In this document: in pieces, positions 1-64,000 of the stretch | How positions within the stretch are numbered: the first letter of the stretch is position 1 | Layout of the letters: each line of letters opens with the position of its first letter | NCBI GenBank assembly: GCA_018402445.1 | Contig: JAGYIT010000007.1 | Coordinates: forward strand, 496,001-560,000 | Length of the DNA stretch: 64,000 nucleotides | Reading direction: 5' to 3' | From: Akkermansiaceae bacterium | Lineage (GTDB): Bacteria; Verrucomicrobiota; Verrucomicrobiia; Verrucomicrobiales; Akkermansiaceae | The notes under the pieces: model-generated | Database searches by the model: none | What the model was told of the DNA's origin: nothing | The model's input: only the letters and a program-made list of their open reading frames with translations | Position numbers and translations under genes: made by a program

Positions 1-12
1 CCCAGCCACGGG

Positions 13-936
13 GTGCGTGTTATTGATTCCCACACGGCGGGAGAGCCGACGCGGGTGGTTGTTTCCGGCGGGCCGGAGCTGGGTGGAGGGAGTTTGGGGG
101 AGAGGCTCAGGCGGTTGCGGGAGGGCGCGGATTGGCTGCGGACTTCATTGTGCCTGGAGCCGCGGGCTTCGGAAGCGGCGGTAGGGGCTTTGCTCTGCGA
201 ACCGGACGACGCCGCGAACGACGCGGCGGTGATTTTTTTCAACAACAGCGGCTACCTCGGCATGTGCGGCCACGGGCTGATCGGGCTGGTGGCGACCCTC
301 GAATACATGGGTCGGATGACGCCGGGAATGTTCCGGATCGAGACGCCCGTCGGGGTGGTAGTGGCGACGCTGCACGGGAAAGGCCGCGTGACGGTGGCGA
401 ACGTGGCTTCTTGGCGTTTCCGCAAAGAGGTTGCGGTGGAGGTGGAGGGCTACGGGCAGGTCACGGGCGACATCGCGTGGGGTGGCAACTGGTTTTTCCT
501 GTTGGATGATCCGGGCATCGGTTTGCGGAAGACGAACTTGGAGCGGCTGATGGGCTTTGCGAAGGCGGTGAGGCGCGGCTTGGAAAGTGCGGGGATACGT
601 GGCGAGGACGGGAGCGTGATCGATCACATCGAGGTGCTGGGCGATGATGACGGGGGGGCGGATGCGCGGAATTTCATGCTCTGCCCGGGCGGCGAATACG
701 ACCGCTCGCCCTGCGGCACGGGGCTGAGCGCAAAGCTGGCGTGCCTTTACGCGGACGGCCTGATCAAGGAAGGCGAGGTCTGGCGGCAGGCGGGGATTCT
801 GGGCGGGGTGTTCGAGGGTCGCGTCGCGTTGGCGGACGGGAAAATCATCCCGGAAATCACCGGAGAGGCCTTCGTGACTGCGGAGACGCAACTCGTTTTC
901 TCGGAGGGCGATCCTTACCGGTTCGGAATCCGATAG
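13..936 (+). CDS. Proline racemase / 4-hydroxyproline epimerase family protein
   Basis: N-terminal VIDSHTAGEPTRVV, MCGHGLIG and SPCGTGLSAK catalytic motifs; true start may lie upstream of the window. Confidence 0.9.
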   Translation: MRVIDSHTAGEPTRVVVSGGPELGGGSLGERLRRLREGADWLRTSLCLEPRASEAAVGALLCEPDDAANDAAVIFFNNSGYLGMCGHGLIGLVATLEYMGRMTPGMFRIETPVGVVVATLHGKGRVTVANVASWRFRKEVAVEVEGYGQVTGDIAWGGNWFFLLDDPGIGLRKTNLERLMGFAKAVRRGLESAGIRGEDGSVIDHIEVLGDDDGGADARNFMLCPGGEYDRSPCGTGLSAKLACLYADGLIKEGEVWRQAGILGGVFEGRVALADGKIIPEITGEAFVTAETQLVFSEGDPYRFGIR

Positions 937-938
937 GG

Positions 939-2444
939 TCAGGCGAGCGCCTCGGCGAAGGCGGCGACGATGGTGTCCGGTGACTCCAAGCCGACGGAAA
1001 TGCGCAGCAGGTTCGCAGGGACGCCGCAGTCTTCCGTCCAGTCCAGCTCCTCGTAATGGGCGAGCAGAGTGTAGGGGCACACGAGTGTGAACGGGGTGCC
1101 GAAAGAGGGGCCTTTGGAAAGCTTCAGGGAGTCATATACCTTGGGGGCTTTCTTCGGGTTCGCGAGGACGATGGAAAGCAGGCCGCCGTAGCCGCCGTTT
1201 TTCCGCATGACCTTCGCGTAGTTTTCCGTCTGCGTGACCGAGGGGTGCCAGACGCTGGCGACGGCTGGGTGGTCTTTCAGGAAGGCGACGAGGGCGAGGG
1301 CGTTAGAGTTCACTGCGGCGTTGCGCTTCGCGTAGCCTTTCATGTTCGAGAGGAGAATTTCCGCGTCGGCGATGTATAGAGGGGCGCATTCGGCGGCGTC
1401 CTCCGCGAGCGGGCCGAGGAAATCGGGGGCGAGGGATGAGTCGGCGCGTACGGTGGCGGCTCCGGCCATGACGTCACCAGCTCCGGAAACCCATTTCGTG
1501 AGCGAGGAGGTGAGTACGTCGGCGTAGGGCAGGGCATCGACGTTGAGCGGCCCGGCGGCGGAATCGTCGAGGATGAGCGGGGTGCGGGAGGTTCGGCAGG
1601 CGTCGGCGAGGCGCGGGAGATCGACGGTGCGGAGGAGGGGGTTGGAGGGAACTTCGGTGAAAACGCCTGCGAACTCGCCGGCGCGGATGCGGCGCAGGGC
1701 TTCGTCGAAGGATTCGCCGGTGGCCTCGTTCAGATAGGCGGCGCCGTGCCCGAAGCGTTCTTGGATTTTTAGGGAATCGACGTAAGGGAACTCGATCTGG
1801 AGGGTTTTCTTGCCCTCGCGGAGGCCGGGTAGCGCGCGCAGGACGGCCAGCGCCGCCGAGATCCCGCTGGCGAACACGAAGGTGTTTTCCGCCATTCCGC
1901 CATTCAGATTCGCGACCGCTCGGGCGACGAGGTGGGACTTCGATCCCTCGCGCAACGTTCCGTCCAGATAGTCCTGGGCCTCGCGTGAGGAGACGCCTTC
2001 GCCGGAGAAACGCCAATAGGCATTGGCGAGCGCCTTGGCCTTGTCCGGGAAAATGAGCGTGTGGAAGCCGTGGTAGGAAGTGCTGCGAACGGCTGTTTCC
2101 GCCTGCCTTTCCAGCCAGCGGTGGGCGCGTTGCGCGGAAAGGCGGGTGGGCAGCACGAGGACGCCCTCACCATCGGAGGCGAGTTCCGCGCGGGCGTTTT
2201 CGAACAGGCGCTCGACGGTCGGGTGCTTGAAAAAACGCGGGTATCCGGTGCGCAGGCGGCGGATGATTTTTTCGCGCCCCTCCTCATAGCCGACGACTGA
2301 CTCCCAGGTCGGGAGGCAGACGGAGCAGGCATGGGTGGTATCCGGCAGGGGAACGCCGAGATCCTCCTCCAGCCAGGCGGGGTTTGCCAGGAGATCGCGC
2401 ACGGGCGGTAGATGACCCGTGCGGAAGAGTTGGGCAAGTATCAT
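939..2444 (-). CDS. Cys/Met metabolism PLP-dependent enzyme (cystathionine gamma-synthase-like)
   Basis: LTSSLTKWVSGAGDVMAG PLP-lysine region and LLRISVGLE C-terminal motif; start chosen at MILAQLF, the ORF is open to 2567. Confidence 0.8.
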   Translation of the reverse strand: MILAQLFRTGHLPPVRDLLANPAWLEEDLGVPLPDTTHACSVCLPTWESVVGYEEGREKIIRRLRTGYPRFFKHPTVERLFENARAELASDGEGVLVLPTRLSAQRAHRWLERQAETAVRSTSYHGFHTLIFPDKAKALANAYWRFSGEGVSSREAQDYLDGTLREGSKSHLVARAVANLNGGMAENTFVFASGISAALAVLRALPGLREGKKTLQIEFPYVDSLKIQERFGHGAAYLNEATGESFDEALRRIRAGEFAGVFTEVPSNPLLRTVDLPRLADACRTSRTPLILDDSAAGPLNVDALPYADVLTSSLTKWVSGAGDVMAGAATVRADSSLAPDFLGPLAEDAAECAPLYIADAEILLSNMKGYAKRNAAVNSNALALVAFLKDHPAVASVWHPSVTQTENYAKVMRKNGGYGGLLSIVLANPKKAPKVYDSLKLSKGPSFGTPFTLVCPYTLLAHYEELDWTEDCGVPANLLRISVGLESPDTIVAAFAEALA

Positions 2445-2584
2445 TTCTGGCGGCAGTGGGTATATATGAACAAGGGGAGGTAGGCGTTTCCCTACCTTCT
2501 GCCTGGCGCATGTTCCGGGTTTGTCCTTGTCACAAGGGGGACGTTGGGGAGAATCCGCGCCCCGCATGATGCGGGCAGGTTGCG

Positions 2585-3583
2585 ATGAAAGGAAACGGAG
2601 AAAACAAATTGGCAGAGCAGTTCGCCGAATTCGGCGGGGTGGTGGCGGGGCATACGAGCTTCGTGATCATGAGCCACGTGCGGCCGGACGGGGATGCGAT
2701 CGGTTCACAGGTGGCGCTGGGTTTCGCGCTGATGGCGATGGGGAAAACGGTGTATCTGATCAACGAGGACGGGGTGCCGGAGAGTTTGGCATTCATGGCC
2801 GGTTCGGAAAAGGTGACGACCCCGCCCGCCGAGCCGCTGGAGGTGGAGGTCGCCATCGCGTTGGATACGGCGAACAAGCCAAGGCTCGGCGAGAAGTCTC
2901 TGCACGCCGCGAGCAAGGCGAAGTTCTGGGTCAACATCGACCACCACATTTCCAATCCGGCTTACGGCGATCTGAATATCATTGATGGCACGAGTCCCGC
3001 CACGGGGCAGATCCTCTATCAGTTGATCCGGGCGCTCGATATGCCTTTGCCGGATGAGACGCGGGATGCGGTCTATGTGGCAGTTTCCACGGATACCGGT
3101 TCTTTCCAATACGGCTCCACCACCGCCGCGACCTACGAGCTCGGCGCGGATCTGATCCGCAGGGGGCTGGACGTCGGGAAAATCAACGCGGACACCTACG
3201 ACAACCATCCGTTCCGCCGCCTGGAGCTGATGCGCGAACTGCTCAACACGCTGGAGATTTCCCCCGATGGAACCATCGCGAACTGGGAGCTGCGTGACGC
3301 GGTGCGGCTCAAGCTCGATCTCCAGCCGGATGACAGCGAGGGTTTGATTGACATGATCCGCGGAGTGAAAGGGGTGCGGGTTGCGGCGTTTTTCGAGGAG
3401 CTGGAGGGCGGGAAGATCCGCGTATCTATGCGCTCGAAGGACAAGGGCGTGAATGTCTGCGATGTGGCGGCAAAGTTCGGCGGCGGCGGGCACGCGCTGG
3501 CGGCGGGAATCCGGATGGCCGGCTCGCTGGAGGATGCGAAGGCGGCGGTGCTAGCGGCATTGGGCGAGTCGCTCGCAAAATGA
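2585..3583 (+). CDS. DHH family phosphoesterase (NrnA-like)
   Basis: SHVRPDGDAIGSQ, NIDHHISN, GGGGHALAAG motifs. Confidence 0.9.
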   Translation: MKGNGENKLAEQFAEFGGVVAGHTSFVIMSHVRPDGDAIGSQVALGFALMAMGKTVYLINEDGVPESLAFMAGSEKVTTPPAEPLEVEVAIALDTANKPRLGEKSLHAASKAKFWVNIDHHISNPAYGDLNIIDGTSPATGQILYQLIRALDMPLPDETRDAVYVAVSTDTGSFQYGSTTAATYELGADLIRRGLDVGKINADTYDNHPFRRLELMRELLNTLEISPDGTIANWELRDAVRLKLDLQPDDSEGLIDMIRGVKGVRVAAFFEELEGGKIRVSMRSKDKGVNVCDVAAKFGGGGHALAAGIRMAGSLEDAKAAVLAALGESLAK

Positions 3584-3596
3584 TTTTCAAAACACG

Positions 3597-4331
3597 ATGA
3601 GAAACAAACCACAGGAATATACGGGCCCCAGCGGAGTGCTGCTCGTGGACAAGGCGCCGGACATGACCTCGCACGATGTCGTGGCGATCGGGCGGCGGGC
3701 GCTGAACACAAAAAAGATCGGCCACTGCGGGACGCTTGATCCGATGGCCACCGGGCTGCTGATGCTGGTGGTCGGGCGCGCGACGAAGATCCAGGACCTG
3801 CTGATGAGCGAGGACAAGGTCTATGAAGGCACGCTCACCCTCGGCCAGCGCACCAGCACGCAGGACAAGGAGGGCGAGGTGGTCGAAACACGCGAGGTCG
3901 GCGATTATCCCGAGGCGGAGATCAAGGCGGCGTTCGACGCCTTCACCGGCGAGTTCGAGCAACTCCCGCCGATGGTTTCCGCGATCAAGATGGACGGCGT
4001 GCCGCTCTACAAGCTCGCCCGCAAGGGGCAGGAGGTGGAGCGCAAGCTGCGGCCGGTGAAGGTCAGCGGATACGAGATCACGCGTGTCGCGTTGCCGGAG
4101 GTGGACTTCCGCGTTCATTGCACGAAGGGCTTTTATGTTAGGACGTATGCGAACGATATCGGTGAGAAACTCGGTTGCGGCGCGCACCTGAGCGCATTGC
4201 GGCGGACGAACTCGGGGAAATTCACCCTCGACCGCGCCGTGACCGTCGCGCAGCTCAAGGAGGGCGATCCCGAAGTTCTGATGAAAGCGCTGATTTCTCT
4301 GGCCGAAATTTCCCTGATGCGGGGAGCCTGA
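3597..4331 (+). CDS. truB: tRNA pseudouridine(55) synthase
   Basis: GVLLVDKAPDMTSHDVV, GHCGTLDPMATGLL, KGFYVRTYANDIG. Confidence 0.95.
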   Translation: MRNKPQEYTGPSGVLLVDKAPDMTSHDVVAIGRRALNTKKIGHCGTLDPMATGLLMLVVGRATKIQDLLMSEDKVYEGTLTLGQRTSTQDKEGEVVETREVGDYPEAEIKAAFDAFTGEFEQLPPMVSAIKMDGVPLYKLARKGQEVERKLRPVKVSGYEITRVALPEVDFRVHCTKGFYVRTYANDIGEKLGCGAHLSALRRTNSGKFTLDRAVTVAQLKEGDPEVLMKALISLAEISLMRGA

Positions 4332-4335
4332 AGCC

Positions 4336-5253
4336 ATGCCCATCCGGATCGACAAGCTGGAGGAGTTGGCGGCGCAGGACGGGCCGCTGCACCTCGCGCT
4401 TGGGGTTTTCGATGGGGTGCATGTGGGGCATCGAGCGGTGATCGCGCGGGCGGTGGAGGCCGCGCGGAAAGGGGGCGGGAAAGCTTTCGTGGTGACCTTC
4501 GATCCGCATCCAATCCGGGTGATCGCACCGGGGAAAGCGCCTGCGTCGCTGCTGGCGACGCTCGACGAAAAGGCGGCGGTGATGAAGGCGTTGGGCGTGG
4601 AGGGTTTGCTCGTGATCCATTTCGACATGGCCTTCGCGGGGATGGATGCGGAGGAGTTCGTGAGGAAACTTCTGGCCGCCGATGTGCGGACGGTCGCGGT
4701 GGGCGAGGACTGGCGTTTCGGCAGCAAGCGCGCCGGTGATGTGGCGATGCTGCGACGGATGGGCGCCGAGCTGGGTTTCCATTTGGAAGCCGTGCCGCCG
4801 GTGATGTGGGACGGGGAAAGGATCAGCAGCACCCGCATCCGCCAGGCGATCCGCGATGGGAATTTCGACGCCGTGGAGGAAATGCTCGGCCGGGCCTACG
4901 AGCTTTCCGGGACGGTCATCGAGGGTAGGAAGCTGGGCCGCAACCTAGGCTTTCCCACCGCGAACATCCGCCTTGGCGAGCGCCAAACGCCCCGCGACGG
5001 AGTGTGGGCGGTGAAAGTGGATGGGGAGAGAAACGGCATTGCGAACCTTGGCACGCGCCCCACCGTTGATGGCTGCGAGCGGCTTCTTGAGGTGCATCTC
5101 TTCGATTTTTCCGGCGATCTATACGGCAAGGAACTGCGGGTGATGTTCGGGAAATTCCTGAGATCCGAGAGGAAGTTCGGCTCGGTGGAGGAACTGCGGG
5201 AGCAGATCGCGAAGGATGCGGAAGAAGCGCGGCGATGGTTTGAGCGCGATTGA
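4336..5253 (+). CDS. ribF: Bifunctional riboflavin kinase/FAD synthetase
   Basis: LGVFDGVHVGHRAVI, SSTRIRQAI, GRNLGFPTANI. Confidence 0.95.
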   Translation: MPIRIDKLEELAAQDGPLHLALGVFDGVHVGHRAVIARAVEAARKGGGKAFVVTFDPHPIRVIAPGKAPASLLATLDEKAAVMKALGVEGLLVIHFDMAFAGMDAEEFVRKLLAADVRTVAVGEDWRFGSKRAGDVAMLRRMGAELGFHLEAVPPVMWDGERISSTRIRQAIRDGNFDAVEEMLGRAYELSGTVIEGRKLGRNLGFPTANIRLGERQTPRDGVWAVKVDGERNGIANLGTRPTVDGCERLLEVHLFDFSGDLYGKELRVMFGKFLRSERKFGSVEELREQIAKDAEEARRWFERD

Positions 5254-5256
5254 CCC

Positions 5257-5661
5257 TCAGTCCCGAGTTTGGGTCTCGCCGTATTCGTTGTATTTCAGGG
5301 ATGATCCTCTCACCTGCTCCGCCGGATACTTGGCGGCGTTCTTTTCCATTTTCCGCTCCATGGCTTCGAAGAGGTCGATGCCGAGGATGTCGGCGAGTTC
5401 CACGAGATAGATCGCCACATCGGCCACCTCCTCCTCGATTTCCTTCCGCTTTTCCACCACACGCGCCGCGACCTCCTCCGGGGATTTCCAGAGGAAGTGC
5501 TCCATCAGTTCGCCCGCTTCGATGGAGAGCGCCATGGCCATGTCCTTCGGGTTGTGGAACTGCGCCCAGTCCCTTTCGTCGCGGAAACGGCGGATTTTAT
5601 CGGTGATTTCCTGGAGTTGCATGGTCGGGGGGGAGGTTCGCACAGGACGGGGCGTGGGCAC
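5257..5661 (-). CDS. MazG-like nucleotide pyrophosphohydrolase
   Basis: ALSIEAGELMEHFLWKSPEE and EEEVADVAIYLVELADILGID. Confidence 0.85.
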   Translation of the reverse strand: MPTPRPVRTSPPTMQLQEITDKIRRFRDERDWAQFHNPKDMAMALSIEAGELMEHFLWKSPEEVAARVVEKRKEIEEEVADVAIYLVELADILGIDLFEAMERKMEKNAAKYPAEQVRGSSLKYNEYGETQTRD

Positions 5662-5945
5662 AAAGCGGAAAATCTGTTTTGGTGGATTGACATAATGGTG
5701 TTAAAATGAACAGTATCCGGAATGAGCTTACCTGAATACACAAGGCTGCGTTGGAAACTGGAGTGGAACAAGCTGCGCGGAACCGTTGCGCGGAGGTTGC
5801 GAAGGCTTCGGATGCCCGGTCGGCGGCGGGAGGAGCAGATGGAGTTCCGCTGGTGAGGCTGCGGCTCCCAATAATCGCGAAATTTTCCCGGATTTTGCGC
5901 TTACCCTTTCGGGGTGGGCTGGCTATACATCCTCAAAACCTCCGC

Positions 5946-8405
5946 ATGGCGATCTTTGACCGAACCGAAATCCCTTGTCGCTGTCTGGCGATCGCGATTC
6001 ACATTTTTCTAACGGGCGTGACTTTCGCGCAGGAAGACGGTGCCCGTTCGGCGCTGGCACAGCGGGAGTTGGAGCGGCGCCAGGCATCCGTTCAGGAAGG
6101 CCAGATGCTGCTCCTGAAAGGCGATGAGGCCTACCTCGCGGGGAAATACAAGGATGCGCTGGAGGCGTATGCCGGGGCCCGCGAATCGTTTCCCGACGCT
6201 CCCGCGACGGCGGAGCTGAAAGTGGCCGCGACCCAGCGCTATGCGCAGTCTTCCGTGGAATACGGCCGCGAACTTTCCCGGAAGGGGGATGTGGCGGGTG
6301 CCAAGGCGGCCGTGGACAAGGTTTTGGCAGATGGGGTCGCCCCGAACGATCCGATGGCGAACGCCTTCCGCGCGGAACTCGACGATCCGATCCGGACAAA
6401 CCCCGCGCTGGGGAAGGAGCACGCGGCGGACGTCGACCAGGTGCGCAGGCTGCTTTACATGGCGCAGGGCGAGTCCGACCTTGGCAAGTACGACAATGCC
6501 CGTAGATACTATGAGGACATCATCCGGATCGATCCGCAAAACACCGCCGCGCGCCGCGGGCTGGAGCGCGTTTCCGCAGAGAAGACCGCGTATTACCGTT
6601 CCGCGCGGGATCACGCCCGCGCCGAGATGCTGGCGGAGGTGGATGGGGGCTGGGAATTGCCGCTCGCGCCCGAGCTGGTGGTGCCCGAACTCACCGATTT
6701 CGGGCGGGTCGATGCCTCGCGAAGCGCTTTCATTTCCCTTTCCGCGAAGCTTCAGCGCATCGTCATCCCTGATTACCGGCTCGAGCAGGGGAACCTCAAT
6801 GACGCCATCGAACTGCTGCTGTTGCGCGCCGCGGAGAACGATACTTTCGAGATGGATCCTGTACGCAAGGGTATCAACGTGGTGTTGAGCGTGGGTGACC
6901 CGAACCAATCCCCGGCCAAGGAGATTTTCGAGAAGCGCTTCGACATCCGGGTCAAGAACGTGCCGGTTGCGACGATCCTGAAATACATTAACGGGAACAC
7001 TGGCACGATTTACCGGACGGATGATTTCGCGGTCACGATCTCGCCCACGGGCATGGATGCGGGCACCTTGGCTTCACGAACCTACCGGGTTCCGCCCGAT
7101 TTCCTGAGCAACCTTTCCTCCGGAGCCGGGGAGAACAACGAGGTGGTGGATATCTTCAACACGGATCTCGGGAAGGGCGGGCTGCTGCCGAAACGGATGG
7201 GCGCGCAGGAGGCACTCATGCAGCAGGGTGTTACTTTCGCCGAAGGGACATCCGCCACGTTCAACGCGGTCACCAACACTCTGCGCGTGGTCAACACCGA
7301 GCCCAACCTCGACATCATCGAGCAGATCATCGAGATGATCACGCAGACGGAGCCGGTGTCTGTGGCCGTGAGGGTGACGATGCTCAAGGTCGAGCGGGAC
7401 AGGTTGGAGGAATTGGGTTTCGACTGGATGCTGAACACATTCACTTTCGGCGCGGACAGTTGGATACCGGGTGCAAGCCAGCTCAACCTTTCCGGGGGCA
7501 CCACCGGCAACGGCTCCGCCATCACGGACATCGCCAACCCGGCTGGCAACTTCTTTGCCACCAGCCCGATCACCGCTGGCAACCGCAGCGGGGACGGGGC
7601 GATATCAGGCGATAGCATCGATTCGCTTCTCGCGGGGGGATCGACGAGGGGCAGGCAGGGTGAGAGCAGGGCTCCTGGTGTTCTCGGCCTGAATGGAGTC
7701 ATCGGAGAGGCGACGCTACAGATGCTCATGCGGGGGCTTGACCAGAAAAAGGGCGTGGATCTGATGGCTCAGCCTTCCGTGACCACCCGTAGCGGCCAGG
7801 CGGCCTCCATTTTCCTTGTGGACGAGTTCATCTACCCGACGGAATACGAGCCCCCTGAACTTCCCAACTCGGTGGGAGTCGTCGATGATTTTAACGGCGG
7901 GGTGGGAGTTGGAGGAGGCGGGGGCGGCAGCTTCCCTGTCACGCCTGCGACCCCAACGGCGTTTGAGAAACGCGATGTGGGGATCATCCTAGAAGTGCTG
8001 CCTGTCGCCGACGCGAACCGGCGCTTTGTGGATGTGACCCTGAACCCCAACATCACTGAACTCGACGGTTTCGTGAACTACGGCAGCCCGATCAACACCA
8101 CATCCTCCGGCCTTCTGGGGCCAACGACGACGGTGCTTACCGAGAATGCGATCCTGATGCCTGTTTTCAGCGTGCGGAAGGTGAATTCGAATCTCATCGT
8201 AGCGGATGGAGCGACCATTGTGATCGGCGGGGTTCTGAAGGATGAGATCCAGGACGTGCAGGATAAGACTCCGATCCTCGGCGACATCCCGTTTGTCGGC
8301 AGGCTGTTCCAATCCGATGCCAGGAGCCACCGCTCCACCGCCATCCTTTTCCTCGTGAACGTGGAGCTTCTCGATCCGACCGGGCGGCCTTATCGGGATC
8401 GCTGA
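5946..8405 (+). CDS. Type II/IV-like secretin (GspD/Amuc_1098-like), N-terminal repeat region
   Basis: Signal peptide at MAIFDRTEIPCRC; C-terminal VGGVLKDEIQDVQDKTPILGDIPFVGRLFQSD secretin signature; the ORF track start at 5751 is probably too long. Confidence 0.85.
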   Translation: MAIFDRTEIPCRCLAIAIHIFLTGVTFAQEDGARSALAQRELERRQASVQEGQMLLLKGDEAYLAGKYKDALEAYAGARESFPDAPATAELKVAATQRYAQSSVEYGRELSRKGDVAGAKAAVDKVLADGVAPNDPMANAFRAELDDPIRTNPALGKEHAADVDQVRRLLYMAQGESDLGKYDNARRYYEDIIRIDPQNTAARRGLERVSAEKTAYYRSARDHARAEMLAEVDGGWELPLAPELVVPELTDFGRVDASRSAFISLSAKLQRIVIPDYRLEQGNLNDAIELLLLRAAENDTFEMDPVRKGINVVLSVGDPNQSPAKEIFEKRFDIRVKNVPVATILKYINGNTGTIYRTDDFAVTISPTGMDAGTLASRTYRVPPDFLSNLSSGAGENNEVVDIFNTDLGKGGLLPKRMGAQEALMQQGVTFAEGTSATFNAVTNTLRVVNTEPNLDIIEQIIEMITQTEPVSVAVRVTMLKVERDRLEELGFDWMLNTFTFGADSWIPGASQLNLSGGTTGNGSAITDIANPAGNFFATSPITAGNRSGDGAISGDSIDSLLAGGSTRGRQGESRAPGVLGLNGVIGEATLQMLMRGLDQKKGVDLMAQPSVTTRSGQAASIFLVDEFIYPTEYEPPELPNSVGVVDDFNGGVGVGGGGGGSFPVTPATPTAFEKRDVGIILEVLPVADANRRFVDVTLNPNITELDGFVNYGSPINTTSSGLLGPTTTVLTENAILMPVFSVRKVNSNLIVADGATIVIGGVLKDEIQDVQDKTPILGDIPFVGRLFQSDARSHRSTAILFLVNVELLDPTGRPYRDR

Positions 8406-8430
8406 ACGCCCACCATTTCACCCTGATACC

Positions 8431-9969
8431 ATGCCCCAGCCGAGCAGCGAACCGGAGAAGTATACGATTGACGAGATGATGGATCGCCTGAAGGCGCGCG
8501 ATTCCTCGGACAAACAGCCCGAACTGGTGACCCGCTCCGACGGCAGCCAGGCGATGAAGGTGAAAAAGCGAAAAAGGCGCTCGAACCAGGCCGTCAACGA
8601 AGAAACGAAGCGCAACAGGCGCGTGCAGATCGCGCAGATCGCGGGATTTGTAGTGGTGTTGGTGTTGCTGGGATTGGCAGCCGGCATCGGGATCCTTCAC
8701 GCGAACAGCAAGGGTTTCCGCGAAGATCTGGTCTCGAAGCTGAGAGCTACCAGCGGAGCGGATGTGAAACTCGACCAGTTCCGGATGAATCCAGTCGCCG
8801 CCCACGCGAACGGGGCTTTGTTTTCATGGCCGCCGGGCAACGCGCTGGAGAGCCTTGAGCTGAAGACGGTGACGGCCAAGATCGCGCCGACGAGTTTCGC
8901 GGGCAAAACCTTCGGAGGCGAGGAAATCGTGGCGGTTGCTGGGAAACTGATTATGAAGGCGCCCGCCGAGTCAGTTCCGGCCCGGCAGGTTCCGAAGCCG
9001 GAAGGCGGGTTGCCGGTGAGTTTTTCCCGGTATTCCGTACCTTCCCTGGATATTTCCTTCGGTGAGTTCGGTTCGTTGACCCAGGCGGAGGTCTCGCTCT
9101 ACCCGAGCACCGCGGCGGGACAGGCGGAGATTCGGTTAAGGGGCGGATTACTCCAGTTCGCCAACTGGCCGCCGATGAATCTGGATCGCTCTTACGTTAG
9201 GGTGAGGGCAGGGGATTTCCAGGTCCAGAGCCTGCGGTTCCAGATGCCGGAAGCAGCGAATCGGCGCAGTATGGAGGGCTTCATTGATTTTTCTGGGACG
9301 CTTTCGCCTCTTGCCGCCGGTGATCAGCAAACTCTGGCGGTAAAGCTTGAAGCCTTCCTGCTGCCCTACCTGATCGGCGGGGATCTTGGGCGGTTTTTCA
9401 ACGGTAGGGTGGATTCGAAGGATATCCCGGACTCCAATTTTCTCAGCTTTGATCCCGGATTGCCAGAATCGGCTTTGCTTGAGCTGACGGTGACGAGTTC
9501 CGTAGATTCCCGGATCGATCTCTCCGGTTTCAAATTTTTGCAGATGCTGGCCGTATTCTTTGACGACCGCTGGTATGAGTTCCCCAATTTCGACGACGAT
9601 GTCGCGATGGTTGTCAAGCGGTCGGGCGGGAAGGTTTCGGTCACTGACATTAATCTCGTCCAACGCGGTCGGATGGCGGTGAGGGGTGCGATTACCAACG
9701 GTGAGGGTGGGAAAGTCTCGGGAAATCTGCGGATCGGGATACCCGAGACGACCATCAGCGCCGCCAAGGATACGAAGCTGTCGAACATGTTCGGGCAGGC
9801 GCGGGAGGGATACAGCTGGGTGGATCTTGAGATCGGGGGGACGGCTGCGCTGCCACTGGACAATTTCCGGTCGCTCTACATGGAGACATCCCCGCCGGAG
9901 GAAGCCGGGGAGGGTGATGGGGAGGGCGACGACCGGGACTCTTTCGATGACCTCATCGAAGGGCGATAG
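8431..9969 (+). CDS. Hypothetical protein, cytoplasmic N-terminus plus single TM helix, follows secretin
   Basis: ORF 25 bp downstream of the secretin; TM segment IAGFVVVLVLLGLAAGIGIL. Confidence 0.7.
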   Translation: MPQPSSEPEKYTIDEMMDRLKARDSSDKQPELVTRSDGSQAMKVKKRKRRSNQAVNEETKRNRRVQIAQIAGFVVVLVLLGLAAGIGILHANSKGFREDLVSKLRATSGADVKLDQFRMNPVAAHANGALFSWPPGNALESLELKTVTAKIAPTSFAGKTFGGEEIVAVAGKLIMKAPAESVPARQVPKPEGGLPVSFSRYSVPSLDISFGEFGSLTQAEVSLYPSTAAGQAEIRLRGGLLQFANWPPMNLDRSYVRVRAGDFQVQSLRFQMPEAANRRSMEGFIDFSGTLSPLAAGDQQTLAVKLEAFLLPYLIGGDLGRFFNGRVDSKDIPDSNFLSFDPGLPESALLELTVTSSVDSRIDLSGFKFLQMLAVFFDDRWYEFPNFDDDVAMVVKRSGGKVSVTDINLVQRGRMAVRGAITNGEGGKVSGNLRIGIPETTISAAKDTKLSNMFGQAREGYSWVDLEIGGTAALPLDNFRSLYMETSPPEEAGEGDGEGDDRDSFDDLIEGR

Positions 9970-9979
9970 GAGGTTTGCT

Positions 9980-11674
9980 TCAGCGGACGCAAGCGTCGAT
10001 TTCGATTCCGAGCAGGCAAACATCGTCGTCGAAATGGTGACCTTCTGAGAAATCAAGGACGGTGTCGAGGATGCCGTCGAGCCAACCTTCGATGGGTTTG
10101 TCCGGGGCGTCTCCCGCGATTCCGAGAAGCCGCTTCTCCAGGAACTGCTCGCCGGCCTCGTTTTCAGCCTCCAGCACGCCGTCGGTGAAAAGGAGGACGC
10201 GGTGAATGCCGCCGAGATCGATTTCCCTGGAACCGTATGACGCGCCGGGAAGTAGTCCGAGGGCGGGCCCTTTTTCGCTGCGGTTCATGCAGAGCTGGAT
10301 GGAACGGTTTTCACCCGCGATCACGGGGCCGGGATGGCCGGCGCAGGAGTATTCGAGGGTGAGTTCCTCCAGATCGATGATGCCGTAGAAAGCGGTGGCG
10401 AACATGGTCACGTTGGCGCGCTTGAGGATGGAGGTGAGACCCGTGTTGAGGGCGGACAGGAATTCGGCGGAGTCGCGGCTTTTCACGTTCTGCGTGGCGA
10501 GCAGGCCGCGGAGCATGGAGACGACCAGGGCGGCGCGGACACCGTGCCCCATCACGTCGCAGATGAAAATCCCGTAGCGGTCGTCGCCGAGCGCAAGGAC
10601 TTCGAAGAAATCCCCCGCTAGCCCGGAGATGGGCAGATAGCGCGAGCCGAAGGTGAGCCGGTTGCCGTTTTCGGAAACGACAGACGGGAAGCCGGTGGTG
10701 GCGAGCGCCTGCTGGATCTCGTGGGCGAGTTTGACCTCCTCCTCGTAGGATTGGTTTTTCTGTTGGAGTTCGTTGGCCAGCTCGGTGGCGTGGCGCTGCG
10801 CGAGGACGAGCGATGTCACATCGCTGGAGACGCCAAAAGTGCCCTTGATCCCTCCTGCCTTGTCGCGCCATGGGAATTTCGAGGTCACCACAAAGGTCTC
10901 GCCGCCCTCGCGCCATGTCTCCCTTTCTAGATGGCCGGTCATCGAGATCCCCGTCTCGATGATGCGGCGCTCGTCGGCGGCCGCCTTTTCCCAGTGCGTG
11001 TTGGAAAACAGGTCGCGGTCGTGCTTGCCGACGAGATCGGCGCTGGAAGCGAAGCCGTGGTATTCGGCCATGCCGCGGTTCGCCATGACCACCTTCGATT
11101 CGAGATCCTTGAAATAAATCTGCAGCGGCACGTGGTCGATGAGATCGCGGAGCAGGTGCCGCTCCTCCTCGATCTGCGCCTCGGCCGCCTTGCGCAGGCT
11201 GATGTCGATCATCGATCCCGCGATCCGTATGGCATTCCCCGCGCGGTTTCTGACGACGGTTCCGCGGATGCGCAGCCAGCGCCAATCGTTGCCGCCGGTC
11301 TGCACGCGGGCATCGACGGCGAGGGTCTCCGGGCCTTTCGGATCAAGCGCCTGCCCGATCGCCCTCACGAAGGCGGGGCGGTCGAGGTGGTGGACGGGGA
11401 GGTGGGGAGGCAGGAAAATGTTCGGCGCGCCCGAGGCGGTGCACTCGAGAAACTCGAGGATGCGGCGCGAGTAGAAAATTTTTCTCTCATGTGTCATCCA
11501 GTCCCAGATGCCTTCGTTGGAAGCACGCAGAGCTAGCTCGAGACGCTCGTCTTTGAGGTTGGGCTTTGAATTGAGATCGGACATGAGTTTCCGTGCGCCA
11601 ACGCGGCGCCGCCGCCGAATATGGGAGTAATCGCGCCGGAACGCATCAAGAAATTCCATCTGGGAAAGGTTCAC
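9980..11674 (-). CDS. PAS-domain SpoIIE-type PP2C serine phosphatase
   Basis: PAS-like segments plus GDFFEVLALGDDRYGIFICDVMGHGVRAAL and LLFTDGVLEAEN. Confidence 0.85.
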   Translation of the reverse strand: MNLSQMEFLDAFRRDYSHIRRRRRVGARKLMSDLNSKPNLKDERLELALRASNEGIWDWMTHERKIFYSRRILEFLECTASGAPNIFLPPHLPVHHLDRPAFVRAIGQALDPKGPETLAVDARVQTGGNDWRWLRIRGTVVRNRAGNAIRIAGSMIDISLRKAAEAQIEEERHLLRDLIDHVPLQIYFKDLESKVVMANRGMAEYHGFASSADLVGKHDRDLFSNTHWEKAAADERRIIETGISMTGHLERETWREGGETFVVTSKFPWRDKAGGIKGTFGVSSDVTSLVLAQRHATELANELQQKNQSYEEEVKLAHEIQQALATTGFPSVVSENGNRLTFGSRYLPISGLAGDFFEVLALGDDRYGIFICDVMGHGVRAALVVSMLRGLLATQNVKSRDSAEFLSALNTGLTSILKRANVTMFATAFYGIIDLEELTLEYSCAGHPGPVIAGENRSIQLCMNRSEKGPALGLLPGASYGSREIDLGGIHRVLLFTDGVLEAENEAGEQFLEKRLLGIAGDAPDKPIEGWLDGILDTVLDFSEGHHFDDDVCLLGIEIDACVR

Positions 11675-11727
11675 TGTGGCAGCGAAACGGGGTTGCCAAT
11701 CACTGAGAAATGTCTAAGAGGAGCGCC

Positions 11728-11868
11728 ATGAAACGTTTCGCCCTACTCTCCGTTCTGGTCGCCTTCGGTCTCGGTGCCTGCGAGCGGCATGAATTTGATG
11801 GCCTGGAAGGAACCAAGCGCCTGCACAGCCACGGCGAGTCCCACGAGGAAAAGGGAGCCGAACATTGA
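11728..11868 (+). CDS. Small putative lipoprotein (46 aa)
   Basis: MKRFALLSVLVAFGLGACERHEFDGLEGTKRLHSHGESHEEKGAEH: lipobox LGAC; below the ORF-track length cutoff. Confidence 0.65.
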   Translation: MKRFALLSVLVAFGLGACERHEFDGLEGTKRLHSHGESHEEKGAEH

Positions 11869-11915
11869 TCCACGCCCCCGGCGCTGATCGCCAATAACCC
11901 GTTTTCGGGCGAAAC

Positions 11916-13751
11916 ATGAGCCAGGAAATCGTCATTACCCTGCTGGTCGTCTTACTGACGCTGGTGGCGTTTGTTCGCGAGTGGGCTTCTCCCGACATCC
12001 TCGCGCTAACGCTTCTCTGCCTGCTCGTCGCGCTGGGATTGGTTGACATGAAGGACATGTCTTCGGTTTTCCGAAACGAGGCTCCGCTGACGATCGCCGC
12101 GCTTTTCGTCATCGGAGGGGCTTTGGAGAAATCGGGTGCGGTCAACCAGATCGGGCGGCTGCTGCAGCGGCGTGTGAACGGCGGGGTGCGCTCCTCGATC
12201 CTCGCCTTCACGGTGGTGGCCGCGTTTTTCAGCGCGTGGATGAACAACACCGCCATCGTTGCTATCCTGATGCCCGTGGTGCTCGGCTTCGCGCGCTCCA
12301 AGGAGATCCCCGCTTCAAAGCTGCTGATTCCGCTTTCTTATTCCTCCATCTTAGGTGGCTGCTGCACCCTTATCGGCACCTCGACGAACCTGCTGGTGAA
12401 CGGCACCCTCAAAGAAATGGGCCTGGAGCCGATGTCGATGTTCGCCCTCACGCCCGTTGGACTGCCTCTGGCCATCGCCGGGATCGGTTATCTGGTTATC
12501 TTCGGGCCTAAGCTTTTGCCCTCGCGCTCCTCGATCACCGGCAGCCTTGAGATCGACCACCGCACCACGCCCCTGCGTCATCTTCTCATTGGTGAGGGTT
12601 CGGAGTTGATCGGAAAAAAACTTTTCGACACCCAGCTCGGGAGCCGTGAGGCGGGCATCCATGTCTTGGAAATCCGCCGCCGCGGCGCGCGCCTGATGGT
12701 GCCACTCAGCGAGGTGAGCGTGGAGCGCAACGACCGCTTCCTCGTCGCCCTGCATCGTCGTAAAGGGGGTGCAGCGAAAGCGGAGGAGCTGTTCAGTGAG
12801 ATCGGCGCGCAGGAGCTTTCGGTGGTGGATGGCATCGTCTCCGAGCTGGTTGTTCCCAACGAGTCATCCATTGTCGGGCGCACGCTCGCGGCCTCCGATT
12901 TCCGTCAGCGCTACAACTGTGTAGTGCTAGCCGTGCACCGCAACGGCCTCAATATCACTAGCCGGATGGCGGAGATCGAGATCGAGCGGGGCGACACTCT
13001 GCTCGTCATCACGGCAGTGAACAACCTACCCGCGCTCAAGGCCACGCGCGACTTCCTGCTCACCGACGCGCCAGAGGAAAAGCATGGCGAACTACCCGCA
13101 CCGCCAGTGCGGAGCTGGCCCATCGCGCTTTCTTGGGGTGTGCTAGCGGCGGTGGTGCTAACGGTGACGATCACGGATCTGCTCAACCGCATGGGTTTAG
13201 GCATTCCCTCGATCCCCATTCACTATGCGGCGCTGGTCGGTGCGCTGGCCTTGCTTTGGTCTGGGATACTTACGCCGCGTGAAGCATACGGAAGTATTGA
13301 TTGGCAGGTGTTGCTAATGCTTTACGGCCTGCTCGGACTCGGTATGGCCATGCAGACCACAGGCACCGCCGAGTGGCTCGCGAAGCAGCTCGTCATGGGG
13401 GCGGAAAGCTTCGTCTCTGCGGGGATGATGCCCTATGTGATGCTGTGGCTCGTTTTCATTTTCACCCTGTGCCTCACCGAGGTGCTCTCGAACAACGCGA
13501 CTGCCGTGATGATGGTGCCCATCGTCGTCCGTCTTGCGGAGGAGCTGGGGGTAGATTCGCGGCCCTTCATCATGGGTGTTGCGCTCGCGGCCTCCTGCGC
13601 CTTCGCTCTGCCAATGGGATACCAGACGCACATGATGGTCTATGGCCCCGGCGGATACCGTTTTTCCGACTACCTCCGGGTGGGTATCCCGCTGAATGTG
13701 ATTTGCGTCATAATCGCCTGTCCGCTTATCCCGCTGATCTGGCCGTTCTGA
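11916..13751 (+). CDS. SLC13/DASS family permease with TrkA-C domains
   Basis: Multiple TM helices, two TrkA-C-like stretches, NNTAIVAILMP and NNATAVMMVPI motifs. Confidence 0.85.
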   Translation: MSQEIVITLLVVLLTLVAFVREWASPDILALTLLCLLVALGLVDMKDMSSVFRNEAPLTIAALFVIGGALEKSGAVNQIGRLLQRRVNGGVRSSILAFTVVAAFFSAWMNNTAIVAILMPVVLGFARSKEIPASKLLIPLSYSSILGGCCTLIGTSTNLLVNGTLKEMGLEPMSMFALTPVGLPLAIAGIGYLVIFGPKLLPSRSSITGSLEIDHRTTPLRHLLIGEGSELIGKKLFDTQLGSREAGIHVLEIRRRGARLMVPLSEVSVERNDRFLVALHRRKGGAAKAEELFSEIGAQELSVVDGIVSELVVPNESSIVGRTLAASDFRQRYNCVVLAVHRNGLNITSRMAEIEIERGDTLLVITAVNNLPALKATRDFLLTDAPEEKHGELPAPPVRSWPIALSWGVLAAVVLTVTITDLLNRMGLGIPSIPIHYAALVGALALLWSGILTPREAYGSIDWQVLLMLYGLLGLGMAMQTTGTAEWLAKQLVMGAESFVSAGMMPYVMLWLVFIFTLCLTEVLSNNATAVMMVPIVVRLAEELGVDSRPFIMGVALAASCAFALPMGYQTHMMVYGPGGYRFSDYLRVGIPLNVICVIIACPLIPLIWPF

Positions 13752-13945
13752 GTTGCGGATGGGGTCGGCTAGGCCTCTTATTTTGCTGTTTCTGGAAAAT
13801 GAGCAGATTCTTAGTCATTGCCGTGCCCGCCGGGATGGTGACGGTGGATGCTTTACTGCGGACTACTGCAAGCTCTGTGGCAACAAGCGACAATACCTTA
13901 CGTAGCTGCCTTGTCACACCCACCGCCGCCACCTAGCTTGCGGCG

Positions 13946-15175
13946 ATGCACGCACCGACTTTGATCGCCAGGAAAAGGGAAGGGGAGGAGCTTTCCACGG
14001 AGGAAATCGGCTGGCTGGTGGACGGCTACGTGGACGGCGATGTCGCGGATTACCAGATGTCCGCTTTTGCCATGGCGGTGTTTTTCAAAGGTATGACGGC
14101 GGTGGAAACGGCGGCGCTGACGATGGCGATGATGCGCAGCGGCGATGTTTTCCAATATCCTCCCGGAGCGCCGGTGGTGGACAAGCACTCCACGGGCGGC
14201 ATCGGCGACAAGGTCTCGCTGGTTCTTGCGCCGCTCGTTGCCTGCGCGGGTTGCCGGGTGCCGATGGTTTCCGGGCGCGGGCTTGGTATCACCGGCGGGA
14301 CCCTCGACAAGCTGGAGGCCATCCCCGGTTTCCGTGTCGGCGTTAGCATGGACGAGGCGGCGGAAATCCTTTCCGAACTCAATGTCGTGATGATGGGCCA
14401 GACCGACCGTTTTTGCCCCGCCGACAAAAAACTCTACGCCCTGCGCGACGTGACCGGTACCGTGCCTTCCATTCCGCTCATCACCGCCTCGATCATGTCG
14501 AAAAAAATGGCGGAGTCGTTGGATCGGCTGGTGCTCGATGTGAAATACGGCACGGGAGCCTTCATGAAAACGCGCGAGCTGGCGCAGGATTTGGCGGAAG
14601 GCATGATCGCCGTCGGTAGGGAAATGGGTGTTGAGGTTTCCGCGATCCTGAACCCCATGAGCGAACCCACCGGCCGCACGGTCGGCAACGCGCTGGAGGT
14701 GATCGAGGCGCTGGAGTGCCTCGACGGGAAAGGGCCGGAGGATTTGCGGAATGTTGTCCTCGATCTCAGCGAAATCATCGCCGGAGTGTCGCGTGCGGAA
14801 CTCGGCGCGATGCTTGATGATGGCACTGCGCGTCGGAAGTTTGATGCCATGGTCTCGCGGCAGGGCGGGAATCCCGATGACCTCCCGCGCCTTGTTGAGA
14901 TCCACAAAGCTCCCGTAATCCGCGAGGTGGCAGCCCCGCATTCCGGTCGCGTCTTGGCGATGGACGCGGGCGGGATCGGCCAAGCCTCGCTGGAACTCGG
15001 CGCGGGCCGTGCAAAGGCGGCGGACCCGGTCGATTTCGCGGTCGGCTTCGACCGACTCGTGAAATGCGGCGAGGACATTTCCCATGGCGATGTGATCGCC
15101 CGCATCCACGCCCGTTCCGAAGCGGACGCGGCCAAAGCGGAAGCCGCGCTGCTGGCCGCTGCGGCGATCGGGTGA
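13946..15175 (+). CDS. deoA: Thymidine/pyrimidine-nucleoside phosphorylase
   Basis: VDKHSTGGIGDKVSL, MVSGRGLGITGGTLDKLEAIPGF. Confidence 0.93.
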   Translation: MHAPTLIARKREGEELSTEEIGWLVDGYVDGDVADYQMSAFAMAVFFKGMTAVETAALTMAMMRSGDVFQYPPGAPVVDKHSTGGIGDKVSLVLAPLVACAGCRVPMVSGRGLGITGGTLDKLEAIPGFRVGVSMDEAAEILSELNVVMMGQTDRFCPADKKLYALRDVTGTVPSIPLITASIMSKKMAESLDRLVLDVKYGTGAFMKTRELAQDLAEGMIAVGREMGVEVSAILNPMSEPTGRTVGNALEVIEALECLDGKGPEDLRNVVLDLSEIIAGVSRAELGAMLDDGTARRKFDAMVSRQGGNPDDLPRLVEIHKAPVIREVAAPHSGRVLAMDAGGIGQASLELGAGRAKAADPVDFAVGFDRLVKCGEDISHGDVIARIHARSEADAAKAEAALLAAAAIG

Positions 15176-15312
15176 TGTGATGGAAACGGCTTATCCAGAT
15201 GATGGTCGGGGAGGCGGGTAAGCGGGCGTGCGCATGCCTGTGATGAGGACGCACCCGTTGGGTGCTTGCGCTCAGCGGGTAATCGTCAGGGTGCTATGGA
15301 CATCCCCATTGC

Positions 15313-15483
15313 CTCGTGTTCGGAAAGGAAACAAAGGGCTTGCCGGAGGAGATGGTGGAGGAGGCGGGCAAGCGGGCGCTTCGTATCCCGATGAAACCCG
15401 GCGGTACGCGGAGCCTGAACCTTTCGACCGCAGTGGCCATCGTGCTGTATGAGGCGGTCAGGCGCCAAGCTCCCGGCTGGTGA
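15313..15483 (+). pseudogene. C-terminal fragment of tRNA (cytidine(34)-2'-O)-methyltransferase (TrmL/SpoU-like)
   Basis: Conceptual LVFGKETKGLPEEMVEEAGKRALRIPMKPGGTRSLNLSTAVAIVLYEAVRRQAPGW* with no N-terminal two-thirds upstream. Confidence 0.7.
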
Positions 15484-15495
15484 GGGAATGCGGCA

Positions 15496-16629
15496 TCAGT
15501 CCATGACCTTGATCTTTTCTCCGTCACCCGGTGTGAAATCGCGCAGCGGCGGGGCAACATCGGTGGCGGGGGTGGGGGGGGCTAGAGCGGCGGCGCGCCG
15601 GACTTCCTTTTCGCGAGCGAGTTCCGCCGCCAGCTTGATTATGTCGGAGGCCGCGATGGAATCCGTGTCTTGCGCGGTTTTCGGGGCTGGTTCCGGCTCT
15701 ACCTTCGGCGTGTTGGCGATGGGGGGCACCGGATCGACCACGGGCGGGGAAATTTCCTGTTCGGCGTATTGGGGAGGGATGGCCGGAGCTTTCGCGGTCT
15801 TGTGGTAATAGGCCAGTCCCCCGACGGCGAGGAGCAGAGCCAGGCAGGCGGCGATCATCAGCGGCGAGAGGGCGGAGGGCGGCTTCAGTTTCACCGCCGG
15901 GTGCGCGGCGGGCGGCGCGACAAAGGAGTAATGGGCTGGCGGTGGGCTTTCGCCGCCGCCGGAGGATTCGGCAAGCGCGCCGAGAGCTTGCTCGAGACTG
16001 GCATCCGGGTTTGCCTTCATCCATTTGAGCCAACCGCCCAGGCCGCTGCCCGCCTGATCCCCTATCAGCTTGCCTTTCCAGCCCGTCAGCCGCTCGCCGA
16101 GATCGACGATGGCGGCGAGTTTGCGGGAGCCGAATTCCGCGCCGAGCCATTTGAAGGGTGAAAGCCAGAAAACGAAACCCCTGCAACTTTCCTGCGAGCC
16201 TACGAAGATGGAATCGGCCTCGGTTTCCACCCAGACCGCCTCCTCCCCTAGCACTTCGGAAAGAACGAGCGAAACCTCAATCGCGAGCCTCAGAAGCTCT
16301 GTCACGTGCGCCGCTTCCAGTTTACCCCCATCGAGAAAGGTGTCGAGCGGTGCTCCGTCGATCCACTCGGCGACGACGTAGGGCATGCCGTCGATGGGAT
16401 CCACCGAGCCGGCGATCACCGAACGAAGGCAGACGTGATCGACGCCTTCGAGCCTCTGTCCGGCGACGCGGAATGCAATCGCCTCCTCCTCGCTGAGTCC
16501 GCCGCCGTCCTGTCCGAAGGGGAAAAATCTCCGCAACGCGACGGTGTGTCCCTTTTCCGAGTCATGGGCGCGGAAAACGATCCCCCGCTTGTCCTGGGAG
16601 ATGATGTCCTCGATCTCAAATCGGTTCAT
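15496..16629 (-). CDS. Protein kinase-like (probable pseudokinase) membrane protein
   Basis: N-lobe-like MNRFEIEDIISQDKRGIVFRAHDSEKGHTVALRRF, hinge-like YVVAEWIDGAPLDTFL, C-terminal TM. Confidence 0.65.
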   Translation of the reverse strand: MNRFEIEDIISQDKRGIVFRAHDSEKGHTVALRRFFPFGQDGGGLSEEEAIAFRVAGQRLEGVDHVCLRSVIAGSVDPIDGMPYVVAEWIDGAPLDTFLDGGKLEAAHVTELLRLAIEVSLVLSEVLGEEAVWVETEADSIFVGSQESCRGFVFWLSPFKWLGAEFGSRKLAAIVDLGERLTGWKGKLIGDQAGSGLGGWLKWMKANPDASLEQALGALAESSGGGESPPPAHYSFVAPPAAHPAVKLKPPSALSPLMIAACLALLLAVGGLAYYHKTAKAPAIPPQYAEQEISPPVVDPVPPIANTPKVEPEPAPKTAQDTDSIAASDIIKLAAELAREKEVRRAAALAPPTPATDVAPPLRDFTPGDGEKIKVMD

Positions 16630-16690
16630 CTTGTGGCCGCAGATTAACGCACCATCGCATTTCGCCAAGCGGGAACGGTTGTTTTTCATT

Positions 16691-17284
16691 TCACATGCGC
16701 AAGGGGACGAGGCGGGGAAATGCGGCGGGTTGGTGGAAATCCGGCTCCGCGCCGGGCAAGCGCGCAGCGCTGTGAAAGCTCTGTTGCGGGTAGTTCAGGA
16801 TCGCCGTGACATTCGCTGTGGTTTTCTCGCCGAAGCCCAGCTCGCGCTTCAGGAAAGGGAGCGGCACGCGGATGGCCGCGCACCAACCGTTGTCGGAGGG
16901 TTCCTCCCAATGGCTGGCGGCGGCGCTTTGGAAATCCGGCTGCACCGGGGATCGGACACGCGGGGCGGAGAATCTCGCCGCCCACCATGCGCCGTTGGGG
17001 GCGAGGTTGAATTCCATATAGGAGCCGCTGGCGGGGTCGGCGATGAACAGTTCCGCGACATCGCGCTCCCAAAGCCCCTCCGAGAAGGAACCCGGCTCCG
17101 CACCGTGTCGGCAGGTCGCGGGAGCCTGCCGCGTGGCCACAAACCAGAGGCTTGCCGCGTCGGCGGCAAGCGCGAAGCCGAGGGGAGGGTTTAGCGCGAC
17201 ACCGTGCCAGTCCGAGGTCATTCCGAGAACGGGCAGGTCGAGTTTGCCCCAGACAAGCGGGCTGGCGGTTTGGAAATATCTCAT
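16691..17284 (-). CDS. Carbohydrate-binding family 9-like domain protein
   Basis: LWERDVAELFIADPASGSYMEFNLAPNGAWWAARF pattern. Confidence 0.65.
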   Translation of the reverse strand: MRYFQTASPLVWGKLDLPVLGMTSDWHGVALNPPLGFALAADAASLWFVATRQAPATCRHGAEPGSFSEGLWERDVAELFIADPASGSYMEFNLAPNGAWWAARFSAPRVRSPVQPDFQSAAASHWEEPSDNGWCAAIRVPLPFLKRELGFGEKTTANVTAILNYPQQSFHSAARLPGAEPDFHQPAAFPRLVPLRM

Positions 17285-17418
17285 TCAAGAAGCAGTTACT
17301 TGTCCCGCAAGGGAAAGACCAGCCATGATTGGCGCGTATCAAAAAAGTCCGTCCGGAAAAAAGATTTTCATGGTCGTCCGGCGCGGATTTCACTTGTATC
17401 ACCTTATCCCAAATAAAA

Positions 17419-18174
17419 ATGGCACGTAAACGCTCAGGTTACTACAACACGATCGAATACATCGGTCCGCGGCCGCAAAGGCCGAAGAAGACGAGCTTTT
17501 TCGGAGGCTGGGTGATCGTGGTGATTGCCATGGGTGCGGCGGTGTTCTTCGGAAAACCTCTGGTGGGCGGCGTTTGGGCGGCCGACAAGGAGCCCACCAA
17601 CGCGCAGGTGGAGCTGGTCATCGGACAGCTTGAGGTGACGGGAAGCTTTTACTCGAAGCTCGCCGCCGAGGCTCTCAGATATTCGGGAAGAGCCATCAAC
17701 TATGATCCGGCCTACTATAAAATCCCATACCCCGGCGGCGATGTCCCGGCCAGCAAGGGGGTGGCAGCCGATCTTGTCATCCGCTGCTACCGCAATCTCG
17801 GGATCGACCTCCAGCAGGAGATTCATGAGGAAATGCAATCCCACTTCCGTCTCTATCCGCAACTGTGGGCGGCCACTTCGCCAGATTCCAACATCGACCA
17901 CCGCCGCGTGCCCAACCTGCAGCGCTTCCTCAGCCGCAAGGGTGAATCCCTCCCCATCACCTCCGACCCCGCCGGATATCAGCCTGGTGACGTGGTGGTC
18001 TGGGCGCTCTCGAATGCTGAGACGCATATTGGTATCGTTGTTCCCGAAGCACCGGGCGAGGAGGGCAGGGGTATCCCATGGGTCGTCCACCATCCCGCTG
18101 GCGGCGCTGTGAAATGGGAAAAGGCTCTTTTCGATCACCAGATTCTCGGCCATTTCCGCTACCCGGGCGAGTGA
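17419..18174 (+). CDS. DUF1287 domain protein
   Basis: GVAADLVIRCYRNLGIDLQQEIHEEM and DSNIDHRRVPNLQRFLSR; start chosen at MARKRSGYYN. Confidence 0.8.
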   Translation: MARKRSGYYNTIEYIGPRPQRPKKTSFFGGWVIVVIAMGAAVFFGKPLVGGVWAADKEPTNAQVELVIGQLEVTGSFYSKLAAEALRYSGRAINYDPAYYKIPYPGGDVPASKGVAADLVIRCYRNLGIDLQQEIHEEMQSHFRLYPQLWAATSPDSNIDHRRVPNLQRFLSRKGESLPITSDPAGYQPGDVVVWALSNAETHIGIVVPEAPGEEGRGIPWVVHHPAGGAVKWEKALFDHQILGHFRYPGE

Positions 18175-18285
18175 GGCTCACGTGGCGATCAAGCGTTGGT
18201 CGCCACCGGTAAACCGCCTGCGCCAGAATCCAGTTGGTGAAGCGGCCTGCGTGTGGTTCTTTCGCCGCAGAGATTCCTTCCACCG

Positions 18286-19995
18286 ATGTCAACTTGGCGC
18301 CCCATTGCGAAAACACCGTTCTGGAAGAGGTATCTTCCGGCTTGGTTGCATGGGCCGGTGGTGCTGGCCTTCCAGTCGCTGATCGCGGTGGGGGTGTTCG
18401 GGCTGGGGCTGGCTTTCTTCTATTTCATCCTCGCCTCGAAGTTCGACCTCGACGAGGTGGCGAAGCTGCCGCGCGCCACAACATTCTTCGACCGCCACGG
18501 CAAGGAGGTGGAGGCTCCGGGGGATTCCGGACGGCGGATGGTGGAGCGCGGGGAGATCCCGGATTTCATGGTGGAGGCACTGGCGGCGCGGGAGGACGCG
18601 CGGTTTTTCGAGCATGGCGGGGTGGACTTCCGGGGCTTGGCGCGGGCGACGGTGCGCAACGTGAAAGATGGGGATTTCACCCAGGGAGCCTCCACGCTGA
18701 CCATGCAGCTCGCCCGCAACACCTACGAGATGCGCGCGAAATCGCTTCATCGCAAGGCGCTGGAGATCGCGCTCACACTGCGTATCGAGTCGCGCTATTC
18801 AAAGGATGAGATCCTGACAAATTACCTGAACCGAATCTACTACGGATCCGGTGCCTATGGCGTGGAGCAGGCGGCGCGGACGTATTTCGGCAAGACGACC
18901 TCGCAGCTCCATCCCGGCGAGTGCGCGATGATCGTGGGGATCATCCGCGGCCCGCACATCTACTCGCCCCTGAGGAATTATCCTGCGGCGGTGGAGCAGC
19001 GCAACCAAACGCTGGCGCGGATGGTCGATGCGGGTTTCATCACGGAGGAGCGGGCGGAGGCGGTGAAGGTGCTTGAGATCCGTTTGGTGAAGGAGGGGCA
19101 GGCGTCCGGCCGACGCCCGTCCTACGCGCTGCGGCAGGTGCGGTGGGAGCTGGAGAAAGTGATGGAGCGGGAGAATATCACCCTGAGCGGCATCCGGGTG
19201 CACACCACGCTCGATCTGGGTTGGCAAGCGCGGCTGGAGTCCGAGCTGGCGCGGGCGGTTGCGAACCTTGAGGCGGAGAAAGGCTGGCCGCATCCCAAGC
19301 TCGGCGCGCACGAGGCGGGCGCGGAGGCAGAATACGTGCAGTTTGCGGCGGTGACGACGGAGACGAAAACAGGAGCGGTGCTGGCTCTGATCGGGGGGCG
19401 GGATTTCGCGGATTCGCGCTTTGACCGCACCCGCTCGAAGCGTGATCTGGGCTCCGCGTTCGAGCCCTTTGTGGCGGCGGCGGCGGCGGAGCGCGGTAAG
19501 CTAGTTTTGCCCGGCCGCCCGGTGCAGACCGGCCGCCAGATCGGCGCCGCAGAGGTGGAGCGGCTGGCGAAACGTTGCGGGATCAACGGCCCTTTCCTGG
19601 CTACGGAGGATCTATTCCGGGGAGCGGTGGCGGCGACGCCGATGGAGATGTCGGTGGGGCTGGCGACGCTGGGCAACAAGGGGCGCAAGCCGAAGCCGCA
19701 TTTCATTTCCCGCATCGAAGATATCGAGGGCAAGGTGATCTACCGGGCGAAGCCGGAAAACGCCAAGGCACTCGGCGAGCAGGCGGCGCAGGAGGCGGTG
19801 TCCGTGCTGAAAAGCCGCTCCGGCACCCGCTCTTTCACGGGAGCGACCGGATCGGAGCGCGACGCGTGGACTTTGCGGCTCGGCCCCAGCGGCTCGACCG
19901 CGATCTGGATCGGCTTTGATCAACCGAAACGGATTGCCGACGACAAGCGGCTCAACGCGCTGCTCGATGAGTTTGTGGAGCGGCTGGGGAACTGA
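18286..19995 (+). CDS. Class A PBP-like protein with intact GT51 transglycosylase and degenerate transpeptidase region
   Basis: AREDARFFEHGGVDFRG, QGASTLTMQLARN, GSGAYGVEQAA; downstream transpeptidase motifs altered (see findings). Confidence 0.85.
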   Translation: MSTWRPIAKTPFWKRYLPAWLHGPVVLAFQSLIAVGVFGLGLAFFYFILASKFDLDEVAKLPRATTFFDRHGKEVEAPGDSGRRMVERGEIPDFMVEALAAREDARFFEHGGVDFRGLARATVRNVKDGDFTQGASTLTMQLARNTYEMRAKSLHRKALEIALTLRIESRYSKDEILTNYLNRIYYGSGAYGVEQAARTYFGKTTSQLHPGECAMIVGIIRGPHIYSPLRNYPAAVEQRNQTLARMVDAGFITEERAEAVKVLEIRLVKEGQASGRRPSYALRQVRWELEKVMERENITLSGIRVHTTLDLGWQARLESELARAVANLEAEKGWPHPKLGAHEAGAEAEYVQFAAVTTETKTGAVLALIGGRDFADSRFDRTRSKRDLGSAFEPFVAAAAAERGKLVLPGRPVQTGRQIGAAEVERLAKRCGINGPFLATEDLFRGAVAATPMEMSVGLATLGNKGRKPKPHFISRIEDIEGKVIYRAKPENAKALGEQAAQEAVSVLKSRSGTRSFTGATGSERDAWTLRLGPSGSTAIWIGFDQPKRIADDKRLNALLDEFVERLGN

Positions 19996-20150
19996 GCGCT
20001 GTGTCCAAGCTCGGAATCTGTCTTTGAGGGGGGAGGAAAATGAAATCACGAGTTTGACGAATCCCACGAAACTCCGGGCAACCCCCCAGCACTCGGGATA
20101 TAAGGAAGGAAGAGGCTGTGGTTTTCTGGAAACGACCGGAGAGCACGGTA

Positions 20151-22100
20151 TCACTGCCCGGGCAGTAGATCGTCGAGGATGCGCTGGATGCCTTTGTCCG
20201 CCTGGGCGGAGGGCGGGTGGATGCCGCGCGCCTTGAGATACCAGGTGAGGGCGGAGCCGGTTTGCTTCGGCGTGCGGCTCTCGAACTGGCGCGCCTTGTC
20301 CAGGGCTAGGGTGAAATCGGCGACCTTGGGGGCGAGCAGTTCCAGTTCGCGGCCGAGCTTCGGATCGTCAGGGAAGCGCTCGCGGATCTCGGCGAGCTGT
20401 TCCCACGCGCCGTAGTTCTGGCCCATGCGGGAGAACTCGGTGGCCTTGCCGATGGACTCCTCGATCTCGCGGAGGTTTTCCATGATCTGCTTGAAGGCGT
20501 CCTCGCGGGTGGCGTCGCCCTGGATGGCGGGGGCGAATTCGTATTGGCGTTTCGCGATCTCGCGGTAGTTGCCCTCGGAGAGAAGGCGGTCGAAGTCGTT
20601 GCGAGCCACGACGAGGCCGCCGGAATTGTTCACGAGGTCGCGGAACTCTTGGAGTTTCGGATTGGTCGGCCAGATCTCGGTGGCGTCCCTGATTTTTTCG
20701 GCGGCTTTATCGGAATTGCGGGCGATGAGGTGGGATTTAGCTTCCTCGATAGCGAGGTCGGAGGCGAGCGTGTAGGCGGCGATGGCGGAATCGACCTTCG
20801 AGGAGGGGAAGTCCTTGGCGAGGGTCTTGAGGCGATCGGCGAGTTCCTTGCCTTTCACGTAATCCCGTGCCTGGAGCGTGCCGTAGAGTTCGTGAAGATC
20901 GCGGACGTATTCGGCGACGCGGCGTTTCTTCTCCAGTGGCAGGGTGGCGACGGGTGCGAGGTATTCGCCGAGCGCGTAGGCTTCCATGAGGCGCTGGGAG
21001 GCGGAGTGGAGTTCATCGCGGGAGAGCAGGAGGTCGAAGGCCTCGATGTATTTCGCGACCTCGCGTATGGCCTCATTGGATAGGGAGTCGAGTGAGGCGA
21101 CGGTGGGGGATATGCCGAGGGAAGATGAGAAAAGTTTGGAAACATCGGAGTTCTTGTTGATGCGGAGGGTTTGGTCCCCGTCTTTCCAGATCTGGTTGTA
21201 GAAACGGGCGGCCATCAGCACGTGCTCGTAGCGGCGCTGGACGAACCACTGAACCATGGTGACCTGATATTGCGCCTTGGTTTGGATGGTCTGCGCCTCT
21301 GTCTGGAGGATGTTGGTTTTTTTGAGAGCCTCGATCTCGCCGATGCGGCGGAGGGTTTCCTGGTATTTGAGGGAGTTCGTGCCGGCGCCAGGTGCGGTGG
21401 CGGGCTGGTTGTTGGTGTTGTTCTGGCCCGGGCCACCGCTGCGCGGGCGGTTGTTGCCGCCTTGGCCCTGGTTGTTGGTGTTGCCGCCGCCTGTACCCCC
21501 GCCACCAGCGGCCGTGGTGTCGCCGAGGGATTTGTCCCGGTCGTTGCGGGCGTCCCAGTCCGCCTGGCGGATGATGGCCTGTTTCTCGTCCTCGATGGAT
21601 TTGTTGAGTGTCCTGAGGGAATTCGAGTTGTTTTTGGCGAGCATGGCCATGTAGATGGACTCGGCGAGGGACATGCAGAGGTTCGCGTCCCCGGGATAGG
21701 AGGCGGCAGCGGGCAAGAGCTTGAAGCCCGTGTAGAGGTCGGGGCCGCCGCTGCGGAAAGGGGAGATGGCACCGAGAATTTCAGCGACGTTTTTCCGGTA
21801 TTCCGCAGCGTCTTCGTCGGTTTCCGGGGGTTGGTTGAGGTATTTCTCGAAGCGGGCCTTGAGCACGCGGTTGTCGCCGAGAGGGATGGCCACACCGCCC
21901 ACGGTGATGGTCTCCGCAGAGGGATCGAGCATGGGGATTTCCTGGCCAAGGGGGGAGGCGGGTGTCTGCCGCTGCGGGGCGGGGCTGTTGTCGGCGGGGA
22001 TGGCCGGGGGCGGGGCACCGCCATCGGCGGGAGGGGTGTAAACCTGTGCGAAGGATGGTGAGGCGAGGCAGATGAGAAGGAAAAGAGGCGGATTTTTCAT
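20151..22100 (-). CDS. Hypothetical secreted repeat-helical protein
   Basis: Signal peptide MKNPPLFLLICLASPSFAQ; in series with the two following minus-strand genes. Confidence 0.65.
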   Translation of the reverse strand: MKNPPLFLLICLASPSFAQVYTPPADGGAPPPAIPADNSPAPQRQTPASPLGQEIPMLDPSAETITVGGVAIPLGDNRVLKARFEKYLNQPPETDEDAAEYRKNVAEILGAISPFRSGGPDLYTGFKLLPAAASYPGDANLCMSLAESIYMAMLAKNNSNSLRTLNKSIEDEKQAIIRQADWDARNDRDKSLGDTTAAGGGGTGGGNTNNQGQGGNNRPRSGGPGQNNTNNQPATAPGAGTNSLKYQETLRRIGEIEALKKTNILQTEAQTIQTKAQYQVTMVQWFVQRRYEHVLMAARFYNQIWKDGDQTLRINKNSDVSKLFSSSLGISPTVASLDSLSNEAIREVAKYIEAFDLLLSRDELHSASQRLMEAYALGEYLAPVATLPLEKKRRVAEYVRDLHELYGTLQARDYVKGKELADRLKTLAKDFPSSKVDSAIAAYTLASDLAIEEAKSHLIARNSDKAAEKIRDATEIWPTNPKLQEFRDLVNNSGGLVVARNDFDRLLSEGNYREIAKRQYEFAPAIQGDATREDAFKQIMENLREIEESIGKATEFSRMGQNYGAWEQLAEIRERFPDDPKLGRELELLAPKVADFTLALDKARQFESRTPKQTGSALTWYLKARGIHPPSAQADKGIQRILDDLLPGQ

Positions 22101-22135
22101 CTTCGTGGTGTTTTTCGGGGTCGTCGGGAAAATTC

Positions 22136-22540
22136 TCAGAGGCGGCTGATGGCGGTGGCGACGGGAATGCCGCCTTGTTCGAACCGGACTTTGAATGCGT
22201 AGCGTTGCTCGCGCTCGATGTTGAGATTGTTAAATTTTTCGGGAATCACCACTGGCACGACCTCCTCACCGGCCTCTGCCTTGACGCGGACGCTGACCAC
22301 CGAGGAGGTGTTGCCGTCGCGGAAGAAGCGCTCGTCGATCTGGCCTTCGATGAGGTATTCGTTATTGCGGAGGCTGTTGCCGTTGTCGAGGAGATCCTGT
22401 ACGGCGAGCGGGTTCACATCGGAGAAGGTTTCCGTCTTTTTCGACATCAAGAATTTCCCGCCGAAAATCACGGCGATCACGCCAACGGCGATGCCGATGA
22501 TGAGTGTTGGGTTGGTGCTGGAGCTAGCGCGGCGGGCCAT
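22136..22540 (-). CDS. Hypothetical single-TM protein
   Basis: TM PTLIIGIAVGVIAVIFGGKFL; between the flanking operon genes. Confidence 0.65.
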   Translation of the reverse strand: MARRASSSTNPTLIIGIAVGVIAVIFGGKFLMSKKTETFSDVNPLAVQDLLDNGNSLRNNEYLIEGQIDERFFRDGNTSSVVSVRVKAEAGEEVVPVVIPEKFNNLNIEREQRYAFKVRFEQGGIPVATAISRL

Positions 22541-22626
22541 GGTGGGAAAATTTCAAACTTTAAATTTCAACCTTCAAGGAAGAAGGGATCGAGTGAAGGA
22601 TACATGCGGAAGCGGGATATGGAAGG

Positions 22627-24384
22627 TTATTCCCATTGGGGCCGACGGGCGCCGATCCAAGCGAGGGTGAGGGCGACGGTGATATGGACGGCGAGGGTGA
22701 AGACGCAGGCCTGCTGGTTGGAGAGCGAGGTGTCGATGACGGATTTCACAGCGCCATGGACCTGGGATTGGAGTGCCTCGACGGAGCCGGACCATGCCCA
22801 GTAGGCAGAGATGAAGGGGCGTGTGAAAGCCTCGATGTGTTCCGGCAGGGCGAGGACGGCTCCGGAAAGCGGAAGCTGGAAGCCGACGAGGTAGATGGAG
22901 AGCAGGGACGCCTGCTCGGCGGTGCGCATCAGGGCGGAGATGGCGAGGCAGATCGAGGTCATGGACGCGTTGATGAGCAGGAGGAAGATGACGTGCTCCA
23001 CGAACTCACCGCGGAAAGCCCCGAAGAGGTTCACGAAAAACGCCATCCACAGGGACTGGGCGATGACCAGACAGGAGAGGAACGCGATCTTTGACCAAAG
23101 ATAGGCCATGGGCCGGAGCCCTCCGAATTTCTCCTTCTCGTAGATAGGCCGCTCGCCGGCGATCTCGCGGGCGGAGTTGTTGGATCCCATCAGCGCCAGC
23201 AGGACGACCTGGAACATGATGATGCCGGAGATCGCGGAGCCGACCTTCGCCTGATCCGCGCGGACGGATTGCTGCTCCTGGATCTCGGCGGCCATGTTGT
23301 CCTGGCGGATGTCGGAGTAGCGGCGGATGTTCCCCGAGGCCTTGTCGCTGAAAAGGGTGACGAGGACGGGGAAGCAGAGAAGGATGGCGAGTTGGAGGAA
23401 TACCTGGCCGCGGTCGCGAAAAAAGATCCTCCACCGGCGCGAGAGCAGGGTGGCGAACTGCGAGAAAAATCCGGGCAGGCGCGTGTCGGCGGGTTCGCGG
23501 GTATCGCTTTTCTCATCGCCATCCGCCGGAGCCGTTTTCACGCGCTCCAGGGAGAGATCTCCGGAGGCGATGAGGCGCTCACGGGTTTTTTCCAGCATCG
23601 CGTAGTAAGAGGCGGAATGTTTTATCCACGAGGCCTGCCAGCGCTCGGAGGGCTGGGCGGAGAGGCGCGGGTAGATTTCCTCGGTGTCCTTGACGGAGAA
23701 ATAGTGGTTCAGCCGATCCGGTGGGCCGTGGAAGACGACGCGGCCCTCGTGGAGAACGAGGATGGAATCGTAAAGCTCGAGGTGGGCGAGGGAGTGGGTG
23801 ACGGAGAGGACGATGCGCCCGTCCTTGCGGGAAAGGTCGTGCAGGAGGCGGACGATCTCGCGCTCGGAGCGGGGGTCGAGGCCGGAGGTGACTTCGTCGC
23901 AGAGCAGGATTTTAGGGTCGGAAACGAGTTCCATGGCGAGTCCGAGGCGGCGCTTCTGGCCGCCGGAAAGGACTTTCACGGGGCGGTCGCTGATGGCCTC
24001 GAGGCCGGTTTCCTCGAGCACTCGGTCGATGCGGTGGTCGAGTTCGGCGGTGTCGCGTGTCCGCACGCGGAGGCGGGTGGCGGCCTCGACGGATTCATCG
24101 ACGGTGAGGGGATCGTAGGCGATGGAGAACTGAGGGACGTATCCGATTTCTGAGGGGGAGAAATCGCCTTCCTCGGAGAGGTTGCGGCCTTCCCAGAACA
24201 GTGCGCCGTCGGATTCTGGGTTGAGGCCGGCGATGGTTTTCAGGAGGGTGGTTTTCCCGCAACCCGAGGGGCCGACGATGGCCATGAAATGCCCTTTCGG
24301 CACCTTGATGGAGACGTGATCAACGAGGTTCACATCCTCGCCGTCCTTTTTGATCGTGAAACAGACGTCTTTGAGTTCTAGCAC
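22627..24384 (-). CDS. ABC transporter, fused ATPase and ABC-2 permease (ABCG-like)
   Basis: GPSGCGKTTLLKTIAGL, LSGGQKRRLGLAMELVSDPKILLCDEVTSGLD, C-terminal TM helices. Confidence 0.9.
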   Translation of the reverse strand: MLELKDVCFTIKKDGEDVNLVDHVSIKVPKGHFMAIVGPSGCGKTTLLKTIAGLNPESDGALFWEGRNLSEEGDFSPSEIGYVPQFSIAYDPLTVDESVEAATRLRVRTRDTAELDHRIDRVLEETGLEAISDRPVKVLSGGQKRRLGLAMELVSDPKILLCDEVTSGLDPRSEREIVRLLHDLSRKDGRIVLSVTHSLAHLELYDSILVLHEGRVVFHGPPDRLNHYFSVKDTEEIYPRLSAQPSERWQASWIKHSASYYAMLEKTRERLIASGDLSLERVKTAPADGDEKSDTREPADTRLPGFFSQFATLLSRRWRIFFRDRGQVFLQLAILLCFPVLVTLFSDKASGNIRRYSDIRQDNMAAEIQEQQSVRADQAKVGSAISGIIMFQVVLLALMGSNNSAREIAGERPIYEKEKFGGLRPMAYLWSKIAFLSCLVIAQSLWMAFFVNLFGAFRGEFVEHVIFLLLINASMTSICLAISALMRTAEQASLLSIYLVGFQLPLSGAVLALPEHIEAFTRPFISAYWAWSGSVEALQSQVHGAVKSVIDTSLSNQQACVFTLAVHITVALTLAWIGARRPQWE

Positions 24385-24464
24385 AGGAGAAATGGGTTAA
24401 AGGTTGGAAACGCCGTCCAGACGCAGGGTCTATCGTTTTCCGTGAAAAAATCGCAATCTTCGCG

Positions 24465-24926
24465 TCAATCGGTGAGCGGGACGATGCGGATGCCTTGGGG
24501 TTTCGCGGAATGGATATCTCCGATCAGTGAGTTCTGCGGCTTGGTATCGGTGGTTTCCGAGGGGTCGAGGGCGTTGCGGAGAGCTCCTTCCACGAGCTGG
24601 CCGCAATGGATTTTCATGGGCGGCAGGGAGCCGAGATCGCCGGCCAGATCCTGCGCGCTGAGTTGGCGGGCTTCCTCCGCCGTTTTCCCCTGGAGCAGTT
24701 TGGTGGCGACGGAGGCCACCGCGATCGCCGTCTGGCAGCCGAAGGCCTGGAAGGAGGCGCGGTCGATGACCTTTTTGCCATCCTTTTCCGTGAACTTGAG
24801 CCACATCCGCATCATGTCGCCGCACTCCGGCGAGCCGACTGTGCCGACGGCGTCCGCATCCGCCATCTCGCCCTGGTTTTCGGGTGCTGCCATCGCCTTG
24901 CCGACCTTGGTTTCGAAATCGTCCAT
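24465..24926 (-). CDS. NifU-like iron-sulfur scaffold protein
   Basis: SPECGDMMRMWLKF, FQAFGCQTAIAVAS, KIHCGQLVEGAL; start chosen at MDDFETKVGK. Confidence 0.8.
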   Translation of the reverse strand: MDDFETKVGKAMAAPENQGEMADADAVGTVGSPECGDMMRMWLKFTEKDGKKVIDRASFQAFGCQTAIAVASVATKLLQGKTAEEARQLSAQDLAGDLGSLPPMKIHCGQLVEGALRNALDPSETTDTKPQNSLIGDIHSAKPQGIRIVPLTD

Positions 24927-25125
24927 GTGCGGAGGATGCGCGGGATCGTGCGGGGTTTCGAGAGCAAAGATGCGGCGGTTCAGCGCCCGAAGGAGTCGTA
25001 GTATTCCGCTCCGTAGTTCTCGTAGCGCTTGATAAGCGCGGCGTTCTTCTTTTCGCGGAGTGGTGGATCCGGCGGGGGCGGAAAAAGTGATAGGTCTGCG
25101 CATTACGAATGCGTAAAACGCGGTT

Positions 25126-26401
25126 ATGAAAACCCTGCGGATCATCCCGCTTCTTTTGTCTTCCGCCGTGTTCGACAATGTGGTCATGGTTTCCCAGCCG
25201 CCCGATCTCCTCAAGCTGACCGATGTGAACCGCGACGGGAAATTCGGCGAGGCGGATGGGGATACCAAGGAGGTTTTCCTAACAGGTTTCAACGGCCTGA
25301 ACCACGATCACTCTCTGCACTCGGTCACCGGCAGCCCGGACGGGAAATGGGTTTTCAACCAGGGCAACAACGGGGGCATGTTCACGGACAAGGCCGGCAA
25401 GACCTTCCGTTTCGGCGGGCCCTATGTGCACGAGCCGTTTTCGAAATATGTGGTCGATGTGAAAAAGATCGCCGACGAGAAATCGGACGACGGCTTTTCC
25501 TACAACGCCGGGGCGGCCTTCCGGATCCATCCCGACGGCACCGGCACCGAGGTGATCGGCGGAGGCTTCCGCAACTCCTACGAGCAGATCACGGACTCGT
25601 TCGGGTTCGTGTTCCAGAACGACAACGACGACCCGCCGGCCTGCCGGGTGACCCACATGATCGAGCACGGCAACGCCGGCTACTTCTCCCGCGACGGAAA
25701 GCGCGACTGGCGCGCCGACAAGCGCCCGGGACAGGACACGCCCACCGCCCAATGGCGTCAGGACGATCCGGGAACTATGCCCGCGGGTGATGTCTATGGC
25801 GGAGGCTCGCCCACCGGCATCGGCTTCTATGAGAACGGTGCGCTGCCAGATGGCTTCAACGGCACGCTGCTCTCCTGCGAGCCGGGCAAGAACGTGATCT
25901 TCTCGTATCAGCCGGAACCCGACGGCGCGGGCTTCAAGCTGGAGCGGCATGATTTTGTCACGACGAATCCGGAGAAGGAATTCCGGGGCTCGGATTTCGT
26001 CGGCGGCATCCCGAGTTGGTCGGGATTCCATAAACTCAAGGAGGGCGGCGCGGCGAACTACGGGGCAGTGGAAAAGATACTTGGAGATGCGCTACCGTAG
26101 TTTCGAGGAGGCGAAGGATGTCCTCGTCGCCCGTGCCATCGTTGACCCTTCGTTCGATATCTCCCATGGCTTCGAGGGGCGTTCCCTAGAGCTTAATAAC
26201 GGGGTGAAGATCGACGGGGTGATCCTTGCCGACGGCGAAACCGTAAAGATCCGTTCCACTGGCGGAGTCACCCAAGAGGTGCCGAAGGGCATGATCAAAA
26301 AACGGAGCAACACGGATCGCTCGCTCATGCTCAGCGCCGATGAACTGGGTCTCACCGCCCAGGATGTCGCGGATCTCGTCGAGTGGATGAAGACCTACTG
26401 A
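25126..26401 (+). pseudogene. Collapsed PVC-type sugar dehydrogenase: beta-propeller part frameshifted to C-terminal heme-domain tail
   Basis: ORF 25126-26100 and ORF 25949-26401 read as one protein if one base is removed near 26090 (GDA|YRSFEEAK); tail KIRSTGGVTQEVPKGMIKKR...LSADELGLTAQDVADLVEWMK. Confidence 0.65.
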
Positions 26402-26408
26402 AAAGCGA

Positions 26409-27023
26409 TCACGCCGCTTTCCGGATAAGGGCTACGAGCACGCCTTGCACGATGAGTTCGTCCACGGGGATGAGATCCGGGAAACGCGGGTTCTCGGCGC
26501 GGAGATAGGTTTTGCCCTTCTCCCGGATGAATCGTTTCAAGGTGGTCTCGCCGTCGATCAGGGCGGCGACGACATCTTGGTTGCGAGGCTCGCGGCGTTC
26601 GAGGACGACGGTGTCGCCGTCGCAGATGTGGGCGTCGATCATCGAGTCGCCGCGGACTTTCAGGGCGAAGGTGTCGCGCTTGCGGGCAACTCCGAGGGAG
26701 GCGACATCGATGGACAGGCAACCTTCCTGCTCTTGCTCTTGGCCTTCCGCAAAACCGGCCGCGATGCGCCCGTAGATGGGGATATCGCAGATTTCCGCGC
26801 GGTCGAGATCCTCGGGGAAAACGACGGCGCGGGCTTTGCCGGGCAGGCGCTGGATCACGCCCTTTTTCTCAAGCGCGCGGAGGTGGCTCATCGCGGCCGT
26901 CTGGCTGGCGAAGCCGAAATAATGCTGAATCTCGCGCGTGGAGGGCATGATGCCGGTTTCGCGCTGCGATTTGCGGAGGTAGTCGAGGATCTCGATCTGA
27001 CGGGTGGTGAGGTTGTGTGCCAT
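26409..27023 (-). CDS. lexA: LexA repressor
   Basis: TTRQIEILDYLRKSQRETGIMPSTREI, AAG cleavage site in GRIAAGF, VRGDSMIDAHI, catalytic K in ETTLKRF. Confidence 0.93.
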   Translation of the reverse strand: MAHNLTTRQIEILDYLRKSQRETGIMPSTREIQHYFGFASQTAAMSHLRALEKKGVIQRLPGKARAVVFPEDLDRAEICDIPIYGRIAAGFAEGQEQEQEGCLSIDVASLGVARKRDTFALKVRGDSMIDAHICDGDTVVLERREPRNQDVVAALIDGETTLKRFIREKGKTYLRAENPRFPDLIPVDELIVQGVLVALIRKAA

Positions 27024-27037
27024 GGTTCGTTGAACAG

Positions 27038-27051
27038 TGTTCTTGGGAACA
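27038..27051. promoter_or_regulatory. Candidate LexA operator TGTTCTTGGGAACA
   Basis: Palindrome TGTTC-N4-GAACA 15 bp upstream of the lexA start codon. Confidence 0.6.
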
Positions 27052-27091
27052 AAGTCACCGATCCTGGCCACCGAGTAAAGAAACTTTTTTT

Positions 27092-27553
27092 TCAGGCCAC
27101 CTCGACGATCATGTTGATCTCCACGGAAACATCCAGCGGCAGGGCGGCGACGCCGAGGGCGGTGCGCGAGTGCATGCCGCGCTCGCCGAAAATTTCCACA
27201 AGCAGCTCGGACGCGCCGTTGACCACGACGGGATGCCCGGTGAAATCCGGCTCCGAGTTGACGAAGCCGTTGAGAGTCACGATCTGCTTCACGTTGTCCA
27301 GCGAACCGATGGCCTCCCTGATCACCGCCAAGCGGTTCAGCACGATGATGCGTGCGCCCTCGACCGCTTTCTCCACCGGGCAGGCTGAGGGGACTTTGCC
27401 GAGGATTTTCACGTCGCCATCGATGGGCAGGCCGCCGGAGAGAAAAAGCAGGTTGCCGGTGCGCACCCAGTTGACGTAGGCGGCGACGGGTTTGGGGACT
27501 TCGGGGAGTTTCAGTCCGAGCGATTCGATCTTGGCGAGGGTGTGGTCTTGCAT
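27092..27553 (-). CDS. RidA/YjgF family protein
   Basis: VRTGNLLFLSGGLPIDGD, LDNVKQIVTLNGFVNSEPDF. Confidence 0.9.
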   Translation of the reverse strand: MQDHTLAKIESLGLKLPEVPKPVAAYVNWVRTGNLLFLSGGLPIDGDVKILGKVPSACPVEKAVEGARIIVLNRLAVIREAIGSLDNVKQIVTLNGFVNSEPDFTGHPVVVNGASELLVEIFGERGMHSRTALGVAALPLDVSVEINMIVEVA

Positions 27554-27651
27554 GGCGGCGGGAGGTTGAAAGCGCGCGGCGCGGAGATCAAACCCCAAGT
27601 GCGGGAATCACCCGCTTGTCAGATCAAGGGACGCGGATAAGGTGCGGCTTC

Positions 27652-28809
27652 ATGAAACCGCTGATCCTGCCCACCGCAATTCTGTTAGGCCTCGCGCCGC
27701 TCTCTTTCGCAGGTGTTGCCTCGGAACTCCTCGCCAAAGGCTTTGAGCGCCCCGTGTGGGCCGGTGCGCCCGTTTCAGCCAAGGGCAAGCTCTGGGTCAT
27801 GGAGCAGGCGGGGACGGTGTGGATCGTCGATCTCAAGACCGGCGAGCGCTCCAAGAAGCCTTTCCTGGAGATCACCGATATCGTGACCCGCAAGAGCAAC
27901 GAACAAGGCCTGCTGGGCCTCGCCTTCGCACCGGATTTCGGGAAAAGCGGCCGCTTTTACGTGAACTTCACCGAGAAGGGCGGCGACACGCGCATCGTCC
28001 GATATGTCAGCCGTGACGGCAAAACAACCGATGCCTCGCGCGGCGAGACGCTGATGAAGCACAAGCAGCCTTTCGGAAACCACAACGGCGGCTGGCTCGA
28101 TTTCGGCCCGGACGGTTACTTATACATAGCCACCGGCGATGGCGGCGCGGCGAACGATCCGAAGAACCTCGCGCAGGATCTTTCCTCGCCCCTGGGGAAA
28201 CTGCTGCGGCTCGATGTCTCCGGCGACAAGGGCTACAAGGTGCCGAGCGACAACGCTTACGCCGGGATCAAAGGAGCGATGCCGGAAATCCACGCCATCG
28301 GCCTCCGCAATCCGTGGCGCTGCTCCTTCGACCGCGAGACCGGCGACTTCTGGATCGGCGATGTGGGACAGAACCACTGGGAAGAGATCAATTTCGTGAA
28401 GAAGGGAAAATGGGGCGGGCTGAACTTCGGCTGGCGTCTGCGCGAGGGCGAGATCAAGACGCCTTTCAAGAATATCGGCGGCGCGAAGCCGGAGAACAAC
28501 CACGAACCCATCTACGTTTACAATCACGGCAGCGGCCCGAGCGAGGGGCTTTCCGTCACCGGCGGCTTCGTCTATCGCGGCTCCAAGGTAGCCGACCTCA
28601 AAGGCCGTTACATTTTCGCCGATTACCAGAACCCGCGCATCTGGTCTTTTAAACCCAAGGACGGCAAGGCCACCGCATTCACCGACCACACCAGCGACCT
28701 ACAGCCGGAAGGCGGCCGCATCAACCTCATCTCCTCCTTCGGGGAGGACGCGGACGGAGAGCTTTATCTCACGGATCTCAGCGGCGCGGTTTACCGCATT
28801 GTCGAGTGA
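27652..28809 (+). CDS. PQQ-dependent sugar dehydrogenase (glucose/sorbosone dehydrogenase family)
   Basis: NEQGLLGLAFAPDF, HNGGWLDFGPDGYLYIATGDGG, AIGLRNPWRCSFDRETGDFWIGDVGQNHWEEIN. Confidence 0.93.
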   Translation: MKPLILPTAILLGLAPLSFAGVASELLAKGFERPVWAGAPVSAKGKLWVMEQAGTVWIVDLKTGERSKKPFLEITDIVTRKSNEQGLLGLAFAPDFGKSGRFYVNFTEKGGDTRIVRYVSRDGKTTDASRGETLMKHKQPFGNHNGGWLDFGPDGYLYIATGDGGAANDPKNLAQDLSSPLGKLLRLDVSGDKGYKVPSDNAYAGIKGAMPEIHAIGLRNPWRCSFDRETGDFWIGDVGQNHWEEINFVKKGKWGGLNFGWRLREGEIKTPFKNIGGAKPENNHEPIYVYNHGSGPSEGLSVTGGFVYRGSKVADLKGRYIFADYQNPRIWSFKPKDGKATAFTDHTSDLQPEGGRINLISSFGEDADGELYLTDLSGAVYRIVE

Positions 28810-29520
28810 AGTTTTTTCACCAAGTGTCGTGAGGTTGTGAGTCAGGCATAAGAACCGGGCTTGCGGGGTTTTGGCGTCCCAATGCTGTCACCTCCCGCAA
28901 AGTGGCTGTGGCGTCCCGCCACAGGCCGTCCCCGGAGCCTCTCGCTCCGAGTCATAAATCCCCCCGTCAGAAATTTTCCCACCCTGATCTTCCCCAAAAC
29001 CGAACCACCTCATCCAATCTTGCCTCGCATAAAATATGTTCATATGAACGTATTTTTTATGCCATCCATCTATCAGTCCCGCCGCCCCCGTGCCTCGCCT
29101 CTTTGGCAGCTTGTCCATCACGGCTGGGGTGCCTTTTCCTCTGATTACGAAAAGAAGCGCCGTTCTACCCTCGGTCCGCTCCATCCGTCTGTCATCGCCA
29201 CCGTAGAATCCTTCCTCCGCTGCGGCGATCTTGCCTCCGGCTTCACTCGCCTCGAATGCACCGATTGCGGCTATGAGCGGCTACTAGCCTTCACCTGCAA
29301 AACCCGCCACTTCTGTCTTGCCCCCGACGGGCGCTTTCACTGCCTGCCGCAGGGAGCCATCGGCTCTATGACCGAATTGTTTCGCCATCGCTTCTCCCTC
29401 CAGAAAATCACTTGGAACGCCAGCACCCAGACCGTCATCTACCGCTCCAAGCGCCATCACAACACCAAGGGTCTCGGCCAAAAATAAACGCGCAATTCAA
29501 CGAGATTGCTGACGAAGTCC

Positions 29521-29671
29521 CTGGACTGCGGCAGCCTGCTGCCGCTTTCCGCCATGCAGCCTGCTGCGAGCGGGGCAAGCGAAGGTTTCATCGGGCTTTT
29601 CCCGTGCCAATGCCGCCGGCCTCGCAGCAGGGCTGCATTGCCCAGAGCTACAGCAGGCTGTAGCAGTCCAG
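29521..29671. repeat. ~151-bp nested palindromic (REP/MITE-like) element inside the IS91-like remnant
   Basis: Ends ctggactgcggcagcctgct / agcaggctgtagcagtccag are inverted repeats (18/20); inner arms atgcagcctgctgcgag / ctcgcagcagggctgcat also pair. Confidence 0.7.
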
Positions 29672-30063
29672 GGCGCTTCGCGCACATGTCGTCGACGAAA
29701 TGAATTTGGCGGAATCCCCAAGCGCAATTTCGAGATTTTCAAAGCTCCCGATTTCATCGCTGCCGCCCTCCTCCATTTGCCGCCCAAGGGACAGCAAACG
29801 GTGCGCTACTATGGCGTTTATTCCAACAAGGTTCGGGGCCGGAATACGGAAAAATCACCATCCTTGATCACCGAGGGAACCGGAAGCTCTGCAATTGCTC
29901 CGGAAAATCCAACATCGGAAATCAGCAACCTGTCCGTCGTAGCCTTCTTGGCCTTCGTAGCTTCAGCGAAGTAGGCGGCGAAGTCGGATCATCAATCGGA
30001 GTTCCTGCTCGTCGAGCCATCAAGGAATGGATTGCCGACGCTCCGCTCTGGCCATGCGAGCTG

Positions 30064-30090
30064 CAAGATCCTCCTCCGGATCTTGTTTTT
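30064..30090 (+). terminator. Possible intrinsic terminator CAAGATCC-tcctcc-GGATCTTG-TTTTT
   Basis: Perfect 8-bp stem, 6-nt loop, 5 T. Confidence 0.4.
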
Positions 30091-30471
30091 CATGATGCGC
30101 CGCCTAGCTGCGGCAGGAGCATTCCGGACGACGAACCCAACCTGAATGGGTTCAATCAGCCGAGGAACGCACGAATCCAATGTCAGGATTTCGATGACAT
30201 CGACCAGAGTCCCACATGGCAGGCACCCGAAATCCTTTTGGACGAAGGTCGAACGCTGGTTCTCGAATACATCTGACCCGCCCGGCGGAAAAAAACAACC
30301 GATGCCAAAAAAAATCTTGGCAAAGCGGCTTGGAGAGCTACGTTAACTGCGAATGAATTTGACCGTCAAAACCAGAAACGGCCATTGCAGTAATCCTGTT
30401 GCGTCGCGTTTTTCTTCACTGATCACTGCTAACTCGGCACTTTTCACTTCTTCCTACCCCCTTTTCCCCCG

Positions 30472-30511
30472 CAACCCCCTTTTCCCCGCCCTCCGGTCTG
30501 GCCACCGGCTC
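30472..30511. repeat. 40-bp direct repeat, copy 1
   Basis: caacccccttttccccgccctccggtctggccaccggctc, identical to 35614-35653. Confidence 0.9.
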
Positions 30512-30527
30512 CTTTTCCTAGCATTAG

Positions 30528-30833
30528 CACGGCATCACCCCGCAATCCGTCATCCGCTCCGTACAGCAGAGCCTGCATTCCTATGAGAAAGGCAAGCAGC
30601 ACGCCGAGAAGCTCAACGCTTCCCTCGTCGCCGAGGGCGAAGGCACCTACGACAAGCTCCGCGTCATCGCCGAGCTGGAGCAGGAAATGCGCGAGGCCTC
30701 ATCGAAGCTCGAATTCGAGCGAGCCGCGCACCTCCGCGACCAGATCGCCACACTGAAAAACGCCACCCCGGTGATGCCGCCGCAGAGAAAGGTGAAGTAT
30801 CCCGGGAAAAAGCAATCGAAAGGCGCCCGGTAG
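30528..30833 (+). pseudogene. Orphan C-terminal fragment of UvrB (UVR motif)
   Basis: HGITPQSVIRSVQQSLHSYEKGKQHAEKL...YDKLRVIAELEQEMREASSKLEFERAAHLRDQIATLKN; no N-terminal portion upstream. Confidence 0.8.
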
Positions 30834-30973
30834 CCCTGGCATGGCAATGGGTCTTTCAACTAGCCACCGACCGGCCACCAGGCCCTTCTACGGCATTCAC
30901 CCGAAAGCAAATTTCGCATCCTCCGAATAAATCCGGAATTTTGACTTGCCATGGCGGGGGGGGGGATTCATTA

Positions 30974-33900
30974 ATGTGTATTTACAAAATGAATTACTCA
31001 CCCGAACCAACGGAGTCAAGATACGTTGCGGGCTTCGCCTTGGTAAGCACGCTGATGCTGATGGTGCTCCTGTCCATATTGGCCATCGGTATGCTGAGCC
31101 TCTCGGCGGTTTCCCTGCGCACCGGTTCGCGGAACGACGCCATGACGGAGGCGCGCGGCAACGCCCGGATCGCCCTGATGATCGCCATCGGCGAACTCCA
31201 GGAGGAAATGGGGCCGGACATGCGGGTCAGCGCCAAGGCCGCCATTTTCGACCGGAATCCCGATACCGAGGAAATCGAAGGCGTGGATCAGCCGCATTGG
31301 CTCGCCGCCTACGATTCCTGGGGAAACTGGCTCAACGCTTCCTACGATCATCCGGAAACCGGCTCGACACTCAACATCCAGGACACCTACACGCCGCGGC
31401 GCGAAAGCATGTTCCGCCGCTGGCTGCTCTCCCTGCCGGAAGGCATGGAGCGTGACGCCGCCGCACCGGTCGATTCCAACGGCTGGGACGATGAAAATTC
31501 GGTGGTTCTCGTAGGCTCGGGCAGCGCCGCCTCCGGGGAAACCCGCGCCTACCTCACCGCCGTCGGCGATACCGGCCGCAGCGCATGGTGGATCGGCCCG
31601 GAGAACCACAAGGCGCGCATCGACAAGGCCAAGTCCCCCCGCAGCCTCAGCGCCGACAAATGGGAAACCGCCCAGGGCGACACCGCCGAGGTCGGCGTGG
31701 GCGCGCTGCCCGGGCTCGGCTCCCTCGATGCCAACGCAAGCCTCAGCGACAGGCTCGTGTCACGCGCCACCCTCGTTCCCGCCGGTGTCGCGGACGCGGC
31801 CGTGAAAAGGCATTTCTTCGACCTCACCGAATCAAGCCGCGGCGTGATCGCCAGTGTCCGCACCGGACACCTGAAAAAGGATCTCAGCCTGCTCTTCGAA
31901 AAACCCAAGGCCGACCTGCCTTCGCCCTACCGCTTTGATCCCGGCGATGTGAAAGAACCCTCGATCCGCCCGATGAGCCCGGAGATCGCGGGCAAGGCCG
32001 TGCTCTACGAGCGGCAGTTCGCACCATGGAACCGCATGCGGCATTTCTACCGCATGTACAGGCAGGACAGCGATGCGGTTGCTGCAGACTGGGCCAACCG
32101 AGGCACCGATGGAACGCCGGGACTCAACTGGACGGGATCCAAACCATGGGCGGATTGCAACATGAGCATGTATTTCTCAGGATGGGAAGGGAACGACAGC
32201 TACCACCGCTTCCCGGTGCTTGCGAACCTAACCTACATCCTCAGTCTCAAGACCGAATACTTGGCCAGCGGCAGGAATGCGGGGAAATATGATGTCCGTT
32301 ATGTCGCCTCGCCCGTCTGTGTGTATTGGAACCCCTACAATGTGGAGTTGCGTGTGCCGGACAGCAAATTTGCGATGAGATCCTACCTTGCGCAGGTCCA
32401 CACCATGGATGGACAGGTTTATCTGGGCAGTTCCTGGAACAAGGAGGTCGCTCTGCGTTTCGATGACGATTACGCGAGGATGATGTCCGGCAGCGGGCAG
32501 GATGTGGTTTTCAAACCCGGGCAGTTCCGGATCTTCTCCCCTGAGGGGTCAAGTCTCATCAAAGGCAATCATCTGGACATGAAGCCCGGCTTCGACCCCC
32601 AATCTTTCGGGGGCTTATATGACCAAATCGGAGCTTACACCCCGGCTCAGGCACCGAAGTTCCAGATGCGCTTCAGCAACAAGATCAATAGATGGAAGTT
32701 CAACTTCCGCTACGGCAACACCCCTGGCTCCTTGAACTTTTTGGAATACTGGTCTCCTATCGGCACCAACAACGGCGGAAACTATAGCAACCCGTCTTAC
32801 AATCATCACGTCGATTGGTTCAACACCGCCCAGCTTTACACCTCGATCAGTGATCCCAACACCCCGGATCCGTGGGTTTTCGATGGCGACCTCCTGCCTG
32901 TCGGCTACTTCCAACTGGCGCTCAAAGGAATCCATGATTATGACTACCCGTCGATCGCTTGGGAGAAGGATTGGCGCTGCCGGAACTGGATTCAGGCGCC
33001 CCCGTTCTATCTCGGCAAAGGCCTGTATATGTCCGACGACGTGGTGATCGGTGACACGCAGAGAATCGATTCCCCCTACGAGCTTCGCTTCGGCCCCCTT
33101 CTCGGTGCCGGTAAAGATGTGGACGACATCATCCAGCACGTGGGGGAAAGCGCGCTCATGGGATTGGGCGAACGCGTAACCGCCGTCCCTAGCCTCGAGC
33201 TTCCCTCCGCTCCCATCGGCAGTCTCGGTGGGTTCGGCACGATGAGAATCGATCCCGGCTGGGTGGACATCGCGACGCTGAATCCCGAATGGAAAAAGGG
33301 AACCGCCCCGGCACCCAACAACAATAGCACGGGAAACTCGCTGTATCGTGGCGAAGCCAAAGCGTGGGCTTACCAAAGCGGCGTCACCGGCCCCGGGATC
33401 GGCAATTCCTTCCTCCATCCGATGATCCCTCGCACCCAGGTATACAAGTATTTCAATAATTCGGTCAGCATGGACATGCTTAATATCCTGGATCCCAACG
33501 CCGGCTACTCGCCAGTGGACACCAAGGCATACTGCGACTACTGGGATCACGTCCTGTTGCTCAACGACGCGCTATGGGACGACTATTTCGTCTCGTCGCT
33601 CGCGGACCAGACGAGGCCTGGTGCGACTGCGGGTGTAAGCCTTCAGGACAACCTCGATCGTCTCGTTTCCGAGGAGGAACTGTCCAACAGCCGATACGTG
33701 TTTCACGACGGTGGCAAGACGGCGACCGAGGTGAAGGCGGAGCTTGCGGCGGAGGATGGCTACCTGAAGGCCGCCGCACATCTTGTGGTGGAGGGGATGT
33801 TCAACGTCAACAGCACCTCGGTGGCCGCGTGGCACGCACTCTTTGCGGGGATACGGGGGCGGGAAGTGGTGTATCGCGATGCGAACGGCAACCTGCGCCC

Positions 33901-34666
33901 GGTTAAAGTGCCTTCGGACAAGCGGATCGCTCTTTCGCGATTCGGCGTGGCGACAACGGATCAGGAGTGCGCGGATCCCGAGTTCGGCATCACACGGGAC
34001 GACGGCATGCAGGCATGGTCCGGCGTGCGTTTTCTGGATGACGCGCAACTGCGCAAGCTCGCCGAGAAATGCGTGGTGCAGGTGAAGCGGCGCGGACCTT
34101 TCCTTAATTTCTCCGAGTTCATCAACCGCCGCCTCTCCGAAGACGATCTCGGCACGAGAGGAGCCCTGCAGGCGGCGATCGATTACGACGACGCAAACCC
34201 CGAACCTGGTTCCATCAACTACCAGTTCAAGAGCAACAGCGACTACCTGCTTAAGGAAAATGATCTCGGTAACCATGCGTTCGAGACGCCCGAGGCAGCG
34301 GTAGGCTCGCGCTTTGCGGGGATCCCGGGATACGTGATCCAGTCCGATGTGCTCCGCCCCATCGCGAACACGCTTTCGGTGCGTGACGACACATTCCGTA
34401 TCCGCGCCTACGGTGATTCGCTCGACGGGGACGGAAACATCCTTGCGCAGGCATGGTGCGAGGCGATCGTCCACCGGGTGCCGGAATACTGCGACGAAAC
34501 GGACGCGGCGGATGTGCCCGTGCGCGGGATGGAGATTGGCTCCGACGGCAAGTTCACCGGCAAATTCACGGACATTGGCGACAGCGCCCTCACGCCGACC
34601 AATCTTCGTTTCGGGCGGAAGTTCGTGATCGAGAGCTTCCGCTGGCTGAGCGGTTCCGAGATCTGA
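30974..34666 (+). CDS. Verru_Chthon cassette protein A-like, prepilin-like N-terminus
   Basis: GFALVSTLMLMVLLSILAIGMLSLSAVSLRTGSRNDAMTEARGNARIALMIAIGELQEEMGPD prepilin-type segment followed by ~1150 aa. Confidence 0.75.
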   Translation: MCIYKMNYSPEPTESRYVAGFALVSTLMLMVLLSILAIGMLSLSAVSLRTGSRNDAMTEARGNARIALMIAIGELQEEMGPDMRVSAKAAIFDRNPDTEEIEGVDQPHWLAAYDSWGNWLNASYDHPETGSTLNIQDTYTPRRESMFRRWLLSLPEGMERDAAAPVDSNGWDDENSVVLVGSGSAASGETRAYLTAVGDTGRSAWWIGPENHKARIDKAKSPRSLSADKWETAQGDTAEVGVGALPGLGSLDANASLSDRLVSRATLVPAGVADAAVKRHFFDLTESSRGVIASVRTGHLKKDLSLLFEKPKADLPSPYRFDPGDVKEPSIRPMSPEIAGKAVLYERQFAPWNRMRHFYRMYRQDSDAVAADWANRGTDGTPGLNWTGSKPWADCNMSMYFSGWEGNDSYHRFPVLANLTYILSLKTEYLASGRNAGKYDVRYVASPVCVYWNPYNVELRVPDSKFAMRSYLAQVHTMDGQVYLGSSWNKEVALRFDDDYARMMSGSGQDVVFKPGQFRIFSPEGSSLIKGNHLDMKPGFDPQSFGGLYDQIGAYTPAQAPKFQMRFSNKINRWKFNFRYGNTPGSLNFLEYWSPIGTNNGGNYSNPSYNHHVDWFNTAQLYTSISDPNTPDPWVFDGDLLPVGYFQLALKGIHDYDYPSIAWEKDWRCRNWIQAPPFYLGKGLYMSDDVVIGDTQRIDSPYELRFGPLLGAGKDVDDIIQHVGESALMGLGERVTAVPSLELPSAPIGSLGGFGTMRIDPGWVDIATLNPEWKKGTAPAPNNNSTGNSLYRGEAKAWAYQSGVTGPGIGNSFLHPMIPRTQVYKYFNNSVSMDMLNILDPNAGYSPVDTKAYCDYWDHVLLLNDALWDDYFVSSLADQTRPGATAGVSLQDNLDRLVSEEELSNSRYVFHDGGKTATEVKAELAAEDGYLKAAAHLVVEGMFNVNSTSVAAWHALFAGIRGREVVYRDANGNLRPVKVPSDKRIALSRFGVATTDQECADPEFGITRDDGMQAWSGVRFLDDAQLRKLAEKCVVQVKRRGPFLNFSEFINRRLSEDDLGTRGALQAAIDYDDANPEPGSINYQFKSNSDYLLKENDLGNHAFETPEAAVGSRFAGIPGYVIQSDVLRPIANTLSVRDDTFRIRAYGDSLDGDGNILAQAWCEAIVHRVPEYCDETDAADVPVRGMEIGSDGKFTGKFTDIGDSALTPTNLRFGRKFVIESFRWLSGSEI

Positions 34667-34682
34667 ACGCCTCCTTTCCGCC

Positions 34683-35423
34683 ATGCCCTCATCGCTGCGT
34701 AAATTGCTCCTGTACCTGTGCTTCCTGCCCGTGGGAATGCTGCCTGTCGCGGCGCAATCCGGGCCCGATGCGGAAAAACGCGAACCCGCCGGGCGTTCCG
34801 CGTGGTTCGCCTGTCTCGCCAAGCCGGAAGGGCTTGAGGATCCCGTCAAGATCCTGGCGGGCGAAAAAATCACCGAGCTTGAACTGCCCGAATTCATGGC
34901 GAGCGAGGCGGTGAAGATCCCCGCCGACGGCATCCTCCGCATCGTCAGACCCATCCCCGATCCGGAAGATCCCGCGAAGACGAAATACCTCATCCTCGCC
35001 GAGGTGAAAATTCCCGAAAGCGTCCGCGAGGCGCTGATCCTGCTCGATCCCTTGACCGAACCCGAAGGCGATCTTCTTTTCCGCGCCAAGGTGCAGGATC
35101 TCGCCAAATTCAAGGGAGGCGACCGGCTTTACATCAACCTCAGCAATACGAACATCCGCGTCCGGCTGGGCAAGACGACCGTGCCCGTCGCGCCGGGGCA
35201 GGCGAACATCTACGAGTGCCCGAAGCTCGCCGATCCGCGGAACATGCCGATCATGTATGAGTTCTACCACCCCGTGCGCAAGGAATGGAAAATCCTGACC
35301 GCCTCCACCATCGTGCTGCGCCCCACGCGCCGGCAGATCTACGTGTTCAACAACGGCAGCCGGATCGGCAACATCAGGAAACACGGGATCATCTTCCCCC
35401 TGCCGGTAGCCGATCCGCCATGA
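34683..35423 (+). CDS. Hypothetical secreted protein downstream of the cassette A-like gene
   Basis: Signal peptide MPSSLRKLLLYLCFLPVGMLPVAAQS; short spacing from the upstream gene. Confidence 0.65.
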   Translation: MPSSLRKLLLYLCFLPVGMLPVAAQSGPDAEKREPAGRSAWFACLAKPEGLEDPVKILAGEKITELELPEFMASEAVKIPADGILRIVRPIPDPEDPAKTKYLILAEVKIPESVREALILLDPLTEPEGDLLFRAKVQDLAKFKGGDRLYINLSNTNIRVRLGKTTVPVAPGQANIYECPKLADPRNMPIMYEFYHPVRKEWKILTASTIVLRPTRRQIYVFNNGSRIGNIRKHGIIFPLPVADPP

Positions 35424-35613
35424 TCCCGGAATCCGCGGTTGCAATTGGGGGGCGGATGCGGCGTTGAAATGATGAGATAGGGGATCACCTTACCGCGAAT
35501 ACGCGGGCGGCCATCGCCGCCGAGGGGCTACTTTTTCACTCCGGTGAGACGGTAGAAGGTCTTATTGACCGCCGTGGTGTGGGTGGCGGTGTGGGTGACG
35601 GTCTCGATATCGC

Positions 35614-35653
35614 CAACCCCCTTTTCCCCGCCCTCCGGTCTGGCCACCGGCTC
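35614..35653. repeat. 40-bp direct repeat, copy 2
   Basis: Identical to 30472-30511. Confidence 0.9.
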
Positions 35654-35693
35654 TTTCAACGGCCTTCACCCAAAAAGCAAATTCCTGCATTTC

Positions 35694-35978
35694 ATGGCAA
35701 AGGCGGACATCGGCAGCCTTGAAGCCTTCAAGGCCAAGGTGAAGTCATGCGATCTGCGCATGGAAGGCCCCGTCCTCCACTACCAGACCGTGTACGGCGA
35801 CAAGATGACCTTCGACAGCAGCTATCAGGCGATCCCCACGATCAACGGGTAGCCGATCAACTACGCACCGCCAAAAGTGCTGGAGAGCCCCTTCCTCAAT
35901 GCCGACTATGATCGCGGTGTGGTGACCATCCAAAAGGGCGAACGCAAGAAGGTCCTTGACTTCAATGACCTAAAATGA
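35694..35978 (+). pseudogene. Truncated hypothetical gene with in-frame stop
   Basis: MAKADIGSLEAFKAKV...SYQAIPTING*PINYAPPKVLESPFLNADYDRGVVTIQKGERKKVLDFNDLK*. Confidence 0.5.
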
Positions 35979-36143
35979 AGGGCAGAGTAATCCTTATGAC
36001 ACACACTTTCATTAACAGCTTAGCCGCATAATATTTTTTGAAGGAAACCTCCGCTCAGTTCGTATTTCAGAGCTCCCCAAGCTCGCGATTGCTAACACCC
36101 CATGCCGTACAAACTCACAAATCCACTGATTGACCCTTCTCCC

Positions 36144-38717
36144 ATGAGGCAAAAGGCAAAGATTCTGCTGATCGCTTCGATCGGCAGCTTGGGAATATTC
36201 CCGTGTGCCATGGCTGAGAAATCCGCTGCTGCGATACCCGCCGGGGAGCCGGGGCACCGTTCGCACGTCGTGCCCTTCTTCGAGACCTACTGCATAAAAT
36301 GCCACGGGCCTGAGAAGAGCAAAGGCAAGCTGACCTTGCACACCCTGGACGGCGATCTCGCCGCCGGCGGTGAGTTGGAACGCTGGGAGAATATCCTTGA
36401 GGTTCTGGAATATGGGGAGATGCCGCCCGAGGACGAGAAACAGCCGAGTGATGCCGAACGAGAGGCCGTGAAGGCATGGATCGACCAGGGAATGCGGGAT
36501 CATGTGGCGAAAGCCGGCGAAGCCAAAGCCGCCCCGCTGGCACGGCGGCTGACCAACTTCGAGTATCAAAACACCATGCGTGATCTGCTCGGCATCGATC
36601 TCGAACTCATCAAAGACCTCCCGCAGGATCCTGAAAAGCCCTACCATTTCAACAACAGCGCGGAATTCATGCTGCTCGGGCCGGAGCAGCTTGACCGCTA
36701 CCTGAAAGCCGCCCGCCGCGCCTTGGCCAGTGCCATCGTCGATCCTGAAAAGCCCAAAGTCCACCGGCAGACATGGACTTTCGAACCGAAGGGGCCTGCT
36801 TTCGCCTCGATGCAGCCGGATGAAATCGGCGTTTACGAAGGTGGCCGCGGCAGCATTTCCTCCGGCGTTGTCCTCAAATCATGGCCTGAGACCGGTGAAT
36901 ACCGTATCCGTGTCAAAGCCGCGGCCATCCTGCCACCGGGCTATGAGGAAGTGCCACTTCGCATTGTCATGGGCAGCCATCTGCGCAGTGACGCCGGCAC
37001 GGGAGACTATACCCAGGTCGGTACGGTGCATTTGACAAACAGGGTCGATGACTTGAAGGAATTTGAATTCCGCGGGCGCATCGAGAACCACCCGATCCAG
37101 GTGGGGCAGGTGTTGAAAAATGGCCAGGCGCCGTCCACCCGCCACATCTATCCGCAGAACCTTTTCGACAACGGCCAGCTCAATGACAACCGCGTCAACC
37201 ACTTGGACACCGCATGGCAACACAAGGTGCCACGGGTGGTGGTGCGTTCGATCGAGTTCGAGTCCCCCGTGATCGATGTATGGCCGCCGGAGCACCACAC
37301 CCGCATCCTCCCGGATTCATCGCTGCGCTCCGCTGATCCGGATGAATACATACGCGGGGTCTTGGAACGCTTCATCACCCGCGCCTACCGCCGCCCGGCG
37401 AGCCAGGAGGAAAGGGAGCGCTTTTTCAAAATCTACAAGATGCTTGAGCCGGAGTTCGATTCGCTCGAAGCGACGATGCGCGAGACGCTTTCAATGGTGC
37501 TCGTCTCACCGCAATTTCTCTACCACACCGTGGCGGCGGACGGGCTGACCACGCCCGGCTACGAACTCGCCTCACGGCTTTCCTATTTCCTCTGGGGCAG
37601 CCTCCCGGATCAGGAACTTCTCGGCTTGGCCGCACAAAACAAACTCGATGATCCTGCGGTGATCGAAGCGCAGGCGCGCCGCATGCTCGCTGACGATCGC
37701 GCCCAGGATTTTGTGAGAAATTTCACGATGCAATGGCTCAGCATCGAGAAAACGAAAGCCGTCAATATCAACCGCAATCTCTTTCCGCGCTTTCTGTTCC
37801 TCGTGCCGAACGGAGAGCGCACCGGCCAGGAGGTGCTGTTCCGCCCGACCATCCGCGACTACATGATCGATGAAACGGTGGGCTTCATCGGCGAGTTGAT
37901 CCGCAGTAATGCCAGCGTGCTCAACATCGTCGATTCCGGCTTCGCATGGCTCAATGAACCGCTCGCCGCGCACTACGGGGTCGATGGCGTGCAGGGCTTG
38001 AAATTCCGCGCCGTTCCCCTTGCTCCTGACTCTCCCATTGGTGGCTTGCCCACGCAGGGATCGGTGCTCGTCGGCAATGGCACAGGTTCCGCGCCGCATC
38101 CGATTTACCGCGCCGTCTGGCTGCGCGAGGCGATACTCGGCGACGAGGTCGCGCCGCCGCCCGCCGAGGTACCCGCCCTTTCCGATACCGCGGGCGAGGA
38201 AGCCGAAAACGCCACCACCATCAAGGACATGCTGGCCCGGCACCGCAACGTGGAATCCTGCGCCGACTGCCACGTGCGCCTCGATCCGTGGGGCATTCCC
38301 TTCGAGGAATACAACGCCATCGGCCAGTTTCAGCCGAAGATTCCGAAAAACGGAGCCAGCGTGCGCAAATTCCATGCGGGAATCGATCGCACGCTCGAAG
38401 GTTACCGCAAATATCTTGAAACCGTGAACACCCAGCCCGTCGATTCCGTCGCCCGCGTCCCCAATGGCCCGGAAGTGAAAGGCATGAGGGATCTGAAGGA
38501 TTACCTGCTGAAAGATCGTAAAGAGAAAGTCGCACAAAACGTCATCCGCCGCCTGCTTACTTACGGCATTGGACGCGCGCTCACTTATCACGACCGCTAT
38601 GCCGTCGAAGATCTTCTCAAGCAATCCAAGCAAAACGACCACCGCTTCCAGGACATGATCCTCACCGTCTGCCGCAGCGAACATTTCCGAACACCCATCA
38701 CAACCCCGAAAAAATGA
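36144..38717 (+). CDS. DUF1592/DUF1588/DUF1587/DUF1585 PVC-type cytochrome protein
   Basis: YCIKCHGPEKSKGKLTL, RRLTNFEYQNTMRDLLGIDL, NVESCADCHVRLDPWGIPFEEYNAIG. Confidence 0.9.
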   Translation: MRQKAKILLIASIGSLGIFPCAMAEKSAAAIPAGEPGHRSHVVPFFETYCIKCHGPEKSKGKLTLHTLDGDLAAGGELERWENILEVLEYGEMPPEDEKQPSDAEREAVKAWIDQGMRDHVAKAGEAKAAPLARRLTNFEYQNTMRDLLGIDLELIKDLPQDPEKPYHFNNSAEFMLLGPEQLDRYLKAARRALASAIVDPEKPKVHRQTWTFEPKGPAFASMQPDEIGVYEGGRGSISSGVVLKSWPETGEYRIRVKAAAILPPGYEEVPLRIVMGSHLRSDAGTGDYTQVGTVHLTNRVDDLKEFEFRGRIENHPIQVGQVLKNGQAPSTRHIYPQNLFDNGQLNDNRVNHLDTAWQHKVPRVVVRSIEFESPVIDVWPPEHHTRILPDSSLRSADPDEYIRGVLERFITRAYRRPASQEERERFFKIYKMLEPEFDSLEATMRETLSMVLVSPQFLYHTVAADGLTTPGYELASRLSYFLWGSLPDQELLGLAAQNKLDDPAVIEAQARRMLADDRAQDFVRNFTMQWLSIEKTKAVNINRNLFPRFLFLVPNGERTGQEVLFRPTIRDYMIDETVGFIGELIRSNASVLNIVDSGFAWLNEPLAAHYGVDGVQGLKFRAVPLAPDSPIGGLPTQGSVLVGNGTGSAPHPIYRAVWLREAILGDEVAPPPAEVPALSDTAGEEAENATTIKDMLARHRNVESCADCHVRLDPWGIPFEEYNAIGQFQPKIPKNGASVRKFHAGIDRTLEGYRKYLETVNTQPVDSVARVPNGPEVKGMRDLKDYLLKDRKEKVAQNVIRRLLTYGIGRALTYHDRYAVEDLLKQSKQNDHRFQDMILTVCRSEHFRTPITTPKK

Positions 38718-40060
38718 CCATGAAATCCCATCACATGAACCGGCGCGATGTCCTGCGTGGCGGCGGCATCGCCCTCGCCCTGCCCTTCCTCAACAGCATG
38801 AGCTGGGCCGCCGGCCTGACCGCGAAAAAGCAGCAACCGAAGCGTATGATGATCAGCTACATCGCCTACGGTGTCTATGATCCGAATATGCCCAACGGGA
38901 AATCCCACGAATGGAGCTGGTATCCGCGTCATGATTCCGGCCCCATCACTTTGAACAAGGCCTCCGCCCCGTTTGAATCGGTCAAGGACTCCCTCACTTA
39001 CCTCCGCGGCCTCGACCACCCCGGTGGCTACGGGCTCGGCGGACACAGCAGCGGCGATGTTTTCGCCACCGGCGCCGACATGTCCGGCCTGGAGAAAACC
39101 AACAACATTTCCGTCGACCAGCTCGCCGCCAAGGTCAACGGCCACCACACCCGCTACGCTTCCCTTGTGCTCGGCAGCGAGGGCGGCACCGGATCGTATG
39201 GCATGTCGAAAACCCTCTCCCATTACGGCCCTGGCCAGCCCATCCCCACGCTCGAAAAGCCGCAGGAAATATTCAACCGCCTGTTCCGCCCCTACGCCGG
39301 CAAAAGCGTGGACGATGTGCGCGCCCGACTGAAACGCGAGGCCAGCGTGCTCGACCTGATGATGGAAAACTACCAGTCCTTGCACGGCAAACTCGGAGCC
39401 GAAGACCGCCAGAAAATGGAAGAATATCTCGATTCCGTCCGCGGCATCGAGCAACGCGTCGAACGCACCAGCAAATGGACCCATGAGGAATTGCCGAAGA
39501 TCGACACCAAAGGGCTCAACCTCGAAGCCAGCTACGAACAGCCGAGCGAATACATCCGCTGCATGTACGATCTCATCTACCTCGCCTTCCAGACCGATTC
39601 CACACGCTTCGCCACCTTCCTGACCGAAAGCGAGCACTCCACCGGCAACCTCGTCGGCAATTTCGCAAACAAGATCCTCGGCTACTCCGGAGCCACCCAC
39701 GACATCGCCCACAAGCGCCCGGAAGGTGCCTCCGGCGAATGGGAAAAATGGCGCGCCGAGCAGCACGCCTACTTCCTCAAGCGGCTCCGCGACACCCCCG
39801 AAGGCGATGGCAACATGCTCGATACCACCGTCGTCCTCTGGGGCTCCGCCCATCCTCACGGCTCGCACGGCACGAAGGATTACCCCATCCAGATCGCCGG
39901 CGGCAACAAGCTTGGTTTCAAGCACGGCAACCTGCATAACTTCGAGGGCGAGCGCAAGAAGCCGCTCTCCAACCTGTTCGTCTCCATGCTCAATGCCGTG
40001 GACGCCCCCGTCGAAAAATTCGCCGACAGTACCGGCGAACTGACCGAAATCCTCGCCTAG
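38714..40060 (+). CDS. DUF1552 domain protein
   Basis: MNRRDVLRGGGIALALPFLNSM; coupled (ATGA overlap) to the DUF1592 gene. Confidence 0.9.
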   Translation: MTMKSHHMNRRDVLRGGGIALALPFLNSMSWAAGLTAKKQQPKRMMISYIAYGVYDPNMPNGKSHEWSWYPRHDSGPITLNKASAPFESVKDSLTYLRGLDHPGGYGLGGHSSGDVFATGADMSGLEKTNNISVDQLAAKVNGHHTRYASLVLGSEGGTGSYGMSKTLSHYGPGQPIPTLEKPQEIFNRLFRPYAGKSVDDVRARLKREASVLDLMMENYQSLHGKLGAEDRQKMEEYLDSVRGIEQRVERTSKWTHEELPKIDTKGLNLEASYEQPSEYIRCMYDLIYLAFQTDSTRFATFLTESEHSTGNLVGNFANKILGYSGATHDIAHKRPEGASGEWEKWRAEQHAYFLKRLRDTPEGDGNMLDTTVVLWGSAHPHGSHGTKDYPIQIAGGNKLGFKHGNLHNFEGERKKPLSNLFVSMLNAVDAPVEKFADSTGELTEILA

Positions 40061-40064
40061 CATC

Positions 40065-40745
40065 ATGCCGCATCTGTTTCACCGGTTCCTGATAACGCTC
40101 TGCCTGCTGATCCCTGTTGCCTTGGCACAGGAAAAAGTTCCGCAGGTTCTGTTCCTCGGCGACCAGGTGCATGGTGCCATCGTCCAGGCAGCGGCAAAGG
40201 AACTCGGCGGCAAAGTCCGCATCCATTTTCCGCCGGTCGGCACCGCCAACGACAGCGGCACCGCCCTCGCGAAAATCGATTCATTGCTCGGAGAAACAAA
40301 GTGGGACATCATCTACTTCAACTTCGGCATCGGCGATTTGTTTTACAAGGATCCCGCAACCCGCGAGATCCGCATCATGACCAAGGACGCCGGCGGTGTG
40401 CGCGTTTCCACGCCCGAACAATATGAGAAGAACCTCGACGCATTGGTGCAACGGCTAAAGACGACCAACGCCAGATTGATCTGGGGCAGCACCACACCTA
40501 TGGCCAAAGCCAACAACCTCTTCGATGCAAATTCAGAAATAGAATACAACACCATCGCCGCCAGCGTGATGGCGAAACACAAAGTCCCCGTGCTCGATCT
40601 TCACGGCCATGTCATGGCACAGTTTAAGGCAGAGGACAAACATCCGCCCTACGCCCAATACGCGAAGGAATTGGAAAAGCGCGGCCAGTCGCTCCATGCG
40701 CCGTTGGTTCGCGCCCTCCAGTCTGTCATGCTCAAACGTAAATAA
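40065..40745 (+). CDS. SGNH/GDSL hydrolase-like protein
   Basis: QVLFLGDQV, WDIIYFNFGIGDLF, LIWGSTTPMAKA. Confidence 0.7.
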   Translation: MPHLFHRFLITLCLLIPVALAQEKVPQVLFLGDQVHGAIVQAAAKELGGKVRIHFPPVGTANDSGTALAKIDSLLGETKWDIIYFNFGIGDLFYKDPATREIRIMTKDAGGVRVSTPEQYEKNLDALVQRLKTTNARLIWGSTTPMAKANNLFDANSEIEYNTIAASVMAKHKVPVLDLHGHVMAQFKAEDKHPPYAQYAKELEKRGQSLHAPLVRALQSVMLKRK

Positions 40746-40862
40746 AATGATATGAGTCATCGGCCCAATGCTTGCTCTCCTTTCAGCGCTATCATTCAAT
40801 CTCCCAGACAATTTGCGTGATCTTTTGATTGAACTTGGGGCTGGTAGGGGTAGAAAGGGGGC

Positions 40863-41939
40863 GTGAGCAAGAGATTTTTATGTGCTTGGGCGGGTTCCGG
40901 ATCGAAACCGGCGGTGTATCACTGCGTGACGCGTTGCGTCGGGCGTTCCTATTTGTTGGGGGATGAAGAGAAGGAGAAATTCCGGGTTTTCATGCGCATG
41001 CAGGAGAATTTCAGCGGCTGCCGGGTGCTTTCCTACTGCGTGATGTCCAATCACATCCACATTTTGCTGGAGGTTCCACCCATGCCGGAGGGCGGGATTT
41101 CGGACGCGGAGCTGCTCAAGAGGCTTTCCGCCGTCTGGTCGGAGGGGGCGGTGGAGCAGGTGGCGCGGGAGCTTGCGGGTGCGAGGGAGGAGGGGGATGC
41201 GGAGCTGGCGGCGGTGATCCACGCCCGTTTCACCTACCGGATGCACAACCTCAGCGAGTATATGAAGACGGTTTTGCACCGTTTCAGTTGCTGGTTCAAC
41301 CGCACGCACAGCCGCACCGGCACCTTGTGGGAGGAGCGGTTCAAGAGCGTGATCGTGGAGAGCGGCGTGGCCGCGCGGACGATGGCGGCTTACATTGACT
41401 TGAATCCGGTACGGGCGGGAATGGTGGAAGATCCGGCGGAGTATCGCTGGAGCAGCTACGGCGAGGCGGTGGGTGGCGGGGGCAAGGGGAATGGCAAGAA
41501 GGCGCGTGAGGGCTTGGTGCGGGCGTGCATGGGTCACGAGGGCGCGGGCTTTGATGCGGCGCGGTGGAAGGAGGACTCACGGATTTACCGGCGGGCGCTG
41601 GGGCTGGCGCTGGGGCGGAAAACTTCAAATTTCAAATTTCAAACTTCAAGCAAGAGGAAGACTTCGGTGACGAAGAACGAGGCGGAGATGCTGGCCTCGG
41701 AGGATAACGAGACAGTGCTTCCGGATCTGGGAATGGCGAAGATGTTAAGGATGCGCGTGAGGTATTTCACGGACGGGGCGGTGATCGGGAGCAAGGAGTT
41801 TGTGAACGAGGCGTTCGCGGGGGCGCGGGAGAGGTTTACGGAAAGGAGGAAGGATGGCGCGCGGCGGATGCGGGGGAGCGGCGCGGCGGCGAAGGGGACG
41901 CTTTGGAGTATTCGGGATCTGCGGGTGGGTGTGGGGTAG
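40863..41939 (+). CDS. REP-associated-type Y1 (HUH) tyrosine transposase
   Basis: GTG start; CVMSNHIHILLEVP HUH motif, GTLWEERFKSVIVE, YIDLNPVRAGMVEDPAEYRWSSY. Confidence 0.88.
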   Translation: MSKRFLCAWAGSGSKPAVYHCVTRCVGRSYLLGDEEKEKFRVFMRMQENFSGCRVLSYCVMSNHIHILLEVPPMPEGGISDAELLKRLSAVWSEGAVEQVARELAGAREEGDAELAAVIHARFTYRMHNLSEYMKTVLHRFSCWFNRTHSRTGTLWEERFKSVIVESGVAARTMAAYIDLNPVRAGMVEDPAEYRWSSYGEAVGGGGKGNGKKAREGLVRACMGHEGAGFDAARWKEDSRIYRRALGLALGRKTSNFKFQTSSKRKTSVTKNEAEMLASEDNETVLPDLGMAKMLRMRVRYFTDGAVIGSKEFVNEAFAGARERFTERRKDGARRMRGSGAAAKGTLWSIRDLRVGVG

Positions 41940-41984
41940 GGGTTGCAGGTATGTGACCGGATTCCGAATCCAAATCATTGAAGC

Positions 41985-42749
41985 TTGAAAGTTCCTGTCG
42001 CTGGTCGCGTTTCAAGAATGAAGCGGCTTGGCATAACTTTCGGAATCATGGGACAGATCATCGCGCGGCTCATCGCTTGGCTTGCCGGGAAGGTGGTGAT
42101 CTATGCCCTCATCCTAGGCATCCTGCTGGCGATATTCGTGATCAAGGTCGTGCCGCCGATGGTGGTGCGCTACCATGAGAAGGAGCTGGAGTAGGCGATC
42201 GCGGAACTCAGCGAGAGCAATACGGTCGGCGGCGGTGCCGGGCAGGTCACGCTTTCGACGCGGGAGGACGCGACTGAGGAGCTCTCCGTGGTGGAGATCC
42301 CGGCGGGGAAGTCGATGGTTTTCCGTCCGCACTATCTCGTCGCGGTGTCGCATCCGTGCGGCACGCCGCCGCGCATCCGCTCACGCTGGGTGTTCGGGAA
42401 ACTCCACGCCTGGGTGAACCTCCGTTTCCGCTATCTCATCATCGAGGGGGCTGCGAAACTGGTGTTTTCCGCGCAGCGCGGGGTGCAGGTGGAGGAGGTG
42501 CTGCCGGAACTCCCGGGCCGCCGGGTGAACAACCACCTCACCGCCGCCTTCAGCTTGCATGTGAGCCATTCGCCGAAGCGCGCGGAGACCTTCGTTGCCT
42601 ATCTCCGCGGGAAAAACGCCCTGTTCGATGATTTTTTCCGGGGCTCCGGCCACGTGATCCAGCAGCAGGTGACCGGCACGAAACGCAACCCCGTCGCTAG
42701 GATGTGGGAAAGCGTCTTCGGCGTGATCGGGAAGGTTTTCGGGATTTAG
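41985..42749 (+). pseudogene. AIM24-like membrane protein interrupted by one in-frame amber codon
   Basis: ORFs 41985-42194 and 42195-42749 are in the same frame, separated by a single TAG at 42192-42194. Confidence 0.5.
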
Positions 42750-42824
42750 GATGGAATGTTTGACAGGCGCCGGCATGTCGCGACGTTCTCTGCTCCACAC
42801 CGAAAGGTGTTAGCGATCTTTGCC

Positions 42825-43691
42825 ATGAAGCCGATACTCCTAATCCTCGCCGCCACTCTTCCGGTGGCAACCGCCGCCCCCGACGGGAAGCAGCTTTTCA
42901 CCATGAACTGCTCCGCCTGCCACCTGCTCGACCAGATGGTGGTTGGCCCCTCGCTGGTGGAGATGCGGGGCATTTACGATGGGAAGCCAGATGAGTTCGT
43001 GAAATGGTCGATCGCCCCGCAGAAAAAGCGCCCCGGCGCGATCGATATGCCCTCGATGGTTCACGTCGGCGAGGAGGGGCTGCGGGCGATCTATGCGCAC
43101 GTGATGGAGGTTTCGAAAGGCGCGGTGGAGAAAAAGGCGGAGAAAGGCGATCCCTACGCCGCTTCCCCGACACAGGCGGCCCGCCCGCAGGTGATGCGCA
43201 TTTTTATGCCCGACGCTAGCCCGGCCTCCATCGCGGTGGCACTCGATGACATCAACTCGCTCTGTTGGGACGCAGGGAGCAGCCGCCTGCGCTACGCGTG
43301 GACGGGCGGGTTCATCGATGGTTTCCCCTACTGGAAGGGTAATGGAAACGGGCTTGCCAAGCTGTTAGGGCCGGTTCGGTACACCGAGGAGACCTCACCC
43401 TTTGGCGCGGATGCGGAGGTGAAATTCCTTGGCTACAGGCTGGAGGGCGGGCTGCCCGTTTTTCGCTATACGGTCGCCGGACGGATGGTGACGGAGTCTT
43501 ACGCGCCGGTTGCGGAGGGTATGGGTTTTGTTAGGTCGTTCACTGTAGTGACGCCCGAGCCTCTGGTTCTCGATTTCCCGGAGCAGAGCGGCGTCACCGT
43601 TGCCGCTGACAAGGGCAAGCTTGAAGGCGGCAAACTCGCTCTTACACCGGCCGAAGCCGCCGCATTCACACTTACTTTTTCCCTGAAATGA
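42825..43691 (+). CDS. Cytochrome c domain protein
   Basis: DGKQLFTMNCSACHLLDQMVVGPSL; signal peptide. Confidence 0.8.
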   Translation: MKPILLILAATLPVATAAPDGKQLFTMNCSACHLLDQMVVGPSLVEMRGIYDGKPDEFVKWSIAPQKKRPGAIDMPSMVHVGEEGLRAIYAHVMEVSKGAVEKKAEKGDPYAASPTQAARPQVMRIFMPDASPASIAVALDDINSLCWDAGSSRLRYAWTGGFIDGFPYWKGNGNGLAKLLGPVRYTEETSPFGADAEVKFLGYRLEGGLPVFRYTVAGRMVTESYAPVAEGMGFVRSFTVVTPEPLVLDFPEQSGVTVAADKGKLEGGKLALTPAEAAAFTLTFSLK

Positions 43692-45190
43692 AAACCACCG
43701 CCTTTCTCGCCTGGATCACGCTCGGAACCGCCGCCTTCGGATGGACGGAGCATTTCACCTTCGAAAACGTCGCGACCCCGCCGGGCATGGATCCTCAGGT
43801 CGGAGGGATGGATCGGATGCCGGACGGGCGCATCGCCGTCGCGTTCCATCGCGGCGAGGTGATGTTTTTCAATCCCGCCGACGGTTCGTGGAGCCTGTTC
43901 GCGACCGGTTTGCAGGAGCCGCTGGGGATGTTGGTGGAAAGCGCCGACAGCGTGCTCGTGATGCAGCGAGCCGAGCTGACGCGGCTGAAGGATACCGATG
44001 GCGACGGCACCGCCGACGAGTATGAAACCGTGTTCGACGATTTCGGGATGTCGGGGAACTACCATGAGTTCAACTACGGCCCGGCGAGGGATGCGGAGGG
44101 GAACCTTTACATCGTGCTCGGCATCGCCTCGAACGGCGCGGCCATGGGGCCGGAGATCCGCGGCGAGTTCTCGGAGATCGGCCAAGTGGACTTCGAGGGG
44201 ATGATCAACCGCGCGAACTGGGGCAAAAATAAGAATGCCGCCGGCCGGATGTATGCCCGCGTGAAATGGCGCGGCTGGGTGCTGAAACTCTCGCCCGATG
44301 GCAAAACGATGGAGCCCTACGCCAGCGGTTTCCGTTCGCCGAACGGGATCGGCTTCGACGCGAAAGGCCGGCTGCTCATCACTGACAACCAGGGCGACTG
44401 GCGGCCGACCAGTCCATTGTATGATGTCAAGAAAGACGGTTTCTACGGCCATCCCGCCTCGTTGGTTTGGAAAAAAGGCTGGGACGGCGGCGATCCGCGT
44501 CTCATGGATGTGGCCAAGCTCGACGCGATGCAGGTTCCCGCAGCCGGATTTTTCCCGCAGGGCGAACTCGCGAACTCGCCGACCTGGCCGGTGATCATCC
44601 CCGGGAAAGGATTTCCCGAAGGCATGGCCGGGCAAACCGTGATCGGCGAGATGAACCAGCCGAACCTCGTCCGCGTGCTCGATGACGAGGTGGACGGGGT
44701 TTTCCAAACGGCGCTCCTGCCCATGTTCGACGGGTCGCCGCTGGGTCTCGGTAACAACCGCATGGTGTTCGGCGAGGACGGCTCGATGTATGTCGGCAAA
44801 ACCGCTCTCTCATGGGCCGGCTCCAAGGGCATCACGCGCGTGAAATGGAATGGCAAACCCTTCCTTTCTCTCGATAGGATCAAGGCGTTGCCAGCAGGTT
44901 TCGCCCTGCGCTTCAGCCAGCCGCTCGACGCAGGGACGCTCAAAACCCTTACCGTGAAGCGCCACACCTACGATTACCTCCAGGCATACGGCGCTCCGAA
45001 GAAGGACGAGAAGCTCCTAGAGATCGTCGGAGCCACGCTTTCCGGAGACGGTATGACAGTGACCCTGGATGTCGGTGCGCTGAAGGAAAAGTATCTGCAC
45101 CTCATCGATATGACCGGGCTGCGCGCGAAGGACGGTGGCAAGGTTCTCGGTAAGAAGGCGTGGTATCACGTCGTCAAAGCTCCCCACTGA
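43688..45190 (+). CDS. Sugar dehydrogenase-like beta-propeller protein
   Basis: GGMDRMPDGRIAVAFHRGEV, SGFRSPNGIGFDAKGRLLITDNQGDWRPTSPLYDV; overlaps the cytochrome c stop. Confidence 0.75.
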   Translation: MKTTAFLAWITLGTAAFGWTEHFTFENVATPPGMDPQVGGMDRMPDGRIAVAFHRGEVMFFNPADGSWSLFATGLQEPLGMLVESADSVLVMQRAELTRLKDTDGDGTADEYETVFDDFGMSGNYHEFNYGPARDAEGNLYIVLGIASNGAAMGPEIRGEFSEIGQVDFEGMINRANWGKNKNAAGRMYARVKWRGWVLKLSPDGKTMEPYASGFRSPNGIGFDAKGRLLITDNQGDWRPTSPLYDVKKDGFYGHPASLVWKKGWDGGDPRLMDVAKLDAMQVPAAGFFPQGELANSPTWPVIIPGKGFPEGMAGQTVIGEMNQPNLVRVLDDEVDGVFQTALLPMFDGSPLGLGNNRMVFGEDGSMYVGKTALSWAGSKGITRVKWNGKPFLSLDRIKALPAGFALRFSQPLDAGTLKTLTVKRHTYDYLQAYGAPKKDEKLLEIVGATLSGDGMTVTLDVGALKEKYLHLIDMTGLRAKDGGKVLGKKAWYHVVKAPH

Positions 45191-45350
45191 GGATCAGAAC
45201 CACGCCAAAAACCCTGAGGCGACGAGGATCGATTCCTCGCGGGATCTCGCCTGGCGTTTGCCGCCGGTGACATCGGGAAAGACGGCTTCGTGCCGAGGTT
45301 CTGCGGCTCTTGGAAGGCGGGTGTCGTCGCGCACGCCTGCGAGAAGGAGG

Positions 45351-47000
45351 CTAAGGAGCGGTGATGCTCTGTGAAATGGAATCATTGGCGGGGCGCTGGT
45401 CGGTCTGTCCGCCGGAGAGCCGCACGCCGCCCCGGATGTTCAAGCTTTCGCTGCCGCTGACCGGCACGCTGATCACGCGGGTTTTGCCGGGGGCGAGCGT
45501 GGTGATGTTGGCGTTGGTGGTGACACCGTTCACGTTCACGGAGACGCCGACGTTGACGAGGGTTTCCGTGCCGAGGTTCTGCACGAGCACCTGCGCCTGG
45601 TTTCCCTGCTGGGTGTTGACGGTGGTGATGGACGTGACCGCCGCGTCGTAAACGCCGCGCGTATTGCCGTTTAGGATACGCCACATGTCCGGGACGCCGC
45701 CGCCCGTCGCGGGATCTCCGCCCGGCGGCCCGACGTCCACGAGGGAGGAATTCACCGCGCTGAGGGCGGCGGTGTCGCTGAGATTTTGCGAACCGCCTCG
45801 GCTCATGGTCGCGGCGATTACTCCGGTGACGATGGGCGAGGAAAACGAGGTGCCGGTCACCGAGGCGGCCTGGTTTCCCGGATAAGCGGCGCTCACCGCG
45901 TAGCCCGGAGCGGCCAGCGCCACCTGGCTTCCCGTCGTGGAAAAAGCCAGCGGCTGGTTCCTCGCATCCACCGCACCGACAGCGATCGCCAACGGGCTGG
46001 CGGCGGGATGCATCACTCCTTCTGTGCCGGTGTTGCCCGCAGCGGCGATGACGATCACGCCGGCCTGCTGCGCGTAGGCGAGGGCGTTTTCCACCAGGCC
46101 GCTGCGACCGTTGCCGCCGAGCGAGATGTTGATCAGTTGAGCCCCGGCGTCCACCGCGGCGATGATCCCTTGGGCGATGAGAAAACTGTTCGAAGTGCCG
46201 TTGTCATCCGCGATCCGGACGGAGAGCGGAGTGGCTCCCGGCGCGATGCCGGGGGCGAGCGGGTTCGAGCTGAAAATGAGCGACGCGACGGCGGTGCCAT
46301 GGGCGTTGAGGTCGGCGGCGTTCGCGGGCAGCGGGACGAGGTTGATGCGCTCGATGGTGTTGCGGAACGCGATGTGGTCGGCGATGCCCGTGTCGAGGAT
46401 CGCGATTTTGATGCCTTTTCCCCAGAGCGAGTTGTCGCCCACCACGCCCAGCCACTCAAGTAGCCCGTTACCGAGCGGAGCCGCGCCCGCCTGCGGCCCG
46501 GTGCTGAAATCCGGGATATTGACCGGATAGATGAAACCCGTTTCCTCCGTGCCATCCAGCAGTGCGAGCAGGTCGTCCTCATTGCCGAAGCCGACGTGCA
46601 GGGCGTTGAGCTTGTCGAGCCGTCCTAGCAGGTTCACGCCGTCGCCAAGATTTGATAGAAAGGCATCGAGCGCGGCCTGATCCTTGAAAACGATGACGCG
46701 TTGGTTGGGTAGCGCGCCGTCGTTGATGGCGACCATGTCGAGTCGTCCGGTTTTTTCGCGCACACCGCGTTTGGTGACCGGAGCGCGATCCTGATGAGGA
46801 TAGGATGCGGGTTTCGTGGCCTTAGCGGGAGCTTCCGGTTTCTGCGTGGCTTTGGAAATGGTGAACGTGGCGGCGAGATACGCGAAAAAGCCCACGCAGC
46901 CCAACAACGCGAGCATGGAGAGGCTTTTTACCGTATTGTTCCGTATTTTCACTCGCCCAATGAACACCGGATAGCGGGATTTGTCGCTCGCAGTTTTCAT
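45351..47000 (-). CDS. S8 family subtilisin-like serine protease, N-terminal TM
   Basis: IAILDTGIADH, NAHGTAVASLIFS, GTSFSSPIVTGVIAA catalytic triad motifs. Confidence 0.88.
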   Translation of the reverse strand: MKTASDKSRYPVFIGRVKIRNNTVKSLSMLALLGCVGFFAYLAATFTISKATQKPEAPAKATKPASYPHQDRAPVTKRGVREKTGRLDMVAINDGALPNQRVIVFKDQAALDAFLSNLGDGVNLLGRLDKLNALHVGFGNEDDLLALLDGTEETGFIYPVNIPDFSTGPQAGAAPLGNGLLEWLGVVGDNSLWGKGIKIAILDTGIADHIAFRNTIERINLVPLPANAADLNAHGTAVASLIFSSNPLAPGIAPGATPLSVRIADDNGTSNSFLIAQGIIAAVDAGAQLINISLGGNGRSGLVENALAYAQQAGVIVIAAAGNTGTEGVMHPAASPLAIAVGAVDARNQPLAFSTTGSQVALAAPGYAVSAAYPGNQAASVTGTSFSSPIVTGVIAATMSRGGSQNLSDTAALSAVNSSLVDVGPPGGDPATGGGVPDMWRILNGNTRGVYDAAVTSITTVNTQQGNQAQVLVQNLGTETLVNVGVSVNVNGVTTNANITTLAPGKTRVISVPVSGSESLNIRGGVRLSGGQTDQRPANDSISQSITAP

Positions 47001-47016
47001 TGAAGGTTGCTACATC

Positions 47017-47062
47017 TAACGCAATTCACTTGCGTTAGTTACTTATGCGAATAAGTTGCGTT
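47017..47062. promoter_or_regulatory. Candidate operator: CTAACGCAA-ttcac-TTGCGTTAG palindrome plus a further TTGCGTT half-site
   Basis: Perfect 9-bp inverted repeat at 47017-47039; ACTTAT-gcga-ATAAGT at 47041-47056; TTGCGTTT at 47055-47062; between the divergent subtilase and the metal operon. Confidence 0.6.
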
Positions 47063-47063
47063 T

Positions 47064-47675
47064 ATGTCCGTCGCGCAAGCCACGCCCCGCAACGCCCGCC
47101 CACCTTCCGCGATCATGCGCGACCTCTCCGCCGCGCTGATCCAGCAGATGTTTTACTGGGGGATGGATGCCGCTCATTCCGGCGGAAACGTTTTCGAGAA
47201 ACGTGGATTTCGCAAAAGCGCATCGGCGGGGTTGAAGGGAACGAGCTGTTATTCGCTGCCGTGGCAAGGCGGGGGAATTTTCCTTCACGGCGCGTGCGTC
47301 GGCTGGTTCCCGCCTGAAAATGAAGGCGGGTTCCTTTTCATCAGGCCGTCGGGCAGGTGCCACATCTGGAAGGGCGGCGATCTCCCCGTGCCTGGAAAGT
47401 GGCCTCGCGATTTGCTCGCCCCGGTCAATCCGACCGATCACGTTTCCGCCTTCGCGCCCTTTCTCTCATGGCTGCTGGATCATGAGGAAACGATCCGGCG
47501 CGAGATGGGCGAAGCCTACCGCACGGCCTGCCACCGCAAATACCGCTCGCTGCCCAAAAGCAGTCCCTGGCTCGCACCCGCCGACGGCGAGGCATGGCTG
47601 CGGCTGTTTCTACAGGCACCTGTCCAGGCACCGCCCGCGAAGCGATTTCCCGCGAAAAACCATCCCACTAGATAA
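47064..47675 (+). CDS. Hypothetical protein, first gene of the metal operon
   Basis: ORF MSVAQATPRNARPPSAIMRDLSAALIQQMFYWGMDAAH immediately downstream of the palindrome; same strand as the COG0523/Znu genes. Confidence 0.6.
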   Translation: MSVAQATPRNARPPSAIMRDLSAALIQQMFYWGMDAAHSGGNVFEKRGFRKSASAGLKGTSCYSLPWQGGGIFLHGACVGWFPPENEGGFLFIRPSGRCHIWKGGDLPVPGKWPRDLLAPVNPTDHVSAFAPFLSWLLDHEETIRREMGEAYRTACHRKYRSLPKSSPWLAPADGEAWLRLFLQAPVQAPPAKRFPAKNHPTR

Positions 47676-47811
47676 CGCTCCTTCACCTCTGTCCTGCACA
47701 ACGCCCTCTGCACCGCCCCCGAAGTCGCCGCCTTGCAATACGGCGGATCCTTCCCCATCCCTAGCTTCAATCCCAAAGAATCATTCAATGGATCCAATCT
47801 AACACAAAAAT

Positions 47812-49152
47812 ATGAACACCACCAAACTACCCGTCACCGTCCTCACCGGCTTCCTCGGCTCTGGCAAAACCACCCTCCTCAACCGCATCCTCACGGAAAA
47901 TCACGGCCTCCGCATCGCCGTAATCGAAAATGAATTCGGCGAGGTCGGCATCGACCACGAACTCGTCATCAACGCCGATGAGGAAATCTTCGAAATGAAC
48001 AACGGCTGCATCTGCTGCACCGTGCGCGGCGATCTCATTCGCATCATCGGCAGCCTCATGAAGCGCCGCGACCAGTTCGACCACATCCTCATCGAAACCA
48101 CCGGCCTCGCCGATCCCGGCCCCGTCATCCAAACCTTCTTCGTCGATGATGAAATGAAAGACAAGCTCGCCCTCAACGCCATTGTAACCCTCGTCGATGC
48201 CCGCCACATCCCGCTTCACCTCGAATCCAGCGAGGAGGCGGTGAAACAAATCGCCTTCGCCGATTCCATCCTGCTCAACAAAACCGACCTCGTAACCCCC
48301 GCAGAACTCCACGCCCTCGAAGCCCGCATCAAAGCCATCAACGGCGTCGCCAAACTACAGCGCTGCCAAAACGCCAACATCCCCATCGACAGCGTACTCG
48401 ACATCGGCGGCTTCAATCTCGACCGCGCCATCGGCATCGACCCGCGTTTTCTCGATCCCGAATACCCCTTCGAATGGGGCGGCATACTCGAAGTTTCCGC
48501 AGGCACCCTCACCTTCGAGGCCAATGAAAACCCCGACCCGTCCATGACCGCCGTCCTCATCCCGGTCAGCGCCACCGACGAAGAATCGCTCGCCCTCGCC
48601 CGCGAAATCGCCGTCCGCGCATTTTCCCACGATGCCATCGAAGCATCCTCCGGCAGCGCACTCACCGCAGATGGAACCCCCTACGACCTCATCCTCCAAG
48701 AAGGCACCATGAGCTGGACATGCAAAATCGAAACCACAGGCCCGCTCGCCATCTTCACCCAACACTACCCCGAAGAACTCGACCTGAAATTTCTCTCACA
48801 AACCGGCGAACTCCAGCCCGCCATCTCCGCATCCTACAAACCCGATCACAGCCACGACGAAACCGTCACATCCGTCGGCATCCAGGCCGATGGCGATTGC
48901 GATGAGAAAAAACTCAACACCTGGCTCTCCAAGCTTCTCCGCGAGCGCGGCACCGACATCTACCGCATGAAAGGCGTCTTCGCCATCAAGGGAAACCCCA
49001 ACCGCTTCATCTTTCAGGGCGTCCACATGCTGCTCGATCCCGCCGATGGCGGCCCATGGGGAAACAAACCACGCCGCACCAGCCTCGTCTTCATCGGCCG
49101 CGATCTCGACCGCGCAGAACTCAACCAATCCTTCCGCAAATGCCTCGCCTAA
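47812..49152 (+). CDS. COG0523 (CobW/ZigA-like) GTPase 1
   Basis: [37 protein letters not shown]. Confidence 0.93.
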
Positions 49153-50225
49153 CCGAACCCGAAGAATTTGAGGAAATCGAAATCCGCTCCGCCGCAGACC
49201 TACTGCCCCTCGCATGGTCGGCAGATCTCCCCGACTACGCTCTCGATATCCGCTGGTCGCCCGACGGCACCTACCTCGCCGCCCTCCCCAGCACCGGCCA
49301 GCCGGAAATCCATCACCGCCAGGGAAATGAAGTCCTCGCCCTCCCATCCCACCGAGGCGGCAACGGCAGCCTCGCCTGGCACCCGGACGGCACCACCCTC
49401 GCCACCTTCGGCCAAGACGGCATCCTCCGCCTCCACCACATCGCCACCCACACCGCCCGCGAAATCCAGCTCCCCCGAGGCTGGGCCGAGCGCTGCGCAT
49501 GGAATGCCGATGGCTCTCTCATCGCCGCCGCCGTCGGCAAAGCCGTCCACATCATCGATCCACACACCCTCGAAACCCTCCACCTCATCGACGACCACCG
49601 CTCCACCGTCACCGATCTCGCCTGGCACCCCACCCTCTTGAATCAACTCGCCACCGCCAGCGATGGCGGCGCACGCATGTGGCGGCTCGGAGAAACCAAA
49701 CCCCACGCTCGCATCGACGATGGCATCGCCGCCGTGCTAACCACCTGGAGTCCCGATGGCCGCTGGGTCGTCACCAGCGACCAAACACCCTCCGTCCACC
49801 TCTTCGATATGAAAAAGCGCACCCCGCTCTTCATCCAGGGCTTCGAGACCAAGATCAAAGCCCTCGCCTGGCAAACCGGCGGCACGAAAAACCTCCCTTG
49901 GCTCGCCCTCGCCGGCAGCCCTGCCATCACCGTTTGGCCATGTTTCGGAAAAAACGGCCCGCGCGGTGCTACACCCATTCAACTCTACGGCCACCTCAAG
50001 GAAGTCACCACCCTAGATTTCCCCAAAGAAGGCCCCTACCTCGCCTCCGGCGCGCGCGATGGATTCGTCCTACTATGGCTCCCGCACCACTCCAACGGCC
50101 CCGCTTTCATTGCCCGAGAAGAAAACGAAATCACCGCCCTCCGCTGGTCCCCGGATGGCCTCAACCTCGCCTACGCCACCAACACCGGCCACCTCGCCAT
50201 CCACTCTCTCACAACAAAAGACTAA
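49140..50225 (+). CDS. Cytoplasmic WD40-repeat protein
   Basis: About eight WSPDG/WHPDG...-type repeats; start overlaps the COG0523 stop; no signal peptide. Confidence 0.85.
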
Positions 50226-50229
50226 TCCC

Positions 50230-51162
50230 ATGAAAAGACGCCACCTCCTACTATTCCCACTCATCGCCCTCTTCGCCGCCTGCAAACCCGCAGCCGACTC
50301 CGAATCCAACGCCGACTCCGGAAAAATCCGCATCCTCGCCACCTTCCTTCCCGTCCACGCCCACACCGCCTCCATCGCCGGTGACCGCGCCATCGTGGAA
50401 TCCCTCATCTCAGGCGACACCGGCGCGCACGACTTCTCACCACGTCCTGCCGACATGCAGCGCATCGCCCAAGCCGATGTGCTTGTATTCAACGGTGCCG
50501 GCATGGAGCCATACCTCGACGACCTCATCAAACAGGCCGCCAAAAAAGACCTCAAAAAAGTCGATCTCTCCAAAGGCATCAAACTCCTCGAAAACACCGA
50601 AGCCCTCGATCACGATCACGATCACGATCACGATCACCATGACCACGGCGATCACAACCCCCACTTCTGGCTCGATCCCATCCTCGCCATCCAACAAGCC
50701 GAAACCCTCCGCGATGCCCTCATCGCCGCCGACCCGCAAGGAGCATCAACCTATCAGGAAAATGCCGCCAGCTACATCGCCAAGCTCCGTGAACTCGACA
50801 CCGCTTTCCTGGAAATCCTCGGCCCGCTTCCATTCAAGAAACTCGTCACCTTCCACGACGCCTTTCCCTACCTAGCGAAACGCTATCAACTCGAAAACAT
50901 CGGCTACATCTCACGCTTCCCCGAGCGCGATCCCGCACCCGCCGAACTCGCCGCCCTCATCGACCGCATTCGCGCCGCCGACGTAAAAATCCTCTTCGCG
51001 GAGACCGGCTACGAACCAGCCCTGCTCCAACGCGTCGCCACCGAAACCGGTGCCAAAGTCTCCACCCTTGACACCCTCGAAGTCGGCGAGCTCGGCCCCG
51101 ACGCCTATCTCAACGGCATGAGGAAAAATCTCGAAACCCTCCGCACCGCCTTCGCCGAATGA
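50230..51162 (+). CDS. znuA: Zinc ABC transporter substrate-binding protein (ZnuA-like)
   Basis: Lipoprotein signal LIALFAACKP; His-rich loop DHDHDHDHDHHDHGDHNPHFWLDP. Confidence 0.92.
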   Translation: MKRRHLLLFPLIALFAACKPAADSESNADSGKIRILATFLPVHAHTASIAGDRAIVESLISGDTGAHDFSPRPADMQRIAQADVLVFNGAGMEPYLDDLIKQAAKKDLKKVDLSKGIKLLENTEALDHDHDHDHDHHDHGDHNPHFWLDPILAIQQAETLRDALIAADPQGASTYQENAASYIAKLRELDTAFLEILGPLPFKKLVTFHDAFPYLAKRYQLENIGYISRFPERDPAPAELAALIDRIRAADVKILFAETGYEPALLQRVATETGAKVSTLDTLEVGELGPDAYLNGMRKNLETLRTAFAE

Positions 51163-51869
51163 CCAGCACCTCACCACTGCTAGAAACTCGATCTCTCACC
51201 CTGCGCTACGGCACCCGCGAGGTGCTGGAAGACTTCTCCTGCACCGTCGAGCGCGGCGAGCTATTAGGAATTTCCGGCCCTAACGGTGCCGGGAAATCCA
51301 CCCTACTCAAGGCCATCCTCGGCATCCACCGCCAGAGCTGCGGCACCATCCACCGCCACCCGCTCGCCAAACGTCCCGGCTACGTCCCCCAGCACGCACC
51401 CATCGATAAGAACTTCCCGCTCACCGCCTCCGAGTTCCTCGCCATCAACGCCCACACCCGCATCCCATGGATCGGCGGCATCCCGCGCAAACTCCGCCAC
51501 GGCATCTGCGGGAAACTCGATTGCCTAGAAATCGCCCACCTCGCCCACCGCCCGCTCGGCGCCCTCTCCGGCGGCGAACTCCAGCGCGTCCGCATCGCCG
51601 CCGCCCTGCTCAATGATCCCGCCTTGCTCTTGTTAGACGAACCCTCCAGCCACCTCGACCCCACCGCCGCCGCCAGCCTGAAAAAACTCCTGCTCCACCT
51701 CCACAGCGAACACTCACTCACCCTCATCGTCGTCTCCCACGCCGAGTCCTTCCTCGACGGACTCGCCACCCGCCGCATTTCCCTCGAAGCCGTGGCTGGG
51801 ACTTGCAGTCCCAGTCCGTCGTGGGGACATCCTGTCCCCACTCATTCCCTCACCTCATCAGCCGGATAG
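51159..51869 (+). CDS. znuC: Zinc ABC transporter ATP-binding protein (ZnuC-like)
   Basis: GPNGAGKSTLLKAILG, LSGGELQRVRIAAALLNDPALLLLDEPSSHLD. Confidence 0.9.
   Translation: MTSTSPLLETRSLTLRYGTREVLEDFSCTVERGELLGISGPNGAGKSTLLKAILGIHRQSCGTIHRHPLAKRPGYVPQHAPIDKNFPLTASEFLAINAHTRIPWIGGIPRKLRHGICGKLDCLEIAHLAHRPLGALSGGELQRVRIAAALLNDPALLLLDEPSSHLDPTAAASLKKLLLHLHSEHSLTLIVVSHAESFLDGLATRRISLEAVAGTCSPSPSWGHPVPTHSLTSSAG
51796..51841. repeat. Tandem twin hairpin (REP-like) inside the 3' end of znuC
   Basis: CTGGGACT-tgc-AGTCCCAG (51796-51814) and GTGGGGACA-tcc-TGTCCCCAC (51821-51841), both perfect. Confidence 0.75.
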
Positions 51870-51875
51870 GAACCC

Positions 51876-52715
51876 ATGGATCTCACCGACCTGCTCCGCT
51901 ACGACTTCATGCGCTACGCGCTGATCTCCGGACTCTTACTCGGCCCCACCTGCGCCATCCTTGGCGTCTTCGTGAACCTGCGCGGCATGGCCTTTTTCAG
52001 CGACGCACTCGCCCATTCCGCTCTAACCGGAGTCGCCCTGGGATTCATGATCGATTCCGCCACCGGTTGGAAACTCGATCCCACAATTTATGTTCTGATT
52101 TTTTCCTGCCTCCTCGCGCTCGGCATGGGATGGCTTTCCCAGCGCACACCTCTCGCGCGGGATACCATCACCGCGTTCACCTTCACCGGCAGCGTCGCCC
52201 TAGGGGTTATCCTCATCTCCATGCTTGGTAAGCACCGTATGCTTGAGGGCTTGCTCTTCGGCAGCATCTACTCCAACGGCCCCGCAGACATTACCCGCCA
52301 AGCCATCCTTGCTGTCATCGTCCTCATCTTCTTCCTCACCCAGCTCCGTCCACTCACCCTCGCCACCCTCGATCCCGAACTCGCCCGCGCCCGTGGCATA
52401 CGTCCCGCATTGCTCCATTACGCCTTCTCCCTGCTCGTCGCCGCCGCAGTTGCTGTTGGCCTAAAAATGCTCGGAGCACTCCTGCTCAGCGCACTCATCG
52501 TCATCCCCGCCGCCGCCGCCCGCATCGCCACCACCAGCTTCCGCAGTCTCATCGCACTAGCACTTCTGTTAGGTATCCTTATTCCCCCCATCGGCATCAC
52601 CGCCTCCGCCACCCTCAATCTCCCCACTGGTCCCGCCATCGTCCTCGTCCACATCGCCGTCCTTGCAATCTGCCAAGTCCTTCATCTCCTGTTTCCAAAG
52701 AAGTCCTCATCATGA
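51876..52715 (+). CDS. znuB: Zinc ABC transporter permease (ZnuB-like)
   Basis: ABC-3 family: MRGMAFFSDALAHSALTGVALGF, GALLLSALIVIPAAAAR. Confidence 0.9.
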   Translation: MDLTDLLRYDFMRYALISGLLLGPTCAILGVFVNLRGMAFFSDALAHSALTGVALGFMIDSATGWKLDPTIYVLIFSCLLALGMGWLSQRTPLARDTITAFTFTGSVALGVILISMLGKHRMLEGLLFGSIYSNGPADITRQAILAVIVLIFFLTQLRPLTLATLDPELARARGIRPALLHYAFSLLVAAAVAVGLKMLGALLLSALIVIPAAAARIATTSFRSLIALALLLGILIPPIGITASATLNLPTGPAIVLVHIAVLAICQVLHLLFPKKSSS

Positions 52716-53662
52716 CACCCTCCCCAGAACGCATCCCCATCCTCATCGTCGCCGGTTTCCTTGGAGCCGGAAAGACCACCTTCATCCGTGATCTCATCCC
52801 GCGTCTGGCGCAAGGCCCGCGCGCGCCCTACGTGATCCTCAATGACTTCCTCAATGCCGCCATCGATGCCCACACTCTCAAAGGACTCGGTGCAGAAATC
52901 AGCACCCTCGCCGCAGGCTGCGTATGCTGCGAAGATCCCGGCAGCCTCATCCGGGCGATTCTTCGAGTTCCCGTTTCCATCCGCCCGCTCATCATCATCG
53001 AGGCGAACGGCACTACAGATCCCTATTCCCTCATCGAGACCCTCACCCTCACCCCGGAGCTGCGCGACCGCATCGGCCCCATCCTCCAGGCCACCGTGGT
53101 TAACGAAGCCCGCTGGGGGAAACGCTTGCTGCCCGGCGACAAGCGCACCGAGCGCGCCCAGGTCAGCACCGCCAGCGCCATCCTCACCAACCGCGGCGAG
53201 CGCGCCAGCGACAGGCAGAAGCGGAAACTCCGCGATGACCTTGCCATACTCAACCCCCGCGCCCCCCGCATGGAGACGGAAAGTTTCATCGATCTCCTGC
53301 TCCGCGAAAGCGCCTCCGAAACCCTCCCCGCGCCGGATGGCTCCGATCCCATCCCCCACTCGCACCACCACGTCGCCGTCAGCCTCACCCCGCCCGAAAT
53401 GTCCGAAGAACGCCTCCGCGCTTGGCTCCATTCCCTCCCGCGCGACATCCTCCGCGTCAAAGGCCTCGTCCGCATCTCCGAGGAGGAAATGTGCTACTTC
53501 AGCCGCACCGACGACCCCTTCGAATCCCCCCGCATCATCAAGGTCAGCGTCCAGGAAGGCATGAACCCCGCCGTCGTCTTCATCGGCACCGGCCTGCGCG
53601 AGGATTACCTCCGCGCAAGCTTCCAATCCACGGAAACCGCGCCGGCTTTCCGCCTCTACTAA
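52712..53662 (+). CDS. COG0523 GTPase 2 (divergent)
   Basis: [31 protein letters not shown]; canonical NKxD not found. Confidence 0.82.
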
Positions 53663-53691
53663 CCACGCACTGCAAAGCAACCGAACAACCC

Positions 53692-54897
<1,206 letters not shown>

Positions 54898-54934
54898 GCG
54901 TGAAGCCGCTTTCGATGCATTTCTTCAAACCCGA

Positions 54935-55441
54935 TTGGCGTGGAATGTTCCCAGCTTGCATCAGCCATCATCATATGATTCGCTGCTGGCAGTGCCGCGG
55001 CGAGAACTCAAATACCCTCACCAGATCATCGGATGGCTCGAAGAGTGGGGACGAGCGCTCTCCGAGCCAGGCTCCATGACCTTGATCGGGTCCGCCGGAC
55101 TTCTCTGGCACATCGCCCGCATCGGTCGTGACGATCCGCTGCCCGAAAACAGCATGGATGCCGATCCAGTGACGGAAAGCGAAGCGGTGGCGGAGCTAGC
55201 CTATGACTGCCTCATCGGCAGCGAGTTCGAGCGAAGGCATGGATGGCATGTGAATCTCATGCCCGGCATGGTGCTGGATCACTTGCCGCCAGGGTGGCGG
55301 GATAGAGCCTGCTCGGAAACCTACGGGATGCTGACCCTGGTCGTGCCTGCGCCCGCAGACCTCCTGGCGCCAAAATTGCGGCGGAACGAACCCCGTGACC
55401 GCCAACACGAACAGCTCGCCCGCCACCTTGGACTGATATGA
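54935..55441 (+). CDS. Nucleotidyltransferase-like protein (MNT/DUF6036-like)
   Basis: MTLIGSAGLLWHI followed by SMDADPVTE, and VPAPADLLAPKL; TTG start, exact start uncertain. Confidence 0.5.
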   Translation: MAWNVPSLHQPSSYDSLLAVPRRELKYPHQIIGWLEEWGRALSEPGSMTLIGSAGLLWHIARIGRDDPLPENSMDADPVTESEAVAELAYDCLIGSEFERRHGWHVNLMPGMVLDHLPPGWRDRACSETYGMLTLVVPAPADLLAPKLRRNEPRDRQHEQLARHLGLI

Positions 55442-55743
55442 CACCGGAGACAGAGATCACGCAAGCCCGTTGGCCATTGCTCATCCATGACCAAGCACGG
55501 CTGGAATACACCCGCCTGCTCTGGAAACGATCCCACGTTCGAAAGCGCTTGCTCGCTCACTGGGCGGATCCGCGCCATCCCTACGCGGAACGGTTTTCAG
55601 AGCAATACATGCCTTATGTCGTCAAATTGCTCGAGGCTTCCCCTGCTGATGACCACGCGCTTGACACTGCCCTTCGCGAGCAAGGTCTCAGCCTGCGGGT
55701 GATTGTGCGGGAGATTCCACCGGTGTTCGGTTCCTTTTACTGA
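55438..55743 (+). CDS. Hypothetical partner protein
   Basis: ATGA 4-nt overlap with the preceding nucleotidyltransferase-like ORF. Confidence 0.5.
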   Translation: MTPETEITQARWPLLIHDQARLEYTRLLWKRSHVRKRLLAHWADPRHPYAERFSEQYMPYVVKLLEASPADDHALDTALREQGLSLRVIVREIPPVFGSFY

Positions 55744-55775
55744 ATTCTTTATTTCAGGATCAATGGCGGTCAATC

Positions 55776-55817
55776 TTTACCCAATGACTGAGTGATTTTA
55801 CGCGATGATTGAGTAAA
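55776..55817. repeat. Two tandem 21-bp near-identical units with TTTAC...GTAAA symmetry
   Basis: TTTACCCAATGACTGAGTGAT / TTTACGCGATGATTGAGTAAA (16/21 identical). Confidence 0.6.
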
Positions 55818-55991
55818 TCCTGTTTTTCCCAACCTCCACTCCGCGTCCTTCGCGACCCCTGTCCGCCGTAGCTTCAGCGGAGGAGGATCTGCGGCTCTGC
55901 GGTGAAAAATCACATCCAGCCGCAGCGAGCCGTCCAAACGAAAAAACCGCGCCGGGAATTCCGTGCGCGGTTTTTTGATGAGGGGCGGCTT

Positions 55992-56189
55992 TCAGTCGTG
56001 GCAGTGGCAACTGTTCTCGCAGCAGCCGTCTCCGGATTTGTGGCCGTTGGCGCAGGCTTCGCTGCAATAGTCCTTGCCGCTTTTCTCGACGTGGTGGCCT
56101 TCGCGGACTTCGCATTTGCAGTCGGGGCAGGCGCAGGAAATGGCGGAGTTCTTCGCCGCCCTCTCCGACACCACCCGGCTGCGGCTCAT
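55992..56189 (-). CDS. Bacterial metallothionein-like Cys-rich protein
   Basis: [47 protein letters not shown]; true start unclear, N-terminal part is antisense to the ArsR ORF. Confidence 0.75.
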
Positions 56190-56358
56190 TTCCCTGCTCG
56201 CCGCCGAGGAATGTTGCGTCTGCGATCACGCCGCCCAGCTCGACATGACCGTATCCGCCATTTCCCACCAGTTCCGCACCTTGCGCGCCGCCCACCTGGT
56301 CAGCTACCGCAAGCTGGGCCGGCAGGTGTTTTACCAATTGCATGACCACACGTCGTAG
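56140..56358 (+). CDS. ArsR/SmtB-family metalloregulator
   Basis: [73 protein letters not shown] metal-site signature, C-terminus probably short. Confidence 0.8.
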
Positions 56359-56448
56359 CACTTTACCGCACCGTGCAGGAGTACCTCGCGGAGTAGGTTT
56401 TCGTGCCCGTAGCATTTGTTCATCCTATCAATCATCCATGGAATTAAT

Positions 56449-56485
56449 CCTTGCATTTTGTAAATTACATTTTTAAAATGCAAGG
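56449..56485. promoter_or_regulatory. Perfect inverted repeat abutting the AAA ATPase start codon
   Basis: CCTTGCATTTT-N15-AAAATGCAAGG, then ATG at 56486. Confidence 0.6.
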
Positions 56486-57652
56486 ATGATTCATCGGCGT
56501 ATTCAACAGGAACTTGATCTGGCCTTGTCGCGGCAGGCTTCGGTCGCGTTGTTGGGGCCGCGGCAGGTGGGAAAAACGACGCTGGCGCTGGAGGTCGCGG
56601 CTTCGCGTCCGAACGTTTATCTGGATCTGGAAAACCCGATGGATCGCACGAAGCTCGCGGAGCCGGAATTGTTTTTTGCGCGGCATCAGGACGAGTTGGT
56701 GATTTTGGATGAGATCCACCGCGCGCCGGATCTGTTCATGGTGTTGCGCGGGGTGATCGACAAGGGTCGCAGGGCCGGTCGGCGCACCGGCCGGTTTCTC
56801 ATGCTGGGTTCGGCGGCCATCGAGCTGATGCGCCAGAGCGAGACCCTCGCGGGCAGGATCGCATTTGTGGACATGGGGCCGCTGGATGTCCTGGAGGCCG
56901 GGAATCAATCCACCGAAACCCTCTGGCTGCGCGGCGGTTTCCCCGACAGTTTTCTCGCGGACGATGATTCGCTGAGCATGGCGTTGCGGCGGGATTTCAT
57001 CCGCACGTATCTGGAGCGGGATGTGCCGATGTTTGGGCCGCGCATTCCGGCGGAGACGCTGGGGAGGTTCTGGACGATGCTCGCCCACTCCCAGGGCTGC
57101 TTGCTCAACGCCTCGAAGTTCGCCGCCAACCTCGGTGTAAGCGCCCCGACGGTGACAAGCTACCTGGGGCTGCTCTCGGATCTGCTGCTGGTGCGTCGGC
57201 TGCCGCCTTACCACCGCAACGTGGGCAAGCGCCTCGTGAAATCGCCCAAAACGTATGTGCGCGACAGCGGGCTGCTGCACGCCCTGCTCGGCATCGCGGA
57301 TGTGGATACGCTGCTCGGCCATCCGGTGGTCGGCGCAAGCTGGGAGGGCATGGTCATCGAGAACCTCATCGCCGCCGCCCCGGCCGGCGCACAGGCTTAT
57401 TTTTACCGGACAGCCGCGGGCGCGGAAATCGACCTGGTGCTGGATCTTGGCGGCAGGCACGGAGTCTGGGCATTTGAAATCAGGCGCAACCCGGCGCAGG
57501 GTCTTCGGAAGGGAAACCACCACGCCCTGGCTGACATCGCCCCGAAGCGCTCGTTTCTCATTCACGGAGGCAGCGACCGTTTCCCGCTCACACGCGACAC
57601 CGAGGCCATCGGCCTGCTAGAACTTGCCAGGGAACTCGCCGCGCTCGATTGA
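56486..57652 (+). CDS. AAA (AAA_14)/DUF4143 ATPase
   Basis: LLGPRQVGKTTLALEVA Walker A, VILDEIHRAPDLF Walker B, ETLWLRGGFPDSFL. Confidence 0.9.
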   Translation: MIHRRIQQELDLALSRQASVALLGPRQVGKTTLALEVAASRPNVYLDLENPMDRTKLAEPELFFARHQDELVILDEIHRAPDLFMVLRGVIDKGRRAGRRTGRFLMLGSAAIELMRQSETLAGRIAFVDMGPLDVLEAGNQSTETLWLRGGFPDSFLADDDSLSMALRRDFIRTYLERDVPMFGPRIPAETLGRFWTMLAHSQGCLLNASKFAANLGVSAPTVTSYLGLLSDLLLVRRLPPYHRNVGKRLVKSPKTYVRDSGLLHALLGIADVDTLLGHPVVGASWEGMVIENLIAAAPAGAQAYFYRTAAGAEIDLVLDLGGRHGVWAFEIRRNPAQGLRKGNHHALADIAPKRSFLIHGGSDRFPLTRDTEAIGLLELARELAALD

Positions 57653-57653
57653 A

Positions 57654-57762
57654 GGGTTTTCCGAAAATTTCACCGCTGGAAAAATCCCGGCGCAGCCTCA
57701 TCTTCCCGCCCACATGCCGTTCCGTCTTTCCAGCGAATACAATCCCCAGGGCGACCCGCATC
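57654..57762 (+). pseudogene. Degenerate copy of uvrB leader and first codons
   Basis: Near-parallel to 62970-63079: gggttttcc...accgctggaaa...atgccgttccgtctttccagcgaatac ([16 protein letters not shown]). Confidence 0.75.
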
Positions 57763-57924
57763 GAAGACCGCCCGCAAAGCCGCCAAGACGAACCCGCCGA
57801 AAGGGGAGTCGGTGGTCTGCACGGAGCACCACCACCATCCGGCCGCCTTGGCGCTGGAGCCGCTGGCCTTGCGCGAGGGGCAGGAAATGGCGGAGGAGCA
57901 GACTCCACCACCCCCACACACAAT

Positions 57925-59331
57925 TCAGCGCACTTCATTGATACTGCCCAGCACAACGTTGAACTGGAACCAGAGTGAATGTTCATCTGGCCCGCCAGCA
58001 AAACGGTCGTAATTGTATTGAGCGCGAACACCAACGCGGCGCTGATCGTCAAACCAGTAGGAAACCGCTGGTGAAATGCGGAAACGCTCGTCCAAACCAA
58101 GATCATCAACCCCTTCTAGCCACGAAAGCCGAAGGCTGGTGTCAAGACGATCATTCCATGTGTATGTAGCCGTGGTGTAGAATCCGAGTTCCTCATAAGT
58201 CCCTCGAATTCCTCCCCCCGCTCCGCCCGTACCACCTTCGTCATCGTGATCATCGTGATCATCGTGATCATCGTGATCATCGTGGTCATCGTGGTCATCG
58301 TGGTCATCGTGGTCATCGTGGTCATCGTGATCATCGTGGTCATCGTGATCATCGTGATCATCGTGGTCATCGTGATCATCGTGGTCATCGTGATCATCGC
58401 CACCACCAAAACCATCTGATGCACCAACCCGACGCCAAACGAGCTCATTTCTCCAACGGAACGCGCGGCCACCGGGCTCAAGGCCATTTTCACGCCAGAG
58501 GTATTCCGCATCGAGGCCTACGAGGTGGGTTGAACGTCCGAATCCATTATCGCCACCCGCATAGGAAACCCCTCCGGTGACACTGTGAAAATCACTGAAA
58601 CGATACCGCGCCATCATCCGGGAGGTGAAAATGTTTTCCGAAAGATTCCCCTCCTCCCCTTCGAACAGAGCTCCACCGCCATGACCATGTCCATGATCGT
58701 GGTCGTCATCACCAGCGCCACCATGGGCGTGATCATCATGAGGCCGGGCCTTGCCGAAGCCAAACGTGGCGACCGCGCTGAGTCCGGGATCAAAGCTCAA
58801 TGGAAGATTCCAACTCACTTCCACGCCCCGCATGATCAGACCGTCATCGCCAAGAAATCGCGAGACCGGCATCTCGGCATCAATAAAATCCCAGCCGTGG
58901 ATGTGCTTGTCATTGATCGCGCCGAAGCGAGCGAGGTACTGGCCACCCTTGATCTCGAAACCGCCGGGGATGTTGACGATTTTCCCGAAGAGTTCCTCCA
59001 GTTCGCCTTCCCAGTGGCCAGAGCTGTCTTGATAGAAAAGGTAGTTGGTGAAACCTTCGAAATATTCGGTCTTGAGCGAAACCGACGGCTCGATCGCCTG
59101 GGCGGAAAATGACTTGCGCACCGGATCGTGCCCCCCGAGGGCAAGATCTCCAGGATCGCCGGAGGAAAATCCGCCAACACCGTGGAGGTGCAGGTTCGGG
59201 AAGAGCACGTCGCCGATGCTCCAATCATTGAATCGCTCCCACGCATCCGGAGAGCCGGTGGTTTCCGCCTGAGCGGCGGTGAGGGAGAGCAGGGCTGCGG
59301 TCAGTGGCTTGTATGTGTTCTTTCGTTTCAT
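57925..59331 (-). CDS. Outer-membrane/porin-like protein with (HDD)n metal-binding tract, last gene of metal operon 2
   Basis: Signal peptide; His/Asp-rich loops HDDHAHGGAGDDDHDHGHGHGGG and long (DDH)n; C-terminal WFQFNVVL-type ending. Confidence 0.7.
   Translation of the reverse strand: MKRKNTYKPLTAALLSLTAAQAETTGSPDAWERFNDWSIGDVLFPNLHLHGVGGFSSGDPGDLALGGHDPVRKSFSAQAIEPSVSLKTEYFEGFTNYLFYQDSSGHWEGELEELFGKIVNIPGGFEIKGGQYLARFGAINDKHIHGWDFIDAEMPVSRFLGDDGLIMRGVEVSWNLPLSFDPGLSAVATFGFGKARPHDDHAHGGAGDDDHDHGHGHGGGALFEGEEGNLSENIFTSRMMARYRFSDFHSVTGGVSYAGGDNGFGRSTHLVGLDAEYLWRENGLEPGGRAFRWRNELVWRRVGASDGFGGGDDHDDHDDHDDHDDHDDHDDHDDHDDHDDHDDHDDHDDHDDHDDHDDHDDHDDEGGTGGAGGGIRGTYEELGFYTTATYTWNDRLDTSLRLSWLEGVDDLGLDERFRISPAVSYWFDDQRRVGVRAQYNYDRFAGGPDEHSLWFQFNVVLGSINEVR
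58241..58393. repeat. 9-bp tandem repeat (tcatcgtga/tcatcgtgg), 17 full units
   Basis: Continuous 9-bp period read from 58241 to 58393, followed by a partial unit. Confidence 0.95.
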
Positions 59332-60215
59332 TGTGTCTTTCTGGTTTCGTCGATGGTTGTATTAGCGGTCTTTGTGAGAAGGTGGCGGATGAGGCCGTAT
59401 TTGGGGCTGAAAAGGAAGGCGAGCAGGAAGATCGCGCCAAGCAGAAGGACGATGGTCGGTCCCTGCTCAAGGTTGAGCCACCAACCGATGAACACGGCGG
59501 ATGTCGCCGCGATGCCGCCAAGCAAAGAGCCTCCCCAGAACAGGGTGTTGGTGGAATCGGTTAGCAAATAAACCGTCGCCGCAGGCGTCACCAAAAGCCC
59601 GAGCGCAAGCATGCAGCCGACTGCTTGCAGCGAGGAAATCAACACCACAATGAGAATGGCAAGCAGCAGGTAGTTGAGAAAACGCACAGGCACTCCCAAG
59701 GTCGCGGCCACCTCCGCGTCGAACAAGGTCATCAGCAGCGGCCTATGCAATGCCGTTAAAATGCCAAGCGCGCCGAAAGAGATCCAGAAATTCGTCCACA
59801 GGTCGCCATCACGCATCCCCATGATGTTGCCGAACAGCCACTCGTCCATTTCCTGCGAAACTTCCAGGCGGCGCAACAGGATGATGCCGCCGCTGAATGC
59901 TGCCGTGTAAAGAATCGCCAGCGCGGAGTCCTGATCGATGCGCGATCCGCGCGAAACCGCCAGCGAACCAAGTCCAATAAGCAGCGCGGCGAACAGCGCA
60001 CCGAGGAAGGCACTCCAGTCCTGCAAACCAGCCACAAGGATCGCCACGGCGATGCCCGGCAGCAAAGCGTGTGAAAGCGATCCCACCTTGAGCGCCGATT
60101 TTTTCAGCACGACAAAGGCACTCGCGTAGCCGTTGGTCAAACCGATCAATAGGGCCGCCAAGAGGGCGCGTTGGTTGAACTCATGGCGCAACGGCTCCAG
60201 CAACCAATCGATCAT
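59328..60215 (-). CDS. Metal ABC transporter permease (ZnuB-like, second system)
   Basis: ABC-3 family TM pattern: LKVGSLSHALLPGIAVAILVAG, AVGCMLALGLLVTPAATVYLL. Confidence 0.9.
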   Translation of the reverse strand: MIDWLLEPLRHEFNQRALLAALLIGLTNGYASAFVVLKKSALKVGSLSHALLPGIAVAILVAGLQDWSAFLGALFAALLIGLGSLAVSRGSRIDQDSALAILYTAAFSGGIILLRRLEVSQEMDEWLFGNIMGMRDGDLWTNFWISFGALGILTALHRPLLMTLFDAEVAATLGVPVRFLNYLLLAILIVVLISSLQAVGCMLALGLLVTPAATVYLLTDSTNTLFWGGSLLGGIAATSAVFIGWWLNLEQGPTIVLLLGAIFLLAFLFSPKYGLIRHLLTKTANTTIDETRKTQ

Positions 60216-60985
60216 GCGACCTCCTTTCTTCCATCGGCGAGCGAGCCGAAGGCCGTATTGAGATGGGCCTCAGTAAAAACTTCAGAGACCGCCCCGAAGG
60301 CGATCCGCTTGCGTTTCAACAAAAGAACCTCGTCGTAAATATCCTTCACCGTGTCGAGATCATGGTGCGAAGCAACCACCAACCGGCCCTCCGAAGCCAG
60401 ATCGCGCAGCAGGGCAGCGAGCGTGGCCTTGGAGGTGCGATCGAGTCCGGCGAAGGGCTCATCTAACAAAAACGCATGGGCCTCCTGCGCGAGGGCGCGG
60501 GCGAGGAACACCCGCTGCTGCTGGCCACCGCTTAGCTCGCTGATCTGGCGGTTTTCCAAATCCATCAGACCCATCGCTTCCAGTGCCTTGTCCACTGCGG
60601 CGCCATCGGCTTTGGAAAACGGTCGCCACCAACCGGCATTCGGGTAACGGCCCATCCGCACGACTCCTCTGACGGTGATGGGAAATTTCCAGTCCACATC
60701 CTCACGCTGCGGCAGGTAAGCGATTTCCCGGCTCCATTTCCCCACACTGGTGCCGCGCCACAAGATCCGGCCGGCCCCTATCGGCATCAGCCCCGCGATG
60801 GCCTTGAGCAAAGTGCTTTTCCCCGCGCCATTCGGCCCGATGAGCGCCACACAGGAACCGCAGGAGGTCGAAAAACTGACATCCTCCAAGGCGTGTACGG
60901 CCCGATACCGAACGTCGATATTTTCCACTACCAACTCATGGTGATGATCGCAATGATCGCAGGAATCGTGTGTCTCGTGAGTCAT
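60212..60985 (-). CDS. Metal ABC transporter ATP-binding protein (ZnuC-like, second system)
   Basis: GPNGAGKSTLLKAIAGL, LSGGQQQRVFLARALAQEAHAFLLDEPFAGLD; His-rich N-terminus. Confidence 0.9.
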   Translation of the reverse strand: MTHETHDSCDHCDHHHELVVENIDVRYRAVHALEDVSFSTSCGSCVALIGPNGAGKSTLLKAIAGLMPIGAGRILWRGTSVGKWSREIAYLPQREDVDWKFPITVRGVVRMGRYPNAGWWRPFSKADGAAVDKALEAMGLMDLENRQISELSGGQQQRVFLARALAQEAHAFLLDEPFAGLDRTSKATLAALLRDLASEGRLVVASHHDLDTVKDIYDEVLLLKRKRIAFGAVSEVFTEAHLNTAFGSLADGRKEVA

Positions 60986-60994
60986 GGCAATCGT

Positions 60995-61453
60995 TCAATG
61001 TAAGTCCCAACTGTAGGAAAAAATCTCCTCCACCTGAGCGGAGCCGATGGCATAGCGGGTTTGCTCCTCGACACCGTCGGGCAAAACGGTTAGGAACAAC
61101 GCGGTTTCACCGGTAGCATCGCCGAAGTCCGCTTCGACCAGCAGTTCCAACCCGTCATCCACCAGCAGCAGGTTGACTTCGCTATCGCTTTCCCCGGCAG
61201 GCGGATTCACCACCTGCCACAACAAATCGCCACTGGTGGTGCTCACGCGAAGTGATTTCGCAGGAACCAGCAGCTTGACCCGGAGCACGCCGCGCATTTC
61301 ATGAACGTGGTCGTTTTCAAGAAGATTCGAGGAGCTTTCATCGACAGATACCGGACGGTCACGGGAGGTGAGTTCATGCAACGGAACCGCGATAGCGGAC
61401 AATCCGGCACAGACGACCAAGGTCGCCATCAATGGGGAGACAAGCCAGGACAT
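60995..61453 (-). CDS. Hypothetical membrane-anchored protein in metal operon 2
   Basis: N-terminal TM MSWLVSPLMATLVVCAGLSAIAV; tightly packed between ABC ATPase and SBP genes. Confidence 0.65.
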   Translation of the reverse strand: MSWLVSPLMATLVVCAGLSAIAVPLHELTSRDRPVSVDESSSNLLENDHVHEMRGVLRVKLLVPAKSLRVSTTSGDLLWQVVNPPAGESDSEVNLLLVDDGLELLVEADFGDATGETALFLTVLPDGVEEQTRYAIGSAQVEEIFSYSWDLH

Positions 61454-61460
61454 CGCAGGT

Positions 61461-62363
61461 TCAGTTCACGCCGTACGCGCGGGTGATGGCGTTGACGTTG
61501 TTGTGGATCATTGACTCGAAACCGGCGCCCTTCCCCGTTCCGTTGCCATCCGCGATGAGCGGCGACGCTATCTTCGTTCCCGTAGCGCGGGCAATCGATT
61601 CAACGGATTTGCGACTTGCCGACTGCTCGGGAAAAATCGCGGGAACACCGGATTTTTTCACCGATTCGATAGTCCTGGCCAGATCCTGCGGCGTGCTTTC
61701 CTGCTCTTTGTTGAGCCCTGCCACGGCGATGACTTCGAAGCCGAACTCTTTCGCAAAATAGCCGAACGCATTGTGGGCGGTAACCAGCTTACGCTGGCCG
61801 CGGGGCACCTTCGAGAGTTCGCCCTTGGCCCAGCGCTTCAGCCCATCAAGGCGTTTGCCATATTCGCGTGCAGCATTCTCATAATCGGCCTTGCCCGCTG
61901 GATCGACCTTAGCCAACTCGCCGGCCACAACGCGCGCGGCACGCTTCATGTTGTCGATACCGTGCCACCAGTGCGGATCGAGCGCACCCGCATGCGAATG
62001 ATGCGGGCAGCAGGTGTAAACCGGATCCTTGCCCACGGTCAGTGACGGGATCGTCCGCCCCACTTCCACAATCGGCACATTGGGAAGACTGGCGCGGATG
62101 CGGTCCAGATACGACTCAAGGTTTTTGCCACCGGCAAGAATCAGCGACGAAGACGACATCTTCTTGAGATCCGATGGTTTTGGCTCGAAGCGATGCGGAT
62201 TACCTCCCGCGCCAACCAAATCGAAAACTGTCACTCGTGCGCCGCCCACTTGCTTCGCAAGATCCGCCATCAAAGGGTGAAGCGCAGAGACTTTCACCTC
62301 CGCTGCGGAAAGCGAAACGACCAGCAATGCCCAGCCGAGAAATAATTTGCAGATGCCTTTCAT
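61461..62363 (-). CDS. Metal ABC transporter substrate-binding protein (ZnuA-like, second system)
   Basis: Signal peptide; VSALHPLMADLAKQVGG, NPHRFEPKPSDLK, DPHWWHGIDNMKRAARVV. Confidence 0.9.
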   Translation of the reverse strand: MKGICKLFLGWALLVVSLSAAEVKVSALHPLMADLAKQVGGARVTVFDLVGAGGNPHRFEPKPSDLKKMSSSSLILAGGKNLESYLDRIRASLPNVPIVEVGRTIPSLTVGKDPVYTCCPHHSHAGALDPHWWHGIDNMKRAARVVAGELAKVDPAGKADYENAAREYGKRLDGLKRWAKGELSKVPRGQRKLVTAHNAFGYFAKEFGFEVIAVAGLNKEQESTPQDLARTIESVKKSGVPAIFPEQSASRKSVESIARATGTKIASPLIADGNGTGKGAGFESMIHNNVNAITRAYGVN

Positions 62364-62390
62364 GCCGAAACCCTAGTCAACAGCTTCCCG

Positions 62391-62410
62391 AACGCAAGCT
62401 AATAACGCAA
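62391..62410. promoter_or_regulatory. Candidate operator: AACGCAA-N6-AACGCAA upstream of metal operon 2
   Basis: Direct repeat of the same heptamer that forms the palindrome at 47017-47039. Confidence 0.45.
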
Positions 62411-62450
62411 AAAAGTCGCTTTAAACGATGAATTGCAAAAACCTGCGGAA

Positions 62451-62950
62451 TCAATGCCGGGTTAACCGGGTGCGCCAGAGCGCGGGGTCGGAGAGCTTGC
62501 GGGAATGGAGGGCGGCAAGGTAGGCCAGCGGGGGGATGGCGGGGAGGTGTGACAAAGACCAAGCATACGCGGCGTGCTCAAGGGACGCCGCGGAATCGCC
62601 CGACCGCAGGCTGGCGGCGGAGGCTTTGGTGTGCTGGCAGGCGGCGGCGCGGGCGGCAGCGGCTTTGGTGAGATCGCACCCGCAGCACGGACAAATCGGG
62701 GATTCCTCGCTGACGAGACCCTTTGCTATCATCTCATTGGCGAGGCCGAGATTCGCCTCAATGAGCAGCGGGAGAGCCTGTGCGGATTGGGATTTGTTGA
62801 GGGCTTTGAAGGCATCCCGTGCCTTGCGGAATTTTCCCGCCCGCATGAATTCGAGCCCGGATGCTCGAGGGCGAGTTCGGCGGGTTTCAGGGGCGCATCG
62901 GGCATTTCCAAAAAATTGAGGTTTCCCGGCTCACCGACAAGGGTAGACAT
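62451..62950 (-). pseudogene. Conserved-looking hypothetical protein with Cys4 cluster, apparent single-base frameshift
   Basis: ORF 62729-62950 (MSTLVGEPGNLNFLEMPDAPLKPAELALE) continues in another frame as ASGLEFMRAGKFRKARDAF...ICPCCGCDL. Confidence 0.5.
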
Positions 62951-63030
62951 GCGGTTCCGAATCTCCGTAGGGTTTTCCGGAAAATTTCCCCGCTGGAAAT
63001 ATCCGCACGAAGCCCCATCTTCCCCGCCAC

Positions 63031-64000
63031 ATGCCCTTCCGTCTCTCCAGCGAATACAGTCCCCAGGGCGACCAGCATCAGGCCATCGAGAAACTGGTGA
63101 AATCGCTCAGGGCGGGAAACAAGCACCAGACGCTGCTCGGTGTGACCGGTTCCGGGAAAACCTTCACCATGGCGAACCTGATCGCGCGCCACGGCAAGCC
63201 CGCTCTGGTGATGAGCCACAACAAGACCCTCGCCGCGCAGCTTTACTCCGAGTTCAAAAACTTTTTCCCGCACAACGCGGTCGAGTATTTCGTCTCCTAC
63301 TTCGATTACTACCAGCCCGAGGCCTACATCCCGCGCTCCGACACCTACATTGAGAAGGACTCGTCGATCAACGAGGAGATCGAGCGGCTGCGGCTTTCCA
63401 CCATGGGCTCGCTGCTCACCCGCGAGGACACGATTGTCATCGCCTCCGTTTCCTGCATCTACGGCTTGGGTTCGCCCGAGGATTACAAGGACATGATGTT
63501 CCCGGTGTGGGTCGGCCAGCAAATCACCCGCGAGGAGCTTCTAACAGCTTTGGTGGGCCTGCTTTTCGAAAGGAACGACATCGCCTTCGGTCGCGGGAAA
63601 TACCGGGTGCGCGGCGATGTGGTCGAGGTGCATCCCGCTTATCTCGACGAGACGGCGATCCGCATCGAGTTCTTCGGCGACGAGGTGGAGCGCATTTCTT
63701 CCATCCATACGGTCAGTGGGAAAGTGATCGAAGTGTTGGAAAATCACACGCTTTACCCCGCCAAGCAGTTCGTCACCGCAGGCGACAAGATGAAGACCGC
63801 GATCACCAAGATCCGCGAGGAGCTCGACCAGCGCATCCCGGAACTGGAAAAGGGCGGCAAGCTCATCGAGGCGCAGCGCCTGCGGATGCGGACAGAGTAT
63901 GACTTGGAGATGATGTCGGAAATGGGTTTTTGCCAGGGCATCGAGAACTACTCACGCCATCTAACAGCCCGCCCGCCCGGCTCGCGTCCCCACACCCTGC
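63031..64000 (+). CDS. uvrB: Excinuclease ABC subunit B, 5' part (runs off the window)
   Basis: [63 protein letters not shown]. Confidence 0.95.

Follow-up and report, generated by a model that had tools for sequence, protein, structure and literature searches.

The 3' end of a uvrB gene, 308 bp at 30526-30833 on the forward strand, is joined directly to the right tip of a decayed IS91-family element and differs from the complete uvrB of the same genome almost only at synonymous sites. With slightly better than even confidence, we consider this fragment to be the 3' end of a uvrB of a different lineage, recently joined to the element either by IS91-family one-ended transposition or by recombination between right-end repeats. 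The window is the whole 64,000-nucleotide stretch that was analysed (C5:496001-560000), which belongs to a genome of 3.53 Mb in 17 contigs, estimated to be 88% complete. Records of relatives in this clade carry the labels Akkermansiaceae, Verrucomicrobiaceae or Prosthecobacter.

Identity and coding state of the uvrB tail

The fragment comprises the last ~101 codons of uvrB together with the TAG stop at 30831, and its translation reads GITPQSVIRS...KYPGKKQSKGAR before the stop. A DNA search matched it to the resident uvrB with an E value of 3.9e-97, and a profile search matched it to the C-terminal end of the UvrB models PRK05298 and TIGR00631. The earlier note had read 30528-30833 as a UvrB C-terminus with UVR motif and stop codon, and both features are present; we place the left limit at 30526, where the two bases AG (30526-30527) are common to both sides of the junction, the tip of the repeat R1 and uvrB. 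An in-frame TAG lies at 30525, directly upstream of the fragment, and its earliest in-frame ATG, at 30687, falls within the UVR region, so that the usable start upstream of the conserved part expected of a functional short uvrB-derived gene is absent. Because of this stop and the lack of a start before 30687, the fragment is most likely an unexpressed pseudogene piece that gives no product. No match to the fragment was found in the viral contigs searched, nor to the junction region in the plasmids searched.

Substitution pattern and lineage

Over the 84 codons that could be compared with the resident uvrB, 27 differ, 24 of them synonymously and three non-synonymously, and the differences at codon positions 1, 2 and 3 number 2, 2 and 24 (dN 0.021, dS 0.57, dN/dS about 0.04). 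Under neutrality, 71-76% of changes in the fragment, whose frame is intact, are expected to alter the protein, and the probability of three or fewer non-synonymous codons among 27 is 1e-10 to 1e-12. The same synonymous-biased pattern is seen between functional uvrB orthologues of different species. The fragment shares 87-89% DNA identity with the uvrB of several close relatives, which is similar to its distance from the resident gene, and its C-terminal tail SKGAR is that of locus L062, the resident uvrB ending in VRSLE. In a tree built from 252 bp the placement of the fragment was unresolved, with support mostly below 60. Because the 12% divergence is almost purely synonymous, we conclude from the substitutions that the fragment derives from another, recently functional uvrB lineage, and they indicate that until recently it was part of a working gene distinct from the resident one. 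It would either have been acquired horizontally or be the relic of a uvrB since replaced, in which case the resident gene is the newcomer. Sliding identity had also suggested a recombination breakpoint in the 3' part of uvrB, but this was dismissed, since the rise near codon 650 occurs in all pairs; the rise may reflect relaxed codon constraint.

The origin proposed in the earlier note, duplication of the resident uvrB within the genome and decay of the copy, accords with the location of the fragment on the same contig and strand, 32-35 kb from the complete gene, and with 88% DNA identity between the two. A dead copy, however, should show non-synonymous changes in roughly the neutral proportion, and the fragment is no closer to the resident uvrB than to that of several other species; we regard this origin as very unlikely and set it aside on the substitution pattern. 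Even less probable is a functional small UVR-domain protein under selection, to which the frame open to its natural stop and the very low dN would be suited. The in-frame TAG and the position of the first ATG argue against such a gene, as do the matches in other members of the genus, which sit in long uvrB frames and not in stand-alone short genes; the low dN is taken as inherited from the donor gene. We give equally little credence to an assembly chimera of two species. The assembly is of metagenome type and the fragment resembles the uvrB of other species, but it lies inside a 1.1-Mb contig between repeats that are present elsewhere in the same genome, for which contamination is estimated at 0.55%.

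The resident uvrB and other uvrB pieces

The uvrB start that the earlier note had located at 63031 belongs to a complete gene, which occupies 63031-64000 (+) in the window and continues to C5:561211 (C5:559031-561211, a 726-aa ORF at L027:7031-9211). This gene keeps its own C-terminus with the UVR end. The case that the note had named as refuting its reading, a complete uvrB without a C-terminus, was thereby checked and is not what is found, and the fragment as a rearranged half of the resident gene is ruled out. The leader remnant recognized at 57654 likewise proved to be a 5' remnant of uvrB, with the leader and the first ~16 codons at 57654-57762 (+) and 87% identity to C5:558969-559079. 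A further orphan 3' piece lies outside the window at C5:564718-564940 (L027:12718-12942), 3.5 kb downstream of uvrB, and has also diverged mainly at third codon positions, where changes are in excess. The uvrB set of this genome is one complete gene, the 5' remnant, the fragment at 30526-30833 and this 3' piece, whereas a search of 58 related genomes returned at most one uvrB match in each except G037, which has a distant second match. Around the 5' remnant and the piece at C5:564718-564940, neither a copy of the right-end repeat nor repeated flanks were found.

There are also signs of rearrangement around the uvrB of relatives. At L060:5240-5480, the complete uvrB is succeeded by a palindromic insert of ~100 bp and then by another uvrB tail, ~22 codons long, that differs from the first. 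The end of an ORF at 57398-57671, just before the 5' remnant, is 86% identical to L060:2-275, which is DNA ~3 kb upstream of the L060 uvrB. Judging from these alignments, the region upstream of uvrB appears to be rearranged among relatives.

The IS91-family element and its right end

The decayed element upstream of the fragment consists of a left end, set by alignment of six copies, and transposase remains at 28978-30276 (+; Zn_Tnp_IS91, E 4.8e-10). The transposase gene has an internal deletion and a broken frame, and of the protein just the zinc domain and parts of the C-terminus remain encoded. In pieces, this part is 78-99% identical in DNA to copies on contigs C10 and C16. Including R1, the element spans 28978-30527, and its last ~400 bp are 98.7% identical to the C10 copy. 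An intact homologue on C16 encodes a transposase of 517 aa (Y2_Tnp 2.1e-23, Zn_Tnp_IS91 2e-18), which combines the zinc-binding and Y2/HUH domains characteristic of the IS91 family. Between the transposase gene and the right end lies a conserved block at 30287-30344 (+), for which this genome gave 11 matches (E <= 1); in four cases a right-end repeat follows ~180 bp further on. The succession of transposase, conserved block and repeat recurs in L172, L173, L177, L182 and L193 as well as in the window, as expected of the constant right end of an IS91-family element. Since the repeat follows the transposase gene and the conserved block, and the transposase is of IS91 type, this context identifies the dispersed repeat as the right end of an IS91-family element.

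The repeat has the consensus AACCCCCTTTTCCCCGCCCTCCGGTCCGGCCAnCGGCTCTTTCAACGGCCnTCACGCnAAAAGCAAATTCCTAGCA of ~75 bp, and at least 24 matches were found in this genome and some in 30 of the 39 genomes searched. Solo copies begin at a sharp left limit between C and AACCCCC (the C in 27 of 31) and are best described as right-end fragments. Behind the right end, AGCA follows in many copies and GC in others, where element and target are inseparable without empty sites, and the target tetranucleotides at the copies are not clean. Equally oriented, identical copies at kilobase spacing had suggested integron attC arrays. This candidate was rejected because the repeat lacks the strong conserved single-strand hairpin and the paired ends of attC: DNA folds of both strands were no better than those of shuffled sequences, and no complementarity was found between the ends.

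Three members of this family lie in this part of the window. R1 (30472-30527, +; L182 alignment, profile E 7e-9) still ends in the right tip TTCCTAGCATTAG (30515-30527) but lacks ~24 bp of the interior that the copy at L182:7168 has; uvrB homology begins directly after the tip. R2 (30848-30922, +) is a degenerate second copy starting ~15 bp past the uvrB stop, in which profile positions 24-70 were matched at 30869-30914 (E 6e-6) and which has weak matches in four other members of the genus. R3 (35614-35688, +; E 6e-22) is complete. It had been claimed that the fragment splits a single repeat that is contiguous at 35614-35690. As R1 keeps its right tip, the fragment lies outside it, and the split was therefore not confirmed; the flanks are the separate copies R1 and R2, and the copy at 35614 is a third member. 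The interval between repeat copies at 30941-35423 holds a gene pair, the first of which is weakly similar to Verru_Chthon cassette protein A. In genome G004 this pair is found at a different locus (C1:779-784 kb), apart from its PQQ-dehydrogenase-like neighbour.

Origin of the junction

From the position of the fragment against the element tip, we infer that IS91-family activity made the join, for which two routes are conceivable. In one-ended transposition, rolling-circle transfer would start from a right-end repeat located shortly past the donor uvrB, run back into the gene and end inside it; R2 would be the candidate origin by its place after the stop, although it is degenerate and this role is a guess. 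The other route would be recombination between dispersed right-end repeats. A direct join to the R1 tip with R2 behind the stop seems to fit both equally. The junction at L182:7170, where a captured 3' piece stands to the right of the repeat, fits recombination better than one-ended transposition because no repeat was detected behind the piece. In a precedent for the first route, IS801 yields right-end fragments of 229-679 nt whose left bound is a target-like tetranucleotide, and its one-ended transposition carries adjacent gene pieces (PMC3189936). The search for an empty site that the earlier note had advised was run with L180 against five relatives, in which no match extended unbroken over the repeats; no donor of the fragment was found among the genomes searched. 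As for the note's broader inference that uvrB-linked DNA has been repeatedly copied and transposed, the link to a mobile element stands for the fragment at 30526-30833, but copying from the resident uvrB does not, and the other uvrB pieces are without repeat or repeated flanks.

Alternatively, the ends of uvrB could be an integration hotspot, in which incoming islands, or imported DNA through homologous recombination, took the place of the gene's ends and old or new ends stayed behind as orphans, the IS91 end adjoining the fragment by chance or later. The second diverged orphan tail downstream of the resident gene would be explained in this way, as would the additional tail behind the palindromic insert in L060 and the differing DNA upstream of uvrB among relatives. 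On the other hand, the three orphan tails begin at different codons, so there is no common attachment site, no integrase was recognized among the ORFs listed there, and the fragment is 32 kb away from uvrB and abuts the IS91 tip. Because the tail starts differ and no integrase was recognized, we rank these models second and consider them unlikely for the fragment, while they may explain the other orphan uvrB pieces, which are without the IS91 repeat.

The repeat at other junctions

Joining through IS91-family right ends, the explanation that we favour for the fragment, can be set beside other junctions at the repeat. A MoxR ATPase gene is cut at the repeat in L173 (profile position 77/131), an aminotransferase gene in L194 (35/223), and in L182 a Y1_Tnp-family gene is cut and fused with another 3' piece. 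Such chimeras suggest that the repeat is a general marker of rearrangement points. A more far-reaching proposal is that the 75-bp right end has turned into a miniature mobile element throughout the genus and systematically links truncated pieces of unrelated genes, as a bacterial counterpart to the shuffling of gene fragments by Helitrons, the uvrB tail being one such piece that also crossed species; we put this forward only tentatively and think it improbable as it stands.

Several observations were made around the repeat copies. Identical, equally oriented copies 0.3-6 kb apart within one genome occur at L172:574-9512, L173:1744-14390 and L174:1478-8511, where truncated genes run into the copies, and these arrays look like repeated local spread or shuffling of gene pieces. 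At L193, L194 and L195 (G000 C16:264 kb, C16:359 kb and C10:65 kb), an IS110-family element (376 aa, ~1.8 kb, 99.4% identical) has inserted into three different repeat copies, each time at the right tip TTCCT, and from this shared position it apparently targets the repeat site-specifically. A stretch of 1855 bp common to the right of three copies had pointed to rightward capture from the repeat; this was discarded, as the stretch is the IS110 element in three different repeats. Genes similar to REP-associated tyrosine transposases recur in the window (40866-41930), at L182:6211-7170 and in L185, L187 and L196. In four loci such a gene is at the right-end repeat or less than ~0.5 kb from it, a count biased by the fetching of loci around the repeat.

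Comparison with known systems

The uvrB tail provides a concrete case of a gene fragment whose substitution pattern shows an origin other than decay of the resident gene, and whose flank identifies the mobile element that it adjoins. The part worth following is the genus-wide miniature IS91-family right end; if confirmed, it would open bacterial rolling-circle gene-fragment shuffling to study with natural copies in a verrucomicrobial genus. The closest known system is IS801 of the IS91 family in Pseudomonas syringae (PMC3189936), which likewise has a transposase of IS91 type, leaves short right-end fragments that are sharply bounded on the left, and carries or joins pieces of neighbouring genes. 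In contrast with IS801, the right-end fragment here is only about 75 bp long and is dispersed across numerous genomes within a verrucomicrobial genus, and one-ended transposition would be a candidate route, with capture of DNA conceivable on either side of the end. Gene-fragment capture by eukaryotic Helitrons (PMC4778049) is comparable in that a rolling-circle family has been linked to the fusion of gene fragments with its ends, whereas Helitrons are eukaryotic and have a helicase, a 3' hairpin and a CTRR end, and the repeat described here is without a special fold. The IS110-family element at the same point of three repeat copies resembles the insertion of IS110-family elements into REP sequences (PMC1525189), except that in the present case an IS91-family terminus, and not a demonstrated REP, is targeted. 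Taken together, the case of the uvrB tail is broadly an ordinary example of the known shuffling of gene fragments in association with mobile elements.
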